From Clostridium thermobutyricum (lineage in GTDB: Bacteria; Bacillota; Clostridia; Ch29): 64,000 nucleotides of DNA. The translations under genes and the position numbers were made by a program. The notes under the pieces were generated by a model that worked only from the letters and a program-made list of their open reading frames with translations, did not search any database and was not told where the DNA came from. The DNA lies in contig JAENYD010000012.1 in assembly GCA_016842005.1 (NCBI GenBank), positions 1-64,000 on the forward strand, given 5' to 3'. Of this stretch, positions 1 through 64,000 are shown in pieces (the first letter of the stretch is position 1; the number at the start of each line of letters is the position of its first letter).

Positions 1-118
1 TCAAAGCTTTTCGCCTGAAAGGCGAAGGGTTTAGACCTGGCGCATTGATACTAAACCTAATTCCTCTGATTATCTAGAGCACTAAGTTGATACTTGTCTT
101 TATTTTTGTATTATACAA

Positions 119-1003
119 TTACTTAAATAGAATTTTCCCTTTTTCAGTAATCTTTGTTAAATACTTAAGAAACTCTTCTCCTAGATTTTCTCGTTTCAGT
201 GCAAATTCTACAGTGGCTTGTAAGAAGCCCAACTTATCTCCTACATCATATCTCTTGCCCTTGAAGTTATATGCATACATAGCTTCCCTCTGAGCCAGCA
301 CTTTTAGTGCATCAGTAAGTTGGATTTCTCCGCCACTACCAGGCTTTGTATCCTCTAAAATACTGAATATTTCTGGATTAATTATATATCTTCCTAAAAT
401 AGCTATATTTGATGGTGTTTCTTTTGCAGAGGGCTTCTCAACAAGGTCCTTTACTTTATATATTCTATCTTCTATTAAGTTTCCTTTAATAATTCCATAC
501 TTATTAACATCTTCTTTAGGAATTTCCTGTACTCCTAAAACAGTCGTCTTATACTGATTGTACTTTTCAATCATCTGTTTTAAGCAAGGTGGTTTCCCAT
601 CAACAATATCATCTCCTAATAAAACTGCAAAGGGTTCATTACCAATAAAGCTTTTAGCACAATATATTGCATGTCCTAATCCTTTAGGCTCTTTTTGTCG
701 TATATAATGAATGTTCACAATATTAGATATATCTTGTACTAAGCTAAGTAACTCTTTCTTGCCTTTTTGCTGTAGTACCAGTTCAAGCTCAACAGATTTA
801 TCAAAATGGTCTTCTATAGCCCTTTTGTTTCTTCCGGTTATTATAAGAATATCTTCAATCCCTGAATCAATTGCCTCCTCTACAATGTACTGTATAGTAG
901 GTTTATCCACTATGGGAAGCATTTCCTTGGGCTGGGCCTTGGTTGCAGGCAAAAACCTAGTTCCTAACCCCGCAGCAGGTATTATAGCTTTTCTAATTCT
1001 CAT
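119..1003 (-). CDS. galU: UTP-glucose-1-phosphate uridylyltransferase
   Basis: This enzyme makes UDP-glucose from UTP and glucose-1-phosphate in the cytoplasm. The 294-residue length is normal for GalU/GtaB. The N-terminal nucleotide-binding signature [19 protein letters not shown] starts at residue 12, and LLGDD and VEKP motifs follow. The ATG start is preceded by GGGGGAA. It is the last gene of the minus-strand polysaccharide locus and lies 71 bp after the UDP-sugar dehydrogenase, which could use its product. The gene is AT-rich like its neighbours. The family assignment is secure. The role in this glycan is inferred from position. Confidence 0.95.
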
Positions 1004-1074
1004 GATAAATTCCCCCTGACTTTATGGTGAATACCAATATTTGCTTTATATTAAGCAATGTGTATTTAAATATT

Positions 1075-2412
1075 CTAACAGTTAAGGAGGCTTGATGAAA
1101 GCTCATCTATAGAAGTAGAATCTTTTCTTCCGATACAGTAATACTCAAAACCCAAATTTATCATTTCATCCGCTTCAAAAACATTTCTTCCATCAATAAA
1201 AATAGGCCTTTTTACAAGGTGTCTAACTTTTTGTAAATCTATTTCTTTAAATTCATCCCACTCGGTAACCAGTATTATAGCATCTGCGTCTTTCACTGTT
1301 TCGTAAATATCACTGCCATACTCTACACCATTCAAGACTTTTTCCGCATTAGATATAGCCACGGGATCAAAAGCCTTTACTATTCCTCCCATTTCCAGTA
1401 TTCTGGTTATTATATCAATAGAGGGTGCTTCCCTTATATCATCAGTATTAGGTTTAAACGCAAGCCCAAGTACGGCTATGATTCTGCCTTTAATTTCTCC
1501 AAGAACTTCTTGTAATTTTTCAACAGGTTTTAACTTTTGACGCTCATTTGTGTTAATAATGCTTTTAACTGTTTCAAAACTATATCCAGCCTTTTCCGCA
1601 ATTTTTACAATTGCCTTGGTATCTTTCGGAAAACAGGACCCTCCATATCCAATACCCGCCCGTAAAAATTTATCGGAAATCCTGCTATCCAAACCCATAC
1701 CTTCTGCCACTTCTTCAACATCAGCACCAACTTTTTCACAGATATTTGCTATTTCATTAATGAAAGTTATCTTTGTCGCTAAGAAGGCATTCGAAGCATA
1801 CTTTATCATCTCTGCACTTTCAGGAGTAGTCACCTTTACAGGACATTTTACAAACTTGTAAAGTTCAAGCATTACATCAGCAGCTTTTCTGCTATCCGCT
1901 CCAATAATAACCCTGTCTGCGTTCATTGTATCATAAACGGCATTACCCTCTCTTAGGAACTCAGGGTTTGACACAACATCGAAATCATGTGCTCCGATTT
2001 GATTTTTTTTGACTAACTCCTTAACCAGCTTCTGCGTTCCTACGGGTACCGTGCTCTTGTTTACAATTACTTTATACCCGTTTATGTACCTGGCAATATC
2101 CTCTGCTACCGCTTTCACGGCAGATAAATCCACATCTCCATCAGGTAAGGAAGGAGTCCCTACTGCTATAAATACTATATCCGAGTTTTCCACTCCGTAT
2201 TTTAAATCAGTTGTAAACTTTAATCTGTTTTCTTTAACGTTTTTATTAAGTAACTCTTGTAGTCCCTGTTCATATATGGGTATAACACTTTTATTAAGTT
2301 TATCGATTTTATCTTTATCCCTATCTACGCATATTACATTGTTACCAAACTCTGCAAAACATATCCCGGACACAAGACCTACATATCCTGCTCCTATAAA
2401 GCATAATTTCAT
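1075..2412 (-). CDS. ugd: UDP-glucose / UDP-GlcNAc 6-dehydrogenase
   Basis: This is an NAD-dependent four-electron dehydrogenase that oxidises C6 of a UDP-hexose to a uronic acid. The sequence shows the N-terminal Rossmann motif GAGYVGLVSG (residues 7-16), a central helical domain, the catalytic cysteine in GYGGSCFPKDTKA (Cys260) and the C-terminal UDP-binding domain. The 445-residue length is typical. The ATG follows GGAGG. Family knowledge allows UDP-glucose (Ugd/TuaD) or UDP-GlcNAc (WbpA-like) as substrate. The adjacent galU favours UDP-glucose, while the upstream aminotransferase/acetyltransferase/oxidoreductase trio favours UDP-GlcNAc. Sequence reading alone does not decide. Confidence 0.92.
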   Translation of the reverse strand: MKLCFIGAGYVGLVSGICFAEFGNNVICVDRDKDKIDKLNKSVIPIYEQGLQELLNKNVKENRLKFTTDLKYGVENSDIVFIAVGTPSLPDGDVDLSAVKAVAEDIARYINGYKVIVNKSTVPVGTQKLVKELVKKNQIGAHDFDVVSNPEFLREGNAVYDTMNADRVIIGADSRKAADVMLELYKFVKCPVKVTTPESAEMIKYASNAFLATKITFINEIANICEKVGADVEEVAEGMGLDSRISDKFLRAGIGYGGSCFPKDTKAIVKIAEKAGYSFETVKSIINTNERQKLKPVEKLQEVLGEIKGRIIAVLGLAFKPNTDDIREAPSIDIITRILEMGGIVKAFDPVAISNAEKVLNGVEYGSDIYETVKDADAIILVTEWDEFKEIDLQKVRHLVKRPIFIDGRNVFEADEMINLGFEYYCIGRKDSTSIDELSSSLLNC

Positions 2413-2528
2413 GCTATTACCTCCAAAACTGCTTTAATAACATTGTAATGGTTTCTATGGCTATTACATCATATATCATAAAAAATGGACCCAAACTCAG
2501 TATTTACGCAGGTTTTGATTCTGTTAAT

Positions 2529-3656
2529 CTAACTCTTTAATTTTGATATTATTCTTGTAATAGTATCACAGATCGATTTAATTGTCTCTTTCTCCAATTC
2601 AGGCCACATTGGCAAGCTTATAATTTCCTTACTTACTTTTTCACTTATCGGAAAATCTCCCTCGGAATAACCTAAATATTTATAAGCCGGCTGCAAATGT
2701 AAGGGTACCGGATAGTGTATTCCAGTATATATATTTTCTTTTAACAGTTCTTCTTTTACTGTGTCCCTGTCATTAATTCTCACTACGTAAAGGTGGTATA
2801 CGTGCTTACAATCGTTTACTACCTTTGGAGTAATCAAATTACATTGCCCTAATAATTCATTATAATACATAGCATTTTCTATTCTCTTATCATTCCAGTA
2901 GTCTAAATGCTTTAGCTTTATTCTTAGTACAGCCGCCTGTATTGAGTCGAGTCTGCTGTTAAAGCCTTCCATTTCATGTATGTATTTTTCTATTCTCCCG
3001 TGATTGGACAGCATTTTAATCTTTCGAGCCAAAACAGCGTCATTTGTTATAATTGCTCCTGCATCGCCAAATGCTCCTAAATTCTTTCCCGGATAAAAGG
3101 AAAATGTAGCTACATCTCCGTATGCTCCCGGACCTTTCTCTTTATATTTTGATCCATGGGCCTGAGCTGCATCTTCAATTACTTTCAAATCAAACTCTTG
3201 TGCTATTCCCATTATTTGTTCCATATCCGCCATTTGTCCATATAAATGAACCGGTATAACTGCTTTAATATTTTTTTTATGAATATTTCGTTTGATATAA
3301 TCCTTTAACTTTTCCGGATCCATTGTATAAGTTTCTTCATCTATATCCACAAAATCCACACTGGCACCTACTGATGTTATGGCTTCAGAAGTAGCTATAA
3401 ATGTATTTGGTACAGTAATAACAGTATCTCCATACCCGATATCAAGGGCTTTTAGGGCAAATGTCAACGCATCTGTCCCATTTCCGCAGGCAATAGCATA
3501 TTTTACGTTGCAGTATTCAGCAAATTCGGTTTCGAACTTGTCCACTTCTTCTCCGCCTATAAATTGAGTATTATCAATAAGAAACTTAATCTTTTTCATT
3601 ACTTCGTCATAAATTTCTTTATAACAATCTGATAAATTCATTAAAGGTATAGCCAT
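2529..3656 (-). CDS. DegT/DnrJ/EryC1/StrS family sugar aminotransferase
   Basis: This is a PLP-dependent aminotransferase that adds an amino group to a nucleotide-linked keto-sugar. Key features are the cofactor-site motif GNGTDAL (about residue 58), EDAAQAHG (161-168) and the PLP lysine in [13 protein letters not shown] (Lys191). The chosen ATG (MAIPLMN) has an AAAGGAG site 7-8 nt upstream. A longer frame exists but would overlap the preceding gene and lacks a site. It sits directly after an LbH acetyltransferase and a Gfo/Idh oxidoreductase, matching the WlbC/WbpE step of UDP-2,3-diacetamido-uronic acid synthesis. The exact sugar is an inference. Confidence 0.88.
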
Positions 3657-3729
3657 TAATATACTCCTTTCATAAAACATACTGTTGCTGAAAAGTATTT
3701 TATCTGGAATATGGTAATATATGTACAAA

Positions 3730-4335
3730 TTAATATTCCTCAATGTCACCTATACTGCCGATTATTTTCCCAGGATTCCCAACAACTACTGATTTATCAG
3801 GAACATTTTTCACTACTACAGTACCTGCTCCAACAAGAGAATTCTCTCCAATAATTTTTCCGGGCAAAATAGTTGAATTTGCACCTATCTTTGCGTTTTC
3901 TTTGACAACAGGGCCTTTCAGATTTTCCTTAACATTTTTTGATCTTGGGTATTTAGCATTAGTAAGCACAACATTAGGTCCTATCCAGCAACTCTCTTCA
4001 AGTACCGAGTATTCGGGAATAAACGCTTGTGAGTGTATTCTTACATTATCTTTTATTTCAACATGATGCTCAATACACGAACCTGTGCCAATGCTTACAT
4101 TATTTCCAATGTCATTGCATTCTCTAATTGTTACATGGTGTCCGCTTTGAAAGTTATCCCCAATTCTATTACCTGCATATATTACAGTATGAGAACGGAT
4201 GACCGCATTATCACCAATTATTGTTTTAATCTCCCCGGGGCCTTTCCCTTTAGGAGGTTTCCCAATTATCACAAAATCATCGATTACAATGCCTTTTCCC
4301 ATCTCCACATTAGGATAAATTTTATAGTTTAACAT
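3730..4335 (-). CDS. Left-handed beta-helix sugar N-acetyltransferase
   Basis: The 201-residue protein is made almost wholly of hexapeptide repeats ([LIV]-G-x4), the left-handed beta-helix fold. It has the GxNSTILPG and VGAGTVV signatures near the C-terminus seen in WlbB/WbpD-type acetyl-CoA:amino-sugar N-acetyltransferases. Its ATG overlaps the stop of the upstream oxidoreductase by 7 nt, so the two are translationally coupled. The downstream aminotransferase would supply the amino group it acetylates. Serine or maltose acetyltransferases share the fold, but the context argues for a nucleotide-sugar substrate. Confidence 0.82.
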
Positions 4336-5399
4336 TTACAATTTCCCCCTAGTTTACATCTTTTAGGCTCAAACCTTAGCTTAACATTTTTGCCTGTCTC
4401 AGCGGACTCATATATTGCATTTATTAATTCAAGAGATTTCCTGCCTTCTAATCCATCTACCAAGGCTTTTTTATTGTTTTTTATACAATCTATAACATGC
4501 TCTAGATATCTTTGATGTCCAAAACCGTATACATTAGGAGGATTTTCCCTATACTTTTCTAAAATTTCTTTATCTTCCGGCCTTTCGTCTTCGAATTTCC
4601 ATATCTTCATTTCATTTACCGCAACTCCGCCTATTTCAACTGTCCCTTTCTCACCCAAAATAGAAATAGAACCTTCAATATTTGTAGGCCTTGCAGCAGT
4701 CGTTGCTTCAATGACCCCTAAAGCTCCGTTTTTAAATCTTATAATCACTACTCCGGTATCTTCAACTTCAATATCTGCAAGCCTTGTTGTAGTCATAGCC
4801 GAAACTTCAACAGGTTGTCCCAACATCCATTCCAATAAGTCAATATGATGAGATGCTTGATTGGTAAGGCATCCCCCGTCAAATTTCCACGTCCCACGCC
4901 AGTCATCCATATCATAATAATGTTGATGTCTTGCCCAACGCACTCTTACTGTGCCCATAACCAGCTTACCGAATCTGCCTTCTTCTAAAGCTTGTCTTAA
5001 CTTTTGAACCGGCAAATTATACCTATTTTGTTTAACAACAAATAATCTTACCCCATTTTCATCACAAGTTCTAATCATTTCGTCCGCATCGTCTAATCTA
5101 AGAGCCATGGGTTTTTCGCATACTATATGTTTTCTATATTTTTTCACAATATCTATAGTATGTTTAGCATGAAGACCACTTGGAGTAAGGATATTTACTA
5201 TATCTATATCTTCTTTTTGGAACATTTCATTATAATCTGTGTAATAAGATATGTTATACTTTTTACCGTATTCTTCTGCCCTATCTTCAATAGTGTCACA
5301 AACTGCTACGAGTTCCGCTTCTTCTAGCTCGCTTAGAACTTCAGCATGTTTCTTGGCAATTCTTCCGCATCCTAATAAAGCAAATTTTAATTTAGACAC
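4329..5399 (-). CDS. Gfo/Idh/MocA family NAD-dependent sugar oxidoreductase
   Basis: The N-terminal dinucleotide fold shows GCGRIAKKHAE (from about residue 13) and the family EKP motif (about residue 98). The C-terminal alpha/beta domain contains DGGCLTNQASHHIDLLEW, with the substrate-site histidines. It probably oxidises C3 of a UDP-sugar acid before transamination, like WlbA/WbpB. The first possible start (GTG at 5408) lies almost on top of the AGAGG site. The next GTG (5399) is better spaced and is used here. The C-terminus ends in a short tail with three cysteines (CKLGGNCKC), unusual for the family and possibly metal-binding. Function at the pathway level is inferred from the neighbours. 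Confidence 0.85.
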   Translation of the reverse strand: MSKLKFALLGCGRIAKKHAEVLSELEEAELVAVCDTIEDRAEEYGKKYNISYYTDYNEMFQKEDIDIVNILTPSGLHAKHTIDIVKKYRKHIVCEKPMALRLDDADEMIRTCDENGVRLFVVKQNRYNLPVQKLRQALEEGRFGKLVMGTVRVRWARHQHYYDMDDWRGTWKFDGGCLTNQASHHIDLLEWMLGQPVEVSAMTTTRLADIEVEDTGVVIIRFKNGALGVIEATTAARPTNIEGSISILGEKGTVEIGGVAVNEMKIWKFEDERPEDKEILEKYRENPPNVYGFGHQRYLEHVIDCIKNNKKALVDGLEGRKSLELINAIYESAETGKNVKLRFEPKRCKLGGNCKC

Positions 5400-5694
5400 T
5401 TTTTTCACCTCTTGTGCAAAATTCTATTAATTGAATTTTTATTACTACTCGAACTTTTCTTATAAAGCTCTGCCTTTTCGATTTTGTAAGCTTGATTAAC
5501 CAAATACGGTTTCTGCTTATGTGCTAACCCCCCATCTGAAAGGTAATAAAATCAACCCTGCTATGTCTTCTATGGCTTTATTTGATATTCTGATACCTTC
5601 CACATGACTCTACTATTAGACTATAATTATTGGTAATTATCCTCTTAAAAGCTTAGATCCTATAGATTTTTTATATTATCCAATATGATTAAAG

Positions 5695-6957
5695 CTATAA
5701 GCTTTCGACAATTTCAATCAACTTGTTTGTTAATACCTTAAAATCATAATCTTTAGCTGCATTTCTTGCATTTTTACTCATGGCTGAATATTCTTCACTA
5801 TTCATATTTGCAATTTTTATTATAGCTTCTCCTATACTTTCTTCCGATTGATCATTTAAAGAAATTCCTGCACCATACTTTTCTATTATATCGTAACCCA
5901 TGGTTATAGTACTCAATATCGGTTTTCCGGCAGCAAGATACTCAAATGTCTTATTTTGACTTCCTCCATATTTCCAGATATCATGATAAGAATAGTTAAG
6001 AATATTCAAATTAGATTGACTAACTATATACGGGATATATTTTTTTTCAACTCTTCCTTTAAAAATGACATTTCTGATATTTTCAATCTGACATTTATTT
6101 TCTAAATAACTTTTTTCATTGCCGTCTCCATATATCAAAAATTTAATATTAGAACCCGATTTTTCTTGCACATATTTAGCTGCATTGATAATCAACTCAA
6201 GATTATTAACCCTTCTTATAGATCCCGCATAAACAACCTTAAAAGTCCCTTCACTATTTAAATCATTATCTTCCAGGACATAATGCTCCTTATTATAATA
6301 AAAAACTTCTAAATCAACACCATTATTTATATGATGTACTTTGCTAATATCAACCGGGCCTCCATTCCCCTTGTCCCAGCCATTCTCAACAATATAATCT
6401 TTTCCACCTTCCATTGTAAAGATCAACTTATCTGATTTTTTATAAATCCATTTCTCTCCTTGATACAAAAGCTTTGCAAGTAAACTCCTTTTTTTCAATG
6501 AACCGTACGCTACTATAGTCTCCGGCCATAAATCACGCACTTCACAAATACAAGGAACTCCGAATTCTCTAGCAATTTTTATTCCAGCAACTAACGTAAG
6601 TGGGTGAACACTAGATGCAAGGATTACATCTGGTTTCCCATGTTTCTTTGCATACTCCTTTGTCACTGGAAAGAGATTGCAGTAAAAAGCGATCATATTT
6701 TGCACACGCTTTATGCCATTATCCTTATAATCTGGACCCTTTACGAAAACAAACGGAATATCATTGACTTGATCCACCAAGAATTTTTGTCCTTTGGTAT
6801 CAATATTCTCATTGGAATTATGAACAGTCGATGCACAAAAAATAGTAGGATGATAGCCTTTTTTAATTAAGTTCTCAGCAAACCAGTAATGTCTCCAACC
6901 TCTATCTTTAAACATAATAGTTGCATAATGATTCCATATCCATATCTTTTTCATCAT
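5695..6957 (-). CDS. Glycosyltransferase family 4
   Basis: This is a GT-B fold retaining glycosyltransferase that should add one sugar to the lipid-linked repeat unit at the inner membrane face. The N-terminal half has a receptor-like Rossmann region with EVRDLWPET, and the C-terminal half has VVYAGSIRRVNN, the donor-site KTFEYLAAGKPI and an acidic residue pattern typical of GT4 (WbuB-like). The ATG at 6957 (MMKKIW) follows AAGGAG at 9 nt. A longer in-frame start has no site. It is the only obvious sugar-adding transferase in the AT-rich block besides the initiating transferase, so further transferases must be encoded elsewhere or the repeat unit is short. Confidence 0.88.
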   Translation of the reverse strand: MMKKIWIWNHYATIMFKDRGWRHYWFAENLIKKGYHPTIFCASTVHNSNENIDTKGQKFLVDQVNDIPFVFVKGPDYKDNGIKRVQNMIAFYCNLFPVTKEYAKKHGKPDVILASSVHPLTLVAGIKIAREFGVPCICEVRDLWPETIVAYGSLKKRSLLAKLLYQGEKWIYKKSDKLIFTMEGGKDYIVENGWDKGNGGPVDISKVHHINNGVDLEVFYYNKEHYVLEDNDLNSEGTFKVVYAGSIRRVNNLELIINAAKYVQEKSGSNIKFLIYGDGNEKSYLENKCQIENIRNVIFKGRVEKKYIPYIVSQSNLNILNYSYHDIWKYGGSQNKTFEYLAAGKPILSTITMGYDIIEKYGAGISLNDQSEESIGEAIIKIANMNSEEYSAMSKNARNAAKDYDFKVLTNKLIEIVESL

Positions 6958-7151
6958 TAACAAATGCTCCTTATGCTTTGTGTTTATCAAATATTAGGAA
7001 TTCATCATTTTTCAATGATACCACATAATTAATACACCTTTATACTAGCCCTTATAATTCATACCTAACTTCATCTATTCTGTGTCTAGAGAGCAATTAC
7101 ATCCATTTTTAGTATAAATGTATTTGCATTACTTAATATTGACCGAAACTA

Positions 7152-7661
7152 TCAGTCGTTAACTTCGTACAATTTAAATATACCAAATAGCCTTCGAATA
7201 ATTAACTTGGAACTTTTTACAAAGCCCACTTTTTCAACCCCTTTTTGAGAAGCGATATTAGATTGTTCAATTAACATATACACATCTCCTTTGGGATTAT
7301 TAGTCAAATGCTGCTGAACAGCTTTTTGAATAACATAAGGATAAATACCATATCCTCTATAGTTCTCATCTGTAAAACAGTTCCCAATTTGCAAATCATG
7401 TTTTCCCATGAATGGAAACTTATAACATTGTTTCGTCGCATACGAATAGTGCACTTCTTTGCTATTATCAAACACACTATAAACCCAACAATTGCCCATT
7501 GTATTAATAAACCAATAGAGATCATATATAAAATGATTAGATTTCGTCATATTTAACAATGATATTTTGCGTACAGATAATCGTAAATTGTTATTCTTGT
7601 TTAATTGTCTATCCTGAAAAGCAGCTTTACTTTCTTTGTTGTATTTATATAACTCATACAT
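7152..7661 (-). CDS. GNAT-like N-acetyltransferase
   Basis: The 169-residue protein carries the acetyl-CoA binding signature RGYGIY (about residue 110) preceded by a beta strand, and a later SNIASQKGVEKVGF segment that matches motif B of the GNAT fold. The start ATG follows AGAGG. It lies between a glycosyltransferase and a branched-chain-type aminotransferase in the polysaccharide locus, so an amino-acid or amino-sugar acceptor is plausible. No closer family is recognised. It is AT-rich like its neighbours. Confidence 0.7.
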   Translation of the reverse strand: MYELYKYNKESKAAFQDRQLNKNNNLRLSVRKISLLNMTKSNHFIYDLYWFINTMGNCWVYSVFDNSKEVHYSYATKQCYKFPFMGKHDLQIGNCFTDENYRGYGIYPYVIQKAVQQHLTNNPKGDVYMLIEQSNIASQKGVEKVGFVKSSKLIIRRLFGIFKLYEVND

Positions 7662-7730
7662 TTATATAACCTCTTGCTCATAAAATTTATAAATTAAGCA
7701 TTCAATTAATCGATAATCCTTAGTGAAGAA

Positions 7731-8657
7731 TCAATAAATCGGTGTTAACCAGTAAAAGTATTCTTTAACTTCACCGTGAACCACTTTCAAATACATCTCT
7801 TTAATTGTTTCAGTAATATCTCCTGGTTCTCCATTACCAACAGCAATACCATCGATATTTAACACTGGTACAATTTCCATGGCTGAACCGCACAAGAAAG
7901 CTTCATCGCAGATGTATAATTCTGTTCTATCGATATCTCTCTCTATAACTTTTATCTTTAATTCTTTCTTTGCCAATTCTATAATTGTATCTCTTGTAAT
8001 ACTCTCTAAAATAGAAGCAGTCACTGGAGGAGTTATTAATGTGCCATCTCTAACAATTAAAAAGCATGAACCAGGTCCTTCAGCAATTTTCCCTTGAGTA
8101 TTCATAAAGATTGCAGAATCATAACCATTCTCTAATGCTTCCATTTGAGCCATTCTACTATTGATATAATTTGCACCAACTTTTACTTTTGGAGAAATGT
8201 TTTTATCACTGATACGTTCCCACGAACTAACACAGCATTTTAACCCTGGCTTTGTGGGGTTAAGAGTTCTGCCTTTAGGTATGGGAGCAATAAACATATT
8301 AACTGGCCCTTTTGACATCCAAGAACCAAACCCATCTATAAACACAGTTTGGCGAACTGCGATATCTTCTTTATAGCCATTAGCCTTTATAACATCAATT
8401 AATCCTTGCTTCAATTCATCAATCGAATACTTATCTTCCATACGAAACATCTTCATGGAATTTTTAAGTCGCTTATAGTGTTCTGGTAGTCGAAAAGCAT
8501 ATAATTGCTGTTTATCTTCATTCCAGTAACAGCGAATCCCCTCAAAAACATTGGCTCCAAATTGTGACGTAGGAGATAATACGTTTATCGTTGCTTCTTG
8601 AAGATTTACTATTCTCCCATTTAACCAAATCAATCGGTTTTCCGCATTACTACTCAT
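7731..8657 (-). CDS. Branched-chain amino acid aminotransferase family protein (class IV PLP)
   Basis: The 308-residue protein has the fold-type IV layout. The PLP lysine is expected in the VKVGANYINS region, with the EGPGSCFL and SITRDTIIELA motifs near the PLP phosphate and the substrate site. Such enzymes normally interconvert branched-chain amino acids and keto acids with glutamate. The D-amino acid transaminase subfamily and aminodeoxychorismate lyase share the fold. Finding an IlvE-like enzyme inside a polysaccharide locus, away from ilv genes and next to a decarboxylase, an aldolase-like gene and a GNAT, suggests a special amino acid made for the glycan. That role is an inference. Confidence 0.82.
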   Translation of the reverse strand: MSSNAENRLIWLNGRIVNLQEATINVLSPTSQFGANVFEGIRCYWNEDKQQLYAFRLPEHYKRLKNSMKMFRMEDKYSIDELKQGLIDVIKANGYKEDIAVRQTVFIDGFGSWMSKGPVNMFIAPIPKGRTLNPTKPGLKCCVSSWERISDKNISPKVKVGANYINSRMAQMEALENGYDSAIFMNTQGKIAEGPGSCFLIVRDGTLITPPVTASILESITRDTIIELAKKELKIKVIERDIDRTELYICDEAFLCGSAMEIVPVLNIDGIAVGNGEPGDITETIKEMYLKVVHGEVKEYFYWLTPIY

Positions 8658-8731
8658 CTTGATCCCCCCAAATATAAATCGAAGATCTAAAGTTCCTAAA
8701 TAATCGCTTTAGTAAATTCAACTTGCACACT

Positions 8732-9415
8732 CTATTTCTTCCCTGCACGAGCCTTTTCCAATACTGATGCCGTAGCCATTGCAGCTATTTCCTCATCTGA
8801 AGCATTCTCCATAGATTCATCTTTTAATTCATAAATGTCTTTCATTTTAAATACATTCAGTACTGTGAGAAAAATAATTTTAAAGTCTATCAATACACCA
8901 TATTTATTAAATAAATCAATATAACGATTGTCATGCTTTATTTTTTCATCCCACGGAAGTTCGTTCCTACCGCTAACTTGTGCCAAACCTGTTATGCCTG
9001 GCAAAACAGTAAACCGTCTTTTATATTCTTCATTTAAATCATCATAATTACCAAGTTCATAGGAAACCGGCGGTCTCGGCCCTACTATTGACATATCCCC
9101 TTTTATGATGTTAAATAGCTGAGGTAATTCATCCAAACTGCTTTTTCTTAGGAACTTCCCCACCTTAGTTACACGAAAATCATTAGCATAGTTAAACAGT
9201 CCTGTACCCATCTGCTCGGCATTCTCTATCATCGTGCGGAATTTATACATGGTGAATACTCTACCATCTTTAGTTAATCTCCCTTGTTTGAACAAAGCAG
9301 GCCCCTTAGAATCAAGTTTTATTGCCACAGCAATAACTATAAAAATAGGAAATAATATAATTAACGCTACTATTGTAAGCAGCAAATCAATAAACCTCTT
9401 TATAGCATACTTCAA
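8732..9415 (-). CDS. Initiating undecaprenyl-phosphate sugar-1-phosphate transferase (PglC/WcaJ-type)
   Basis: This is a monotopic phosphoglycosyl transferase that starts the repeat unit on undecaprenyl phosphate. The sequence shows one N-terminal hydrophobic helix with a central proline (LFPIF), KFRTM, the catalytic Asp-Glu pair in SSLDELPQLFN, GDMSIVGPRP and PGITGLAQVSGR. The start is chosen as TTG at 9415 because GGAGGGG lies 6 nt upstream. An upstream TTG at 9442 overlapping the previous stop has no such site. The short size marks the catalytic core alone, without the extra N-terminal helices of WbaP. It carries a variable acidic C-terminal tail. Confidence 0.93.
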   Translation of the reverse strand: MKYAIKRFIDLLLTIVALIILFPIFIVIAVAIKLDSKGPALFKQGRLTKDGRVFTMYKFRTMIENAEQMGTGLFNYANDFRVTKVGKFLRKSSLDELPQLFNIIKGDMSIVGPRPPVSYELGNYDDLNEEYKRRFTVLPGITGLAQVSGRNELPWDEKIKHDNRYIDLFNKYGVLIDFKIIFLTVLNVFKMKDIYELKDESMENASDEEIAAMATASVLEKARAGKK

Positions 9416-9438
9416 AATAGACCCCTCCAAGAAATCGA

Positions 9439-10680
9439 TCAAAATTCGAACGTATGAAATAAATCATCAAAGTTCTCTCTGCGCTTAATCAAATTGACAG
9501 AATTTGATTCATAATCATATTCAACTATTGCAAAGTTTGGCAAGATAAATGGCGGTTTCAAAACAACTGAATAGGAACCTACATTATCAAAAACAACATA
9601 GTCCCCAACTGCAAGCTTTCCATTAAATCCCCTATAGAGGTAGTCTGACTCTATGCAAGTATAACCCCCAAAGTCTAAATTCTCATATTCCAGCTGTCTA
9701 TTTTCACAATTTTCATCATGATAGACTGTAATCGGTGGGTTCTTTTTATTCAGTGTTGGGTTAATGTTGTAGATACTTCCCGCAAGTGTTGCGATTTTTT
9801 TCCCTCTAATATCTTTTATGCTTACAACTTTAGCTGCAAACTTCATGGCATCTCCTACTAAGGCACTACCAGGTTCAATAATTAGCATAGGTTGCTTAGA
9901 TATATCCAAGCCCTTGTAAAAGTCTCTAAACTGCGGAGCTACTGCTTTTGCGTAATCTTCATATGTAGGAATCTCTACATCAAACTGTGCTTTTAAGGAT
10001 TCACCCATTTTCCCATATAAACCTCCACCAAGACTTATAAATGATGGTGGCTCATCAAAGTAATCTTGAGCCAGCTTAAGCATTCCTTCTGCTCTATTAG
10101 GCCATGTCTCAATGCTTCTTGTTGCGAAATGACAATGTAAACCATTCAATTTTAAATTAGAAATTTCGCAAATGGTACTAATGGCTGTTATAAACTCATT
10201 GCCATCAACATCGAATCCAAATCTTGATACAACACCATCCTTAACATCAAAGTTGCAACGAATACCAACTGAAAGTTCATTCTCAGGATGTTTAGAAGCA
10301 ATCTCTTTAATGATTTGTAAGTCAAAGTCCGAGTCAATATTCACAGTACCTCCAGCTAAGAGCAACTCCTCAACTGCTGATGAATCCTTATAGGGTCCGT
10401 TAAAGAAAATATTCTTTGGCATCACACCTACTTTTAGGGCAATATTGTATTCCATATCAGATACAACTTCTGCAAACCCACCGAATTGATCCACCAACTT
10501 ACAGAGTTTCGGTGTATAATTTGTCTTATAGGAATAAGCAATGTGAGAATTGGGATAAATATCTCTAAAAGCTTTTTGCAATTCCTCATAGTTTGTTATA
10601 AACTGTCTAGAATCTAATATATAAAATGATTGGCCGTATTTATTACCGATATCATTTAATATTCTATTTGATAGTTTCAT
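9439..10680 (-). CDS. Type III PLP-dependent decarboxylase (LysA/ornithine decarboxylase 2-like)
   Basis: The alanine-racemase-like barrel has the PLP lysine in YSYKTNY (Lys52), HCHFATRS, GGGLYGKM and EPGSALVGD phosphate-binding motifs, and a C-terminal beta domain containing GGYTCIESD, where the family places its catalytic cysteine. These enzymes decarboxylate diaminopimelate, ornithine, arginine or related acids, some attached to carriers. The genomic setting in a polysaccharide locus rather than a lysine operon argues against a plain lysA. The ATG at 10680 follows GGAGGG. The substrate is unknown. It may act with the adjacent aldolase-like and aminotransferase genes on an unusual amino acid. 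Confidence 0.83.
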   Translation of the reverse strand: MKLSNRILNDIGNKYGQSFYILDSRQFITNYEELQKAFRDIYPNSHIAYSYKTNYTPKLCKLVDQFGGFAEVVSDMEYNIALKVGVMPKNIFFNGPYKDSSAVEELLLAGGTVNIDSDFDLQIIKEIASKHPENELSVGIRCNFDVKDGVVSRFGFDVDGNEFITAISTICEISNLKLNGLHCHFATRSIETWPNRAEGMLKLAQDYFDEPPSFISLGGGLYGKMGESLKAQFDVEIPTYEDYAKAVAPQFRDFYKGLDISKQPMLIIEPGSALVGDAMKFAAKVVSIKDIRGKKIATLAGSIYNINPTLNKKNPPITVYHDENCENRQLEYENLDFGGYTCIESDYLYRGFNGKLAVGDYVVFDNVGSYSVVLKPPFILPNFAIVEYDYESNSVNLIKRRENFDDLFHTFEF

Positions 10681-10754
10681 TGTTCCCTCCACATTCAGCA
10701 CCACAGATTATTATTAAGTAGAATACTTGCTGTATTTTCCTCTTTTATTTTGCT

Positions 10755-11573
10755 TTAAATACACTTTACAATCTCATCAACTTTTCTATAAACAAAGTCT
10801 TTGTTAGACTCAAAATAGTCAATTGACTCATTTACTAGTTTACTCTCATAGTTCCTAATATCATTGACTCCAGTCCTAAAAACCTCTTCAACTTTATTAA
10901 TGTCCTCTATTTCATTCGCATTACAGAAGCCCCTTGACAAAATAACCATACTGGACCCCAAGCGGTAATGCTCTGTTATTATGCTTTCTGATGGAAGTGT
11001 TCCTTGTCCAATTTGAGCTATGCCACCAAAACCATAAGGAATTCCTTTTTCCTTGATCTTTTTACACAGTTTTTCAACTGTCCCATCCGCCAAGAGTTCA
11101 AACATAAACTTCATCTTATAGCCAAGATGCAAATCATTTAATCCGATGTGAATGTAGTCAATGCCTTGAACTGTCAAAATAGAATCGACGTTCTCTACAG
11201 CCTCTGGTGTCTCTAATAAGAGACAAGTTCTAACTCTACCATTCACATAGTTAACAAATGTTTCAACTTCCTCTTTAGTCTTAAAAAACGGAAGCATCAC
11301 AATGTCAGCTCCATCATTGATTACTCTATCAATTTCTGCTTTCGAGTCATCGTATATTGGATTTACTCGCACAAGTAACTTTGATTTCATTAGTACTCCC
11401 TTAATCTTCTTTACATCATCTATATGATGACGTGATATAACTGTATCTAGATGCCCTTGCCTTTCTTCTTTTCCATTGATCTCAAGGTCAATAAAAATCC
11501 AATCTACACCGCTACTTTCAGCTATTTCTGCGATACCTTCACTATTTGTTATATACATTAATTTTAACGCCAT
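10755..11573 (-). CDS. HpcH/HpaI aldolase / citrate lyase beta family protein
   Basis: The TIM-barrel protein has DWIFIDLEING near the N-terminus, an arginine in LLVRVNP, the metal-binding acidic residue in LLLETPEAV and GLNDLHLGY, matching the HpcH/HpaI superfamily that cleaves or forms C-C bonds next to pyruvate-like or CoA substrates. Starts at 11573 (MALKLMY, AAGGGA upstream) and 11594 (AGGAA upstream) are both usable. The shorter one matches the usual start of the fold. It is the first gene of the AT-rich block and precedes the decarboxylase by 74 bp. A role in building a hydroxy- or keto-acid substituent is speculative. Confidence 0.78.
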   Translation of the reverse strand: MALKLMYITNSEGIAEIAESSGVDWIFIDLEINGKEERQGHLDTVISRHHIDDVKKIKGVLMKSKLLVRVNPIYDDSKAEIDRVINDGADIVMLPFFKTKEEVETFVNYVNGRVRTCLLLETPEAVENVDSILTVQGIDYIHIGLNDLHLGYKMKFMFELLADGTVEKLCKKIKEKGIPYGFGGIAQIGQGTLPSESIITEHYRLGSSMVILSRGFCNANEIEDINKVEEVFRTGVNDIRNYESKLVNESIDYFESNKDFVYRKVDEIVKCI

Positions 11574-11952
11574 ATCATTTAGTCCCTTCCACATACTCAC
11601 TTCCTGCTAACCACTCAGTAAATGGCCCTATTTTTAACCTATTTTTCAATAATTCTTACCATTTTTTGTAGCAATTCTATAGCATTCTCTACCTCTCTAC
11701 AAACACATTCCATCTCTGTATGGATCATACTTCCAGTGTATTTTCTCTCTAAACTCACTTGATTTCAACAAGTTCCAATGTATTTTTCCATTAAAATTTA
11801 GAAAGCTCAAATGTTTAATCTTACTTCAGTTTTAAATCCTCTCTCCATATCTTTTTCTACGTTTTTATGCATAGAACTATACCTTTCAATTAACTAAAAC
11901 CAAGAAAGATTTTATTTCACAAAATAATCGTAATAATAAAACAATGCTCCTG
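11574..11952 (-). other. AT-rich intergenic stretch without a recognised gene
   Basis: About 380 bp separate the chain-length gene from the aldolase-like gene. The stretch is AT-rich, has no open frame with a ribosome site and no clear terminator. It marks the border between the higher-GC upstream genes and the AT-rich cassette. A promoter for the cassette is likely here but no good -35/-10 pair could be fixed. Confidence 0.5.
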
Positions 11953-13260
11953 CTAGGCCCCTATACCATTTCCTGTCTCCTGCCTGCCGGTACTTTCCCA
12001 GTACTCCCTGAAGAACACCACAAATACCGAAATCATTAATCCCAGTACCCCTGCTATCGCTATATTGAGCATCTTCCTGGGAGCGACAGGCGCAAGAGGT
12101 TCTGCTGCCGGTGCTACGGTGATTATATTGACGTCGCCGACCTGGGAAGACTGTGTTATCCTGATCTCTTCGTACTTTTTGAGAAAAGCATCATAGGTCT
12201 GCCGGGCAAGGTCAACGTTCTGCTGCAGCAGATTTTCCTGGTGCTGTTTTTCTGCCAGTTCTGCCTGCAGTCCTTCCAGCTCTCTGGAGTTCTGTTCTAT
12301 CTGGAGTTTCAGGTTTTGTTTTTCCGCATCCAGCATTGCCAGTTCTATTCTGAGGGTAGATACTGTGTTCTGCAGTTCAATATAGTTGGGGTTTATCTCC
12401 TGGCTTTCCATTACAAGTTTTGCGGCATCCGTGGTTTTCATCCCTGCAGCGTCTGACACAACCTGGTTTAAGAAAGCATCCTCGGAAAGGGATTTTTTTG
12501 TCACCAGCACCTTTTCTGTTGCCAGCAATTCTTCCTGAGCCTTCCCCAGGGCTGTCCTTTTGGTCCTTTCTTCAACTTCCTTCTGGACATACTGGGTTTT
12601 ATAATCGGTTATCAGTTTTAATTTGGAATCCACCTCTGCCTTAAGTTCCTCTGCGCTCCGGGGTTTTGCCAGGAACTCCTTGTATGCAACCAGCGCCTCC
12701 TCAAGCTTGCCTTTTTCAACATTCATCTGCTTCTCCAGGAACTGATAGGATTTTGCCGCCTGTTCCTTGGCCTTGTCGGATACAAATTCCGAGAAGATTC
12801 TGGCGGTGGTATTTGCTATATCCGCCGCTATCGCAGGGTCTTTATCTTTCACCTTTATCCTTATAAGGTTGGTATTGTTTACAGTCTCGATGGTTATAGC
12901 TTCACCGAGGGACCTCCTGGTATACTTCTCCCTGTCCAGCTCCAGCTCGTCTATGACTTTTTGCAGAACAACCGGATTTTTTATCTGTTCTTTGTAAGTG
13001 TCCAGGGTCATATTTGGAAAATCGGAGAAGGTATCGAGGAATCCGGATATCCCCTCACCCGTGTCTTTCGCTTCCACCCTGTTCGCCGCCGAAGCCATCA
13101 AGGTTATAGCCGCTTCGTATGTAGGGCGTATAATAAAGAAGCTGAATACTGCACTGACCAGGACTGCCCCAAGGGTCACGGCCATTATGACCTTTTTGCC
13201 CCGCAGCAGTACTTCAATCAATTCCCTCAGTGATATTTCTTCCACATAGCTGTTGTCCAT
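11953..13260 (-). CDS. Wzz-type polysaccharide chain-length determinant / co-polymerase
   Basis: The topology is that of polysaccharide co-polymerases: a short cytoplasmic N-terminus (EEISLRELIEVLLRGKK), a first membrane helix, a long extracytoplasmic coiled-coil region (about residues 150-360), a proline-rich PAAEPLAPVAPRK motif and a second membrane helix near the C-terminus. It lacks a fused Walker-type tyrosine kinase domain, and no kinase gene is adjacent. The ATG at 13260 has GGGAGG 9 nt upstream. It lies 23 bp downstream of the polymerase-like gene, with which it presumably sets polymer length. Confidence 0.88.
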   Translation of the reverse strand: MDNSYVEEISLRELIEVLLRGKKVIMAVTLGAVLVSAVFSFFIIRPTYEAAITLMASAANRVEAKDTGEGISGFLDTFSDFPNMTLDTYKEQIKNPVVLQKVIDELELDREKYTRRSLGEAITIETVNNTNLIRIKVKDKDPAIAADIANTTARIFSEFVSDKAKEQAAKSYQFLEKQMNVEKGKLEEALVAYKEFLAKPRSAEELKAEVDSKLKLITDYKTQYVQKEVEERTKRTALGKAQEELLATEKVLVTKKSLSEDAFLNQVVSDAAGMKTTDAAKLVMESQEINPNYIELQNTVSTLRIELAMLDAEKQNLKLQIEQNSRELEGLQAELAEKQHQENLLQQNVDLARQTYDAFLKKYEEIRITQSSQVGDVNIITVAPAAEPLAPVAPRKMLNIAIAGVLGLMISVFVVFFREYWESTGRQETGNGIGA

Positions 13261-13283
13261 GATTTTTTTCCTCCCGACAATAC

Positions 13284-16223
13284 TCATTTAATCCTGATGA
13301 CTGCAACCTTTCTTACCGCAATTTCCTTACCCCTGTCACTGAAATACAGCCTTATATACTGGTTACCCGGCTGGATGTCGTCGCTGGTTTCAAATGCGTC
13401 CTGGTAGACAGTGTATTCCTTATCCAGCTCAATATTCCCTTCTCTGAACTGCTGACCTTTCCCGCTGCTGCTGCCTACCAGCACTGTCATCCTGCCGTCG
13501 CCCGCCTGGCCTTTCGCCTCCACCATCACCATGTACCTGGCGGAAGGCTGTAATGACAGATGCAGTCTCTGTATATAGAAGGCGGCATTATCCGAAGATA
13601 AGCGCAGTGCCCTGGCGCCGTTTTCTTCTGCAAGACTTCCGGTTATTGCCTTATCGTCCTGATAGGGTATCTGCCACAGATCCGGCATCCGGTCCCCGTC
13701 GGAGTCAAAGTCAAATGTATCGTACATTGCCACCGAACCGGCATAGTCAAAGGCATGCCTGTCGTCAATATGCTCCAGTATGAAGTTGGTCTTATATATC
13801 TGCTCCATCAGCTCGGGTCCGACCTCCACCGGTCTGGCCAGCTTTTTATTGTTCTCTGCTATCTGCTTCTCCACCTTCTTTATTTCCCCCAAGAAGCCCA
13901 CAGCCTTATCGCGGTCCTTTTTATCAAAATAATATCTGCTTACATTCAGAAGGAAATCCATCTTCTGTGAATACATCTCGGATACGGCCGGATTGACATC
14001 TATCGCCCTGTCAAGGTACTGTACCGCCCTGTCAAATACCCCGTACCTGTACTGGTGCAGGGCCATCTCCCCGTAAAGCATGTGGTTGAACCTGTCGTTG
14101 GCAAGGGCCTTCTCCAGCTGTTCTCCCGCCTGCCGGTACTGCTCCCGGACCTCCAGGTCCTCCCTGGCGGTGATAATCCTTGCCAGGTTGGTCCTGTAAT
14201 CGGTATGGAAGGGGTCCAGTCTTATCGCCCTTCTTATGTATTTCTCCGCCCCGGTCATATCATTGCCGCCCACTGCAAGAGCTGTTTTATAGTTCAGCCC
14301 GGCGGCCGCCGTTATACTTATGCTGACGGCCAGGAGAACCAGTGCGCAGCCTGCAGACAGGCCTTTCACATAGCGGGGCTGTCTTTTTTTCAGTTCTTTT
14401 CCCTCAAACCAGCCGGATGACAGGGCTATTGACGCCCACAGCAGTATGGAAACAGACCCCATGGTGAGGTCAAAGTCCACCAGGCTGTGCAGCAGGATTG
14501 CAGCCATGAAGAAAACCACACCGGCAAACCGGATTCTGTCCTTTTCACCGCCCATCCCTTTCCATCGCCTAAGGGCCGTAGCTGCAAAAGCCGCAAGGCA
14601 CCCCACTGCCGTCAGAAATCCTATGGTCCCTGTCTCTATCCACACCTGGACGGGATAGCTGTGGGTCTCCGTAGTCCAGTATTCCGAAGACCTGTAGGCC
14701 ATATAGGCAGCCTTCCATCCCCTGCCCCCGAGGCCCAGGACAAAATTATCCCTGATAAGGCTGAATGCATCCCTGAAGAATGTTATTCTTGCCTGCATGC
14801 TGTTGCTCTTGATGTTTATACTCTCTATCCTGGCTGACAGGGCGTCGGGCAGGTATCTGTACCCGAGCTTTATATCCTCAAGTACTCTGCCGGAGGACAT
14901 GTCCGCCAGTTTTGCGTCCCTTACGGTGAAGCTCGTATCTTTATAGTAATTGTAGAAAGCGACCGTTATATAGTAGGTACCCGGCCCGGAGGAAAAGGGC
15001 ACTTCAAGGGCGCCGTCCAGCGGTTCCCTTATGTAGTAATGCTTTAGCGGCGTTGACTTGTATCCCCTGTCCACGCTATAGACCGAAACCCTTCCCAGCC
15101 AGGGCTTGCTTTCTACCCGGTCTGTTTTCACGTCCAGTTTCAGTACATAATCCCCTTCCCCTTCAATGGAATATATATGCTTTGCCGCACTGATATATCC
15201 GTCTTCCATATCGAGGTGCGACAGTTCAATTGGTTCGGTTATGTTCAGAACTGCCGCCCCGGCAGCGACGGATACCAGTATGATTACTGCAACTATGATC
15301 CCGAGAACCCTGTTGGACAGGGCGACCGGCCTGAGTCTTTCTGAAGCCAGGCCCAATACCGTTGATACCAGTATGGAAGCCAGTATGATCAATACAGAAA
15401 CAAAGCTTTTGTCCCCCATATGCCCCGTGAGCAGGCCTGCAGCCGCCAGGGAGGGAAGAGCGGTTATCAATGTCAGCGCCAGCCCCTCCAGCTTCCTCTC
15501 CCGGGGGATTGTGAAAAAGTATATTACCATGACAAAGGGCAGCATCAGCCACATGGTCCTGGAGAAGGTCAGTACAAATGTAATGAAAAGAATGTTCAAG
15601 ACTGCAATATAGAGCAGCTTCAGCTTCCTGCCGGCATCCGGCATCAGGGAGGCAGTCATAAATACCGCCGCTCCGATGATTGCCGCCAGGGTGTTGGGAT
15701 ACTGTATGGTGGAACCTATTCTCGTACCCGCCAGGGCGCCGTTATTGTTCATGAACCCGAGATAATTCATCAGGCCGACAAATGATACCACAGATACGCC
15801 GGCAATAATGGTATTCAAAAATACCTGGGTATTTCTCTTATCCTTATCGATCAGGTCCCGTACCAGTATGTATACAGCCATGTAATTGGCATACTTCAGC
15901 CCTTCCGCCAGGGCATCCTCGCGGCATGCCGCAAAGGGAACAGTCATAAAGTAAACTGCCACAAGCCCCAGAAGGAAATATTCGTATCTGTACTGCAGCA
16001 GCCGGCAGTCTCTGTCACGGTACCTGAAAATAAACCATAAGGTTAATAGCGAAAATGTTATTATATGTACAACCCTTAACTCCCTTGCGAAAAAAAGGCC
16101 TCTGAAAAAAAGAGGGAAGAATATAAGGGCACAGGTCAGAAACAAAAATATGTACTCATATTCAAATGCTTGTTTAACGTTCTTCCGGCCTGAAGTCTGT
16201 TTTCCGGGTCTTGCCCCGCCCAT
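13284..16223 (-). CDS. O-antigen ligase/polymerase-like membrane protein with TPR and beta-sandwich domains
   Basis: The first 330 residues hold about ten membrane helices. A soluble segment of roughly 120 residues with beta-rich sequence (starting near IELSHLDMED) is inserted, followed by the Wzy_C-type ligase/polymerase core (GRGWKAAYMAYRSSEYWTTETHS) and more helices. TPR-like repeats occupy roughly residues 660-800, and a C-terminal carbohydrate-binding-like beta domain begins with DSDGDRMPDLW. The start is ATG 16223 with GAGGTGAT upstream, since the longer frame begins at a TTG without a site. It should polymerise or transfer the glycan outside the membrane. The inserted and C-terminal beta domains are not usual for Wzy proteins. 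Confidence 0.85.
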   Translation of the reverse strand: MGGARPGKQTSGRKNVKQAFEYEYIFLFLTCALIFFPLFFRGLFFARELRVVHIITFSLLTLWFIFRYRDRDCRLLQYRYEYFLLGLVAVYFMTVPFAACREDALAEGLKYANYMAVYILVRDLIDKDKRNTQVFLNTIIAGVSVVSFVGLMNYLGFMNNNGALAGTRIGSTIQYPNTLAAIIGAAVFMTASLMPDAGRKLKLLYIAVLNILFITFVLTFSRTMWLMLPFVMVIYFFTIPRERKLEGLALTLITALPSLAAAGLLTGHMGDKSFVSVLIILASILVSTVLGLASERLRPVALSNRVLGIIVAVIILVSVAAGAAVLNITEPIELSHLDMEDGYISAAKHIYSIEGEGDYVLKLDVKTDRVESKPWLGRVSVYSVDRGYKSTPLKHYYIREPLDGALEVPFSSGPGTYYITVAFYNYYKDTSFTVRDAKLADMSSGRVLEDIKLGYRYLPDALSARIESINIKSNSMQARITFFRDAFSLIRDNFVLGLGGRGWKAAYMAYRSSEYWTTETHSYPVQVWIETGTIGFLTAVGCLAAFAATALRRWKGMGGEKDRIRFAGVVFFMAAILLHSLVDFDLTMGSVSILLWASIALSSGWFEGKELKKRQPRYVKGLSAGCALVLLAVSISITAAAGLNYKTALAVGGNDMTGAEKYIRRAIRLDPFHTDYRTNLARIITAREDLEVREQYRQAGEQLEKALANDRFNHMLYGEMALHQYRYGVFDRAVQYLDRAIDVNPAVSEMYSQKMDFLLNVSRYYFDKKDRDKAVGFLGEIKKVEKQIAENNKKLARPVEVGPELMEQIYKTNFILEHIDDRHAFDYAGSVAMYDTFDFDSDGDRMPDLWQIPYQDDKAITGSLAEENGARALRLSSDNAAFYIQRLHLSLQPSARYMVMVEAKGQAGDGRMTVLVGSSSGKGQQFREGNIELDKEYTVYQDAFETSDDIQPGNQYIRLYFSDRGKEIAVRKVAVIRIK

Positions 16224-16334
16224 ACGTATCACCTCAATTATCCTCAGTCCTTTTATTTTTCGACACAAATCCTTCAATTCCTTCTATCAGTTTTAATTTC
16301 ATACTCTGCCGTAAGCCTTGCCCCATATCACGAC

Positions 16335-16361
16335 ATGAAAAAAGGGCCTTCCTTTCAGCCC
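16335..16361 (-). terminator. Probable Rho-independent terminator after the small membrane protein
   Basis: On the minus strand, GGGC and GCCC arms flank a short loop and are followed by six T residues just after the stop codon. The stem is short, so termination may be partial, leaving some read-through to the polymerase gene. Confidence 0.45.
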
Positions 16362-16811
16362 TTATACATCCACATTGTTGAAGATATCTTCAATAGCGTT
16401 TTTGAGTTCCTCTATTTTTTCGCTTTCGCTTTTCCTGCCTATGAAATCTTTGTTGTATTCATCCCACAGAGATATAAGAGTCTCGTGGGCATAAGAGAGC
16501 ACGGCTTTCTTGCCTTCATACTCTTTGGAGAGCTTCCTGTCAAGACTGTCGGGCTTCGAGTCTATCAATCTTGGCATCCAGTCCCGGGAGAAGTTTTCCC
16601 ATTCCTGGTTCCCTTCGACTTTTTCCAGCCTGTTATATGTGTCGTTGAGTTCGGTATACAGCTTTTCCAGGTTATTTTTATAATCTTCTACCGCTTTTCT
16701 GCTGTCGTCTTCGGATACGGGAAACAAATCTTCCATGTTGTTGAGGACCCAGATGCCGATAATCGCAAGCATCAGCACAGCTATCATTATAATAACAGAC
16801 TTTTTGTTCAT
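16362..16811 (-). CDS. Membrane-anchored coiled-coil protein of unknown function
   Basis: The 149-residue protein has one N-terminal hydrophobic helix (residues 5-24) followed by a highly charged, helix-forming extracytoplasmic region with heptad-like spacing. A ribosome site (AAGGGTGATGG) precedes the ATG. It is the first gene upstream of the polymerase-like gene on the same strand, with about 140 bp between them. A hairpin with a T-tract follows it. No family was recognised. Position suggests a polysaccharide-export or envelope accessory role. Confidence 0.65.
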   Translation of the reverse strand: MNKKSVIIMIAVLMLAIIGIWVLNNMEDLFPVSEDDSRKAVEDYKNNLEKLYTELNDTYNRLEKVEGNQEWENFSRDWMPRLIDSKPDSLDRKLSKEYEGKKAVLSYAHETLISLWDEYNKDFIGRKSESEKIEELKNAIEDIFNNVDV

Positions 16812-17014
16812 GTAACCATCACCCTTTTCATCTATACAGACTAACAGATTTCATTATAACTTATTACCCATAAAGTTACAATACCTAAAAGAGTATAAAT
16901 ATATACCAGCAGCCGCTGAACCAATTATTCCATTTTTATCTCTCTGCCCTTTGCGGCATAATTTGGTAGACATAATATATCCATATTTAGCCATTTTCTT
17001 GCATGGATTCTGTG

Positions 17015-17062
17015 TTACAATTATGTGACATGAATATTTCACATTGTTACAACCCTTTTACA
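17015..17062 (+). promoter_or_regulatory. Helically phased TTACA-type boxes upstream of the first SLH gene
   Basis: TTACA/TGACA/TTACA/TTACA boxes begin at 17015, 17026, 17047 and 17058, i.e. steps of 11, 21 and 11 bp, with a degenerate TTTCA at 17037. They end about 25 bp before the -35 hexamer. The same pattern occurs upstream of the two paralogous genes. Direct repeats with an 11-bp step are known binding sites of OmpR/PhoB-family response regulators. The regulator here is unknown. Confidence 0.55.
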
Positions 17063-17087
17063 AATTATTAAAATCTCATATGGTCTA

Positions 17088-17116
17088 TTGACCCGGATAC
17101 GGCAGCGGTATAAAAT
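17088..17116 (+). promoter_or_regulatory. Sigma-A type promoter of the first SLH gene
   Basis: TTGACC (17088-17093) and TAAAAT (17111-17116) are separated by exactly 17 bp. The transcript would have a leader of about 155 nt up to the ATG at 17281, containing a GTTTAC/GTAAAC inverted repeat (17140-17158) and two ribosome binding sites. Confidence 0.75.
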
Positions 17117-17280
17117 TTAAGCAAGCTAATGGTGATTATGTTTACTTTTTATGTAAACGTACGCTCTGGACTTCCGCTACCGGGAAAGGAGGTGTAGTAT
17201 TGAAAGGTCACAGGAAAAAAAGCAATAAAAGAAGTACTTACAATAATAATTCCAAATCTCACTTGAAAGGGGATAAAAAC

Positions 17281-19830
17281 ATGAAAAGATTTGCAGCACT
17301 GCTTCTGGCACTCACATTGATTTTCGGCACCATGAGTTTTGCAATGGCTGCACCTTCGGATGTCGCCGGTACTGATTATGAAAAGGCGGTATCAAGACTT
17401 GGCGGACTGAATATACTGGTCGGCTATCCGGATGGCACATTCAAGCCGGACAACTCCATTACAAGGGCAGAATTTGCAACAATAGCGGTAAGGCTCCTCG
17501 GCCTGGAAAATGCAGCCCAATACGCAAAGGGAGCAACTGATTTCAGCGACCTGTCCGCGGAACACTGGGCAAGCGGTTATGTAAACATTGCAGTGAACAA
17601 AGGTGTCATTGTCGGATACCCCGACGGAACTTTCAAACCTGAGAATAACGTAACCTACGCCGAGGCGGTCACCATGCTGGTAAGGGTGCTGGGATACGGC
17701 CCTGCTGCCGATGACGAAGGAACATGGCCGGCAAACTATATAGCCAAAGGTGCCGAGCTTGGCGTAACAGAAGATGTGACTTTCACCGCCGGTACACCGG
17801 CCATAAGGGGAAATATAGCTATTATGGCCGACAACTCCCTTGAGATACCTATGATGGTCAGGGTAGGCTATGGTGACGAAGCGACTTACGAAGTTAAGGA
17901 CGACCAAACTCTCCTCAGTGAAAAAATCAAATCAGATACTGTAACTGTCAAGCTTGTCAAAACTCATCTGGTTGATGCAGACGCTCTGGAAGCTGATGAG
18001 CTGGCAGTACTGGAAGCTGACAGTGATGGAGACTACACCGTAGATGCAGATTATGAAATCGCAGACGGAATTGATGCAGACTTCGAGGCATTCCTTGGCG
18101 AGGAAGTAACCTTGTGGCTTAATGACGACGATGAAGTATTCTTCGTAGAAAGAGAAACAGATGCCAAGGACCTGGTTGAAGGTGTTATTGACGCCATCGA
18201 CGCCGGCGAAATCACTGTAGTTGATGCGGACGGAGACGATACAGACTATGACCTTGCAGACACAGTTACCGCCTATATCAACCTGCAGGACGGTTATGAC
18301 GATAGTGACCTGGAAGCTGGTATGTATGTCAAGGCAATACTCAATGCCGATGACGAGGTAGAAACCGTAGTGGCTGTTGACTGGTCGGTAGGTGTTGTTG
18401 ACAGCGTTGACACAGATGATGAAGAAATCGAATTCAAATATGTAAATGCCAGCGGCTTTGAAGACAATGACGGCGACCTGGCACTGGAAGATATGGAGTA
18501 CACTCTGGACCTTGACGGACTTGAAGAAGACACAGTAGTATACTGGTACAGCGTTCTGACTGACACCGATGACGATGTATACAAATTCTTCTTCGAAACC
18601 TTCGACAAGTCGGAAGTAGGGGAACTGGAAGAATATAAAGATGAAGACTATATAGTAGTAGACGATGAAGAATACGACCTGGCATACGGACTGGTAGGCG
18701 ACTATGATTTCGAAGATATAACCGACCTGCTTGGTGATGACGTTAAGGTATTCTTCGGTAAAGACGACAAGGTGGTTATGATAGACCTTGACCAGGCGGC
18801 AGACGAAGAAAAAGACTACGCGCTGGTAACAGACGTAACTCTGGACACAGACAAATACGGTAATGAGACGCCATACATCAAGCTTCTTACAGCATCCGGT
18901 GAAATCATAGAGTATGAAGTATCGGATGAAGCTGTAATCACCGATGGGACAAACACCGTAGACAGGGATGACGATGATACGGTAGCCTATGCCAGCAATA
19001 CGCTGACTTTCGGCGGTCTGATAGACATCGTTGAGAATGTGAAAGAGTTTGGCGCAGGCGCTGACAACAGCGATGAAAACACACTGGTTAAATTTGCGCT
19101 GGACAAGGACGGTAAAATAGACGAACTGGAAGTTATGGGCGCAGTTGTTACCGCAGAAGCTGACAAGGATAACGACAGAATGGGTACCAGCCTGTTCGTC
19201 GAAGCAGACACACTGATATTCGATGCATACAATGAAGAAGTTATAGCATTCAACGAGCTGGAAGACGGATACGACTATGAAATCAAATATGTAGACGACA
19301 CAGCCGATATCGAAGTAATGGTTGTATACAGCGACAACTTTGTTGAGGAAAGCGATTATGCCGTATACATCAGTAAGAGCAACATCGCCGACGGTGAATA
19401 CAAGGTTAAAGTCATGACCGACGGGGAAGTACAATACTTCAATACGGACATGGGCAGTGATGTATCGGTATTCGACGGCGCTTACAAAGGACAGGTATTC
19501 AATGTAGACTTCTCGGACGGCAAGATAAGCGATGCAGTACTGGTAACTGCCGATGCCGACCATATCAACGGCATGGTGGACAGCGTAAGCACCAGCAAGA
19601 ACAGAATCGAGATAGACGGAACCTACTACCTGTTCGCCGAGGATGTTCAAGTATACACATATGAACTGAAATCCGACGGAACAGTTGATACAGTGGAAGC
19701 TGGCAATGTAAGAGACCTGGATGACGGTCAGGAAGTAAACGTAATACTTGATGATGACGGATATGCAGCACAAATCTTCATAATAGACGATGACAACGAC
19801 GTAGACGTAGTTCCCGACATTAAATTCTAG
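17281..19830 (+). CDS. SLH-domain S-layer protein, acidic paralog 1
   Basis: This is an exported cell-wall-anchored protein. A signal peptide (MKRFAALLLALTLIFG...AMAA) is followed by three SLH units (about residues 30-185) with GYPDGTFKPDN and RAEF motifs that normally bind pyruvylated secondary wall polymer. Some 660 residues rich in Asp and Glu follow. Very high acidity and heavy repetition of DD/DE pairs suggest calcium-dependent S-layer assembly. The ATG at 17281 has AAAGGGG upstream. An in-frame TTG at 17200 has an even better AAAGGAGG site and would add a basic 27-residue extension. Two paralogs follow at 19900 and 22799. S-layer identity is inferred. Confidence 0.9.
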   Translation: MKRFAALLLALTLIFGTMSFAMAAPSDVAGTDYEKAVSRLGGLNILVGYPDGTFKPDNSITRAEFATIAVRLLGLENAAQYAKGATDFSDLSAEHWASGYVNIAVNKGVIVGYPDGTFKPENNVTYAEAVTMLVRVLGYGPAADDEGTWPANYIAKGAELGVTEDVTFTAGTPAIRGNIAIMADNSLEIPMMVRVGYGDEATYEVKDDQTLLSEKIKSDTVTVKLVKTHLVDADALEADELAVLEADSDGDYTVDADYEIADGIDADFEAFLGEEVTLWLNDDDEVFFVERETDAKDLVEGVIDAIDAGEITVVDADGDDTDYDLADTVTAYINLQDGYDDSDLEAGMYVKAILNADDEVETVVAVDWSVGVVDSVDTDDEEIEFKYVNASGFEDNDGDLALEDMEYTLDLDGLEEDTVVYWYSVLTDTDDDVYKFFFETFDKSEVGELEEYKDEDYIVVDDEEYDLAYGLVGDYDFEDITDLLGDDVKVFFGKDDKVVMIDLDQAADEEKDYALVTDVTLDTDKYGNETPYIKLLTASGEIIEYEVSDEAVITDGTNTVDRDDDDTVAYASNTLTFGGLIDIVENVKEFGAGADNSDENTLVKFALDKDGKIDELEVMGAVVTAEADKDNDRMGTSLFVEADTLIFDAYNEEVIAFNELEDGYDYEIKYVDDTADIEVMVVYSDNFVEESDYAVYISKSNIADGEYKVKVMTDGEVQYFNTDMGSDVSVFDGAYKGQVFNVDFSDGKISDAVLVTADADHINGMVDSVSTSKNRIEIDGTYYLFAEDVQVYTYELKSDGTVDTVEAGNVRDLDDGQEVNVILDDDGYAAQIFIIDDDNDVDVVPDIKF

Positions 19831-19847
19831 TTCATTCGGGTCAAAAG

Positions 19848-19885
19848 AAACCGGTGGGGCTGTTCCCCACCGGTTTTGTTTTTGC
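19848..19885. terminator. Bidirectional terminator between convergent SLH genes
   Basis: A perfect 12-bp stem (AAACCGGTGGGG at 19848-19859 and its complement at 19865-19876) with a 5-nt loop is followed by TGTTTTT. It lies 17 nt after the stop of the plus-strand gene and just after the stop of the minus-strand gene, so it can serve the plus strand and probably both. Confidence 0.9.
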
Positions 19886-19899
19886 TGCCTGATATTACC

Positions 19900-22545
19900 T
19901 TACGGCAATTCGAAAAGAATATCGTCTATTACATCCGGTTCTTCGTATACGTCGTCATCGATTATATAGACGTATTCTATATACCCGTCCTCATCCAGTA
20001 TCACATTCACCCGCTGGTCTTCATCTATATCCCTGACTTTTGCAAATTCCACACTGTCAACCGTACCGTCATCTTCATCCAGTTCATACTCATAGACCCG
20101 GACATCATCGGCAAACAGGAAGTAACCGTAGTGGTGCAGTTTGATCCTGTTTCTGGAAGTATTTATATCATCCACCCTGTCGGTCATATAATCACGGTGG
20201 GGAGTGAGGGCTGAAACCGGTTCTGCCTCGGTAATCATACCGTCCACCAGGTCAATGCTGAATACTTCTCCCTTTTCGGCATCATCAAATACCCCGGCGT
20301 CGTTGCCCATATCGGTATTGATATACATTTCCTCCCCGTCTATTATAGCCCTGACCCTGTACTCATCGTCCGCAATATAGCTCTTACTGAGGTATATTGC
20401 ATATTCGGTATCTTCCACGAAATTATCACCGTATACTACCAGCACCTCAAGGTCGGCATCGTCATCCACATACTTGATATCATACTCGATGCCGTCTTCC
20501 AGCATCCTGAACTCTATAACCTCTTCGTTATATGCATCAAAGACAAGGGTGTCAGATTCCACAAACAGCCAGGAACCTATCCTGTCATTGTCTTTGTCAA
20601 CTCTGGTATTGTCGTCATCAGCATAGAGCGCTTCGCCCACTACCTCCAGTTCGTCAATACAGCCGGACCGGTCTAATTCGTACCGGACCAGTGTGTTTTT
20701 GCCGGGGTTTGATTTGCCTTCATCAAATTCTTTGACGTTCTCTACTATGGTTATCCGGTCTTTGCCGCTGGAGCCGAAGGTCAGCTGATTCTCCACACCG
20801 GCATATACATAATCGTCCACATCCCGGTCAACCATCTCATTTACATCATTGTACCTGCCGTCTCCGTCCAGGTCCACTCTGATCACTGCCTCGTCGGAGA
20901 TCTCATATTCTATTATGTCTCCTGAGGATGTCAGCAGCTTGATATACGGAGTCTTTTCTCTGTATTTGTCCTCATAGAGGGAGACGTCTGTCACCAGGGC
21001 ATAGTCCCTGTCTTTCTCCCTTTCTTCATCCAGTTGAATCATAACCACCCTGCCGTCCTTACCGATGAATATCTCCACGTCGTCCCCCAGGAGGTCTGCA
21101 ATGTCATCATCCACATAGTCCCCGGCCATATGATAGGCCAGGTCGTATTCCCTCCCGTCAACAACCACATAATCGTCTTCCTTGTATTCTTCGAACTCGC
21201 CTATTTTTGTGCCGTCGTCATACACCTCGAAGAAGAATCTGTACTCTTCATCCTTTTCATCCACCAGGACGCTGTACCAGTACACAATCATATCCTCTTC
21301 CAGGTCATCCAGGTCCAGGTCATAATGCATGTCTTCCAGGTCCAGGTCCCCGTCATTGTCTTCATAGTGACTGTCACTGTTGCAGTACTTCCATTCTATC
21401 TCCTCGTCATCTTCATCCGCTTCATCCACTATACCCACCGACCAGCGGGTTGCCACTACCGTCTCAATATCGCCATCTTCAATTATACCTTTGATATACA
21501 TGCCCGCTTCAAGGTCATCTTCATCATAGTCTTCATCCCGGAAATTGATATAGACCTTTACGCCGGGAGCCAGGTCATACTCGTCGTCATCACCGTCGGC
21601 GTCTATTACGGTTATCTCATCGTCATTGATTTCGTCTATGACTCCCACTACAATATCATCCTCTTCCGTCTCCCTCTCCAGCATGAAGACCTCGTCATCA
21701 TCGTTCAGCCACAGGGTAACTTCCTCTCCGAGATATGCTTCAAAGTCCACACCGGCATTTTTCGCTATATCATATACCTTCTCATCATCGTACTCTTTAT
21801 CATCCTCATCCCACAAAAGTACCGCAATCTCATCTTCGTCCAGACCCTGGTCAACGAGGTAAGTGGCAATAAGTTTTGCCTTTACCACGTCCGACTTTAT
21901 CTTGCTGCTCAACAGGGTCCTGTCATCCTTCACCTCATAGGTGGCTTCGTCTCCATACCCCACCCTTTCCATGAGAGGTATCTCAAGGGAGTTGTCGGCC
22001 ATCAGGGCTATATCACCCCTCCTGGCAGGCGCATATCCGTAGAAGTTCACATCATCGGTTACTCCCAGTTCGGCAGCTTTAGCCAGGTAGTTTGCAGGCC
22101 ATGCTCCTTCGTCATCTGCTGCGGGGCCGTATCCCAGCACCCTTACCAGTATTGTTACCGCTTCTGCGTATGAAACGTCATTGCCGGGCCGGAAGGAGCC
22201 GTCGGGGTATCCTTTAATGGCGCCCCTGTTAACGGCTATGTTTACATAGCCGCTTGCCCAGTGCTCCGCCGGTACATCACTGAAGCCGGTCGGCCCGTGT
22301 CCATACTCTGCGGCATTTCCCAGGCCAAGAAGCTTCACAGCCACAACGGCAAACTCCGCCCTTGTGATTGTCTTTCCCGGTTGGAAGGTCCCATCAGGAT
22401 AACCGTTTATCACGTTCAGCCCCACCAGCCTGGATACGGCTTCTTCATACCTTGTGCCCTCCACATCCGAAGGTGCAGCCATGGCAATGTTCACGGTACC
22501 CAATACCAGTACCAGGGCGAGGACAAATGCCAGAATCCGTTTCAT
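19900..22545 (-). CDS. SLH-domain S-layer protein, acidic paralog 2
   Basis: The 881-residue protein has the same plan as its two neighbours: a signal peptide (MKRILAFVLALVLVLG), SLH units with GYPDGTFQPG, DVPAEHWASGYVNIAV and GYPDGSFRPGN, then a long Asp/Glu-rich part. The SLH region is nearly the same as in paralogs 1 and 3. The C-terminal part is clearly diverged and even richer in acidic residues. The ATG follows AAAGGAG at 9 nt. It runs convergently with paralog 1. A role as an alternative or minor S-layer subunit is inferred. Confidence 0.9.
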   Translation of the reverse strand: MKRILAFVLALVLVLGTVNIAMAAPSDVEGTRYEEAVSRLVGLNVINGYPDGTFQPGKTITRAEFAVVAVKLLGLGNAAEYGHGPTGFSDVPAEHWASGYVNIAVNRGAIKGYPDGSFRPGNDVSYAEAVTILVRVLGYGPAADDEGAWPANYLAKAAELGVTDDVNFYGYAPARRGDIALMADNSLEIPLMERVGYGDEATYEVKDDRTLLSSKIKSDVVKAKLIATYLVDQGLDEDEIAVLLWDEDDKEYDDEKVYDIAKNAGVDFEAYLGEEVTLWLNDDDEVFMLERETEEDDIVVGVIDEINDDEITVIDADGDDDEYDLAPGVKVYINFRDEDYDEDDLEAGMYIKGIIEDGDIETVVATRWSVGIVDEADEDDEEIEWKYCNSDSHYEDNDGDLDLEDMHYDLDLDDLEEDMIVYWYSVLVDEKDEEYRFFFEVYDDGTKIGEFEEYKEDDYVVVDGREYDLAYHMAGDYVDDDIADLLGDDVEIFIGKDGRVVMIQLDEEREKDRDYALVTDVSLYEDKYREKTPYIKLLTSSGDIIEYEISDEAVIRVDLDGDGRYNDVNEMVDRDVDDYVYAGVENQLTFGSSGKDRITIVENVKEFDEGKSNPGKNTLVRYELDRSGCIDELEVVGEALYADDDNTRVDKDNDRIGSWLFVESDTLVFDAYNEEVIEFRMLEDGIEYDIKYVDDDADLEVLVVYGDNFVEDTEYAIYLSKSYIADDEYRVRAIIDGEEMYINTDMGNDAGVFDDAEKGEVFSIDLVDGMITEAEPVSALTPHRDYMTDRVDDINTSRNRIKLHHYGYFLFADDVRVYEYELDEDDGTVDSVEFAKVRDIDEDQRVNVILDEDGYIEYVYIIDDDVYEEPDVIDDILFELP

Positions 22546-22592
22546 TCAATAAATCTCCTTTCTATATCAATTTACTTTTTTCTCCATTTCTA

Positions 22593-22622
22593 TTTATATT
22601 AAACACAGGGGAGATTATTGAA
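22593..22622 (-). promoter_or_regulatory. Probable promoter of SLH paralog 2
   Basis: On the minus strand TTCAAT (22617-22622) and TATAAA (22593-22598) are 18 bp apart. The match to consensus is moderate, which fits activation by the phased boxes just upstream. Confidence 0.5.
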
Positions 22623-22631
22623 TGATGGTGC

Positions 22632-22663
22632 TGTACTGTAACATGATTGTAATATATTTGTAT
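22632..22663 (-). promoter_or_regulatory. Helically phased TTACA-type boxes upstream of SLH paralog 2
   Basis: Read on the plus strand, TGTAA, TGTAA and TGTAT begin at 22637, 22648 and 22659, exactly 11 bp apart, with an extra TGTAC at 22632. On the gene's strand the last full box starts about 20 bp before the -35, the same distance as for paralog 3. Confidence 0.55.
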
Positions 22664-22734
22664 AAAACCCGCATTCTCATACATCCGGGTTATGGATAAT
22701 ATATAATTTTTTGAGGAAAAATATTACATTATAA

Positions 22735-22773
22735 AGAGAAGTGGCGTAAGCTTTAACTTACGCCATTTCTCTT
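22735..22773 (-). terminator. Terminator of SLH paralog 3
   Basis: The arms GGCGTAAG (22743-22750) and CTTACGCC (22757-22764) form a stem that extends outward through AGAAGT/ATTTCT, giving a long hairpin just after the stop codon of the upstream minus-strand gene. Confidence 0.75.
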
Positions 22774-22798
22774 ATCTCATGTTATTTTGATGTACCGA

Positions 22799-25501
22799 TT
22801 ACTGGAATTTAACGTCGTCTATTACATCATTGTCATCATCATCATCGATAATGAAGATGTATTCAACATATCCGTCGTCATCAAGTATTACGTTTACAAG
22901 CTGGCCGTCATCCAGGTCATTTGTTTCAGCTGCTTCTACTTCATCTACTGCAGATTGTGCCTCTTCATCCTTCAGTGTGTACTCGTACACCTGGATATCG
23001 TCTGCAAACAGGTAGTATCCTTCAGTTGCAAACTCAATCCTGCCTTTGCTTACTTTCACATCAGAAATTGTATCAATGAAGGATTCGTTTGCAACAACGC
23101 CTACTTCTTCAGCATCTGTGATGTCTCCGTCAGTGAAGTCGACGCTAAATACTTCACCTTTATAGGCAGCTCCAAAGGTTGATGCCAGTGTAGTGCTGCT
23201 CATGTCTGTGTTGAAGTATTGCTCTTCACCATTCATCATCACTTTGACTTTATACTGGTCATCAGCTATGTCTGACTTGGACAGGTATATTGCATATTCG
23301 GTGTCTTCAACATAGTTATTGCTGTATACTACAGCTACTTCAATATCAGCTGAATCGTCTACATATTTGATAAAGTAGTCGTCACCATCGCCAAGTTTGC
23401 TAAATGAAATGACTTCTTCATTATAGGCGTCAAAGAACAGTGAATCGTCTACAGCAAACAATTTGGAACCAAGTTGTTTGTCATCTTTATCCACTTCAAC
23501 ACCCGTCGCCGTTTCGTCAGAGGGTATATCCCCTACAATTTCAAGTTCGTCAATTTCGCCAGCGTTATTCAGGGAATATTTTACAAGTGTATTGGAACTC
23601 CTGTTATGGGTGGTAAACTCTTTTTTATTTTCAGCTACTGTAACCATGTCTATCTCGCCGGGTAGAACATTGTCTGGATCAGCAGGGCTACTTGCACCGA
23701 ATATCAGGCAATCTGATCCGTTCGCATCTGTACCTTCTGTGAATACATCTCCTACATATCCTTTTGTTGCGTAATCATCGGCATCAACATCCCTGTCAAC
23801 TACTGTAGTTCCTTCTTTAAGCACAGCATCTTCAGCAACTGCATATTCAATTATATCTCCGGATGCTGTAAGAAGCTTGATATAAGGAGTTGTATTACCG
23901 TATCTGTCTTCATCTTCAGATACATCTACTACCAGCGCATAGTCTTTTTCTTCTTCTGCAGCCTCATCAAGCTCGGCCATAACAACTTTACCGTCTTTGC
24001 CGAAATACACTTTTACGTCATCTCCGAGAAGGTCTGTAAAGTCGTCATCAGAAGTAACGTCCCCTACCAGGTCATACGCAAGGTCGTACTCTTCGTCGTC
24101 TATTACTACATAATCACCGCTCTTGTACTCTTCAAGTGTACCAACCAATGTTTCGTCATAGGCTTCAATGAAGTATTTGTAAACATCGTCATCATCATCG
24201 GTCAGAACACTGTACCAGAGAACTATCATGTCTTCTTCAAGGTCACCTAAATCAAAGTCGTATTCCATGTCTTCAAGGTCCAGGTTGTTGTTGGGCTCGT
24301 CACTATAAACATTCTTATCTTTAAGGTCTATTTCCTCATCTCCAACATCAACTTCATCCACTACACCGATTGACCATTTGGTGGCTACTACAGTTTCTAT
24401 ATCGCCATCATCGTTTAATACAGCCTTTACATACATCCCTGGTTCAAGGTCACCCTCATCATAGGCGCTGCCGTCTCCAGTCCTCAAGTTAATATATACT
24501 TTTACAGCAGTTGCAAAGTCGTAGTCTTTGTCGTCTCCATCAGCGTCTATAACTGTTACTTCAGCAGTGTCTACCTCGTCTATAACTCCTTCTACCAGGT
24601 CACTTTCGTCAGTTTCTCTTTCGATGAAGAACACTTCGTCATCATCATTCAACCAGAGAGTTACTTCTTCAGCGAGATAATCTTCGAAGTTTACATCGCA
24701 GTCATCTGCAATTTCGTAAACTTCAGCATCATTATATACCCCGTCATCATCTTGCGCTTCTAATACTGCAAGCTCATCTTCATCTACAGTTGTGCAATCA
24801 ACCAGGTGAGTTTTATCCAATACAGCTTTTACAGTCTTAGCCTTGATCTTGTCATTCAGCAGAGTTATTTGCTCATCATCTTTGGGAACTTCGTAAGTAG
24901 CCTCATCGCCGTAACCTACCCTTACCATCATGGGTACTTCAAGGGAATTGTCAGCCATAATAGCTACATTACCCCTTGTTGCAGGAGCATAACCATAGAA
25001 GTTCACATCATCTGTTACTCCCAGTTCAGCAGCTTTAGCCAGGTAGTTTGCAGGCCAGGTGCCCTCGTCATCGGCAGCAGGGCCGTATCCCAGTACCCTT
25101 ACCAGCATTGTAACTGCTTCTGAGTAGTTAACAGGATTGTTGGGTGCGAAGGTTCCGTCGGGATAACCCTTTATTATTCCCCTGTTAACAGCTATGTTTA
25201 CATAGCCGCTTGCCCAGTGGTCTGCGGGAACATCGCTGAAATCAGTTGCGCCACCGGCGTATTCAGCGGCATCTGCAAGACCGAGCAGTTTTACAACTAC
25301 TACTGCAAATTCTGCCCTTGTGATTGAGTTTTCAGGCTTGAATGTTCCGTCGGGATAACCTTTGAGTACGCCAAGCCCGCCAAGCCTTGCAACCGCACCT
25401 TCGTAATCGGTACCTTCAACGTCAACGGGAGCTGCCACTGCAAAGCTCACTGTACCGAATACGAGAGCCAGTGCAAGCACAAAAGTCAGGACTCTCTTCA
25501 T
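22799..25501 (-). CDS. SLH-domain S-layer protein, acidic paralog 3
   Basis: The 900-residue protein begins with a signal peptide (MKRVLTFVLALALVFG) and three SLH units (GYPDGTFKPENS, DVPADHWASGYVNIAV, GYPDGTFAPNN), followed by a Asp/Glu-rich wall-distal part that parallels paralogs 1 and 2. The GGAGG site and strong promoter suggest high expression. Its distal part has extra short insertions relative to paralog 1 (for instance around VFTEGTDANGSD). Likely a main structural surface protein. The three-gene set could allow exchange of surface coats. Confidence 0.9.
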   Translation of the reverse strand: MKRVLTFVLALALVFGTVSFAVAAPVDVEGTDYEGAVARLGGLGVLKGYPDGTFKPENSITRAEFAVVVVKLLGLADAAEYAGGATDFSDVPADHWASGYVNIAVNRGIIKGYPDGTFAPNNPVNYSEAVTMLVRVLGYGPAADDEGTWPANYLAKAAELGVTDDVNFYGYAPATRGNVAIMADNSLEVPMMVRVGYGDEATYEVPKDDEQITLLNDKIKAKTVKAVLDKTHLVDCTTVDEDELAVLEAQDDDGVYNDAEVYEIADDCDVNFEDYLAEEVTLWLNDDDEVFFIERETDESDLVEGVIDEVDTAEVTVIDADGDDKDYDFATAVKVYINLRTGDGSAYDEGDLEPGMYVKAVLNDDGDIETVVATKWSIGVVDEVDVGDEEIDLKDKNVYSDEPNNNLDLEDMEYDFDLGDLEEDMIVLWYSVLTDDDDDVYKYFIEAYDETLVGTLEEYKSGDYVVIDDEEYDLAYDLVGDVTSDDDFTDLLGDDVKVYFGKDGKVVMAELDEAAEEEKDYALVVDVSEDEDRYGNTTPYIKLLTASGDIIEYAVAEDAVLKEGTTVVDRDVDADDYATKGYVGDVFTEGTDANGSDCLIFGASSPADPDNVLPGEIDMVTVAENKKEFTTHNRSSNTLVKYSLNNAGEIDELEIVGDIPSDETATGVEVDKDDKQLGSKLFAVDDSLFFDAYNEEVISFSKLGDGDDYFIKYVDDSADIEVAVVYSNNYVEDTEYAIYLSKSDIADDQYKVKVMMNGEEQYFNTDMSSTTLASTFGAAYKGEVFSVDFTDGDITDAEEVGVVANESFIDTISDVKVSKGRIEFATEGYYLFADDIQVYEYTLKDEEAQSAVDEVEAAETNDLDDGQLVNVILDDDGYVEYIFIIDDDDDNDVIDDVKFQ

Positions 25502-25576
25502 ACTTTTTCTTCCTCCTTTTAATTTATTATGTATCTGCAGGGTGGTACATTATACCTCCCTTGCATTCTATAGCTA

Positions 25577-25605
25577 ATTATAGCACCGGGGTCAGCAAGG
25601 GTCAA
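25577..25605 (-). promoter_or_regulatory. Strong sigma-A promoter of SLH paralog 3
   Basis: On the minus strand TTGACC (25600-25605) and a perfect TATAAT (25577-25582) are 17 bp apart. The predicted leader is about 70 nt. Confidence 0.8.
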
Positions 25606-25620
25606 TAATTGGAAAAGCTT

Positions 25621-25656
25621 TGTAATACAATTGTAATACGGCTGTAATGTGTGTAA
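25621..25656 (-). promoter_or_regulatory. Helically phased TTACA-type boxes upstream of SLH paralog 3
   Basis: TGTAA (TTACA on the gene strand) begins at 25621, 25632, 25643 and 25652: steps of 11, 11 and 9 bp. The box nearest the promoter starts about 20 bp from the -35 hexamer. Confidence 0.6.
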
Positions 25657-25747
25657 CATTGATTAGTATACTTACCACGCCGCTAATTATTCGACACAAT
25701 GCAAGAAAATCCTTCTTTCTGTTAATACTGAAAGCCATTTGCTGTAT

Positions 25748-25810
25748 AAAAAAAACCGGGGGTATCCGGCCAATAATACTATTTATCCCTGATATCCGCT
25801 ATACCGGTTT
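25748..25810 (-). terminator. Probable terminator of the coiled-coil repeat gene
   Basis: On the minus strand AACCGG and CCGGTT arms enclose a roughly 45-nt partly paired loop and are followed by eight T residues. One arm lies inside the last codons of the gene. Confidence 0.5.
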
Positions 25811-26551
25811 TCTCCTGAGGGTTCTTATGGATACCTCGTGTTCGCCCAGGATTTCATGAATCGACTTGTTGTCTTCTATCAATGCGTTCAGCTTAGATTC
25901 AATCTGCAAATGCCTGTTGGCGTTCTTGGCTTCCATGTCGTCCAGTTTGTTTTCAAGCGCGCCCAGTTTGCTTTCAATGGTGTCGATTTTGCCTTCCACC
26001 TTCGCCTGGCCTGCTTTCAATGCAGCCTGACCGACTTTTAGCGAAGCTGTGTCTTTTTCCAGCTTTGCCTGGCCGGCTTTTAACGAAACGATGTCCTCTT
26101 CCAGCCTTGCCTGACCTTCTTTCAACGAAGCTGTGTCTTCTTCCAGCTTTGCCTGACCGGCTTTTAGCGAAACGATGTCCTCTTCCAGCCTTGCCTGACC
26201 TTCTTTCAACGAAACGATGTCCTCTTCCAGCCTTGCCTGACCTTCTTTCAACGAAGCTGTGTCTTCTTCCAGCTTTGCCTGACCGGCTTTTAACGAAACG
26301 ATGTCCTCTTCCAGCCTTGCCTGACCGGCTTTTAACGAAACGATGTCTTCTTCCATCCTGGTCTGGCCGGCTTTTAACGAAGCTATATCCCCTTCCATGG
26401 TGCTGATTTTGCCTTCAATGGTGCCGATTTTGCCTTCCATACCGCCGATTTTACCTTCAATGGTGTCGATTTTGCCTTCCATCTTCGTCTGGCCTTCTCT
26501 TAATGCCTTCAGCTCTTCTAAGACTACCTTCTGAAAATTTTCATTATTCAT
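25799..26551 (-). CDS. Long coiled-coil protein with 14-residue tandem repeats
   Basis: After an N-terminal NFQKVVLEELKALREG segment come five heptads of the type EGKIxTM, then about eight 14-residue units (two heptads) of the form DIVSLKAGQARLEE, then a less regular coiled coil ending in RKPV. No membrane segment or signal peptide is seen. The DNA repeats are 42 bp. The ATG at 26551 has AAGGAG upstream. A GTG at 26590 is less likely. It resembles in design, though not in repeat sequence, the protein at 42685. Its function is unknown. It follows a DUF4143 ATPase gene on the same strand. Confidence 0.75.
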   Translation of the reverse strand: MNNENFQKVVLEELKALREGQTKMEGKIDTIEGKIGGMEGKIGTIEGKISTMEGDIASLKAGQTRMEEDIVSLKAGQARLEEDIVSLKAGQAKLEEDTASLKEGQARLEEDIVSLKEGQARLEEDIVSLKAGQAKLEEDTASLKEGQARLEEDIVSLKAGQAKLEKDTASLKVGQAALKAGQAKVEGKIDTIESKLGALENKLDDMEAKNANRHLQIESKLNALIEDNKSIHEILGEHEVSIRTLRRKPV

Positions 26552-26703
26552 CAAACTCAGGCTCCTTCCTGTATTAAGGTATGGGAACACACCTCCTCTT
26601 TAGAGCCTAGCTCTGGGGCAAAGGGAATGTCCCCTGTTAAACATAATATACCACAAATTGTATTCTTGAAAAAGGTGTAAGGTCACAGATCACAAAAGGC
26701 AGT

Positions 26704-27936
26704 TCAGATCAGCCATGCGGGCACATACCAGTTTTGTTTATCAATGGGCAGAAAATCGGCGGATAGGCAAACAAGGCTGCCTTCACCAATCTCAAGCCCT
26801 GTTTTTTCCAGTACATCGAAATGCTTTACGGCATTCTTCCCGGGGTTACTGCTTTTCTTAATTTCAACCGGGTAGAGAGTATTGTTCTCGTGGATAATCA
26901 GGTCGATTTCCCTGTTGTCTTTATCCCGGTAATAGTATATAGGCGGTCTTTTCCCCGCATTATAATAGCTTTTAATGATTTCGCTCACAACCCATGTCTC
27001 AAAAAACGCTCCGGACATTGCCCCTGCTTCTAAAGCCTGTGGTGTGGTCCATTTGGTCAGATAAGCACACAATCCTGTATCAAGAAAGTACATCTTCGGT
27101 GATTTGATAATACGCTTGAGGGCGTTGTTGAAATAAGGCTCAATCAGGGTTACTATACCGGATGTAACAAGAATGGATAACCACTGTTTTGCAGTCGGCG
27201 GGCTAATTCCTGTATCCTTTGCCATGTCAGCATAATTCACCATCTGACCTGTACGGGCAGCAGCACATGACAGAAAACGGACAAAGGCAAGTTCATCTCC
27301 AACCTGGGTTAAATCCTTTACATCACGCTGTAGATAAGTCTGTACGTAAGATGAAAAGAATATATCCGTCCCTGTATTGCTGAAGTTATTCTCATTATCA
27401 GCATATAAGGCAGGCATACCGCCTTTAAATATCCGTTCAAAAATCTCATTTAGTTTTTGGGGCTTTACAGTTTTTAGTCTTGCCATAATATTAGAAGGTT
27501 TTGTAGTAAAAACACAAGATTTTTGTCCTGAAATTTCAGAATTTGACAGCGACAAGAGATTTACGATGCCAACCCTCCCGGCCAGTGATTCACTGGCATT
27601 CTCCATAAGATGAAACATCTGGGAACCCGTAAGCCAGAACTGTCCATTATTTCTGGTTCTATCCACATACATTTTTATATGTGGCAGAAGTTCCGGAGCG
27701 TATTGTATTTCATCAATAATGACAGGCGGCTCGAACCTCTGCAAAAATAATCCGGGATCGGTTACCGCAATCTCACGCAGCAGAGGGTCATCAAGGGTCA
27801 CGTATTGTCTTTTTTTATCGCTTAATTTTTTTAACATGGTTGTTTTACCGACCTGACGTGGACCGGTAACAAGCAGCACGGGAAAACTGCTTTGAATTTG
27901 AAGCACTGTTTTTTCCATTGCACGGGTTATATACAC
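26704..27936 (-). CDS. ATPase of the AAA / DUF4143 family
   Basis: The N-terminal P-loop domain shows Walker A GPRQVGKTT (from residue 25), Walker B VIIDEIQ (Asp75-Glu76) and a sensor-like WLTGSQ. The C-terminal half is the DUF4143 region (DTGLCAYLTKW, VEIKKS), a restriction-nuclease-like fold in family descriptions. The start is GTG with GGAGG 8 nt upstream. A 10-bp inverted repeat lies directly before the ribosome site and may be an operator. These proteins are widespread in Clostridia and often multicopy. Their role is not established, though a link to mobile or toxin-like functions is often proposed. Confidence 0.9.
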   Translation of the reverse strand: MYITRAMEKTVLQIQSSFPVLLVTGPRQVGKTTMLKKLSDKKRQYVTLDDPLLREIAVTDPGLFLQRFEPPVIIDEIQYAPELLPHIKMYVDRTRNNGQFWLTGSQMFHLMENASESLAGRVGIVNLLSLSNSEISGQKSCVFTTKPSNIMARLKTVKPQKLNEIFERIFKGGMPALYADNENNFSNTGTDIFFSSYVQTYLQRDVKDLTQVGDELAFVRFLSCAAARTGQMVNYADMAKDTGISPPTAKQWLSILVTSGIVTLIEPYFNNALKRIIKSPKMYFLDTGLCAYLTKWTTPQALEAGAMSGAFFETWVVSEIIKSYYNAGKRPPIYYYRDKDNREIDLIIHENNTLYPVEIKKSSNPGKNAVKHFDVLEKTGLEIGEGSLVCLSADFLPIDKQNWYVPAWLI

Positions 27937-27948
27937 ACCTATCGCCTC

Positions 27949-27981
27949 CGTCTAATATTAAACTCAATTTTATATTAGACG
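27949..27981 (-). promoter_or_regulatory. Inverted repeat before the DUF4143 ATPase gene
   Basis: CGTCTAATAT (27949-27958) and its exact complement ATATTAGACG (27972-27981) are separated by 13 bp. The element begins immediately upstream of the GGAGG site. It is well suited as an operator or as a hairpin covering the leader. Confidence 0.5.
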
Positions 27982-28032
27982 ATTATTCCCGGTTTGTCAA
28001 TTGTCTATTCATTTTTTGCTGGTAGCTGGTAA

Positions 28033-28064
28033 ATAAAAAAACAACCGGGGAATAGTCCCCGGTT
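28033..28064 (-). terminator. Terminator of pyrG
   Basis: On the minus strand the arms AACCGGGG/CCCCGGTT (28043-28064, 6-nt loop) are followed by TGTTTTTTT, ten nt after the pyrG stop. Confidence 0.88.
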
Positions 28065-28073
28065 TACTGTCTG

Positions 28074-29696
<1,623 letters not shown>

Positions 29697-29780
29697 TTAT
29701 CTTAGTTTTGAAGCCGGTTACTTCCTTCAACTATACCATTATATAAATATCATGAGAGCATAGTCAAGAGCCAGCCATGC

Positions 29781-29811
29781 CCAAAAACAAAAATCCGGGT
29801 GAAACACCCGG
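29781..29811 (-). terminator. Terminator of the secreted protein gene
   Basis: CCGGGTG (29795-29801) and CACCCGG (29805-29811) form a 7-bp stem with a 3-nt loop, followed on the minus strand by ATTTTTGTTTTT. Confidence 0.85.
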
Positions 29812-29853
29812 ACATGTTCAGAATTCTCTCATTCCCTATTACACCTTGCCCCC

Positions 29854-30597
29854 TCAGTGTATCCTTGATACATATATGGGAAAATCCAGACTGGAACCGT
29901 CGATCGGAATGAGGGTCAGGTTGAAATTCCTGGAGTAATCCAGGCCGGAGCTATCAAACTCCAGAACCCCGCCCCCCTTGTATATGTTGTGGGAAGCGTC
30001 ATATACTATATTGCTTCCCCCGGAGTATGACGAAGAACTGCCCGCTTTACCCAATACCGCTATATCACACGAGGATGCATAAACAACGGCGTCCCCCTGC
30101 CTGATTGCTGCTTTGTAATTCCCCTGTCCGAAAAAGTTGATCTCTTTTCCGTATATTTTCACCATAAAGACAAGTCTGTTCTTCGACGCCTGCAGCAGTG
30201 AACTTACTTCCTCCGCGTCAATCTCCCTGCCCTCCCTTGCGGCATTTCTCGCCGCTTCAGCCAGCACAAAATAGGGGGTTTTGCAGATGGCATATGCCTT
30301 ATTGTCATCATAGGCTATACCTCCCCCCTCCTGCGTGTTCCAGTCCCTTGCAAACAATAAATAGGAAGAATCCCTGTAGGCCTTGCCGTAATTGATTGCT
30401 TCCTCAATATACTCCAGGGACAATTCCCTGTGCATTATGTCCGACTCTTTTATCTTCATTTCAGACGTTTGATAGGTTGCCTGCTCAGGCCCGTTATACT
30501 GCGGATTTATATCAGCAGTGATGCCGTATGCTATTGTGCCGGTCATCAGCATTACAACAATGATACTGAACAGCAACCGGTTGATTTTAACTCCCAT
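29854..30597 (-). CDS. Secreted or membrane-anchored protein of unknown function
   Basis: The protein starts with an N-terminal hydrophobic helix (VKINRLLFSIIVVMLMTGTIAYG) followed by a roughly 220-residue exported part. Within it, an alpha-helical stretch (residues 45-130) precedes a beta-rich C-terminal part with YSGGSN and GGGVLEFDSSG. The ATG at 30597 has AAGGAG at 8 nt; an upstream in-frame ATG is unlikely. No family was recognised. It is flanked by its own terminator and lies downstream of the processing protease. Confidence 0.65.
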   Translation of the reverse strand: MGVKINRLLFSIIVVMLMTGTIAYGITADINPQYNGPEQATYQTSEMKIKESDIMHRELSLEYIEEAINYGKAYRDSSYLLFARDWNTQEGGGIAYDDNKAYAICKTPYFVLAEAARNAAREGREIDAEEVSSLLQASKNRLVFMVKIYGKEINFFGQGNYKAAIRQGDAVVYASSCDIAVLGKAGSSSSYSGGSNIVYDASHNIYKGGGVLEFDSSGLDYSRNFNLTLIPIDGSSLDFPIYVSRIH

Positions 30598-30759
30598 ATA
30601 ACCCTCTCCTTGTACATGGTTATTCATTATATAATATAATACTGGTCAGCATGTTCAATTATTATTCTCCCGGCCAAATAAATCTGGTCTTTTTTAACAG
30701 TATATCTACTACCATATTATAGTAAAACAGGTGAGAAATCAAAAATGGTCTTTTTTCAT

Positions 30760-30793
30760 AAAAAACAAAGACACCTCCTGTTATGGAGATGTC
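30760..30793 (-). terminator. Terminator of the C-terminal processing protease gene
   Basis: GACACCTCC (30770-30778) pairs with GGAGATGTC (30785-30793) with one G-T pair. On the minus strand it is followed by TTTGTTTTTT. Confidence 0.85.
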
Positions 30794-30808
30794 TTTTCTT
30801 GTCCAAAG

Positions 30809-32230
30809 TTACTGCCTGTTCATCAGCACTTCTACGGCTTTCTGGAGCTGCTCGTCCACATCGTCCTGCTTGATGTATTCGTCGAATCTCTCCTGAAGTT
30901 TTTCCTGGGTCGCCAGGTCCAGCACCCCGTAAGAATAAAGGCCGTTGTCCGCCTGGAATTGCTTTACCGCCTCTTCCAGCATCCCGTCGAAGACCCCGTC
31001 CACTTCGCCTACCTCGTATCCCATTACATCCAGCCGCTGTTCGGCGCCCAGGACATCAAGGCCTATTACCGTCCTGGAGGGCTTCCTGTTGCCTTTTATG
31101 GGGGCAAGCTCATCAAGGTACCTCTCTGCAGGATATGGATTTTCCACTATTATATCCGGGGTCAGGCCCTCACCGTCGATTACCCTTTCATTCGGGGTAA
31201 GATACCTGGCTATGGTCATTTTCAGGGCCCCGCCGTTTTTGAGGTGCAGTACCGTCTGTACCGTGCCCTTGCCAAAGGTCCGGGTGCCTATAATAACCCC
31301 GGCCCCGGTATCCTGTACGGCTCCCGCAAATATCTCGGAGGCGCTGGCGCTCCCTTCATTGACCAGTACGGCAAGGTTGTATTTCAGTTCCTTCAGCCTT
31401 GAATTATGGGTCTCCCTCTCGCCGTTTCTCCTGTCAATGTGGACAATAGGTCCCTCGGGGATGAAATTTTCCGCTATCTCAACCACTTCGTCCAGCAGTC
31501 CCCCCGGATTGTTGCGCAGGTCAATAATAATATCCGTTATACCTTTGGCATCCAGTTCTTCGAGGGCATCTTCAACATTTTTGCTGACATGCTCGTTGAA
31601 ATCGGTGATTCGTATATACCCGATATTATCTTCCAGTATCTCATATTTTACAGTATTGATTTCTATCCTGTCCCTTACTATCTGGAAGTACAGCAGGCCG
31701 GGTTCTCCCTCCCGCATGATGCCCAGTCTGACCTCTGTGCCGGGTTCGCCTCTCATAAGACTGGCAGCCTGGTCCAGGGTATAATCTCTGACATCGATAT
31801 CGTCAACATATATTATTTTGTCACCGGGCTTAAGCCCCGCCTTATCGGCGGGAGACCCTTCTATAGGAGCGATGACTGTAACAAGGTCGTCCCTGATGGT
31901 TATATGTATTCCAATACCCTCATAGGTGCCGTTCACCTGTGTATCAAAGTCTTCGTATTCTTCCTTTGTATAGTAGACGCTGTAGGGGTCCAGCTGTTCG
32001 AAAACGCCCTTGTAAGCCCCGTCAATCAATGTCTGTATGTCAACCTCTTCCACATAATTGGCCTTTACGAATTCTATAACCAGCTGCAAAAACTCCAGTT
32101 CTTCCAGAAGATTGGATGCCTGGTCCTCTTTCCCTTCCGCAAGAACCCTGGGTACGCATATCGCAACTGTCAGGAACATTGATAATATAAGTACCAGAGA
32201 TACTGCGGTTTTTATCCTTCTGTTCCTCAT
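30809..32230 (-). CDS. S41 family C-terminal processing peptidase with PDZ and peptidoglycan-binding domains
   Basis: This is an exported serine protease. After an N-terminal membrane helix (about residues 8-28), a PDZ domain spans about 95-175, and the S41 core carries the GSASASEI serine cluster (residues 293-300) and the general-base lysine in GTRTFGKG (Lys321). The C-terminus holds a PG_binding_1 domain (about 390-450, DVMGYEVGEVDGVFD). The ATG at 32230 follows GGGAGG at 7 nt. It resembles CtpA/CtpB of Firmicutes, which act in envelope maintenance or in sporulation signalling. It lies downstream of a surface-protein operon but is separated from it by a terminator. Confidence 0.93.
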   Translation of the reverse strand: MRNRRIKTAVSLVLILSMFLTVAICVPRVLAEGKEDQASNLLEELEFLQLVIEFVKANYVEEVDIQTLIDGAYKGVFEQLDPYSVYYTKEEYEDFDTQVNGTYEGIGIHITIRDDLVTVIAPIEGSPADKAGLKPGDKIIYVDDIDVRDYTLDQAASLMRGEPGTEVRLGIMREGEPGLLYFQIVRDRIEINTVKYEILEDNIGYIRITDFNEHVSKNVEDALEELDAKGITDIIIDLRNNPGGLLDEVVEIAENFIPEGPIVHIDRRNGERETHNSRLKELKYNLAVLVNEGSASASEIFAGAVQDTGAGVIIGTRTFGKGTVQTVLHLKNGGALKMTIARYLTPNERVIDGEGLTPDIIVENPYPAERYLDELAPIKGNRKPSRTVIGLDVLGAEQRLDVMGYEVGEVDGVFDGMLEEAVKQFQADNGLYSYGVLDLATQEKLQERFDEYIKQDDVDEQLQKAVEVLMNRQ

Positions 32231-32378
32231 TCTGTTTCCTCCCCCATATGGTTGATGGTTCATGGCCGTCATCAACTGTTAATATGTGTCGCCTGAACTG
32301 TACGCCGGCATCGGAACACTGCCGGTACAGTTATTCAATTCTACATCAAAGCCCTTTTACCTTCAAGGAATATATTCC

Positions 32379-32422
32379 ACGGGAAAAATAAAAGGGCGGA
32401 TACTCCTAGTAGTAGAGTATCC
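32379..32422 (-). terminator. Terminator overlapping the stop codon of an SLH gene
   Basis: GGATACTC (32398-32405) and GAGTATCC (32415-32422) form an 8-bp perfect stem whose loop contains the TAG stop codon at 32406. On the minus strand it is followed by GCCCTTTTATTTTT. Confidence 0.8.
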
Positions 32423-33899
32423 TGTCCCTGTAGTCTTTTACTATATCCCTGCGCAGGTACTCGACAAACCTGTTCAGAAAGGCTGCCGCCTCCGCCCTGG
32501 ACATGACTTCATTGGGCAGGGCATTGCCGAAGGAATCTCCTTTGATAAGGCCTATTTCCCTGGCCACATACATGGCATCTCTGGCCCAGTAGGGTATATC
32601 CCCGTCATCCGAGAAGCCCGTATGGTAACCCGGGGTGGGAGCCAGGTTTTCAAATCCCAGGGACCTTATCATGATGGTTATGGCCTGGGCCCGGGTAAGC
32701 CTCCCGTCGGGACTGAACTGTCCCGGGGCCGTCCCTTTGATGATGCCCTTCCTGGCTACCTGATATATATAGTCCTTGTTGGGATTGGCCTGATTCACAT
32801 CATAAAACTCAAAGACTTCCTCGCCGGTTTCCTCCTGTCCGCTCTCAACGGTCTCCAGCTGGGCCAGTTTTGTAGCCTCGGCTATGGCCCTGGCGAATTC
32901 CGCCCGCAGGATGGGCAGGTTTGCACCGAAATACGAGGAGGTATTCCCAAAAACTCCCAGACTGTACAGCTGTTTTATATCATCCTCCGCCCAGTGCCCC
33001 GAGATATCCTTGAGCTCCGGGATATGAAGCCGCCTGTTCACCGGAGAGGTCTCCAGGCTTAACCGGTAGTCATCTATCTCCCTTTTGTGTTCATAGGGTA
33101 TATCTTCATCATCAAATCTCGGGAGGTCATAATTGTATTCTATCAGCTGGGTCTCCTTCCGGCTCTCAAGGTACCCCCCCCTGAAACTTATCTGGGAAGG
33201 CTGGTTGTCCACGTAGGAGAGGTTCCTCACGGAGCTTGATGAGGCCCTGTACTCCACATCTCCCTCCCATTCGACGTCAACAGTCTCATCTTCTCCCGCC
33301 ACTGCCCTGGCAACCCGGTAGTTCTGTTTCACTGTCTGGGTCCGGGTGCTGCTCCAGTAGTTTTCATAGCCTACCTCTTCCCCTGAAGACTCTACTATCA
33401 CAGTCCCTTCGTCCCGGTTAACGGTATAAATCTTCTTGGCAGTCCAGTTGGCGGAAAAGAAGTTGCAGACAGGTTTCTGGTGTATGACCCGGGACTTGCT
33501 GAATATGTAATCGGTCAGTTTGTACGTGTCATCCTTTACTGTGATAGTCTCTTTGGGTTTGCCGTCAATCAGGGTCTGTTCGATTACCTGCCCGTCAACA
33601 CTGAAGTCCAGGGTGGTCTCCAGAGTATAGCTTCTGTCCAGCTCAACTTCTTCCTCGGTATTCTCCAGTTCATAATCGTATGTGCACCGTGTAGTTGTCA
33701 CGCCTCTCCTGCTGCCTGTGCGGGCTCTTACTGTCACCTTCCCCGTCAGAAGCACCGGCTTTCCGGTTATGAACAGCATCTCCTTATATTCATATTCGTT
33801 CTGTATGCCCCCTTCATAACCGGGTATGGATGCCAACGCCTGTCCCGTACCGCACAGCAGCATAAACAATACTATAACCAGAACACCGGCCCTTTTCAC
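32406..33899 (-). CDS. SLH-domain surface protein (C-terminal SLH)
   Basis: The 497-residue protein has a signal peptide (VLVIVLFMLLCGTGQALA), a beta-rich N-terminal region of about 270 residues without a recognised fold, and three SLH units at the C-terminus (ISGHWAEDDIKQLYSLGVFG, then GIIKGTAPGQFSPDGRLTRAQA, then a final IPYWARDAMYVAREIGLIKG). The start is GTG. It lies 11 bp after the preceding SLH gene, so it belongs to one operon with the 33911 and 36810 genes. It is probably attached to the wall through a secondary polymer. The N-terminal part may bind a partner surface protein. Confidence 0.87.
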   Translation of the reverse strand: MKRAGVLVIVLFMLLCGTGQALASIPGYEGGIQNEYEYKEMLFITGKPVLLTGKVTVRARTGSRRGVTTTRCTYDYELENTEEEVELDRSYTLETTLDFSVDGQVIEQTLIDGKPKETITVKDDTYKLTDYIFSKSRVIHQKPVCNFFSANWTAKKIYTVNRDEGTVIVESSGEEVGYENYWSSTRTQTVKQNYRVARAVAGEDETVDVEWEGDVEYRASSSSVRNLSYVDNQPSQISFRGGYLESRKETQLIEYNYDLPRFDDEDIPYEHKREIDDYRLSLETSPVNRRLHIPELKDISGHWAEDDIKQLYSLGVFGNTSSYFGANLPILRAEFARAIAEATKLAQLETVESGQEETGEEVFEFYDVNQANPNKDYIYQVARKGIIKGTAPGQFSPDGRLTRAQAITIMIRSLGFENLAPTPGYHTGFSDDGDIPYWARDAMYVAREIGLIKGDSFGNALPNEVMSRAEAAAFLNRFVEYLRRDIVKDYRDRILYY

Positions 33900-33910
33900 A
33901 ATACCAACCC

Positions 33911-36793
33911 CTATTCCACAATTATAATTATTCCTCTGTTGTCATCCCTTATGATATACAGTACGTCACCGGCTCTGAGGCTATCCTGTCCGATTACCCT
34001 TCCGTTCTTGTATATAATGGCCTTTTCAGTGTTTACATACTGGTCGGCGTCCGCCTGCTGCCATTCCTCGTAGAATGGGCTCCAGTTCTGGGTGTTTTCC
34101 AGGACCACCAGGGATAACGCATCATCTATCGCATCAATCTCCCCCTTGGTTATACGGAGTTCCTCAAGGGTACTGTTGCTTATTTCATCGTCTTCCTCTA
34201 TGACCCCGCCTTTGCTGACCCTTATGACCCGGGCATAGTCGTCTTCCACTATCACGTATGCATAATAATCGTCTTCCGATTTGCTGCTGCCGTCGTCGGC
34301 ATAATCACCGTGGAAGAAGTCCCGGGCATCGATATCTTCAATACCGCCGTAGACAGACTTGATTACGGTATCATTGTCATAGGAGAAGGTGATGTCATCC
34401 TTGCGGCCGCTCAGTTCTTCCCACTCGTTATCGGTCAGTTTGCTGTAATAGTTCACATCGAATTCGTCCGAACGTATCTCATTGAGCCTTCCCACATAGA
34501 TCTCATAATTGACCTGCAGGGGCGTATTCACTGCAATGAAAATACCGTTGTTGTAACCATTGTATTTATCCGCCACCACATAAACGCTGTAGTCCTCCTC
34601 CAGGGCGTCCATGTCTACCAGCCGCCTGTTGTCCAGATATATGGTGCCTTCGTTTGTGATTATGTTTTTTTTGTTGTCCAGTTCGAATTCTCCCGAGCCC
34701 CAGTTGATTTCACTGATTTTGTCATCGTAATACGCCTCGCTCCCCGACTTCACGACTATCCGGACCGCTCTTTCCCTGCTGAAGTCGTTAACCGCGGCCA
34801 CATACAGCGTCTTGCCCATATGAAGGTCTTTCAGCCGGTCAGGGGTTACCGGGCTTCCCTTGTAGTATATGGGAGTATCCTCGTTTATGGCCAGTGTGAG
34901 CTTATATCTGTAATTCTCCCAGCTGGTGTTTCTGAATATGTCACTGCCTTTAAGGGTTATGTTCCCTGATATCAAATCCACTGCGTCCAGTTCCCCTTTG
35001 TAAATGCCGTCCACAAGCATTGAATCCACCTGTATGGCTATTTTGGAGATATAGTTGGAATGTGCATCGTCGAGGTATAGCTTTACCCGGTCTCCCAGCC
35101 TCAGGTCGGAAACGGATACCGATTTGCCCCCCTTTGATACCACCATATAAGGGGTGAGATTATACTCGTCCTGCCCGCCCTCGTCAAGGGCCACTACAAT
35201 GGTATCCCCGTTAAGGGACTTTACCCTCCCCGATTTGACCACGCTGAGGGGGGGGACATAACCTGAATTATAGTTAACCACTCCGGCATCGATTTTTGTG
35301 GCTATCCCTCCCGAAATGACCATCTCCACCCACTGGCCGTATTTCAGGTCGGTGAGTTCCGCCGGCCTCCCGTCCATGATAACTTCCGCATTGTCCATAA
35401 CCGCATAAATCCTTGAAAGACCGTCCATATCCTTTATTTCTATCCTGTTCCCTTCTTCAATCTTCTGTACATAGCCTTCGGCAGTATTCTCCCCTCCGTC
35501 CATCAGGTTAACGTAAATAATATTACGGTTATCCAGTACAACGTACCGGATTGTATCCCCGGATTTGAGCAACCCTGAAGTGCCGTTTCCCCCCTGACGG
35601 TATACCCCTATGTCTCTGATATCTCCTGTATCAGCATCCTTTTCGCTGACCAGTTCGTATATGCCGCCGTCTATATCCATGACCCGGAAGTAGGTCCTCT
35701 CGACAGTACCTGCTGCCGTCCGGTCCTGCTGCGTGCTTATACCGATAATTCTGCCGTAATGGGGACGGATGCTGTCCAGGTTGTCTATGACCCCGGCTAT
35801 GGTCCCGTCATTCACCGCCCTGGCAAAAAATACGCCGCTGCCGTCCCTGACAAGTTCTATCTCATCTCCCGGTATGAGCTGTGATGCATACATCACCTGG
35901 CCGCCGCGGAACACGGGAAAATCTTCCCGGGATATGTCTGTTTGGATAAAGCTGCCGTCGGTCCTGATTATCCCCAGAGTATCGCCCTGTGACAGCACCA
36001 TTCCCCTTTCGACAGCAATATTCCTCCGCTCGTGAAAATCACCGGCCACCTTGTCCAGCATTACGGCGATTTCGGAGCGTTTTATGGAAGCGCCCGGGTT
36101 AAAGTATCCCGTGTCGCTGCCCTGCATTACGCCGCGCTGCACTATGGCCTCTATATAAGGAAGGTTTTCAACCTTTATATCCTTCCAGTCTTTGAAGTCG
36201 TATATGGCCTGCTGGGAGGAACCGTATACCGGCTGCAGGTTCAGGGCCCTGGCAAACCATACCCCCACCTCTTCCCTGGTGGCGCTGTCCTTCCAGTTGC
36301 CGCTGTCGGACATGGTTACAATGCCCAGGGTTTGGGCTTCGTCAATGTATCCGGCGGCCCAGAGGTCCAGTATATAGTCTCCCGCCCTCCGGGTAAATCC
36401 CGTCCCGGTCCGCTGCTGCACCTGGGCCTCCCTGCCCATTATCCTCACAAGGAGGGCGATGGCCTCCTGCCTGGATACCGGGTCATTGGGACGGAACCGG
36501 TGCTCCCCGTAGCCCCTGACCACCGACTGGGCGGCCATATTGACCACGTACGGTTCCGCCCAGTGGTTGTCCACATCCGTGAAAGATATATTATCCTTGA
36601 GCTGTGTACTGCCCGGTTTTACCTGCAGCAGCTCGCTCCTGACATTGCTGAAATCCACAGGGCTGAAGACAGGCACGGGTATACCCATGTACTCGTCATC
36701 CCCCGCAAAGGGATTATAATCGGCATGTGCCGGTGAGGCTGCGAACACAATAATCAATACTGCCGTCAACAAAAGACTTCCAGTGTTTCTCAA
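33911..36793 (-). CDS. Large SLH-domain surface protein (N-terminal SLH)
   Basis: The 960-residue protein has a TTG start with GGAGGG 6 nt upstream and a signal peptide ending near SPAHA. Three SLH units follow (FTDVDNHWAEPYVVNMAA with GYGEHRFRPND; a second weaker unit; GVMQGSDTGYFNPGASIKRSE), covering about residues 68-245. The other 700 residues are beta-rich, with repeated segments of the type LKxGDxxxYVVLDN and LRLGDRVKLYLDD that look like small barrels. There is a 16-bp gap to the IPT giant upstream and an 11-bp gap to the SLH protein downstream, forming a surface operon. Confidence 0.87.
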   Translation of the reverse strand: MRNTGSLLLTAVLIIVFAASPAHADYNPFAGDDEYMGIPVPVFSPVDFSNVRSELLQVKPGSTQLKDNISFTDVDNHWAEPYVVNMAAQSVVRGYGEHRFRPNDPVSRQEAIALLVRIMGREAQVQQRTGTGFTRRAGDYILDLWAAGYIDEAQTLGIVTMSDSGNWKDSATREEVGVWFARALNLQPVYGSSQQAIYDFKDWKDIKVENLPYIEAIVQRGVMQGSDTGYFNPGASIKRSEIAVMLDKVAGDFHERRNIAVERGMVLSQGDTLGIIRTDGSFIQTDISREDFPVFRGGQVMYASQLIPGDEIELVRDGSGVFFARAVNDGTIAGVIDNLDSIRPHYGRIIGISTQQDRTAAGTVERTYFRVMDIDGGIYELVSEKDADTGDIRDIGVYRQGGNGTSGLLKSGDTIRYVVLDNRNIIYVNLMDGGENTAEGYVQKIEEGNRIEIKDMDGLSRIYAVMDNAEVIMDGRPAELTDLKYGQWVEMVISGGIATKIDAGVVNYNSGYVPPLSVVKSGRVKSLNGDTIVVALDEGGQDEYNLTPYMVVSKGGKSVSVSDLRLGDRVKLYLDDAHSNYISKIAIQVDSMLVDGIYKGELDAVDLISGNITLKGSDIFRNTSWENYRYKLTLAINEDTPIYYKGSPVTPDRLKDLHMGKTLYVAAVNDFSRERAVRIVVKSGSEAYYDDKISEINWGSGEFELDNKKNIITNEGTIYLDNRRLVDMDALEEDYSVYVVADKYNGYNNGIFIAVNTPLQVNYEIYVGRLNEIRSDEFDVNYYSKLTDNEWEELSGRKDDITFSYDNDTVIKSVYGGIEDIDARDFFHGDYADDGSSKSEDDYYAYVIVEDDYARVIRVSKGGVIEEDDEISNSTLEELRITKGEIDAIDDALSLVVLENTQNWSPFYEEWQQADADQYVNTEKAIIYKNGRVIGQDSLRAGDVLYIIRDDNRGIIIIVE

Positions 36794-36809
36794 ATATATC
36801 CCTCCAGAT

Positions 36810-39800
36810 TTACTTATCTTCCATTATGACGAACATACCCAGCCCGCTGCTTCTGCCGTATACAGTATTATAGTATGAGTTAAGTCCGCTTTCAATGGGC
36901 ACCCATTTTCTGTCCCTGCTGTCGAACCTGTACAGTGCCATTTTCTCATTAACGGTTTTATAGGGTGCTATTTCCATGTCAATACTGCCGTTTACCGAGG
37001 CATGGGTTTTGACGCTGCTCTTGTACTGTGTCTCGGCGCTTATGCTGTAAACGGGCGATACCACCACCCTGTCCCTGGGCAGGTATCTCATGGCCCTTTC
37101 CGTATCAGCGTTATTGGCCTTTGTTACTATCAGCCTGCCGTAGCCCTTGTCCAGTTCGGACCCGGACAGGGCGTCTATGGGATCCAGGCTCAGTATGGAG
37201 GGCGCAAACTGCAGCTTGATATGCCCCGCATTGAATATTATGGGCCCGAAAGCCTTGTTGGTCACCCGGGCAGGGGCTATTACAGTCATTGTGCTGACAT
37301 TCCTGTACTGGTCATCGCTTATATTGATGGCATAGCTGTAATACCAGCTCTTGCTCATATCTTCATAGCTCAGCGCTATATCCGCCTTGTCCCCGCTTAC
37401 CGTTATCCTGTTTACTTCCATTATTCCGCCGTCCTTATCTCCCTCGCCGGTGTCCTCGGTTTCAATGGCCTCATGGCTGGTGAAATCGGATGAACCGTAT
37501 TTGTTGATGGCCTTGACCTTGAAGTAGTATTCGGTATCCGGTTCAAGGTCTCTTATGTAGAAAACGTTCCTGGTTGTGGATTCTATGAATTTAAAGTCGT
37601 GTCTGCTTTCCTTGCTGGCATATATCTCATAGTACATGGCGTCATCCACCCTGGGCCATTCCAGCCTTACATACCTGTCGTACACCAGGGACACGTCGAG
37701 GTATCCCGGCGCATCAGGCACCGGCAGGGTGTACTCCATATTGTAGACGTTGGAAATACCGTTGTCCGGATTTATCACTATTACCGTTACGCTGCCTTCC
37801 ACGCCGGCAGGAGTTATCAAGCTTATAGTGTTTGCATCCTTCACTTCAACCCCGGTGGCTTCTTTTCCTCCCACAACCTTTATATTCTCATCCTGACGGT
37901 TTATGCCCTCTATGCCCTGTTCGTCCGGAGCCTCGCTGGCATATTTGACCTGTCCGCCGAATATCACCCGTGCCCCTGATTCGAAGTTGGCGCCTTCTAT
38001 TATAATGTCATCCCCGCCCAGGAAGGAAATGGTATCTATGTCAACACCGTGTTCATTGGTAATATCGTGTATTTCCGGGGTACTTATTATGGTAAGTCCG
38101 TCTTTCAGAGTGGCAGTACCGAAGTCCGGATTCTGGACGGTTACATCGTACTTCCCGGTATTCAGACCCCCGGGAGTCCTGATCTCTATCTCCATTCCAT
38201 CTTGAGTATAAGTCGGCGGTCCCATAACAACCACCTCTACAGTACCGATGAATACCTTCATCCCTTCGCGGAAGTCGCTGCCCACTATGGTTACCGTATT
38301 ACCCCCCGCTGCAGAGGTCTGGGGCGGTTTGACCGCCGTAATTACCGGAAAGCTTTCGGGCCACCTGTATACAAAATACCTGGGTATGGGCAGCTCCGCG
38401 GAATTTACGCTCTCACCGTCCACGTTCTGCACTATTATCTCCAGTTCATGGTCAACAAGGTCCGCGGTGCCCGGCGGTACTACCGCCGTTATCCTGGTAC
38501 CGTCCGCCGAAAGGCTGACATCGTCAAGCCTGTTGCCGCCCACGAAGACCTCCACTCCTGTCCTGAAATCGCTTCCGGTAATGGTTATGGGCAGCTCTCC
38601 ATCCACACTGGATTCAGTGTAATACTTGGTTATGACCCCGCCCTCGTCTACCGGGGTCCTGGGCGTAATGTCAGTAATCTGGGGATTGCTGACAGGATTC
38701 GTATACTCAAAAATCCCTTCGGCGGTACCGCCGTCCCGGTTTATGACATAAACGGTTCTCTTACCGATGGTAGGCACTGGGGGCGTCCTTACCACCAGGG
38801 CGGACTGTTCCTCCACGTACTGTACATAGGGAGCCACCCTCCTGGTAACAATGACCTCGGTGTCGGTCACCTCTACTATTATACCTTCATCAACAATGGT
38901 ATCATCCCCAAGGTCTTCCGGACCGTTTATTATGAAGAGATGGTAGTCCCCGGGCTCGATATTGCAGACTGCATCCGTAATAGCCTGCTCGGAACCCGAA
39001 GAAGGTATATGGTATAACTGCGTATTGTCAGCGGCGGTGGCATCGTATTCCACTTTTATGTTGCCGATGGTAACCGTGGCCTTTCCGCCAACTATGGTCG
39101 CACTTTCCTTTTCATCGCCGAAGACTACCCTTAAATCAATGGTGGGGGTATCGGCATATACGTGTTCGTACACCACTTCTCCGGCAAAATTGTCGGTAAG
39201 GTCATCCGGTTTGAATTCGGTACCTCTTATGACTATCTCCAGGTCACCGTATTTGCTTCCTTTACTGGGAACAATACTGGTTATTCCCGGGTTGGACCTC
39301 CTGTATTCAAACCCGTCCTTGAAGGTATAGGTCCCGGAATCCGGGTTGACAATCACCACATCCACCTTTCCTTCTTCAGGATATGCGGGATAGGTGACCT
39401 TTAACAGGGAAGGACCTGCGTATTCAACATCTTCTGCCTCCACTCCGCCAAAATAAACCTTCGGGTTCTCTTCTTCGCCTCCATCATTCATGTTTCTGAA
39501 ATCCTTCCCTCTGATGTTAACCACTTCTCCACCGGCAGTGGTACCGAAATTGGGCTCAATCTCTGTTATTACGGGCTCACTGCCCGGTATCCTGTATGTG
39601 AAGCCGTCTGCCAGGGTGCAGGAACCGCCGTCATAGTTGAGGACGGTTACATCAACCTCTTCACTGTCCGCATCGGGGTCGGATATGGTATACTTCGCTG
39701 TGGTAGCCCGTATAATGGTACCTTCACCGTTGACCCATACGTCTGTAGCTTCGACATTTTCAAAATATACCTTTACACCTTCCCGGAAATCGCTGCCCTG

Positions 39801-42362
39801 TATTGTAACAACCGTTCCACCGTCAACAGAGCCTTCGTCCGGGTCAATGGACGTTATCTGCGGATTACTGGCAGGAGATTTGTAATAGAACCCGTCCGGG
39901 ACGGTATAATCGGCAATATCCGGGTTGAGTACCGTGACATCTTTTGGTCCTATGGGCAAGCCGGGAGGTATTATCACCTTCAGGGTGTTGGGGTCCACTA
40001 CCTCCACTCTCTTACCGGAGGGATTCTCGGATACATCCGGATCGAAAAGCACCTCCCCTGTAAAGGGGTCGGTCTGTATATTGCCGGACCCGTCAGTCAG
40101 GTAGGTATTTACATCCACGCCGTCCAGCAGCACCCGCGTACCTATTTTATTGTGTATTATGGCTGATCCGGGGTCAGGGAAGACAAAATCCTTTCCTTTT
40201 ATGATAACCTGGGTGCCCGGTCCCCCGAAATCCGGAACAATACTGTATATCTCAGGGGTAGTGCTCACTTCTCCATAATAGAACCCATCCACAACCTGGG
40301 CCATGGAACCGTCTTCATTTATGACCTGGACCGTCTTGGGCCCCACCGTACCCGGCGGAGTGGTTATAGTCAGGAGGTAGCTGGAACTTCTGTCGTGGTC
40401 GATTTCCGCCACCGCACCGCCTATGGTTACAGTACATTTGGCCTGTCCTCCCACATAATCAAACCTTTTACCACGTATTTCCACCGTGTCTCCTCCGTCA
40501 GTTTTGCCCCTGTCAGGTACAATTTCCTCAATCACCGGCCACTCGCTCTCGGGAGGCGGGACCTTGAACTGGAATGCGTGTTCAGCGGTATCGGCATAAC
40601 CCTCGGGATTGGTCACCGTTACATCCACATATCCTACTATGCCGTCGGGAGCAGCCGGAATCTTTGTTATAATCTTGGTCCCCAGCTGGTATTTGTCTCC
40701 GTCCAGCAGTATGCCCTGGTCATTATACACCTCCATATAGTCACCGTTGTTCGGGTCAATGACCTTGTTTCCTACCTGTACAACCGGATACACCGGGACC
40801 TTGACCTCTTCTCCTCCGGGACCGTACACAACCTCGTGGACCGCCTGGAAGTTTGAACCTTCAATGGTGATGTAGATATCCTGATTGTAGGGCCCCATGC
40901 CAGGCGTTATACTGTCAATGACCGGTATGCTGTCTCTTGTATATTTAAAACCATCTTCAAGTACAGATTCTTCAATTCTGTGTATGCTTATTCCGCCTGT
41001 GACTATGGTCTCGGTTGTCACAACAACATCCACATCTCTCTCGTTTTCTCCCGGATCCAGTGTTATTATGGGCGTATGGGCCAGCAGCGTGTCTCCCTGA
41101 ATACCCATATCAGTGAAACTGTCTATTGTGACTATTCTACCGATGGTCAGCTTTATCTTTCTTTCTATTGTCACGGCCTGGGGAGGATTGGCATCGTAAG
41201 GGTCATCGTCATAGGTGCCTGAATATACCAGTGTATACTCTTTTGCAACAGGGTCGTATCCCCTGTCTTCTTCAAGACTAATATCCTGGATCTCATCTAT
41301 GTTTATGGTAGCGATATTCTTGCCCTTTACCTCTATTTCCCTCTGTTCGGTTTCCTCGGCGTTATTGGGGATTACTTCTTCTACCCGCAGAGCATTCTCT
41401 GCCTCCAGGTACGTATATGTAATGGGTACCGTATATTCATTGTTCTCGCCTTCGTCTTTTATGACTATGGTACATGGTCCGGGCATATCAGCCGGCGGCG
41501 TTTCCACCTGAAGTCCTATGACTTCACCGAATTCGTCTTTGATTGTGTCCACACTGTCCACCGGGGCCAGGTTGTCACCGAAATATACCCTCATGTTGCT
41601 CTGAAAATGGGCTTTGTCATTGAGCGTATCACCCATCATCCTGACGATGGTGCCGCCTTCAACGCTTCCTGCGTCCGGCTCCAGGCTTATGACCTCAATA
41701 TTGTCCAGTTTCCCTACAACACGTATCTTGTCTTTCAGAATACCCCGTATGGCATCTGCCGGGTTGTCCCCTGCCGATGCATCTCTTGTAACCATTATAT
41801 CCCTCATGTCCGGTGTTACAGGGGCTTTTACCGAATACACATGTATCCAGGAATCGCTCTCTATATATACCTCTGTTGCTACATCATAGTTTTTACCGCA
41901 TATGTATATATGGCTCAGGTCCCCTTCCAGAAAGCCTGTACCAAATATATTCAGGGATTCTCCCACATAAACCTTGGTCTTGCTTATACCGGTTACATAA
42001 GGAGGAACTTCTACATTGAATGCATAGGGGTCGGACGTTGCCCCGTCACCGTTGATAATTTTTATGGTCTTTGGCCCTTCTATAAAAATATCCTGATTGT
42101 CGCTGTTTATTTCTACTATGGCCCTGCCATCATCCCAGAAATCGGGTACCAGTTGACGGTATTCTATCCATACCTTGGGATTGTCGAAGTTTTCTCCGAG
42201 TATCTCGTATTTTAGGGTTTCATTCGCCTCAGCATCGGTCTCCCCGTTGAGATACACCTTGTGTATTACCGGTGTCCCCGCTGCTTTTACCACAGAACCC
42301 GGGGGTATGTACGAGACAATAAATGCAATAATCAGCAGTACTGCCATTATCCTTTTCATCAT
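36810..42362 (-). CDS. Giant IPT/TIG-repeat surface protein with an FN3 domain
   Basis: The 1850-residue exported protein has a signal peptide (MAVLLIIAFIVSYIPPGSVVKA). About thirteen immunoglobulin-like IPT/TIG repeats follow, each opening with a pattern like ITSIxPDxGSxxGGTxVTIxGxDF (for example ITSIDPDEGSVDGG and ITEIEPNFGTTAGG). One fibronectin type III domain lies near residues 1575-1665 (DAPGYLDVSLVYD to VKAINKYGSS), and a 185-residue beta-rich C-terminal part ends it. No SLH, LPXTG or membrane anchor is seen, so retention probably depends on the two SLH proteins encoded directly downstream. The ATG has GGAGG at 9 nt. Adhesive or structural roles are typical for such arrays. Confidence 0.88.
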   Translation of the reverse strand: MMKRIMAVLLIIAFIVSYIPPGSVVKAAGTPVIHKVYLNGETDAEANETLKYEILGENFDNPKVWIEYRQLVPDFWDDGRAIVEINSDNQDIFIEGPKTIKIINGDGATSDPYAFNVEVPPYVTGISKTKVYVGESLNIFGTGFLEGDLSHIYICGKNYDVATEVYIESDSWIHVYSVKAPVTPDMRDIMVTRDASAGDNPADAIRGILKDKIRVVGKLDNIEVISLEPDAGSVEGGTIVRMMGDTLNDKAHFQSNMRVYFGDNLAPVDSVDTIKDEFGEVIGLQVETPPADMPGPCTIVIKDEGENNEYTVPITYTYLEAENALRVEEVIPNNAEETEQREIEVKGKNIATINIDEIQDISLEEDRGYDPVAKEYTLVYSGTYDDDPYDANPPQAVTIERKIKLTIGRIVTIDSFTDMGIQGDTLLAHTPIITLDPGENERDVDVVVTTETIVTGGISIHRIEESVLEDGFKYTRDSIPVIDSITPGMGPYNQDIYITIEGSNFQAVHEVVYGPGGEEVKVPVYPVVQVGNKVIDPNNGDYMEVYNDQGILLDGDKYQLGTKIITKIPAAPDGIVGYVDVTVTNPEGYADTAEHAFQFKVPPPESEWPVIEEIVPDRGKTDGGDTVEIRGKRFDYVGGQAKCTVTIGGAVAEIDHDRSSSYLLTITTPPGTVGPKTVQVINEDGSMAQVVDGFYYGEVSTTPEIYSIVPDFGGPGTQVIIKGKDFVFPDPGSAIIHNKIGTRVLLDGVDVNTYLTDGSGNIQTDPFTGEVLFDPDVSENPSGKRVEVVDPNTLKVIIPPGLPIGPKDVTVLNPDIADYTVPDGFYYKSPASNPQITSIDPDEGSVDGGTVVTIQGSDFREGVKVYFENVEATDVWVNGEGTIIRATTAKYTISDPDADSEEVDVTVLNYDGGSCTLADGFTYRIPGSEPVITEIEPNFGTTAGGEVVNIRGKDFRNMNDGGEEENPKVYFGGVEAEDVEYAGPSLLKVTYPAYPEEGKVDVVIVNPDSGTYTFKDGFEYRRSNPGITSIVPSKGSKYGDLEIVIRGTEFKPDDLTDNFAGEVVYEHVYADTPTIDLRVVFGDEKESATIVGGKATVTIGNIKVEYDATAADNTQLYHIPSSGSEQAITDAVCNIEPGDYHLFIINGPEDLGDDTIVDEGIIVEVTDTEVIVTRRVAPYVQYVEEQSALVVRTPPVPTIGKRTVYVINRDGGTAEGIFEYTNPVSNPQITDITPRTPVDEGGVITKYYTESSVDGELPITITGSDFRTGVEVFVGGNRLDDVSLSADGTRITAVVPPGTADLVDHELEIIVQNVDGESVNSAELPIPRYFVYRWPESFPVITAVKPPQTSAAGGNTVTIVGSDFREGMKVFIGTVEVVVMGPPTYTQDGMEIEIRTPGGLNTGKYDVTVQNPDFGTATLKDGLTIISTPEIHDITNEHGVDIDTISFLGGDDIIIEGANFESGARVIFGGQVKYASEAPDEQGIEGINRQDENIKVVGGKEATGVEVKDANTISLITPAGVEGSVTVIVINPDNGISNVYNMEYTLPVPDAPGYLDVSLVYDRYVRLEWPRVDDAMYYEIYASKESRHDFKFIESTTRNVFYIRDLEPDTEYYFKVKAINKYGSSDFTSHEAIETEDTGEGDKDGGIMEVNRITVSGDKADIALSYEDMSKSWYYSYAINISDDQYRNVSTMTVIAPARVTNKAFGPIIFNAGHIKLQFAPSILSLDPIDALSGSELDKGYGRLIVTKANNADTERAMRYLPRDRVVVSPVYSISAETQYKSSVKTHASVNGSIDMEIAPYKTVNEKMALYRFDSRDRKWVPIESGLNSYYNTVYGRSSGLGMFVIMEDK

Positions 42363-42540
42363 AAGTCCTTTCCTCCTTATGCCGGGTGATTTATCCTTCT
42401 TTCTTCATGGGATATGGGTTGATTTCCATCTTAAACGGTAATCCTTCAGGATTTTCATATGCAAAACCCCTATACGGAAAAACCGCATGCAGGTTATAAA
42501 CAGGATTCCTGGCTTCTTCAGTTCTTTCCTCTGTTTTTGA

Positions 42541-42581
42541 GCACAGTTATCCTTATATCTTATATCGGATATAAGGTGTGC
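42541..42581. promoter_or_regulatory. Long imperfect palindrome upstream of the surface-protein operon
   Basis: CCTTATATC (42551-42559) and GATATAAGG (42568-42576) are perfect 9-bp arms, framed by GCACA (42541-42545) and TGTGC (42577-42581). It sits about 180 bp upstream of the IPT gene in a 320-bp non-coding stretch. It may be an operator or a stable leader hairpin. No clear -35/-10 pair was fixed here. Confidence 0.4.
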
Positions 42582-42631
42582 AAAGTTTAGCAGTAAAAAG
42601 CCATCTATAAATTATTCTCCCTCGATAATAA

Positions 42632-42660
42632 AAAACCTGCAGGAATTGCAGGTTTTTGGA
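42632..42660 (-). terminator. Terminator of the heptad-repeat gene
   Basis: AAAACCTGCA (42632-42641) pairs perfectly with TGCAGGTTTT (42647-42656) with a 5-nt loop. T-tracts are present in both directions. Confidence 0.85.
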
Positions 42661-42684
42661 AATAATCTGGAATAATATGTCGTT

Positions 42685-43230
42685 TTACCTTCTCTGCTTC
42701 AGGAGGTATATCTCCTTCTCGGTTTCCGAGCTTTTATGTACAAGAAATCTCACGGTGTCCTTGATTTCTCCCAAAGTTTGCGTTGTCTCTGTCCTGAATT
42801 CGGTGAGTTCGGCGGTCTGGTCGTATACGGCATCCAGCTTTCTCTCAATACGCTCCTGGCCTTCCTTGAGGGAGAAGACGTCAACCTTCAGGTCTGTTAC
42901 GTCCTCCTTCAGACCGGACACATCTTCCTTCAGGACAGATACATCCTCCTTCAGACCGGACACATCTTCCTTCAAGCCGGATACGTCTTCCTTCAGACCG
43001 GATACATCCTTTTTCAGGCCCGACACGTCCTCCTTCAGACCGGATACATCCTCCTTCAGGACAGATACGTCTTCCTTCAAGCCGGATACGTCTTCCTTCA
43101 GGACAGATACGTCTTCCTTCAGACCGGATACATCCTCCTTCAGACCCGATACGTCCTCCTTCAGACCGGATATGTCTTTCCTCGTTTCCTTCAGTTCATC
43201 CACAATCTGGTGAAGCAATTTTTCTTCCAA
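42685..43230 (-). CDS. Coiled-coil protein with tandem SGLKEDV heptads
   Basis: After EEKLLHQIVDELKETRKD come about thirteen near-identical heptads (SGLKEDV or SVLKEDV), two degenerate units, and a C-terminal region ending LLKQRR that continues as coiled coil. No membrane segment is seen. TTG at 43230 is used because AAAGGGGGA lies 6 nt upstream. The 21-bp DNA repeat is prone to copy-number change. Such proteins occur in Clostridia and have no assigned role. It shares the design 'short helical head, tandem heptads, coiled tail' with the gene at 25799. Confidence 0.72.
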   Translation of the reverse strand: MEEKLLHQIVDELKETRKDISGLKEDVSGLKEDVSGLKEDVSVLKEDVSGLKEDVSVLKEDVSGLKEDVSGLKKDVSGLKEDVSGLKEDVSGLKEDVSVLKEDVSGLKEDVTDLKVDVFSLKEGQERIERKLDAVYDQTAELTEFRTETTQTLGEIKDTVRFLVHKSSETEKEIYLLKQRR

Positions 43231-43432
43231 GTTCAGTCCCCCTTTTCTCAATATTCATTTTCTGAGACCTTACCTGGTTGTCAATGATTTACACTAAAAT
43301 TATATAGAACATGTGTTCTATTGTCAAGAAATATTTCCTGCCCCCCAGTGTGAGCAAGGGGAGGAAGAAGCAGGGGGACGGTTCCGATAGTTCGTGCTAT
43401 AAGCTGAAAGTCCCGCCTGAAGTACGGTTGGC

Positions 43433-44065
43433 CTAATAGTCCAGTACCTTCACCTGCATCCTGTCTCCCAGGTCCTGTTTGTTTACAGTTATTTCAGAAG
43501 AACCTACCCTTTCCCCTCCCACTTTATCCAGGAAAGGCTCCACTCCGGTAATGGGGAAATCCATAACAGGGGTTTTACAATGCATGGGTATCACCAGTCC
43601 GGGCTTTATCTGATCTACCACCCTGGCCGCCTCTTCTCCGTCAATTGTATATGTACCTCCTACAGGTATGAGGAGTACATCCACAGGTCCTATCCGGTCA
43701 AGGGTATCCTCATCCAGGACATGTCCCAGGTCTCCCAGGTGGCAGACCTTCATGCCGTCAATATCCATCACGTAGACAATATTGTCTCCTCTCTTGGCGC
43801 CCATAACCTCATCGTGATAGGTTTTGACCCCTTTGATGGCCGTATCCTTCACGTAAAAATTCCCCACCTTGTTTACCAGTTCAAAGTCTCCCCTGATGGG
43901 TTCGGTATGGTTATGGTCAAAATGGTCATGACTGGAGGTCACGATATCCGCCTCGACTTCCGGCAAAGGATATCCCACGGTCTGGTCAAAGGGGTCTGTC
44001 ACTATCCTGATGCCATTTTCGCCTGTAATAAGAAAGCATGCGTGTCCGAGCCATTTTATCCTCAC
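43433..44065 (-). CDS. MBL-fold metal-dependent hydrolase (UlaG-like)
   Basis: The 210-residue metallo-beta-lactamase fold protein has WLGHACFLI at the N-terminus, the metal site SHDHFDHNH (about residue 45), HLGDLGH and a late IPMHCKTP. It belongs to the small L-ascorbate-6-phosphate lactonase-like group often annotated as UPF0173. The substrate is unknown. The start is GTG with GGAGG at 6 nt. No operon partner is evident, as flanking genes are separated by non-coding DNA. Confidence 0.88.
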   Translation of the reverse strand: MRIKWLGHACFLITGENGIRIVTDPFDQTVGYPLPEVEADIVTSSHDHFDHNHTEPIRGDFELVNKVGNFYVKDTAIKGVKTYHDEVMGAKRGDNIVYVMDIDGMKVCHLGDLGHVLDEDTLDRIGPVDVLLIPVGGTYTIDGEEAARVVDQIKPGLVIPMHCKTPVMDFPITGVEPFLDKVGGERVGSSEITVNKQDLGDRMQVKVLDY

Positions 44066-44175
44066 TGATATCCTCCTCCCATGGATTTATATAATAATTA
44101 TACCACTTTCCAGCATATATTATAGGGACGAAAATCCCTATATTCTGGCTTCAGGTGCCTGTACCGGAACAAAAG

Positions 44176-44208
44176 AAAAAACAGCGATAATTTTCGCTGT
44201 TTCTTAAA
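44176..44208 (-). terminator. Terminator downstream of the FN3-SLH gene
   Basis: On the minus strand AAACAGCGAA and TTCGCTGTTT arms form a short-loop hairpin followed by TTTTTTC. The region up to the gene stop also contains a GGTGTCA/TGACACC pair (44221-44266). Confidence 0.65.
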
Positions 44209-44357
44209 AAATAAATATGTGGTGTCAACCAAAAATCAATGTAGGATTTCTTTCTCTCCTGACACCATTATACATAATTCTCGTTTATTTTGCAATATTA
44301 ATTTCTTTTCGACTTTGCCCCGGCAGGGGCCAGGATAGTCTCCATTGAATTCTCCTT

Positions 44358-46481
44358 TCACCGGCCCGTCTCCTCGGGTTTCATCTCTCCCTCCAGTAAA
44401 TCCATAAGCCTGCACAGTATTACGGCTGCCTGGGCCCTGGTGGCATATTCATCCAGATAAAGACTGCCATCCTCGAATCCTCTGATCAGGCCCAGTTTCA
44501 CAGCCCTGTCGGTACCTGCACAGGCACCCATGCTGCCGTAAGATATTTCGGAAGGGAGCATACCATGGTCGGTGATTTCGACAATTTCTCCGCAGCCATG
44601 CCTTTCTCCTGTCATCTTGTCGTAAATACTTGAAGTATATACCGCCATATCCCTTCTGGTCATATATCCTCCGGCATCATAATTCCTGCCCCTGTCCGGT
44701 CCGGCATTGAAGGCTGCATATACCATATCTGCAAAATCCCTGAACAGCACGGGTTCATCCGGCAGATACCTGTCCGGGAGACCCTGACACAGACCCATTG
44801 ACGCAACCCTGTCTATCTCCTCCTCCGCCCAGTGGCCTGTAATATCCCCATAGGGGCTGCGGTAATTCACGCCGGTGAAAGAGCCCTGCCCCTTCACCCG
44901 GAACTCAATACCTGCCCCAACTGCTTCAATATTGTCGTATATGCATACCGGATGGCCGGAGTCCGGGTAATGCAGCAATCCTGTTCTCTCTCCTTCATAT
45001 ATCTGATTCTCCGGGATGTCGACAGTTAATGTAACCGGAAAAGATTGAGGGAAATTGTTAAAGTAAATGCTTAAACTATCGGTCAGAAGAGAGAACCCCC
45101 TGCGGGATGAAATGAAATCACGGACCGGGGAAGGGTCTTCTTTTGTCAGGGTTATTTCCAGGTCCTCTTCGTCCCCATGAGCTGTGCATCGGGAGGTCCT
45201 CAGTCCGATGCGGCCCAGCCTGCCGGCAATGATAATATCCATTGTGCGCTTTTTGGCCTTTTCTATCAGTTCCCCTTCCAGCCAGAAGACCTCCTGCAAA
45301 ATTTGTTTTCCCGGGAAATAATCTGTCGTATCTATAACAATCCTGTCCGGCTGCTGATGTCGAATTGTGCGGTCCAAATATTCATGCCACACTTTAACTT
45401 TAACTTTAAAAGTTCCATCCGCCAGGGGCATCAGGATACTGTAAATGTCTTTTCTGTCGGATTTGCCGCTGCCGGGATGGGATGATTTCTTAACCGGAGG
45501 GACTGTCAGCTCAAGAGGGACACTGGGCTGACTGAAGTAAAGACCGTCCCATGCCTTTACGTATATGGTATAACCCGTATCACCGGCCAGGCCTTCCAGG
45601 GTAAACCGGGTATCCGAAGTGGTGCTCTCTTCGCTGCCGTCCACATACACGTGATATGACTGCAGACAGCTGTCTTCAACAGGGTCCCATCCGATGAGCA
45701 CCCTGCTGCCTTCAATTGAAAGGATGCGTAAATTCTGGGGAGGAAGAGGGGGAGTAACGTCCATGAGGAAGTTCACCTGCTGACCGGTATCCATATTATA
45801 GGTGCCGTCACTTACGCACAGTTGGGCGGTATACCAGCCGTCCCCGAAGGCATGGCATCCGCTGAGGTCCAGAACCCATGCGGAATAATTGACACCAGTA
45901 TTCTGGACGGGAATGAGATATGCCGAGGGGTCCTCCGCAGTTTCAAAGGCTGTAAGGTCAGGAGCCAGATACCTGCCCTGGCTGTCGGTTATCCGGGCCG
46001 CAGCCTCCATGACGGTACCGTCGGCATCTCCGGCAGTACCGGTAATCTGAATCCCTGTGCCCAGCCGGTCCCCTTCCTCAGGGTATGTAATACTGCCATT
46101 GGCGTTACCGTCGTAACCCCCTTCCCTTTCAGTAGTAACTGTAACGGTATTGGAAAAGGGACCTGCGCTGCATCCATCATATGCGTTCACTTTGAAGCTA
46201 TAGATGGTGTCCGGATCCAGCCCTGTGACATCATAGACGGTCAATACCGGAGAATACAGATGATAAAAACTCCCGCCCTCTTCAGCTTTATACACATTGT
46301 AACAGACAATATCGTCATCACCGGGAGATGTCCATCGGAGTCTTACCGACCCGGATGTCAGATTGCAGAAGGTGATGTCCCGCGGGGCACCGGGAGGAGG
46401 GTTTTCCTCCGCCGCCGAGGGGGAAAAAGAGATGAGCAGCAGAAGAAAAGGTATCAAGATAAAAAAACATTTTCGGTTCAT
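44358..46481 (-). CDS. FN3- and SLH-domain cell-surface protein
   Basis: The 707-residue exported protein has a signal peptide (FILIPFLLLLISFSPSAA), an FN3 domain at about residues 33-118 (SGSVRLRWTSPGDDDI), an Ig-like middle region, a second FN3 at about 245-330 (EGSRVLIGWDPVEDSC), a linker with KSSHPGSGKSDRKD, a beta-rich region and C-terminal SLH units (ITGHWAEEEIDRVASMG; the last ending LIRGFEDGSLYLDEYATRAQAA). The ATG follows GGAGG. It has its own promoter at 46568, and further upstream a c-di-GMP riboswitch. Whether the riboswitch governs this gene by read-through is open. Confidence 0.88.
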   Translation of the reverse strand: MNRKCFFILIPFLLLLISFSPSAAEENPPPGAPRDITFCNLTSGSVRLRWTSPGDDDIVCYNVYKAEEGGSFYHLYSPVLTVYDVTGLDPDTIYSFKVNAYDGCSAGPFSNTVTVTTEREGGYDGNANGSITYPEEGDRLGTGIQITGTAGDADGTVMEAAARITDSQGRYLAPDLTAFETAEDPSAYLIPVQNTGVNYSAWVLDLSGCHAFGDGWYTAQLCVSDGTYNMDTGQQVNFLMDVTPPLPPQNLRILSIEGSRVLIGWDPVEDSCLQSYHVYVDGSEESTTSDTRFTLEGLAGDTGYTIYVKAWDGLYFSQPSVPLELTVPPVKKSSHPGSGKSDRKDIYSILMPLADGTFKVKVKVWHEYLDRTIRHQQPDRIVIDTTDYFPGKQILQEVFWLEGELIEKAKKRTMDIIIAGRLGRIGLRTSRCTAHGDEEDLEITLTKEDPSPVRDFISSRRGFSLLTDSLSIYFNNFPQSFPVTLTVDIPENQIYEGERTGLLHYPDSGHPVCIYDNIEAVGAGIEFRVKGQGSFTGVNYRSPYGDITGHWAEEEIDRVASMGLCQGLPDRYLPDEPVLFRDFADMVYAAFNAGPDRGRNYDAGGYMTRRDMAVYTSSIYDKMTGERHGCGEIVEITDHGMLPSEISYGSMGACAGTDRAVKLGLIRGFEDGSLYLDEYATRAQAAVILCRLMDLLEGEMKPEETGR

Positions 46482-46567
46482 TTTGACACACCTCCAGGAT
46501 TTTCAACGTCATAAGCCGGAGATGTCATAACTGTACCGTCTCTATCGGATAATAAAACGCCATGTCT

Positions 46568-46596
46568 ATTCTACAATATTCTGGATTAATTGACAA
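46568..46596 (-). promoter_or_regulatory. Promoter of the FN3-SLH gene
   Basis: On the minus strand TTGTCA (46591-46596) and TAGAAT (46568-46573) are 17 bp apart, about 85 nt before the ATG. It lies downstream of the perfect hairpin at 46628, so the gene can be transcribed independently of the riboswitch. Confidence 0.55.
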
Positions 46597-46627
46597 TGTT
46601 GTTGCTATAATAAATATTTTTGCAAAA

Positions 46628-46667
46628 GCAGCAGGATACCGGCAATTTATTGCCGGTATCCTGCTGC
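46628..46667. terminator. Perfect 18-bp hairpin, probable terminator
   Basis: The arms 46628-46645 and 46650-46667 are exact complements (GCAGCAGGATACCGGCAA) with a 4-nt loop. On the minus strand it is followed by TTTTGC and on the plus strand by ACAAAAAAG, so the T-tract is modest. It would end the transcript that begins at the riboswitch promoter. Confidence 0.6.
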
Positions 46668-46887
46668 ACAAAAAAGATATGGCCGGATGCTCCCGTCACT
46701 ATAGAGGCTGTAGAGGCTGCCCATTGTTCGCCGTGAAACAATCGGTCCCTGCCGGCTATACAGCCGAAACAAAAAACTCCTTCGGATGTGCTCCCCGTGT
46801 AGAGCATGGAAGAAAGCTTTTCTCGAATATTTCGCCCTTTGCTGAAGCCTTTGACGGAAAGACGTTATACGTCCAGGGCCTGTCAGT
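46668..46887 (-). ncRNA. Unexplained structured segment downstream of the riboswitch
   Basis: About 220 nt on the minus strand contain several short hairpins (TGCTC/GAGCA, CCGAA/TTCGG, GGCT/AGCC, ATTGTT/AACAAT) and two related stretches (CGGATGCTCCC and CGGATGTGCTCCCC, read on the plus strand, at 46684 and 46783). No open frame with a ribosome site is present. The ATG frame at 46807 lacks one. It lies between the riboswitch terminator and the 18-bp hairpin. It could be a small RNA, a second regulatory RNA domain or a degenerate gene. Confidence 0.35.
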
Positions 46888-46927
46888 ACAAACAAAAAGC
46901 GCGCTTCCGGGATACCAGGAGAAGCGC
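46888..46927 (-). terminator. Terminator of the c-di-GMP riboswitch expression platform
   Basis: On the minus strand GCGCTTC (from 46927) pairs with GAAGCGC (to 46901) and is followed by GCTTTTTGTTTG. It begins about 35 nt after the aptamer, a usual distance for a transcriptional riboswitch. Confidence 0.75.
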
Positions 46928-46960
46928 AATAATCAATAAGATAAAGAAAAAGAGCTTTTT

Positions 46961-47045
46961 TTCGGCAGCCCGGCCGCCATGGCATCGCTTTAGGCCCGTA
47001 GCTTTGCGTCCCCGTCTTTCGGCGGGTTTGCCTTTTCGTTAAAGC
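46961..47045 (-). promoter_or_regulatory. Cyclic di-GMP-I (GEMM-I) riboswitch aptamer
   Basis: The minus strand carries the conserved core in the right order: AAAGGCAAACC, a GAAA-capped stem, GGACGCAAAGC, a GGGCCTAAAGCG segment and a closing GCCATGGC...GCCGGGCTGCCGAA arm corresponding to the tetraloop-receptor helix. These match the established GEMM-I consensus element by element. The aptamer starts about 30 nt after a predicted promoter and is followed by a terminator. It senses cyclic di-GMP, a signal for surface attachment and motility. The regulated product is unclear because the next gene has its own promoter. Confidence 0.9.
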
Positions 47046-47076
47046 TGCATTTCGACATTTTATTCTGTCAATGTTC

Positions 47077-47105
47077 ATTATATATCATCCTTTTCTCAAA
47101 CTCAA
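47077..47105 (-). promoter_or_regulatory. Promoter of the riboswitch transcript
   Basis: On the minus strand TTGAGT (47100-47105) and TATAAT (47077-47082) are 17 bp apart. Transcription would start near 47070, placing the aptamer close to the 5' end. The promoter lies just after the kamA stop codon. Confidence 0.75.
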
Positions 47106-47129
47106 GGAATTTTCGCAATTGTCAGGTAA

Positions 47130-48374
47130 TTAACCGCCATGCCTCGCTCTTCTTTCCAGTCCTTCGGGCTCCAGGGCGATATTGCGCCCTTCCAGCAGCC
47201 CCGCCACGCCTGTGGATGCCTTCTCCCCGCGGCAGTCCTCGCAGGTGCAGGGCTCGCTTATGTACTGCGGTTCAATATACGTAGTGATAACGCCTTCGTA
47301 GTTTCTGAGGACCACCTTCCTGTCGGACATGGATATGAGGTACTGGGGCATTACGGGTATCTTCCCGCCGCCCCCCGGGGCATCCACCACAAAGGTAGGT
47401 ACTGCAAAGCCAGACGTGTGTCCCCTCAAACCTTCTATTATCTCTATACCCTTTGCCACCTTTGTCCTGAAATGTTCTATGCCCACAGACAGGTCGCACT
47501 GGTATATATAGTAGGGTCTTACCCGCATCCTCACCAGCTGGTGCACCAGTTTTTTCATTATGTGCACGCAGTCGTTCACTCCCCTCAGAAGCACCGTCTG
47601 GTTCCCGAGGGGTACTCCCGCATCGGCCAGGAGCCTGCAGGCCTCTTCCGAAGCAGGGGTCACTTCCCTGGGATGGTTGAAGTGAGTGTTAAGCCATACG
47701 GGGTGGTATTTCTTCATCATGTTTACCAGCCCGGGTGTTATGCGTTGCGGCATAACCACAGGGGTACGGCTGCCTATCCTGATTATTTCCACATGGGGTA
47801 TTGCCCTCAGCTTCCTCAGAATGAATTCCAGTTTGTCATCGGATATTAGAAGGCCGTCCCCTCCGGATATGAGCACGTCCCGCACCTGGGGCGTGTTCCT
47901 GATGTATTCTATGGCCTTTTCTATCCTCTCGTCGGGCATGGCCATATCGGTCTGCCCTGCAAATCTCCTGCGGGTACAGTGCCTGCAGTACATGGAACAC
48001 TGGTCTGTTACCAGAAGCAGCACCCTGTCAGGGTACCTGTGGGTAAGGCCTTCCACAGGAGAGTCGGTGTCCTCGTGAAGGGGGTCTTCCATATCGCCCT
48101 CGCCCCTGTGCATCTCAAGGGCAGTGGGTACGGCCTGCTTTCTAATGGGACATTCCGGGTCATCGGGGTCCATAAGGCCCGCATAATAAGGTGTGATACC
48201 CATTCTCAACAGCGACAGGCTTTCGCCTATAGTCTTCTCTTCCTCCGGAGTAAGGTTTATCACCTCTTTAAGCTGTTCGACAGTGGTTATCCTGTTCTTC
48301 ACCTGCCAGTGCCAGTCATTCCACTGGTCCTCCGATACCCCCCTGAAAAGCTTTATTTCTTTATAACTTCTCAT
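47130..48374 (-). CDS. kamA: Lysine 2,3-aminomutase
   Basis: This is a radical-SAM, PLP-dependent enzyme converting L-lysine to L-beta-lysine. The iron-sulfur motif CSMYCRHC gives Cys126, Cys130 and Cys133. The PLP lysine lies in APGGGGK, and both substrate aspartates are kept (YQCDLS and VVDAPGG), which separates it from glutamate 2,3-aminomutase. The C-terminal CTCEDC is the zinc site known from the clostridial enzyme. The ATG has GGGAGGAG upstream. No beta-lysine acetyltransferase or other lysine-fermentation gene is adjacent, so it may serve osmoprotection or a pathway encoded elsewhere. Confidence 0.95.
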   Translation of the reverse strand: MRSYKEIKLFRGVSEDQWNDWHWQVKNRITTVEQLKEVINLTPEEEKTIGESLSLLRMGITPYYAGLMDPDDPECPIRKQAVPTALEMHRGEGDMEDPLHEDTDSPVEGLTHRYPDRVLLLVTDQCSMYCRHCTRRRFAGQTDMAMPDERIEKAIEYIRNTPQVRDVLISGGDGLLISDDKLEFILRKLRAIPHVEIIRIGSRTPVVMPQRITPGLVNMMKKYHPVWLNTHFNHPREVTPASEEACRLLADAGVPLGNQTVLLRGVNDCVHIMKKLVHQLVRMRVRPYYIYQCDLSVGIEHFRTKVAKGIEIIEGLRGHTSGFAVPTFVVDAPGGGGKIPVMPQYLISMSDRKVVLRNYEGVITTYIEPQYISEPCTCEDCRGEKASTGVAGLLEGRNIALEPEGLERRARHGG

Positions 48375-48401
48375 CCTATCTCCTCCCGGCGGTTTATTTG
48401 T

Positions 48402-48438
48402 AAAAAAAGGCCGTTTGCACGCAGCGGTAAACGGCCTT
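48402..48438 (-). terminator. Terminator of argS
   Basis: AAGGCCGTTT (48407-48416) and AAACGGCCTT (48429-48438) form a 10-bp stem followed on the minus strand by TTTTT. It separates argS from kamA. Confidence 0.88.
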
Positions 48439-48443
48439 CGGTA

Positions 48444-50132
48444 TTACATTTTTTCGGGTGCGGAAATGCCCAGCAGGTCCAGGGCGTTCTTTATCACAAT
48501 CCTGGAAGCTGTTATAAGGGCAAGCCTTGCCATCATCAGACTTTCATCCTCCACCAGCACCCTGCATGAGTTGTAGAACGCATGAAACTGCGATGCAACA
48601 TCCAGCACGTACCGTGCGATCCTGGTAGGCTCAATGGTTTCCGCGGCTCTGGTTATTTCCTCGGGGAATTCCGCCAGCTTCCTCATAAGGTCAACTTCCG
48701 CCTCTTCTCTGAGAAGGGTAAGGTTTATACTGTCTATGGAAGGTATGGATATACCCTGCTGTTCAATCTGGCTGAGGATGCTGCATATCCTGGCATGGGC
48801 GTACTGCACATAAAACACCGGATTTTCACTGGACTTTTCCACTGCCAGGTCCAGGTCGAAATCCAGGTGGGTATCCGCAGCTCTCAGGTTGAAGAAGAAC
48901 CGCGCCGCATCCTTCCCCACTTCTTCAATCAGGTCGGACAGGGTGATGGCCTGGCCCCGCCGTTTTGACATGCGGGCCACTTCCCCGTTCCTCAGAAGCC
49001 TCACCAGCTGCATTATGATTATATCCAGCTTGTCCGGATCGCACCCCAGAGCAGCCACAGCCCCTTTCATCCTGGCCACATGCCCGTGGTGGTCCGCCCC
49101 CCATATATTTATAACGCGGTCATATCCCCTTGTTATAAATTTATTTCTGTGATAGGCTATGTCTCCCGCAAAATATGTAGGTATCCTGTTGCTCCTTACC
49201 AGCACTTCGTCCTTTTCCACACCAAAGCGGGAAGCCTCAAACCATATGGCATCTTCCTGTTCGTAGGTGAAGCCCTTTTCCTTCAGGTAATCGATGGTCT
49301 CCATTATTTCACCGCTGTCATAAAGGGATTGTTCGGAAAACCACACGTCAAAATTCACACCAAAATCGGCAAGGTCTTTTTTTATTTTGTCAAGATTTCT
49401 CTTGAGGGCGTACCGGATAAATACCTCCTGCCTGTCTTCCGGGGACATGATAAGGTATTTGTCTCCTTCCTTTTTAACGAGCTCTTGCATATGGTCGGTT
49501 ATATCCTGTCCCTGGTAACCGTCTTCCGGGAATTCCACATCCTGGCCCAGCAGTTGAAGATAACGGGCCTCCAGGGACTTGCCGAATCTGTCTATCTGGT
49601 TTCCCGCATCATTGATATAGAATTCTCTTGTCACATCGTATCCTGCGGCTTTCAGCACCGCTGCCAGCGAATCTCCCAGGGCGGCGCCTCGAGCATTTCC
49701 CATGTGCATGGGGCCGGTGGGGTTGGCGCTGACAAACTCCACCATAACCTTTTGTCCCTTGCCTATGTCAACCTTACCGTAGTTCTCCGTCTCATTGTGA
49801 ATTATTTCAACCGTCTTGTACAGCCACAGGTTATTCAAACGGAAGTTTATAAAACCCGGACCGGCAATCTCTATGCCCTTCACATATGTACCCTCATAGT
49901 CAGCCCTGTGGACTATAGCCCGGGCAATGGACCTGGGGTCTTTTTTCAGTTGCTTTGTCATGGTCATAGCCACATTGGTGGCAAAATCACCATGGGCCTT
50001 TTCCCTGGGTACTTCCACAATAACCTCGGGCATTTCCCCTATATTGTTGAACTCTCCCTTTTCTATACAGGTCTGTATTGCTTCCCTTATTATGTCCTTG
50101 ATCTGTTCTGTAACCTTCTCCACCATATTCAT
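48444..50132 (-). CDS. argS: Arginyl-tRNA synthetase
   Basis: This is a class I synthetase charging tRNA-Arg. The N-terminal additional domain (residues 1-100) is followed by ANPTGPMHMGNARGAALGD, the HIGH-type ATP site (HMGN here), the helical core, and ARMSKRRG in the KMSKS position. The anticodon-binding DALR domain occupies about residues 440-562, ending in APEKM. Length and order are standard. The ATG has AAGGAGG at 9 nt. The altered HIGH and KMSKS forms are common in ArgRS. Confidence 0.97.
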   Translation of the reverse strand: MNMVEKVTEQIKDIIREAIQTCIEKGEFNNIGEMPEVIVEVPREKAHGDFATNVAMTMTKQLKKDPRSIARAIVHRADYEGTYVKGIEIAGPGFINFRLNNLWLYKTVEIIHNETENYGKVDIGKGQKVMVEFVSANPTGPMHMGNARGAALGDSLAAVLKAAGYDVTREFYINDAGNQIDRFGKSLEARYLQLLGQDVEFPEDGYQGQDITDHMQELVKKEGDKYLIMSPEDRQEVFIRYALKRNLDKIKKDLADFGVNFDVWFSEQSLYDSGEIMETIDYLKEKGFTYEQEDAIWFEASRFGVEKDEVLVRSNRIPTYFAGDIAYHRNKFITRGYDRVINIWGADHHGHVARMKGAVAALGCDPDKLDIIIMQLVRLLRNGEVARMSKRRGQAITLSDLIEEVGKDAARFFFNLRAADTHLDFDLDLAVEKSSENPVFYVQYAHARICSILSQIEQQGISIPSIDSINLTLLREEAEVDLMRKLAEFPEEITRAAETIEPTRIARYVLDVASQFHAFYNSCRVLVEDESLMMARLALITASRIVIKNALDLLGISAPEKM

Positions 50133-50236
50133 CCTGGGCTACCTCCTTACATGTTGGAGTTTTGTATTCTCGTCCCGGACACATATATTATATAAATTAC
50201 TGCCATCTTTATCAAGTAATATATCCGGCTGAGAAT

Positions 50237-51130
50237 TCAAGCCTTTCTCCACTTCAGCAGGTTGTCGTCCAGGATGCTTTCCAGCATTCCCTCGTCAGTC
50301 ATATATGACAGGTATGCCGAAACACTGGAGAGGGTAAGGTAATACTGCCCGGGATGCAGTTTTATATTATACTCCCTGACTATGGCAGAAACCACCTGTT
50401 CCCTGGATACAGCGCCGGATGCAATTATGCCGATTAAATCCATGGTATGGTATATGGCCTTCAGATTCATTTCTATTTCCTCGCTGATATCGGTGGCGCA
50501 GTCCCCGTGGCAGGGGAGGTAATACTCGTAATGCATTTCTCCAAGACTGTCAAGGGTATTCACGGTATCTCGGATATTTGTAAAATAGGGTAGCCTGTAC
50601 TTCTGGATAATTGATGAAGAAAAATATGCGTCTGCGGTAAATAATACGTTGTCGGGAGTGGCAACCCCTATCTGGCCCGGACTGTGCCCTTTAAGGTCCA
50701 CAATGTCCAGTTTCTCTCCTCCAAGGTCCATCTCCCCTGTGTCAAGGCATCCGTCCACCGGGCTCTCTTTGCCCATCAGGAACTTATTCCGGAGGCTCTC
50801 CATGGGATGAGCCGAATACAGGTAAAAGGGTTCCAGATACGGATGGCGGATTATGGCCCCCTCAATCCCGGATGCCACTACCCTGGCCCCGGTCCTCCTC
50901 ACCAGAAAGCTGTTGCCGCCGAAATGGTCCGCATGGGCATGGGTGTTTATTATGGTATCAATGGTCCAGCCTTCCTGTTCCGTTGCTTTGAGTATCTTAC
51001 GCCCGGCATCGTCGTCCAGACCGGTGTCAATCACCACGCACCGGCTGCTGTCGTAAAGATATATCCCCGCATTAACCGGGCCTTTAACGTAATAGGTGTT
51101 TCCTTTTATCTTCTTCAGCAGTTCACTCAT
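50237..51130 (-). CDS. MBL-fold metallo-hydrolase
   Basis: The 297-residue protein has a metallo-beta-lactamase domain with NTHAHADHFGG (HxHxDH) near residue 73, GHSPGQIGV and LPCHGD metal sites, followed by a helical C-terminal domain of about 80 residues. The hydrolase-plus-helical layout is common among uncharacterised bacterial thioesterase or lactonase-like proteins. The ATG at 51130 has GGGGGA upstream. The frame extends 66 codons upstream through a dispersed repeat, which is unlikely to be translated. It lies downstream of ddl. The substrate is unknown. Confidence 0.87.
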   Translation of the reverse strand: MSELLKKIKGNTYYVKGPVNAGIYLYDSSRCVVIDTGLDDDAGRKILKATEQEGWTIDTIINTHAHADHFGGNSFLVRRTGARVVASGIEGAIIRHPYLEPFYLYSAHPMESLRNKFLMGKESPVDGCLDTGEMDLGGEKLDIVDLKGHSPGQIGVATPDNVLFTADAYFSSSIIQKYRLPYFTNIRDTVNTLDSLGEMHYEYYLPCHGDCATDISEEIEMNLKAIYHTMDLIGIIASGAVSREQVVSAIVREYNIKLHPGQYYLTLSSVSAYLSYMTDEGMLESILDDNLLKWRKA

Positions 51131-51148
51131 TATTTTCCCCCTTACTCT

Positions 51149-51280
51149 ATCCGGTGACTGCCGCCGCCAATACTCCCATCCCCTCGGATGGCGGTTAAGC
51201 GACGCTACGTCCCTGGATAACGGTTTCCAAGCTTCATACGGGGTTAAAACCCCCAACTGAAACCAAAAGTCCTGTTTATA
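51149..51280 (-). repeat. Dispersed structured repeat A, copy 1
   Basis: The stretch between the ddl stop and the MBL gene matches 61801-61840 plus 61911-61994 in order, with shared blocks such as GACTGCCGCCGC, AACGGTTTC, GGGGTTAAAA and TCCTGTTTATA. On the minus strand it folds into GGGG/CCCC, GACG/CGTC and CATCC/GGATG hairpins inside a GGTTTC/GAAACC stem. Its end provides the TAA stop of ddl. Confidence 0.7.
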
Positions 51281-52355
51281 CGGTTGCCGTGTTGGTTTTC
51301 TCCCGGAATCTTTCAAAGGCCAGTTCAATCAACCTGTCTATCAGGGTTGAATAGCTAATTCCTGTGGCTTCCCACAGTTTGGGGTACATGCTTATTTTCG
51401 TAAATCCGGGAATTGTATTTATTTCGTTGACATATACCTCGTCGGTTTTCCTGTCCACAAAACAGTCCACCCTTGCCATCCCGCTGCCGTCAACGGCCAG
51501 GAAGGCCTTTACGGCTATTTCCTTTACCTCCCGGGCGGCCTCTTCCGATATTTCTGCAGGGATGATCAGGGCGCTTTTGCCCTCATCAAAGTATTTGGCC
51601 TGATAATCGTAAAACTCGTTGCACGGAATTATCTGTCCCACTATGGAGGCCTGGGGGTTGTCATTACCCAGCACAGAACATTCCACTTCGTACCCGTCAA
51701 TGAATTCCTCCACTATTATCTTCCTGTCGTACTTTGCCGCCAGGTCCAGGGCAGCCTCCAGCTCATCCCGGCTGTGGGCCTTTGTTATGCCTACACTGGA
51801 CCCCAGGTTTGCAGGCTTGACAAATACAGGGTACTCAAACCTGGCTTCCACCCTGAAGATACAATCATTGATGCTGGCCTTCAACTCTTTCCTCATCAGT
51901 ATAATAAATTCCGCCTGCCGGAGCCCCGCCTCCCTGAAAAGGGTTTTGGCAAAGGCCTTATCCATTCCCAGGGCGGAAGACATTACCCCGCATCCTACAT
52001 AGGGCAGCCCCGCCAGTTCAAAGAGACCCTGTATGGTGCCGTCCTCGCCCATGGGCCCGTGCAGTACCGGAAAAACCACATCTATATGGTCTGAGGGTAC
52101 ATTGGCTGTGGTGGGAATAAAGTAATAGTCGCTCTCTTCCAGGGGTACCGAATGCTTTTCCCACTCACCGGTAATAATCTTATCCACCGGGCCGTCATAA
52201 TATTTCCACAATCCTTCCCTGGTAATCCCTATTTTGATGATTTCATACTTCTCCTTATCCATGGTATTCAGGATTGAAGTGGTAGACATGAGAGAAACCT
52301 CGTGTTCTCCTGACTGCCCTCCGAAAATCACCGCTACTTTGATTTTGTCTTTCAA
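51276..52355 (-). CDS. ddl: D-alanine--D-alanine ligase
   Basis: This ATP-grasp enzyme joins two D-alanines for peptidoglycan precursors in the cytoplasm. The N-terminal FGGQSGEHEVSL, the ATP-grasp region with KPANLGSSVGI, the omega-loop region and the metal-binding VNEINTIPGFT are all present. TTG at 52355 is used because GGAGG lies 9 nt upstream; the longer TTG frame would begin inside that site. A promoter at 52407-52435 shares an unusual 36-bp element with the promoter of the XRE-cupin gene nearby. The MBL hydrolase follows. Confidence 0.95.
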   Translation of the reverse strand: MKDKIKVAVIFGGQSGEHEVSLMSTTSILNTMDKEKYEIIKIGITREGLWKYYDGPVDKIITGEWEKHSVPLEESDYYFIPTTANVPSDHIDVVFPVLHGPMGEDGTIQGLFELAGLPYVGCGVMSSALGMDKAFAKTLFREAGLRQAEFIILMRKELKASINDCIFRVEARFEYPVFVKPANLGSSVGITKAHSRDELEAALDLAAKYDRKIIVEEFIDGYEVECSVLGNDNPQASIVGQIIPCNEFYDYQAKYFDEGKSALIIPAEISEEAAREVKEIAVKAFLAVDGSGMARVDCFVDRKTDEVYVNEINTIPGFTKISMYPKLWEATGISYSTLIDRLIELAFERFREKTNTATV

Positions 52356-52400
52356 AATGGTCCGCCTCCTCAAACGGCAAAATCTACCTTGCTTTATATT

Positions 52401-52436
52401 AATAATATTCTACATTTAATCACTTTATTATTCAAC
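52401..52436 (-). promoter_or_regulatory. ddl promoter inside a 36-bp element shared with the XRE-cupin promoter
   Basis: On the minus strand TTGAAT (52430-52435) and TAGAAT (52407-52412) are 17 bp apart. The whole element reads AATAATATT-N18-TTATTCAAC on the plus strand. It matches 55444-55479 at about 30 of 36 positions, including part of the spacer. It lies in the divergent region between ddl and the DUF819 gene. Confidence 0.6.
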
Positions 52437-52586
52437 CATAGCCCTTGACTCATCTTTCAATAATAAGTTGTTTTTAACAAATTAATTTTTTTTAGTAAAT
52501 TAAATTTTTGTGAAGGAGTTTGTGGAACAGCGCAGAATAATTTTAATATTATGATTTTTTTCATTATATTAAAAGGAGGAGTAAAT

Positions 52587-53807
52587 ATGTCATTTTTTAA
52601 ACCGGACGATGCCTGGGTTCTGTGGGCATTCCTTATCGGATGGGCTGCTGCAAGCATCTGGATGGAGCAAAAATTCAAATGGGCTTCTAAAGTCACGGGA
52701 GCGATTATAGCTCTGCTGGGGGCAATAATTCTCGCAAATTTAAACATAATACCTAAGGCCGCACCTACTTATGATGCTGTATGGGTCTATGTAGTTCCTG
52801 TTGCTGTCCCTTTGCTTCTTTACAAGGCAAACATTAAACACATATGGAAAGAAAGCGGGAGAATGCTTGGTGCCTTTTATATTGGAGCCCTTGGTACATT
52901 TATAGGGGCTTTTATTGCAACATTTATTTTTAGAGATACGATCCCTGAAGTTGCCAAAGTTGCTGGAATGATGACAGGTAGCTATATAGGAGGAGGAGTT
53001 AACTTTGTAGCTATGACTGCCGCTTTTAACACTTCAGAAAATATCGTCAATGCCACCATCGTGGCAGACAACTTTGTTATGGCATTGTATTTCTTCATAT
53101 TGATTGCAATACCTGGAATAGGATTTATACGTAAAAGGTTTAATACTCCTTATGAAGATTTAGTAGACCGGCATGAGGCTGCTGGAAATTCTGACGAAAT
53201 GAAAACCAAGGCTGCCATGTACTGGGGGAAAAAAGAAATATCTTTACAGGATATTGCCCTTGCAATGGGTTCAGCGGTTGTTATCGTAGCCGTATCCGTC
53301 AAACTTGCTGCTTTTTTTGAAGCTGTAATTCCCACAAGTAACTGGTTTGCCCAAATCTTTAATTCCCTGTTAGGAAACAAATATCTGGTAATAACAACTT
53401 TAACCATGATTTTAGCCAGTACCTTCCCCAATTTCTTCGGCAACCTTAAAAGTGCGCAAGAACTGGGAACCTTTCTCATATATATATTCTTTGTTGTTAT
53501 AGGGGTTCCCGCATCCCTTACAGAGATCGTTAAGAACAGTCCGCTGTTGTTTGTATACTGTTTCGTAATCGTTTTAGTAAATCTTTTAGTTCTCCTTGTA
53601 GTGGGCAGACTATTCAAATTCAACCTGGAAGAACTGCTGCTATCTGGAAATGCTAACATAGGAGGGCCTACTACCGCCGTAGCAATGGCTATTGCAAAAG
53701 GGTGGAATGAGCTGGTAATACCTGTTATGCTGGCGGGTATCTCGGGATACATCGTAGGAAATTACCTTGGAATAATAGCAGGTAACATACTCATAAATCT
53801 TGTATAA
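52587..53807 (+). CDS. DUF819 family integral membrane protein (putative transporter)
   Basis: The 406-residue protein has about ten hydrophobic helices and glycine-rich loops such as MMTGSYIGGGVNF and SGNANIGGPTTAVAMA, placed symmetrically in the two halves as in the DUF819 (YjcL-like) family. The ATG at 52587 has AAAGGAGGAG upstream. It is followed 39 bp later by a membrane dipeptidase, with which it probably forms an operon. Family function is unproven. Uptake or efflux of a small peptide or amino acid is a reasonable guess from the partner. Confidence 0.85.
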   Translation: MSFFKPDDAWVLWAFLIGWAAASIWMEQKFKWASKVTGAIIALLGAIILANLNIIPKAAPTYDAVWVYVVPVAVPLLLYKANIKHIWKESGRMLGAFYIGALGTFIGAFIATFIFRDTIPEVAKVAGMMTGSYIGGGVNFVAMTAAFNTSENIVNATIVADNFVMALYFFILIAIPGIGFIRKRFNTPYEDLVDRHEAAGNSDEMKTKAAMYWGKKEISLQDIALAMGSAVVIVAVSVKLAAFFEAVIPTSNWFAQIFNSLLGNKYLVITTLTMILASTFPNFFGNLKSAQELGTFLIYIFFVVIGVPASLTEIVKNSPLLFVYCFVIVLVNLLVLLVVGRLFKFNLEELLLSGNANIGGPTTAVAMAIAKGWNELVIPVMLAGISGYIVGNYLGIIAGNILINLV

Positions 53808-53846
53808 GTCATAGAATTATCGGCTTGTAACATAGGGAGGTATAAA

Positions 53847-54812
53847 GTGAAGATATTCGATGCACATTCAGATATACTGACAGATGTGACGCAACGCATC
53901 CTCAAGGGTGAAGAAGAAATAATAAAAAACTATCACCTGGACAAGTTGAATAAAGGAAATATATTTGGTGCAATTTTCGTCATATGGGTTGAACCAAAGT
54001 ACACAGACAACTACGAAAAAAGAATAATGGAAATTATCCGTTGTTCTGCAAAAGAATTCAGCAATACTCAAGAAATACAGCTAATAACAGGGTATGAAGA
54101 ATTTAAAAAAGCGAAAAACCAGGAGAAATTATCTCTGCTCCTGGGGCTGGAAGGCGCAGCATTTATGGGTGAAAATATAGATAATTTCTATATGCTGCAT
54201 CAGTTGGGAGTCAGACATACCAGCCTTACCTGGAATGAAGAAAATCTCCTGGCCACAGGGGTAAACGGCGACCCCCGAAAAGGAATAACCGGTGCAGGGA
54301 AGAAAGCAATAAAACTTATAGAAGAATTAGGAATATTACTGGACGTATCCCATTTGAACGAAAGAAGTTTTTGGGACCTTGCAAAGGTAGCTTCTAAACC
54401 CTTTATTGCAAGTCATTCAAATGCATACAGGCTATGTCCTAATCACAGGAATCTTAAAGATGACCAGATAAAAACAATAGCTGATGCAGGAGGAGTGATC
54501 GGGGTTAATGCCTGGCCGGAGTTTATCAGTCAAGATAACCCTGATATATACAGTCTCTTAGATCATATCGATTATATCGCCGACCTGGCAGGCATTGACC
54601 ATGTAGGTCTGGGATTTGACTTTTGCGATTTCTTGCAACGGGAAACGATTGACAGTTTTAAAAATAATGATGTAACAACAGTAACGGGTTTAGAAGACGC
54701 ATCTAAAGCACAAAATCTAATAAAAGCCCTGGAAAAAAGAAATTATTCGCAGCAGGATATAAAAAAAATAGCTTATAAAAATTTTATGAGGGTATTGCAG
54801 AAAATTATCTGA
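53847..54812 (+). CDS. Membrane dipeptidase (peptidase family M19)
   Basis: This is a zinc dipeptidase of the renal dipeptidase family. The sequence shows the first metal site DAHSDIL (His7, Asp9), the bridging glutamate in GLEGAAFMG, histidines in LDVSHLNERSF and ASHSNAYRLCPNHRN, and GLGFDFCDF. These enzymes tolerate D-amino acids at the C-terminal position, so cell-wall type dipeptides are plausible substrates. The start is GTG with GGGAGG upstream. It is coupled to the DUF819 gene and converges with an XRE-cupin regulator. Confidence 0.92.
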   Translation: MKIFDAHSDILTDVTQRILKGEEEIIKNYHLDKLNKGNIFGAIFVIWVEPKYTDNYEKRIMEIIRCSAKEFSNTQEIQLITGYEEFKKAKNQEKLSLLLGLEGAAFMGENIDNFYMLHQLGVRHTSLTWNEENLLATGVNGDPRKGITGAGKKAIKLIEELGILLDVSHLNERSFWDLAKVASKPFIASHSNAYRLCPNHRNLKDDQIKTIADAGGVIGVNAWPEFISQDNPDIYSLLDHIDYIADLAGIDHVGLGFDFCDFLQRETIDSFKNNDVTTVTGLEDASKAQNLIKALEKRNYSQQDIKKIAYKNFMRVLQKII

Positions 54813-54815
54813 ACC

Positions 54816-54847
54816 AAAGACAGCGTTTCATATGAGACGCTGTCTTT
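54816..54847. terminator. Bidirectional terminator between the dipeptidase and regulator genes
   Basis: A nearly perfect 32-nt palindrome (AAAGACAGCGT at 54816 pairing with ACGCTGTCTTT at its end) lies between the two convergent stop codons, with A and T runs at the ends that suit both directions. Confidence 0.8.
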
Positions 54848-54851
54848 AGTT

Positions 54852-55397
54852 CTAAAAACTCGGCGGCGTCATTGCCCATATAGAGATTGCAAGCTCATCG
54901 CCTATGTTTATATATCTGTGAGGAACGCTGCTGTCCAGATAAATACTGTCTCCTTCTTCCAGAATATATTCCTTATCACCATGCTTTATCAGCATCTTCC
55001 CTTTTAACACCAGTCCGCACTCTTCACCTTCGTGAGAAACAAGTCCTTCGGTGTTCGTATCTCCTGGATTCATAATTATTCTTATAAATTCTATTTTCCT
55101 GTTTAAATCAGGACTTAAAAGTTCATATATAGCATTTGCATCGGGTAATTTCATTGTCTTCCGTTTGTTCTTTTTTACTATGGGATTTTTTTCAATGCTG
55201 GACTCGCCGTCAAAGAAATAACCTATAGATACGCCCAGACCCTTTGATATTTTCCAAAGGGAGTCCACTGAAGGCCCTACCAGGTCTCTTTCAATCTGGC
55301 TTATTAAGCCCGTACTCAATCCGGTCAGCTCTGCCAGTTGAGTAATCTTCATTCTCTTTTTAATCCGCAATTCTCTAATTTTATTGCCCAGCTGCAA
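54852..55397 (-). CDS. XRE-family transcriptional regulator with C-terminal cupin domain
   Basis: The N-terminal helix-turn-helix (about residues 6-62, TQLAELTGLSTGLISQIERD) is followed by a linker and a single cupin domain (about 105-178, EGEECGLVLKG and LDSSVPHRYIN). This class binds DNA and senses a small ligand through the cupin. The TTG start has GAGGTGA upstream. It converges with the DUF819-dipeptidase operon and its own promoter shares a 36-bp element with the ddl/DUF819 intergenic region. Autoregulation and control of these genes are likely. Confidence 0.9.
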   Translation of the reverse strand: MQLGNKIRELRIKKRMKITQLAELTGLSTGLISQIERDLVGPSVDSLWKISKGLGVSIGYFFDGESSIEKNPIVKKNKRKTMKLPDANAIYELLSPDLNRKIEFIRIIMNPGDTNTEGLVSHEGEECGLVLKGKMLIKHGDKEYILEEGDSIYLDSSVPHRYINIGDELAISIWAMTPPSF

Positions 55398-55443
55398 TGA
55401 TTTTCACCTCAAGCGTATTTTACTTTTCATGCTGATTAAGCCC

Positions 55444-55479
55444 AATAATATTTTACCTTTAACCATATCATTATTCAAC
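55444..55479 (-). promoter_or_regulatory. Promoter of the XRE-cupin gene, second copy of the shared 36-bp element
   Basis: On the minus strand TTGAAT (55473-55478) and TAAAAT (55450-55455) are 17 bp apart. The plus-strand form AATAATATT-N18-TTATTCAAC is the same as at 52401-52436, including the spacing. Confidence 0.65.
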
Positions 55480-55584
55480 TTACGTATCATTGTAAAAAGG
55501 CAAATCATTTGGTCCCTTGATAATTCAGCGCAGACGATAACAGTGACCTGCTGTCAGCGTTAGCCATCGGGTCATAACGTTTTA

Positions 55585-55625
55585 GCGCAAAAAAAGCCGG
55601 GGAAAATCCCCGGCTTTTTTTGCGC
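55585..55625. terminator. Strong bidirectional terminator after the SASP gene
   Basis: An 18-bp perfect stem (GCGC, seven A, GCCGGGG at 55585-55602, and its complement at 55608-55625) with a 5-nt loop carries T7 on either strand. It begins right after the stop codon of the small spore protein gene. Confidence 0.92.
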
Positions 55626-55626
55626 A

Positions 55627-55794
55627 CTACTTAACCATATTTTTTTCGGCTATTTCTATAGCTTTTTTTACCATATTGCCGCAGTCTCTGGAAGTGACGG
55701 CACCCCAGCCCTGCTTCTGCACCACATCGTAAACTCCCAGTTCCCTTGCGATTTCATGCTTCAGTTCTTCGGACATAATACCCCGTCTTGCCAT
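55627..55794 (-). CDS. Alpha/beta-type small acid-soluble spore protein
   Basis: This 55-residue gene reads [19 protein letters not shown], then [21 protein letters not shown] and ends in NMVK. Both blocks match the SspF-like branch of alpha/beta SASPs, which saturate spore DNA and protect it. The [11 protein letters not shown] segment corresponds to the region cut by the germination protease in this family. The ATG has GGGAGG at 7 nt and a very strong terminator follows. It lies next to the germination genes ypeB and sleB. Expression is expected in the forespore under sigma-G, though no clear sigma-G site was fixed. Confidence 0.93.
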
Positions 55795-56025
55795 TCAGAG
55801 CCCTCCCTGACTTTATTTTGCAGCAAGTTTCAGCCTCGAGCTATGATACTTTCCCTTCCCCTGATTTTAACCCGTTTCCTGATGCAACAAATTTTTCTAT
55901 CCGCTGAATTCAGGAATGCTGATGAAAGTCAAGAATACCGCACTATTATTTTCTGCAGATATTATAAAAATATTTGTGTCAATATATTGATCTGACACCA
56001 TGGCAACTATGGAATTTTTTTGAAT

Positions 56026-57372
56026 TTACATTGTCTGGACACCGTTTTCGTTTTTCAGCATCTTGAGGATCCTCTCCTCCTTACCTGTAAGGGCATTTAT
56101 ATATACCAGAAATTCATCCTCCATGAATTTGCCCCTGAATTCATAGCAGAGCACCTCACTCTTGTCCTCGAGAGGTATCAGTGTAAGCTGTACCGGCAGC
56201 TTCACGTCCAGTCTCATGCTTATGCCTTCCCTGGCCTGTTTTGCCGAGATTTTGGGCTCCGGTATATCCCTTTCGTGATGAGCTGTAAGATACCCCCGGG
56301 CATCGTAGCCTATTATTTCACCATTGTCCAGGGCTACTTTCAGCTTGATCAGGTCGGTGTAAACTATGACCGGACCGTCCCGATAGGCAAAGTTGATAAC
56401 CGCAATGTTGTCATACCTCATGGAATAGGTGGGAACCATATCTGAATACCCGTTTTTCTTCAAAAACTCCTTTGCCGTCTCCATGGCCTGGCTGGGGGAT
56501 ATGTTCAGACTGTCCACATCCCTTGGGTTGAGCATCCATACCACATGTCCCCCTTTACGGCTTATGTCAGTATAGATGGTCTCATTTTCCTTTGTTAACA
56601 CCTCAAGCCCGTAAGTCTTGATGGTGCCGTTGCCGTTGCTTACCTTGTCAATATCCTGTATGTCCCGACCCTTCAGAAAATCCCTTGCTATCCGGGTGGC
56701 CCTCTGGTAGTCTATGGTTTCCCCGGTCAGTCCTTTGGGTTCTATTTCCTGTATATGTTCCGAAAAGGGGCCGTCGTATATCAGGGTGGGGTATTCTACC
56801 ATCTCCTGCTCAATTGTGCTGAACTCCCTGTCAATTATCTCCCGGGATACCCTGGCAAACCTCCTGTTACCTTCCTCCTGCAGTTCTCCCAGGCTGATAT
56901 TCCCGTCCTGGAGTTCCTTGCTCAGTTTCTGCAGCTGTACCGCCAGGTAACCGGAATAATTGTGAAGCTGCTCGAGATTGTCCCAGTCATCTGCCGAGGG
57001 GGGAATACCGTCTACATTTTTCCTGGTGAGGCTGTAGCTGTAATCCCCCACCTGTGTCAGAAACTTTGACGTATTGCCTAGGGTGAGGTGGGATATGGGA
57101 AGCTGATTCAGTTTCTCCTGGGCGGCAAAAGCCTGCCTCCACACATCTGAAAACAGGATAAGGCTTTGCTTGGGTGATGCCGTCACCATAGTCTTTGCCA
57201 GGTCCACTTCAATATTCTCAACGTGGTCTATCAGTTCGTAGAACATCCTCTGATACTGGTTCTGGAGGAAATTCCGGTAATTTTTTCTGGCCTGATACTG
57301 GTCGTATCCCCATACTCCTGCAGCCAGAAATGCCCCTACAAGCAGCAGCATGATTATTCTTTCCCGCTTCAA
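56026..57372 (-). CDS. ypeB: Germination protein YpeB
   Basis: YpeB stabilises and localises the cortex-lytic enzyme SleB in the spore. An N-terminal membrane helix (IIMLLLVGAFLAAGVWGY) is followed by the YpeB N-terminal helical domain (to about residue 210) and PepSY-like repeats in the C-terminal half (ISPSQAMETAKEFLKKNGY and ISAKQAREGI). The 448-residue length fits. TTG at 57372 has AAGGAG at 8 nt. The GTG at 57381 would overlap that site. It follows sleB by about 27 bp in the usual sleB-ypeB operon. Confidence 0.95.
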   Translation of the reverse strand: MKRERIIMLLLVGAFLAAGVWGYDQYQARKNYRNFLQNQYQRMFYELIDHVENIEVDLAKTMVTASPKQSLILFSDVWRQAFAAQEKLNQLPISHLTLGNTSKFLTQVGDYSYSLTRKNVDGIPPSADDWDNLEQLHNYSGYLAVQLQKLSKELQDGNISLGELQEEGNRRFARVSREIIDREFSTIEQEMVEYPTLIYDGPFSEHIQEIEPKGLTGETIDYQRATRIARDFLKGRDIQDIDKVSNGNGTIKTYGLEVLTKENETIYTDISRKGGHVVWMLNPRDVDSLNISPSQAMETAKEFLKKNGYSDMVPTYSMRYDNIAVINFAYRDGPVIVYTDLIKLKVALDNGEIIGYDARGYLTAHHERDIPEPKISAKQAREGISMRLDVKLPVQLTLIPLEDKSEVLCYEFRGKFMEDEFLVYINALTGKEERILKMLKNENGVQTM

Positions 57373-57399
57373 TCCTATCACTCCTTCCTGTTTCCAGGG

Positions 57400-58089
57400 C
57401 TATTTGGCAAACCAGTGTTTGCCTATGACCTTGACCACCGGCCTGGAATAAATCCAGTTGTTGGTTGTTTTTGCCGGGTTATAGTAATATATGGCTCCTC
57501 CTGTGGGGTCCCACCCGTTTAATGCATCCCTGGCAGCCTTCAGGGCCGTATTGTCAGGCGTCAGATACATTTGCCCGTCGCTTACGGCTGTAAATGCACC
57601 GGGCTGGAATATCACTCCCGGGATAGAATTGGGAAAGGAGGGATGACTTACCCTGTTCAGTATTACCGCCCCTACCGCCACCTGGCCCGTATAAGGCTCT
57701 CCCCTTGCCTCGCCGTAAATGGCCTGGGCCAGAAGGTATGTACTATCCCTGCCGCTTACTCCACGGGTTGCCGTATAATCCGGCTCTCCCACGGGGATAC
57801 CCAGGGCCTTTTTGGTCTCAGTCCCCACAATACCGTCCACCCTCAGCCCGTTTCTGGACTGAAACTTTCTTACCGCCCTGTAGGTGTCTGCCCCATAGAT
57901 ACCGTCAACCACACCGTCATAGTAACCCCAGTTTTTCAGTCTTTTCTGCACCTCGATAACCTCATCTCCCCGCGACCCCCAGTAAAGGGCTGCCATTTCG
58001 GCAGTCTGACGCATGTATATGGAATATCCTATATTGAATACAAAAACAATTATCAGAAACACGGACAGTCCCAGTGATGCTTTTTTCAA
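57400..58089 (-). CDS. sleB: Spore cortex-lytic enzyme SleB
   Basis: This is a lytic transglycosylase that degrades spore cortex peptidoglycan during germination. An N-terminal membrane/signal helix (residues 8-24) precedes a PG_binding_1 domain (about 40-97, VQKRLKNWGYYDGVVDGIYG) and the catalytic SleB domain (about 118-229) with the conserved glutamate in AIYGEARGEP and GAVILNRV. The length of 229 residues is normal. The minus-strand ATG is divergent from the UgtP-like gene, separated by 207 bp. Confidence 0.96.
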   Translation of the reverse strand: MKKASLGLSVFLIIVFVFNIGYSIYMRQTAEMAALYWGSRGDEVIEVQKRLKNWGYYDGVVDGIYGADTYRAVRKFQSRNGLRVDGIVGTETKKALGIPVGEPDYTATRGVSGRDSTYLLAQAIYGEARGEPYTGQVAVGAVILNRVSHPSFPNSIPGVIFQPGAFTAVSDGQMYLTPDNTALKAARDALNGWDPTGGAIYYYNPAKTTNNWIYSRPVVKVIGKHWFAK

Positions 58090-58296
58090 CCCGATACCTC
58101 CCCTTCCGTTAATGTGTCAGGTTTATTTTCTGTAATTGTCGCCGCCATTATGCAATATTGACTACCAAATCATCATTATCTCTGATATTATAATCTTGGG
58201 TCGGGTCAAAACAATCCGCAGCTTAAGCTTCTTGCGCAAATACGCATTATTACGGACTGCAAACCCGGACAGCCGTATTACAAGGAGGATTACAGG

Positions 58297-59412
58297 ATGG
58301 ATATACTTATCCTTTCGATATCGGCCGGAGGAGGGCATACCAGAACAGCCCATACCATAAAAAAATATTTCAGAAGACACTATCCCGGCATTGAAGTGGA
58401 AACCATCGACTGGTTAAAGTACGTAAACCCCATGGTGGACAGGGTTGTGATAGGAAGCTACATGGGTACTTTGAAGGCCAGTCCCATCATATATGAAAAA
58501 CTGTACGACCTTTCGGAAAAAGAGGAAGGTATAAGCGATATAAGCCGTACCCTGAACCGGCCCCTGGCATTAATCATGGAGAGACTTGTCCGGAAAAGCG
58601 ACCCGAAGATTGTGGTCTGCACCCACCCCTTTCCCCTGGAAGTCATAAGCCATTTGAAAAGAAAGAAAAGCATGTCCTGCAGGGTCATATCACTGCTGAC
58701 CGATTTTGCACCCCATAACTTCTGGATAAGGGATGGCGTGGATTATTATATTATTCCCCATGAGGACCTGATACATGAGATGATATATAAGGGGGTCGAA
58801 AGGGAAAGGATATACCCCTTCGGCATACCCATAGACGAGAAATTCCTTGAAGATTATCCGGTGAACGATATAAGGCGGGATCTGGGTCTGGAGGACAGGA
58901 CCACCCTGCTGCTGATGGGCGGCAGCCTCGGAATGGGAGAGGTGAAGAAGGTATTCTCCAGACTTATGAACAGCTCCCTGGACATCCAGGTAATAGCGGT
59001 ATGCGGTAAAAACAGAAAACTTAAGGAGGAGCTGGAGACCCTGACAGCCGGGTCGTCCAAACCCGCCCTCATACTGGGATATACCTCCAGGGTGCCCCGG
59101 CTCATGGCTGTCTCCGACCTGCTGATAACCAAACCGGGAGGGCTCACCATCAGTGAGGCCATGGCCATGAAACTGCCCATTGCCATCATTTCTCCCATAC
59201 CGGGGCAGGAGGAGCGCAACGCCCAGTACCTTATGAACAGTGGTATGGCAGTGCGTTTCAGGAGCAGGGACTATATAGAAGGCATGCTCAGGCAGTTGCT
59301 GGACAACCCTGTGCGGATGGCGCACATGAGAGAGATATGCGGCTTGAAGGCCAGCCCTCATGCTACCCGCGATACATGTGAATTCTTAATGTCCCTGGTA
59401 GATAATCGCTGA
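58297..59412 (+). CDS. UgtP-like diacylglycerol glycosyltransferase (MGDG synthase family)
   Basis: This is a GT28-family enzyme at the inner membrane face. The N-terminal MGDG-synthase domain begins with ILSISAGGGHTRTA, and the C-terminal GT-B donor domain has LLMGGSLGMGEV and LLITKPGGLTISEAMA. It probably transfers glucose or galactose to diacylglycerol for glycolipid or lipoteichoic acid anchors. Such genes are also abundant in spore-formers. The ATG follows AAGGAGG. Its TGA stop abuts the stop of the convergent decarboxylase gene with no intergenic base. Confidence 0.92.
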   Translation: MDILILSISAGGGHTRTAHTIKKYFRRHYPGIEVETIDWLKYVNPMVDRVVIGSYMGTLKASPIIYEKLYDLSEKEEGISDISRTLNRPLALIMERLVRKSDPKIVVCTHPFPLEVISHLKRKKSMSCRVISLLTDFAPHNFWIRDGVDYYIIPHEDLIHEMIYKGVERERIYPFGIPIDEKFLEDYPVNDIRRDLGLEDRTTLLLMGGSLGMGEVKKVFSRLMNSSLDIQVIAVCGKNRKLKEELETLTAGSSKPALILGYTSRVPRLMAVSDLLITKPGGLTISEAMAMKLPIAIISPIPGQEERNAQYLMNSGMAVRFRSRDYIEGMLRQLLDNPVRMAHMREICGLKASPHATRDTCEFLMSLVDNR

Positions 59413-60873
59413 CTACTCGTGCCCCAGCACAAGGATGTTGTCCACATAGGGGTCCTGAGGTCCCTGGAGGAGACACTTCTCCGCCTTCAGCAGTTTCACG
59501 TACTCCACAATCTCGGTGGTTATCATCTCTCCGGGAGTTACCACCGGGATGCCGGGAGGATATGCCATTACGCTTTCCCCGCTGACAGAACCCACCGCAT
59601 CCTCCAATCTGACGCTTTTTTTGCTGCTGTAATATGCGTCCCTGGGCGAAACGATTACATCCGGATTTGCAAGCATGCCCCTGGTAATTTCCCTTACCTC
59701 CCCGTTCCGGTGATAGACCGCCATATCCTTTACAGCGTTCACCAGGGCCCTGATGGAAGTCTCGGTGTCTCCGATAGCGACAATGGCCAGTATGTTGTAC
59801 ACATCCGCCAGCTCAACCTGTATATTGAACCGATCCCTCAGGATTTTTTCCGCCTCGTATCCTGAAAGGCCCAGTTTTCTTACATTAATCCCCAGCTTGG
59901 TCTCGTCAAAACCGAACACCCCGGGTGAACCCACCAGTTCCCTGCCAAAAGCGTAAAGGCCTTCCACCCTGTTTATCTCTTCCCGCGCCCACCTGACAAT
60001 GGATAAGATGTTTCCCAGCATGGCCTCACCCCTTGTGGCCAGCTGTTTCCTGGCAATATCCAAAGAAGCCATCAGCAGGTAGGAGGCGCTGGTGGTCTGG
60101 GTTAAATTGAGGGTGGTTTTCATGGTTCTGGCATCAATCCTGCTGCCGCCTAAAAGCAGAAGCGAGCTCTGGGTAAGGGACCCCCCTGTCTTGTGGGTGC
60201 TCACCGCACAGGCATCCGCCCCCAGTTCCATTGCCCCTGCAGGAAGCCGGGGATGAAAGGGGAAATGGGCACCGTGGGCCTCATCCACCAGTACCGCCAT
60301 GTTGTTCCGGTGGGCAATCTCTATAATGGAGGCCAGGTCCGAAACCGCCCCATAATAGGTGGGATGTATCAGGAAAACGGCCCTGGCATCCGGATGCACT
60401 TCTATGGCCTTCCGGACAGCATCCACCGATACCCCCATGGCTATACCCAGGTCCTCATTTATTTCGGGCTGTATATAAATGGGGATTGCCCCGCTGAGTA
60501 TAAGACCGGTTATGGTGGATTTATGGGCGTTCCGGGGCAGGATTATCTTGTCTCCCGGACGGCAGGCCGCCATAATCATGGCCTGAACGCCGGAAGTGGT
60601 GCCGTTCACCAGGAAAAAGGCGTCCGAAGCGCCGTAGGCCCTGGCAGCCAGCTTTTCAGCCTCTTTTATGACCCCTATGGGATTGCAGATATTGTCAAGG
60701 CATTCCATTGCATTCACATCTATTTCCAGCACTTTTTTCCCCACATAGTCGGCCAATTCGGGCAGGCCCATACCATGCTTGTGTCCGGGAACGTCAAAGG
60801 GAATCACCTCTCGGGAATGGTACTCCTTCAGGGCCTCGAACAATGGCATCCTGCTCTGGTCATAATGTTTCAC
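59413..60873 (-). CDS. Orn/Lys/Arg decarboxylase, group 1 (arginine or lysine decarboxylase)
   Basis: The fold-type I PLP enzyme has GHKHGMG near the N-terminus, GTTSGVQAMIMA, the VDEAHGAHF cofactor aspartate and the PLP lysine in STHKTGGSLTQSS. The C-terminal decarboxylase domain is present (PPGIPVVTPGE). At 486 residues it matches the shorter Firmicute proteins (SpeA/YaaO-like) that start polyamine synthesis or aid pH control. The GTG start has GGAGG at 8 nt. Directly upstream lies dispersed repeat B. Substrate specificity cannot be settled by eye. Confidence 0.93.
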   Translation of the reverse strand: MKHYDQSRMPLFEALKEYHSREVIPFDVPGHKHGMGLPELADYVGKKVLEIDVNAMECLDNICNPIGVIKEAEKLAARAYGASDAFFLVNGTTSGVQAMIMAACRPGDKIILPRNAHKSTITGLILSGAIPIYIQPEINEDLGIAMGVSVDAVRKAIEVHPDARAVFLIHPTYYGAVSDLASIIEIAHRNNMAVLVDEAHGAHFPFHPRLPAGAMELGADACAVSTHKTGGSLTQSSLLLLGGSRIDARTMKTTLNLTQTTSASYLLMASLDIARKQLATRGEAMLGNILSIVRWAREEINRVEGLYAFGRELVGSPGVFGFDETKLGINVRKLGLSGYEAEKILRDRFNIQVELADVYNILAIVAIGDTETSIRALVNAVKDMAVYHRNGEVREITRGMLANPDVIVSPRDAYYSSKKSVRLEDAVGSVSGESVMAYPPGIPVVTPGEMITTEIVEYVKLLKAEKCLLQGPQDPYVDNILVLGHE

Positions 60874-60905
60874 ATTTACCGCCTCCTTCCCGTATAACGC
60901 TTATG

Positions 60906-60967
60906 GTCAGGGTCCACACCTGCCGGGACCCCGGTATTCCTCCATGGACAGGAATGTCCCCATTGAA
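60906..60967 (-). repeat. Dispersed repeat B, copy 1
   Basis: This 62-bp segment matches 61845-61907 over nearly its whole length (shared blocks ACACCTGC, CCCCGGTATTCCTC, TGGACAG and AATGTCCCCA). It contains a GGACA/TGTCC hairpin and lies just before the ribosome site of the decarboxylase gene. Confidence 0.7.
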
Positions 60968-61089
60968 ATAAATCACTTATACATTAGAACATAAATACCC
61001 CTTTAATGCAATATATTTTTTCAAAAAAACCGGCAAAGGCAGGGACCTGGAAAAAGATGACTCCAGGACGGCAGCCCGGAGGCAAAATT

Positions 61090-61116
61090 AAAGGACCGGA
61101 TGCCCTCCGGTCCTTT
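61090..61116 (-). terminator. Terminator of spoIIR
   Basis: AAAGGACCGG (61090-61099) pairs with CCGGTCCTTT (61107-61116). On the minus strand it is followed by AATTTTG, just after the stop codon. Confidence 0.75.
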
Positions 61117-61121
61117 GCCCA

Positions 61122-61778
61122 TTATTTCCGGCCCAATACCTCCGCCATTTTTATCCTGGACCTGTTTATCAGCTCTATAACCTTGAAACGCAGCCTTACC
61201 GGGATCCGGTCCCTGCTGCCGGATTCTGCCAGTATCCGGTACTCCTCCTGTTCCAGCATTTCCCTTACCCGCTCCTGGTCCCTGGCGAAAGCCACGCTGC
61301 TGTCATCCACGAAGCACAGGGGAGGGAACATCACACACCACCAGTTGGCCCCCTTCCCTTCCCCCAGTACCACCCTCAGGGCATCGTATTCCCCGGCGGG
61401 AAGGGCCAGGTTACCGTACAGCTTTGTGGGAAACACAAAGCTGCCTGTCTCAGCCTTTACATCATAGTTCTTTCCCGAACTCTTAAGCTGGTCCCTTGCA
61501 ATCTGCTCTATCCTGCCTTTGTTGTTCCTTATGAAGTCAATTACCTGCTGTTTGCTGTCCATAACCCTGATTTCATCCCCCAGTTCCCTGATTATCCTGT
61601 CTCTGACCTCCAGTTTGGCCTGCTGGTCCCCGGGAGCATCGCTGTTGGCAATGACGTGAAGCCTCAGGAGGCTGTCCGCCATCTCATCCTCCTGTCCCGC
61701 AAGGTCATGCATGTACAGGGCAGCGGCAGACAAAAGCAATACCAGCACCATATATATGAAAATTTTCTTCAAATCCAT
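61122..61778 (-). CDS. spoIIR: Stage II sporulation protein R
   Basis: SpoIIR is the forespore-made signal that triggers processing of pro-sigma-E in the mother cell. An N-terminal secretion helix (KIFIYMVLVLLLSAAALY) is followed by RLHVIANSDAPGDQQAKLEVRD, and then the strongly conserved GEYDALRVVLGEGKGANWWC and VMFPPLCFVD. Possible starts are ATG 61778 (used) or TTG 61772, which has a better-spaced GAGG. The frame extends to 61901 but that part is a dispersed repeat. Monocistronic, between the decarboxylase and gerAC. Confidence 0.95.
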   Translation of the reverse strand: MDLKKIFIYMVLVLLLSAAALYMHDLAGQEDEMADSLLRLHVIANSDAPGDQQAKLEVRDRIIRELGDEIRVMDSKQQVIDFIRNNKGRIEQIARDQLKSSGKNYDVKAETGSFVFPTKLYGNLALPAGEYDALRVVLGEGKGANWWCVMFPPLCFVDDSSVAFARDQERVREMLEQEEYRILAESGSRDRIPVRLRFKVIELINRSRIKMAEVLGRK

Positions 61779-61800
61779 CACCCTCACCATTTTATATATT

Positions 61801-61994
61801 TCTCCGATGACTGCCGCCGCTAATAACTCCCGTCCTGTCAGAGGCCAGGGGACACACCTGCTGAAGCCCCGGTATTCCTCTGTGGACAGTAATGTCCCCA
61901 ACTAAAAGATAAGCGGCGGTGCGTACCTGGAAAACGGTTTCTAACCTTCAGCCGGGGTTAAAAATCCACCTGAAGCCAAGAATCCTGTTTATAG
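61801..61994 (-). repeat. Dispersed structured repeat A, copy 2, interrupted by repeat B
   Basis: The flanks 61801-61840 and 61911-61994 match repeat A copy 1 in order, and the middle 61841-61910 is replaced by a copy of repeat B. On the minus strand it contains CTTCAG/CTGAAG and GGGGACA/TGTCC hairpins. It lies directly upstream of spoIIR. Confidence 0.65.
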
Positions 61995-62022
61995 TATTTA
62001 CACGGGTGATTTTTTTAAACAT

Positions 62023-63276
62023 TTATTTGATGATCCCTATCCTCCTTACACTTACATCGGGTATTATATTCACTTTTATCTCAGGGTACACCTGGTCCCA
62101 CCGGTCTTTAATCTGCTCCCACAGGTCATGGTGGAACTTGTGCATATAATCGTCCAGCCCCCACAGGTCCACCCCGAACTGGTGCTGCATCTTGTCCATT
62201 ACCCCGGAGCATTCACCGATAATCTTTTTCTCCAGCTCTTTCTCCACCTTTTTTATGAACTTGTCGTCCATGACGGTTCCTATGGGGCCGAAGATGTTCC
62301 CTTCTATGTCACCTTCCACCTTTATATTGATGTCCAGGTATATATTGCCCTCCCTGTCCGCGGTTATACTGAACTTCCTGTCCGCGAAAGTCACTGCGAA
62401 GGGTACGGCTGCCTCATCAATAAAAACGGTGTAAACCCCCCCCTGCAGCATATTGTCCATCAGCTGGACCGCCCGGGTCTCCAACTCCCCCAGGAAACCC
62501 ACCATCCTGTAGTCCTTTACGACACAGCTCCCGGCAATCTTTATCTCCTCCTTACCCAGCACCACCCGGGGCACCAGGGCATTCCCGGTGCTGTGAAGGT
62601 AAAGGATTATCTCCCCGAGATTTCTCCCCAGGAAACGACCTGTCTCTCTCCTGCCCTCGAAAACCTTCTCAATATGGGTGCCTATTATAGGCTCCACTTT
62701 GGGTTTGACAAAGAGCACATCCTGGGCCTTTCCCTCCACTATGGCGAAATCCACCACCCTGGTTATATCCCTGTCCCGCTCCAGCTGGTCCAGCACCTCC
62801 CGGAACAGCTGCTTATCCCGGGCCAGTTCTTCCCCCACAAGGACCACCTTGGTATGTTCGAAAGACAGTGTCTTGCTGAGGCGGGTGGACAACATGGTCA
62901 CCAGTTCCTCTATATTGGGCCCGGTGGTGGAGAGGGGGATTTTCATTTCTTCGGGAATCAGGCCTCCCTTCCCTGTCAAAAGCCCCACATTGGGGTATAC
63001 TATGGTGAGGATCATCCTCTGGTACCGGCTGTCGTTGGGATAGCCTATATTACTCTTCCCGTCGGAAGATGCCTTCCCTTCCTCCGGGGCTTCCTGTTCC
63101 TTATTCTCCCCTTCCTCCTCCTTTTCAAGGACCTCCTGGTAATTGAATTTATCCAGTGCCATTGCCAGGACAAAGGCCTTTTCGTCTATTTCCACCATGT
63201 CCCAGCACCCCGCAGCACTCAGCATGATAATCACTATCAGTATGCAGCTAATTATTCCCTTCAACTGTATTTTCAC
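62023..63276 (-). CDS. gerAC: Spore germination lipoprotein GerAC family
   Basis: This is the C-subunit of a GerA-type germinant receptor in the spore inner membrane. A lipoprotein signal with lipobox LSAAGC (Cys24) is followed by WDMVEIDEKAFVLAMALDK, the typical Ger(x)C opening. The family core follows, with LVGEELARD and GRNLGEIILYL, and the C-terminal domain ends at VSVRRIGIIK. An unusual acidic/charged insertion (about residues 50-75, EEEGENKEQEAPEEG) breaks the first domain. The GTG start has GGGAG at 6 nt and lies 29 nt inside the upstream gerAB frame. Confidence 0.94.
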   Translation of the reverse strand: MKIQLKGIISCILIVIIMLSAAGCWDMVEIDEKAFVLAMALDKFNYQEVLEKEEEGENKEQEAPEEGKASSDGKSNIGYPNDSRYQRMILTIVYPNVGLLTGKGGLIPEEMKIPLSTTGPNIEELVTMLSTRLSKTLSFEHTKVVLVGEELARDKQLFREVLDQLERDRDITRVVDFAIVEGKAQDVLFVKPKVEPIIGTHIEKVFEGRRETGRFLGRNLGEIILYLHSTGNALVPRVVLGKEEIKIAGSCVVKDYRMVGFLGELETRAVQLMDNMLQGGVYTVFIDEAAVPFAVTFADRKFSITADREGNIYLDINIKVEGDIEGNIFGPIGTVMDDKFIKKVEKELEKKIIGECSGVMDKMQHQFGVDLWGLDDYMHKFHHDLWEQIKDRWDQVYPEIKVNIIPDVSVRRIGIIK

Positions 63277-64000
63277 GGTCTTCTCCCTTCCCTTCCTTGA
63301 AGCCTCTTATCCGCGCGATTATATAGAGCATCACAGGTATAACAAAGGCATAGGGTATCCCCAGGTACATGGAAAACATGTCCAGGAGGTCGTATGTCCG
63401 GGCGATGTTGTCCGGTACCAGGGCAATAACATATAACACCGGCACCAGCGGCAGCACAAGGAACTTGTAGTCCTCCAGCCGGAGTATCCTGCCTATGGTG
63501 AAAACACCGCTGAAATAAAACATGGACAGGGTGAAATAAATGGCCGCAACCCATATGGCCATCATAATGCCATAAACATTTTCCAGAAAAGCCCCCGGGA
63601 TATCCACTGCCCTCAGAACAGTAAGGGAAGGCCATATGATATGCCTCAGCCCCTTTACCCCGAATATGGCCTGGCTGGCCACCACCACCAGGAGATAATC
63701 CGCCATCACCACCGCAACCCCTGTGACCAGGGCCCTGCCCACATACCGGGGCCTGTTTACAAAGGGGTAAAAAAGCAGTATTGTCTCAAACCCCAGGTAA
63801 CTTGTCACCACGACAACCGTCCCTGTGATGATTGTCAGGGGTGGTGTTTTGAACAGGGGGAGAAAATTGGTGAAGTCCATGTCGGGTACAATGGGAAGTA
63901 TTAACAGGAAATAGGGGATCAGGATCACCGGCACCAGGAGTTCCGCCAGCCTCCCTATCACTTCTATGCCCTGTCTGACCAGGTATGCGGAGGCCAGAAG
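63248..64000 (-). CDS. gerAB: Spore germination permease GerAB family (partial, 5' end outside the window)
   Basis: This is the integral-membrane B-subunit of a GerA-type receptor (APC-superfamily fold). The visible 237-plus residues include at least six hydrophobic helices, LLFYPFVNRPRYVGRA and a C-terminal hydrophilic tail rich in charged residues. The frame stays open without a stop up to the window end, so the N-terminus is missing. Its stop overlaps gerAC by 29 nt. A gerAA gene is expected just beyond the window. Confidence 0.93.
   Translation of the reverse strand, partial: LLASAYLVRQGIEVIGRLAELLVPVILIPYFLLILPIVPDMDFTNFLPLFKTPPLTIITGTVVVVTSYLGFETILLFYPFVNRPRYVGRALVTGVAVVMADYLLVVVASQAIFGVKGLRHIIWPSLTVLRAVDIPGAFLENVYGIMMAIWVAAIYFTLSMFYFSGVFTIGRILRLEDYKFLVLPLVPVLYVIALVPDNIARTYDLLDMFSMYLGIPYAFVIPVMLYIIARIRGFKEGKGEDRENTVEGNN

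Follow-up and report, generated by a model that had tools for sequence, protein, structure and literature searches.

The locus raises the question of which gene, if any, is controlled by the c-di-GMP riboswitch that lies between kamA and the FN3-SLH gene in the window, that is, the whole 64,000-nt stretch of DNA analysed. The upstream gene (47130-48374, minus strand) is kamA-like and belongs to the lysine 2,3-aminomutase family of radical SAM enzymes (Pfam LAM_C, E 3e-38; Radical_SAM). The downstream FN3-SLH gene (44358-46481, minus strand), which has the ribosome site GGAGGTG, encodes a secreted protein of 707 aa that has FN3 and SLH domains, two of each (Pfam fn3, E 7e-24; SLH, E 2e-8). Elsewhere in the window, 42685-43251 (minus strand) encodes a coiled-coil protein built from nearly identical seven-residue repeats of the LKEDVSG type. 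Flanking genes are all on the minus strand, and the order read along that strand is kamA stop codon, promoter-like site, aptamer, terminator, spacer, 19-bp hairpin, second promoter-like site and FN3-SLH. The layout given in a preliminary description of this DNA, in which the riboswitch and its terminator are followed by a non-coding stretch, a hairpin and a promoter-like site ahead of FN3-SLH, is real. The aptamer is 478 nt from FN3-SLH, the next gene, with the second terminator-like hairpin and the promoter-like site in between.

The c-di-GMP riboswitch between kamA and FN3-SLH is genuine as judged by its match to the c-di-GMP-I-GGC model. The aptamer (46960-47041, minus strand) matches RF03167 at 74.1 bits against a gathering threshold of 59 (E 1.1e-15), covers the model in full (1-80 of 80) and has the top score among the six copies in the genome. 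It is followed by the riboswitch terminator (46890-46927, minus strand), a GCGCTTC-loop-GAAGCGC hairpin of about -13 kcal/mol that runs into GCTTTTTGTTT. When the aptamer was enforced in a constrained fold, P1 and the terminator both formed. The strand GAAATGC (47047-47053, minus strand) is predicted, from folding only, to act in the ligand-free state as an antiterminator by pairing with the terminator's 5' arm. In folds of transcripts ending at 46914-46920, GCGCTTC (46927-46921) paired with GAAATGC (47053-47047) with a probability of 0.7-0.9, which excludes the aptamer's P1, and the probability of P1 itself was about 0.02. Folding predicts, although not strongly, that c-di-GMP promotes termination.

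A putative promoter for the riboswitch unit, TTGAGT-17-TATAAT (47077-47105, minus strand), lies 25 nt past the kamA stop codon, and its distance from the aptamer is as expected; it was recognised by consensus match only (10/12). The promoter scan returned 9 sites against 4.0 in shuffles, and any single site is accordingly weak evidence whose position counts. Directly past this promoter, TGTCGAA at 47057-47051 (minus strand) resembles a Spo0A box.

The second hairpin would probably be an intrinsic terminator. The feature (46624-46667, minus strand; -35.4 kcal/mol) consists of a perfect stem at 46628-46667 with a 2-nt gap, followed by TTTT. A perfect hairpin had been reported here with a stem of 18 bp; the hairpin is present, and its stem is 19 bp. 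Only one other perfect 19-bp hairpin occurs in the 64-kb window, at 55585-55625, where A and T tracts lie inside the stem and which is probably a bidirectional terminator. The sequence after the hairpin at this locus is TTTTGCAAAAAT, and its T-tail score is equalled by about 1.2% of the 15-mers in the window. Past the hairpin, as the preliminary description had also proposed, a putative promoter for FN3-SLH with the promoter-like sequence TTGTCA-17-TAGAAT is found at 46568-46596 (minus strand), where it was identified by consensus match and by a similar site in two relatives.

These relatives bear directly on the question of whether FN3-SLH needs the riboswitch. Each of the other five family genomes has a kamA orthologue of 81-85% identity, and in two of these five (G004 and G005) an FN3-SLH orthologue, with 43-45% identity over the first 320 residues, directly follows kamA after a gap of about 180-250 bp. 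The intergenic regions of these two genomes have no riboswitch, gave no Rfam match and share no significant sequence with that of the window. Just upstream of their FN3-SLH genes is TTGTCA or TTGCCA-17-TAGAAT, with the 17-nt spacing and the TAGAAT of the window, and these promoter-like sites of the relatives end roughly 72-87 nt ahead of the start codon. The plain identity of the 42-nt promoter block between relatives was no better than in shuffles, so the likeness, which rests on hexamers, spacing and position, is suggestive only. In the other three family genomes the region downstream of kamA is different or unreadable, and no examined relative keeps a riboswitch at the kamA/FN3-SLH locus. 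The GTDB 220 contigs yielded no FN3-SLH orthologue, and the kamA search of the same contigs found relatives of 76% identity or less only. The shared gene order and promoter-like site in G004 and G005, where there is no riboswitch, indicate that FN3-SLH does not need the riboswitch in these relatives, and thus that the riboswitch unit of the window was either inserted or kept from an ancestor.

The riboswitch transcript probably ends before any gene, given its two terminators, the separate promoter that lies past them, and the relatives that share gene order and promoter but have no riboswitch. The preliminary description had put forward a short, c-di-GMP-gated, structured RNA; the early end of the transcript has the support of the layout and the relatives, whereas the structured RNA is unsupported. 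We put at about even the chance that the locus holds a self-contained, orphan c-di-GMP-I riboswitch unit, between kamA and a separately promoted FN3-SLH gene, that makes no special RNA. RNA polymerase would start near 47069. When c-di-GMP is bound, P1 (47046-47041 with 46958-46953) and the terminator would form and an RNA of about 180 nt would be released; when the ligand is absent, the 5' flank at 47053-47047 would capture the 5' arm of the terminator and the polymerase would continue to the 19-bp hairpin. The read-through product would be non-coding and about 445 nt long, with its 3' end at this hairpin, and FN3-SLH would be transcribed from its own downstream promoter. The short RNAs might, for example, soak up c-di-GMP.

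Some observations count against an orphan unit. A decaying relic would hardly be expected to hold the best-scoring aptamer of its genome, unless the unit is recent or useful; the promoter likeness between relatives goes no further than hexamers, spacing and position; and genes for FN3 or SLH proteins are direct riboswitch targets elsewhere (loci L029 and L034 of the same genome, with FN3 and PA14 domains, and L060, with SLH domains), which favours control of FN3-SLH. A long leader of FN3-SLH, the alternative named in the preliminary description, is therefore the main rival: it is possible, if somewhat improbable, that the riboswitch sits in such a two-step leader and controls FN3-SLH by read-through of the ligand-controlled terminator and, to some extent, of the 19-bp hairpin, adding to expression from the proximal promoter. 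This is plausible given the targeting of FN3/SLH surface proteins by this riboswitch class in the genome and family, the score of the aptamer, and the conservation of two-hairpin leaders elsewhere, with two species of family f4 sharing a 440-nt leader of this kind ahead of a sensor gene. Furthermore, the 19-bp hairpin has a T-tail of moderate quality only (TTTTGCAAAA), with a mid-range score of 3.13. However, good termination would be expected from a perfect stem of 19 bp (about -35 kcal/mol) and four U, and the promoter-like site past the hairpin is matched in place by relatives that have no riboswitch.

The other copies of the riboswitch offer a comparison for an orphan unit. The genome has six c-di-GMP-I-GGC copies, against four to nine in each of the other family members. 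Of 91 copies, which were gone through with a simple script and in part by eye, nearly all are followed by a sense gene at a distance of about 12-300 nt. The unit in the window resembles a typical RF03167 riboswitch in its full aptamer and terminator but lacks the gene that is usual within this distance. A second terminator-like hairpin before the first gene was found in few cases, namely the window, L057, L046 and the pair L235/L243, a count that serves as a guide only, since the script misses terminators at many loci. Locus L057 (G004:C13:12406-12492) has an aptamer, a terminator, a short spacer, a second terminator and a new promoter ahead of an unrelated transport-type lipoprotein gene. It is likely a second orphaned c-di-GMP riboswitch in the family and is the closest match to the layout in the window; an aptamer similar to that of L057 precedes a different secreted-protein gene in G005. 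If the unit in the window is an orphan, it shows the detachment of riboswitches from genes in a family with 4-9 copies per genome.

The non-coding spacer between the riboswitch terminator and the 19-bp hairpin (46668-46889, minus strand; 222 nt) has neither excess structure nor relatives. The preliminary description had seen many short hairpins in these 220 nt, yet they are no more than chance would give: 211 nt of the spacer had a folding energy of -65.1 kcal/mol where shuffles averaged -59.9 (sd 4.8), so that z was -1.08, and 31 of 200 shuffled sequences were as stable. A longer stretch that includes the 19-bp hairpin reached z = -5.0, which is due to that hairpin, and in sliding 100-nt windows z fell below -3 only where the hairpin was included, whole or partly. 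The gathering-level Rfam search for a known RNA family returned the aptamer alone, and the top sub-threshold matches (mir-15 and IMPDH RNA) stem from the perfect hairpin. The preliminary description had seen no frame with a ribosome site here, and no frame in the spacer looks coding. Open reading frames of 48-143 aa that cross the spacer, considered as a hidden gene, scored -0.11 to -0.44 bits per codon and had no Pfam match past the cut-off, compared with +0.28 for kamA, +0.41 for a neighbouring beta-lactamase-fold gene and +0.18 for FN3-SLH (scores trained on 31 long ORFs from the 64-kb window).

Neither the spacer nor the hairpin recurs elsewhere in the genome. No convincing relative of the spacer was found in 60 near genomes, and no DNA relative in a set of 291 class genomes, the others of which all come from outside the genus; the best non-self matches were 23-46 nt long, with single-genome E values of about 1e-4 that are unremarkable over 291 genomes. 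Nor did the spacer have relatives in plasmids or phages, or resemble the surroundings of 90 other c-di-GMP-I-GGC riboswitch copies. Conservation of a fast-evolving spacer within the genus is still conceivable; most likely, the 220-nt spacer has no conserved RNA function. Several other origins were considered and rejected: a mobile or repeated element, as the hairpin and spacer are single-copy in the genome and absent from plasmids and phages; a recent duplication of one of the genome's other riboswitch loci, to which the aptamer alone aligns; and an invertible switch, as no long, highly complementary inverted repeats surround any segment. The spacer also contains a perfect tandem 9-mer, CAGCCTCTA CAGCCTCTA, at 46719-46702 (minus strand).

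These data bear on a further reading, which we consider unlikely, in which the 220 nt and the hairpin form a c-di-GMP-gated, lineage-specific, trans-acting small RNA that is made on read-through of the terminator and holds no protein-coding gene. The non-coding unit between a promoter-like site and a terminator-like hairpin, the good preservation of the aptamer and the precedent of riboswitch-containing non-coding RNAs such as merRNA are in its favour, and the tandem 9-mer, mostly unpaired in the predicted fold, could be a pairing region. However, the spacer shows no fold signal, matches nothing in Rfam and is not conserved in any of the genomes examined, and the structured small RNA of the preliminary description is unsupported on the first two of these points, for lack of a relative in the 291 class genomes, and for lack of similarity to the surroundings of the 90 other riboswitch copies. 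It is very improbable that the unit serves as a regulated 3' end of kamA, whose transcripts would enter the riboswitch and stop at either hairpin. In favour of this, no terminator is predicted in the roughly 25 nt from the kamA stop codon to the promoter-like site. Against it, that site lies directly ahead of the aptamer, no link between kamA and c-di-GMP is known, and no riboswitch lies downstream of kamA orthologues where the region is readable.

Among known systems, Rli55 and EutX are B12-riboswitch-controlled, ANTAR-sequestering small RNAs with paired hairpins that carry six-base loops; the unit in the window would be like them in that a riboswitch decides whether the non-coding transcript is short or longer. 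In Bdellovibrio, merRNA is a massively expressed non-coding RNA of 445 nt that contains a c-di-GMP riboswitch but no ORF, and it has been proposed to be a c-di-GMP store (PMC3627812). The unit in the window would similarly give a c-di-GMP riboswitch transcript with no ORF and has a predicted length of about 445 nt, but expression of merRNA was measured, whereas the present unit is known from its DNA and is likened to merRNA by layout. If it were a functional non-coding RNA, a Clostridia-type case would join the very few known gene-less c-di-GMP riboswitch transcripts, such as merRNA. Whether it is functional or an orphan, calling FN3-SLH c-di-GMP-controlled from the nearest riboswitch is unsafe without transcript data.

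Of all riboswitch families, those for c-di-GMP have the strongest tendency to antisense layouts (PMC9943018). The antisense-acting c-di-GMP-I riboswitches described there likewise have no sense gene; the unit in the window differs from them in having no opposite-strand gene, and an antisense-acting riboswitch was rejected here, the plus-strand ORFs of 125 and 78 aa scoring -0.11 and -0.39 per codon. Such a layout was seen at two other loci from two different families, L257 and L258 (aptamers at 301-390 on the riboswitch strand), where a c-di-GMP-I-GGC aptamer and terminator are followed by an opposite-strand XRE/HTH-like ORF at about +190 to +518, with no sense gene for about 0.9-1.1 kb, as in the published antisense-acting XRE case from Paenibacillus (PMC9943018).

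Two further sets of leaders were noted among the copies examined. At L235 (1555-2089, minus strand) and L243 (1545-2089, minus strand), the two f4 loci, a c-di-GMP-I aptamer and terminator precede the 440-nt leader and a PAS-type sensor gene; the leaders are 80% identical between the two species and the second terminator-like hairpin is conserved. In the flgB leaders of the family (L028, L040-L042, L044 and L045), a common conserved block, ATGAAGGA..ATGATGAA..TATCGAATATT, lies between the riboswitch terminator and flgB.
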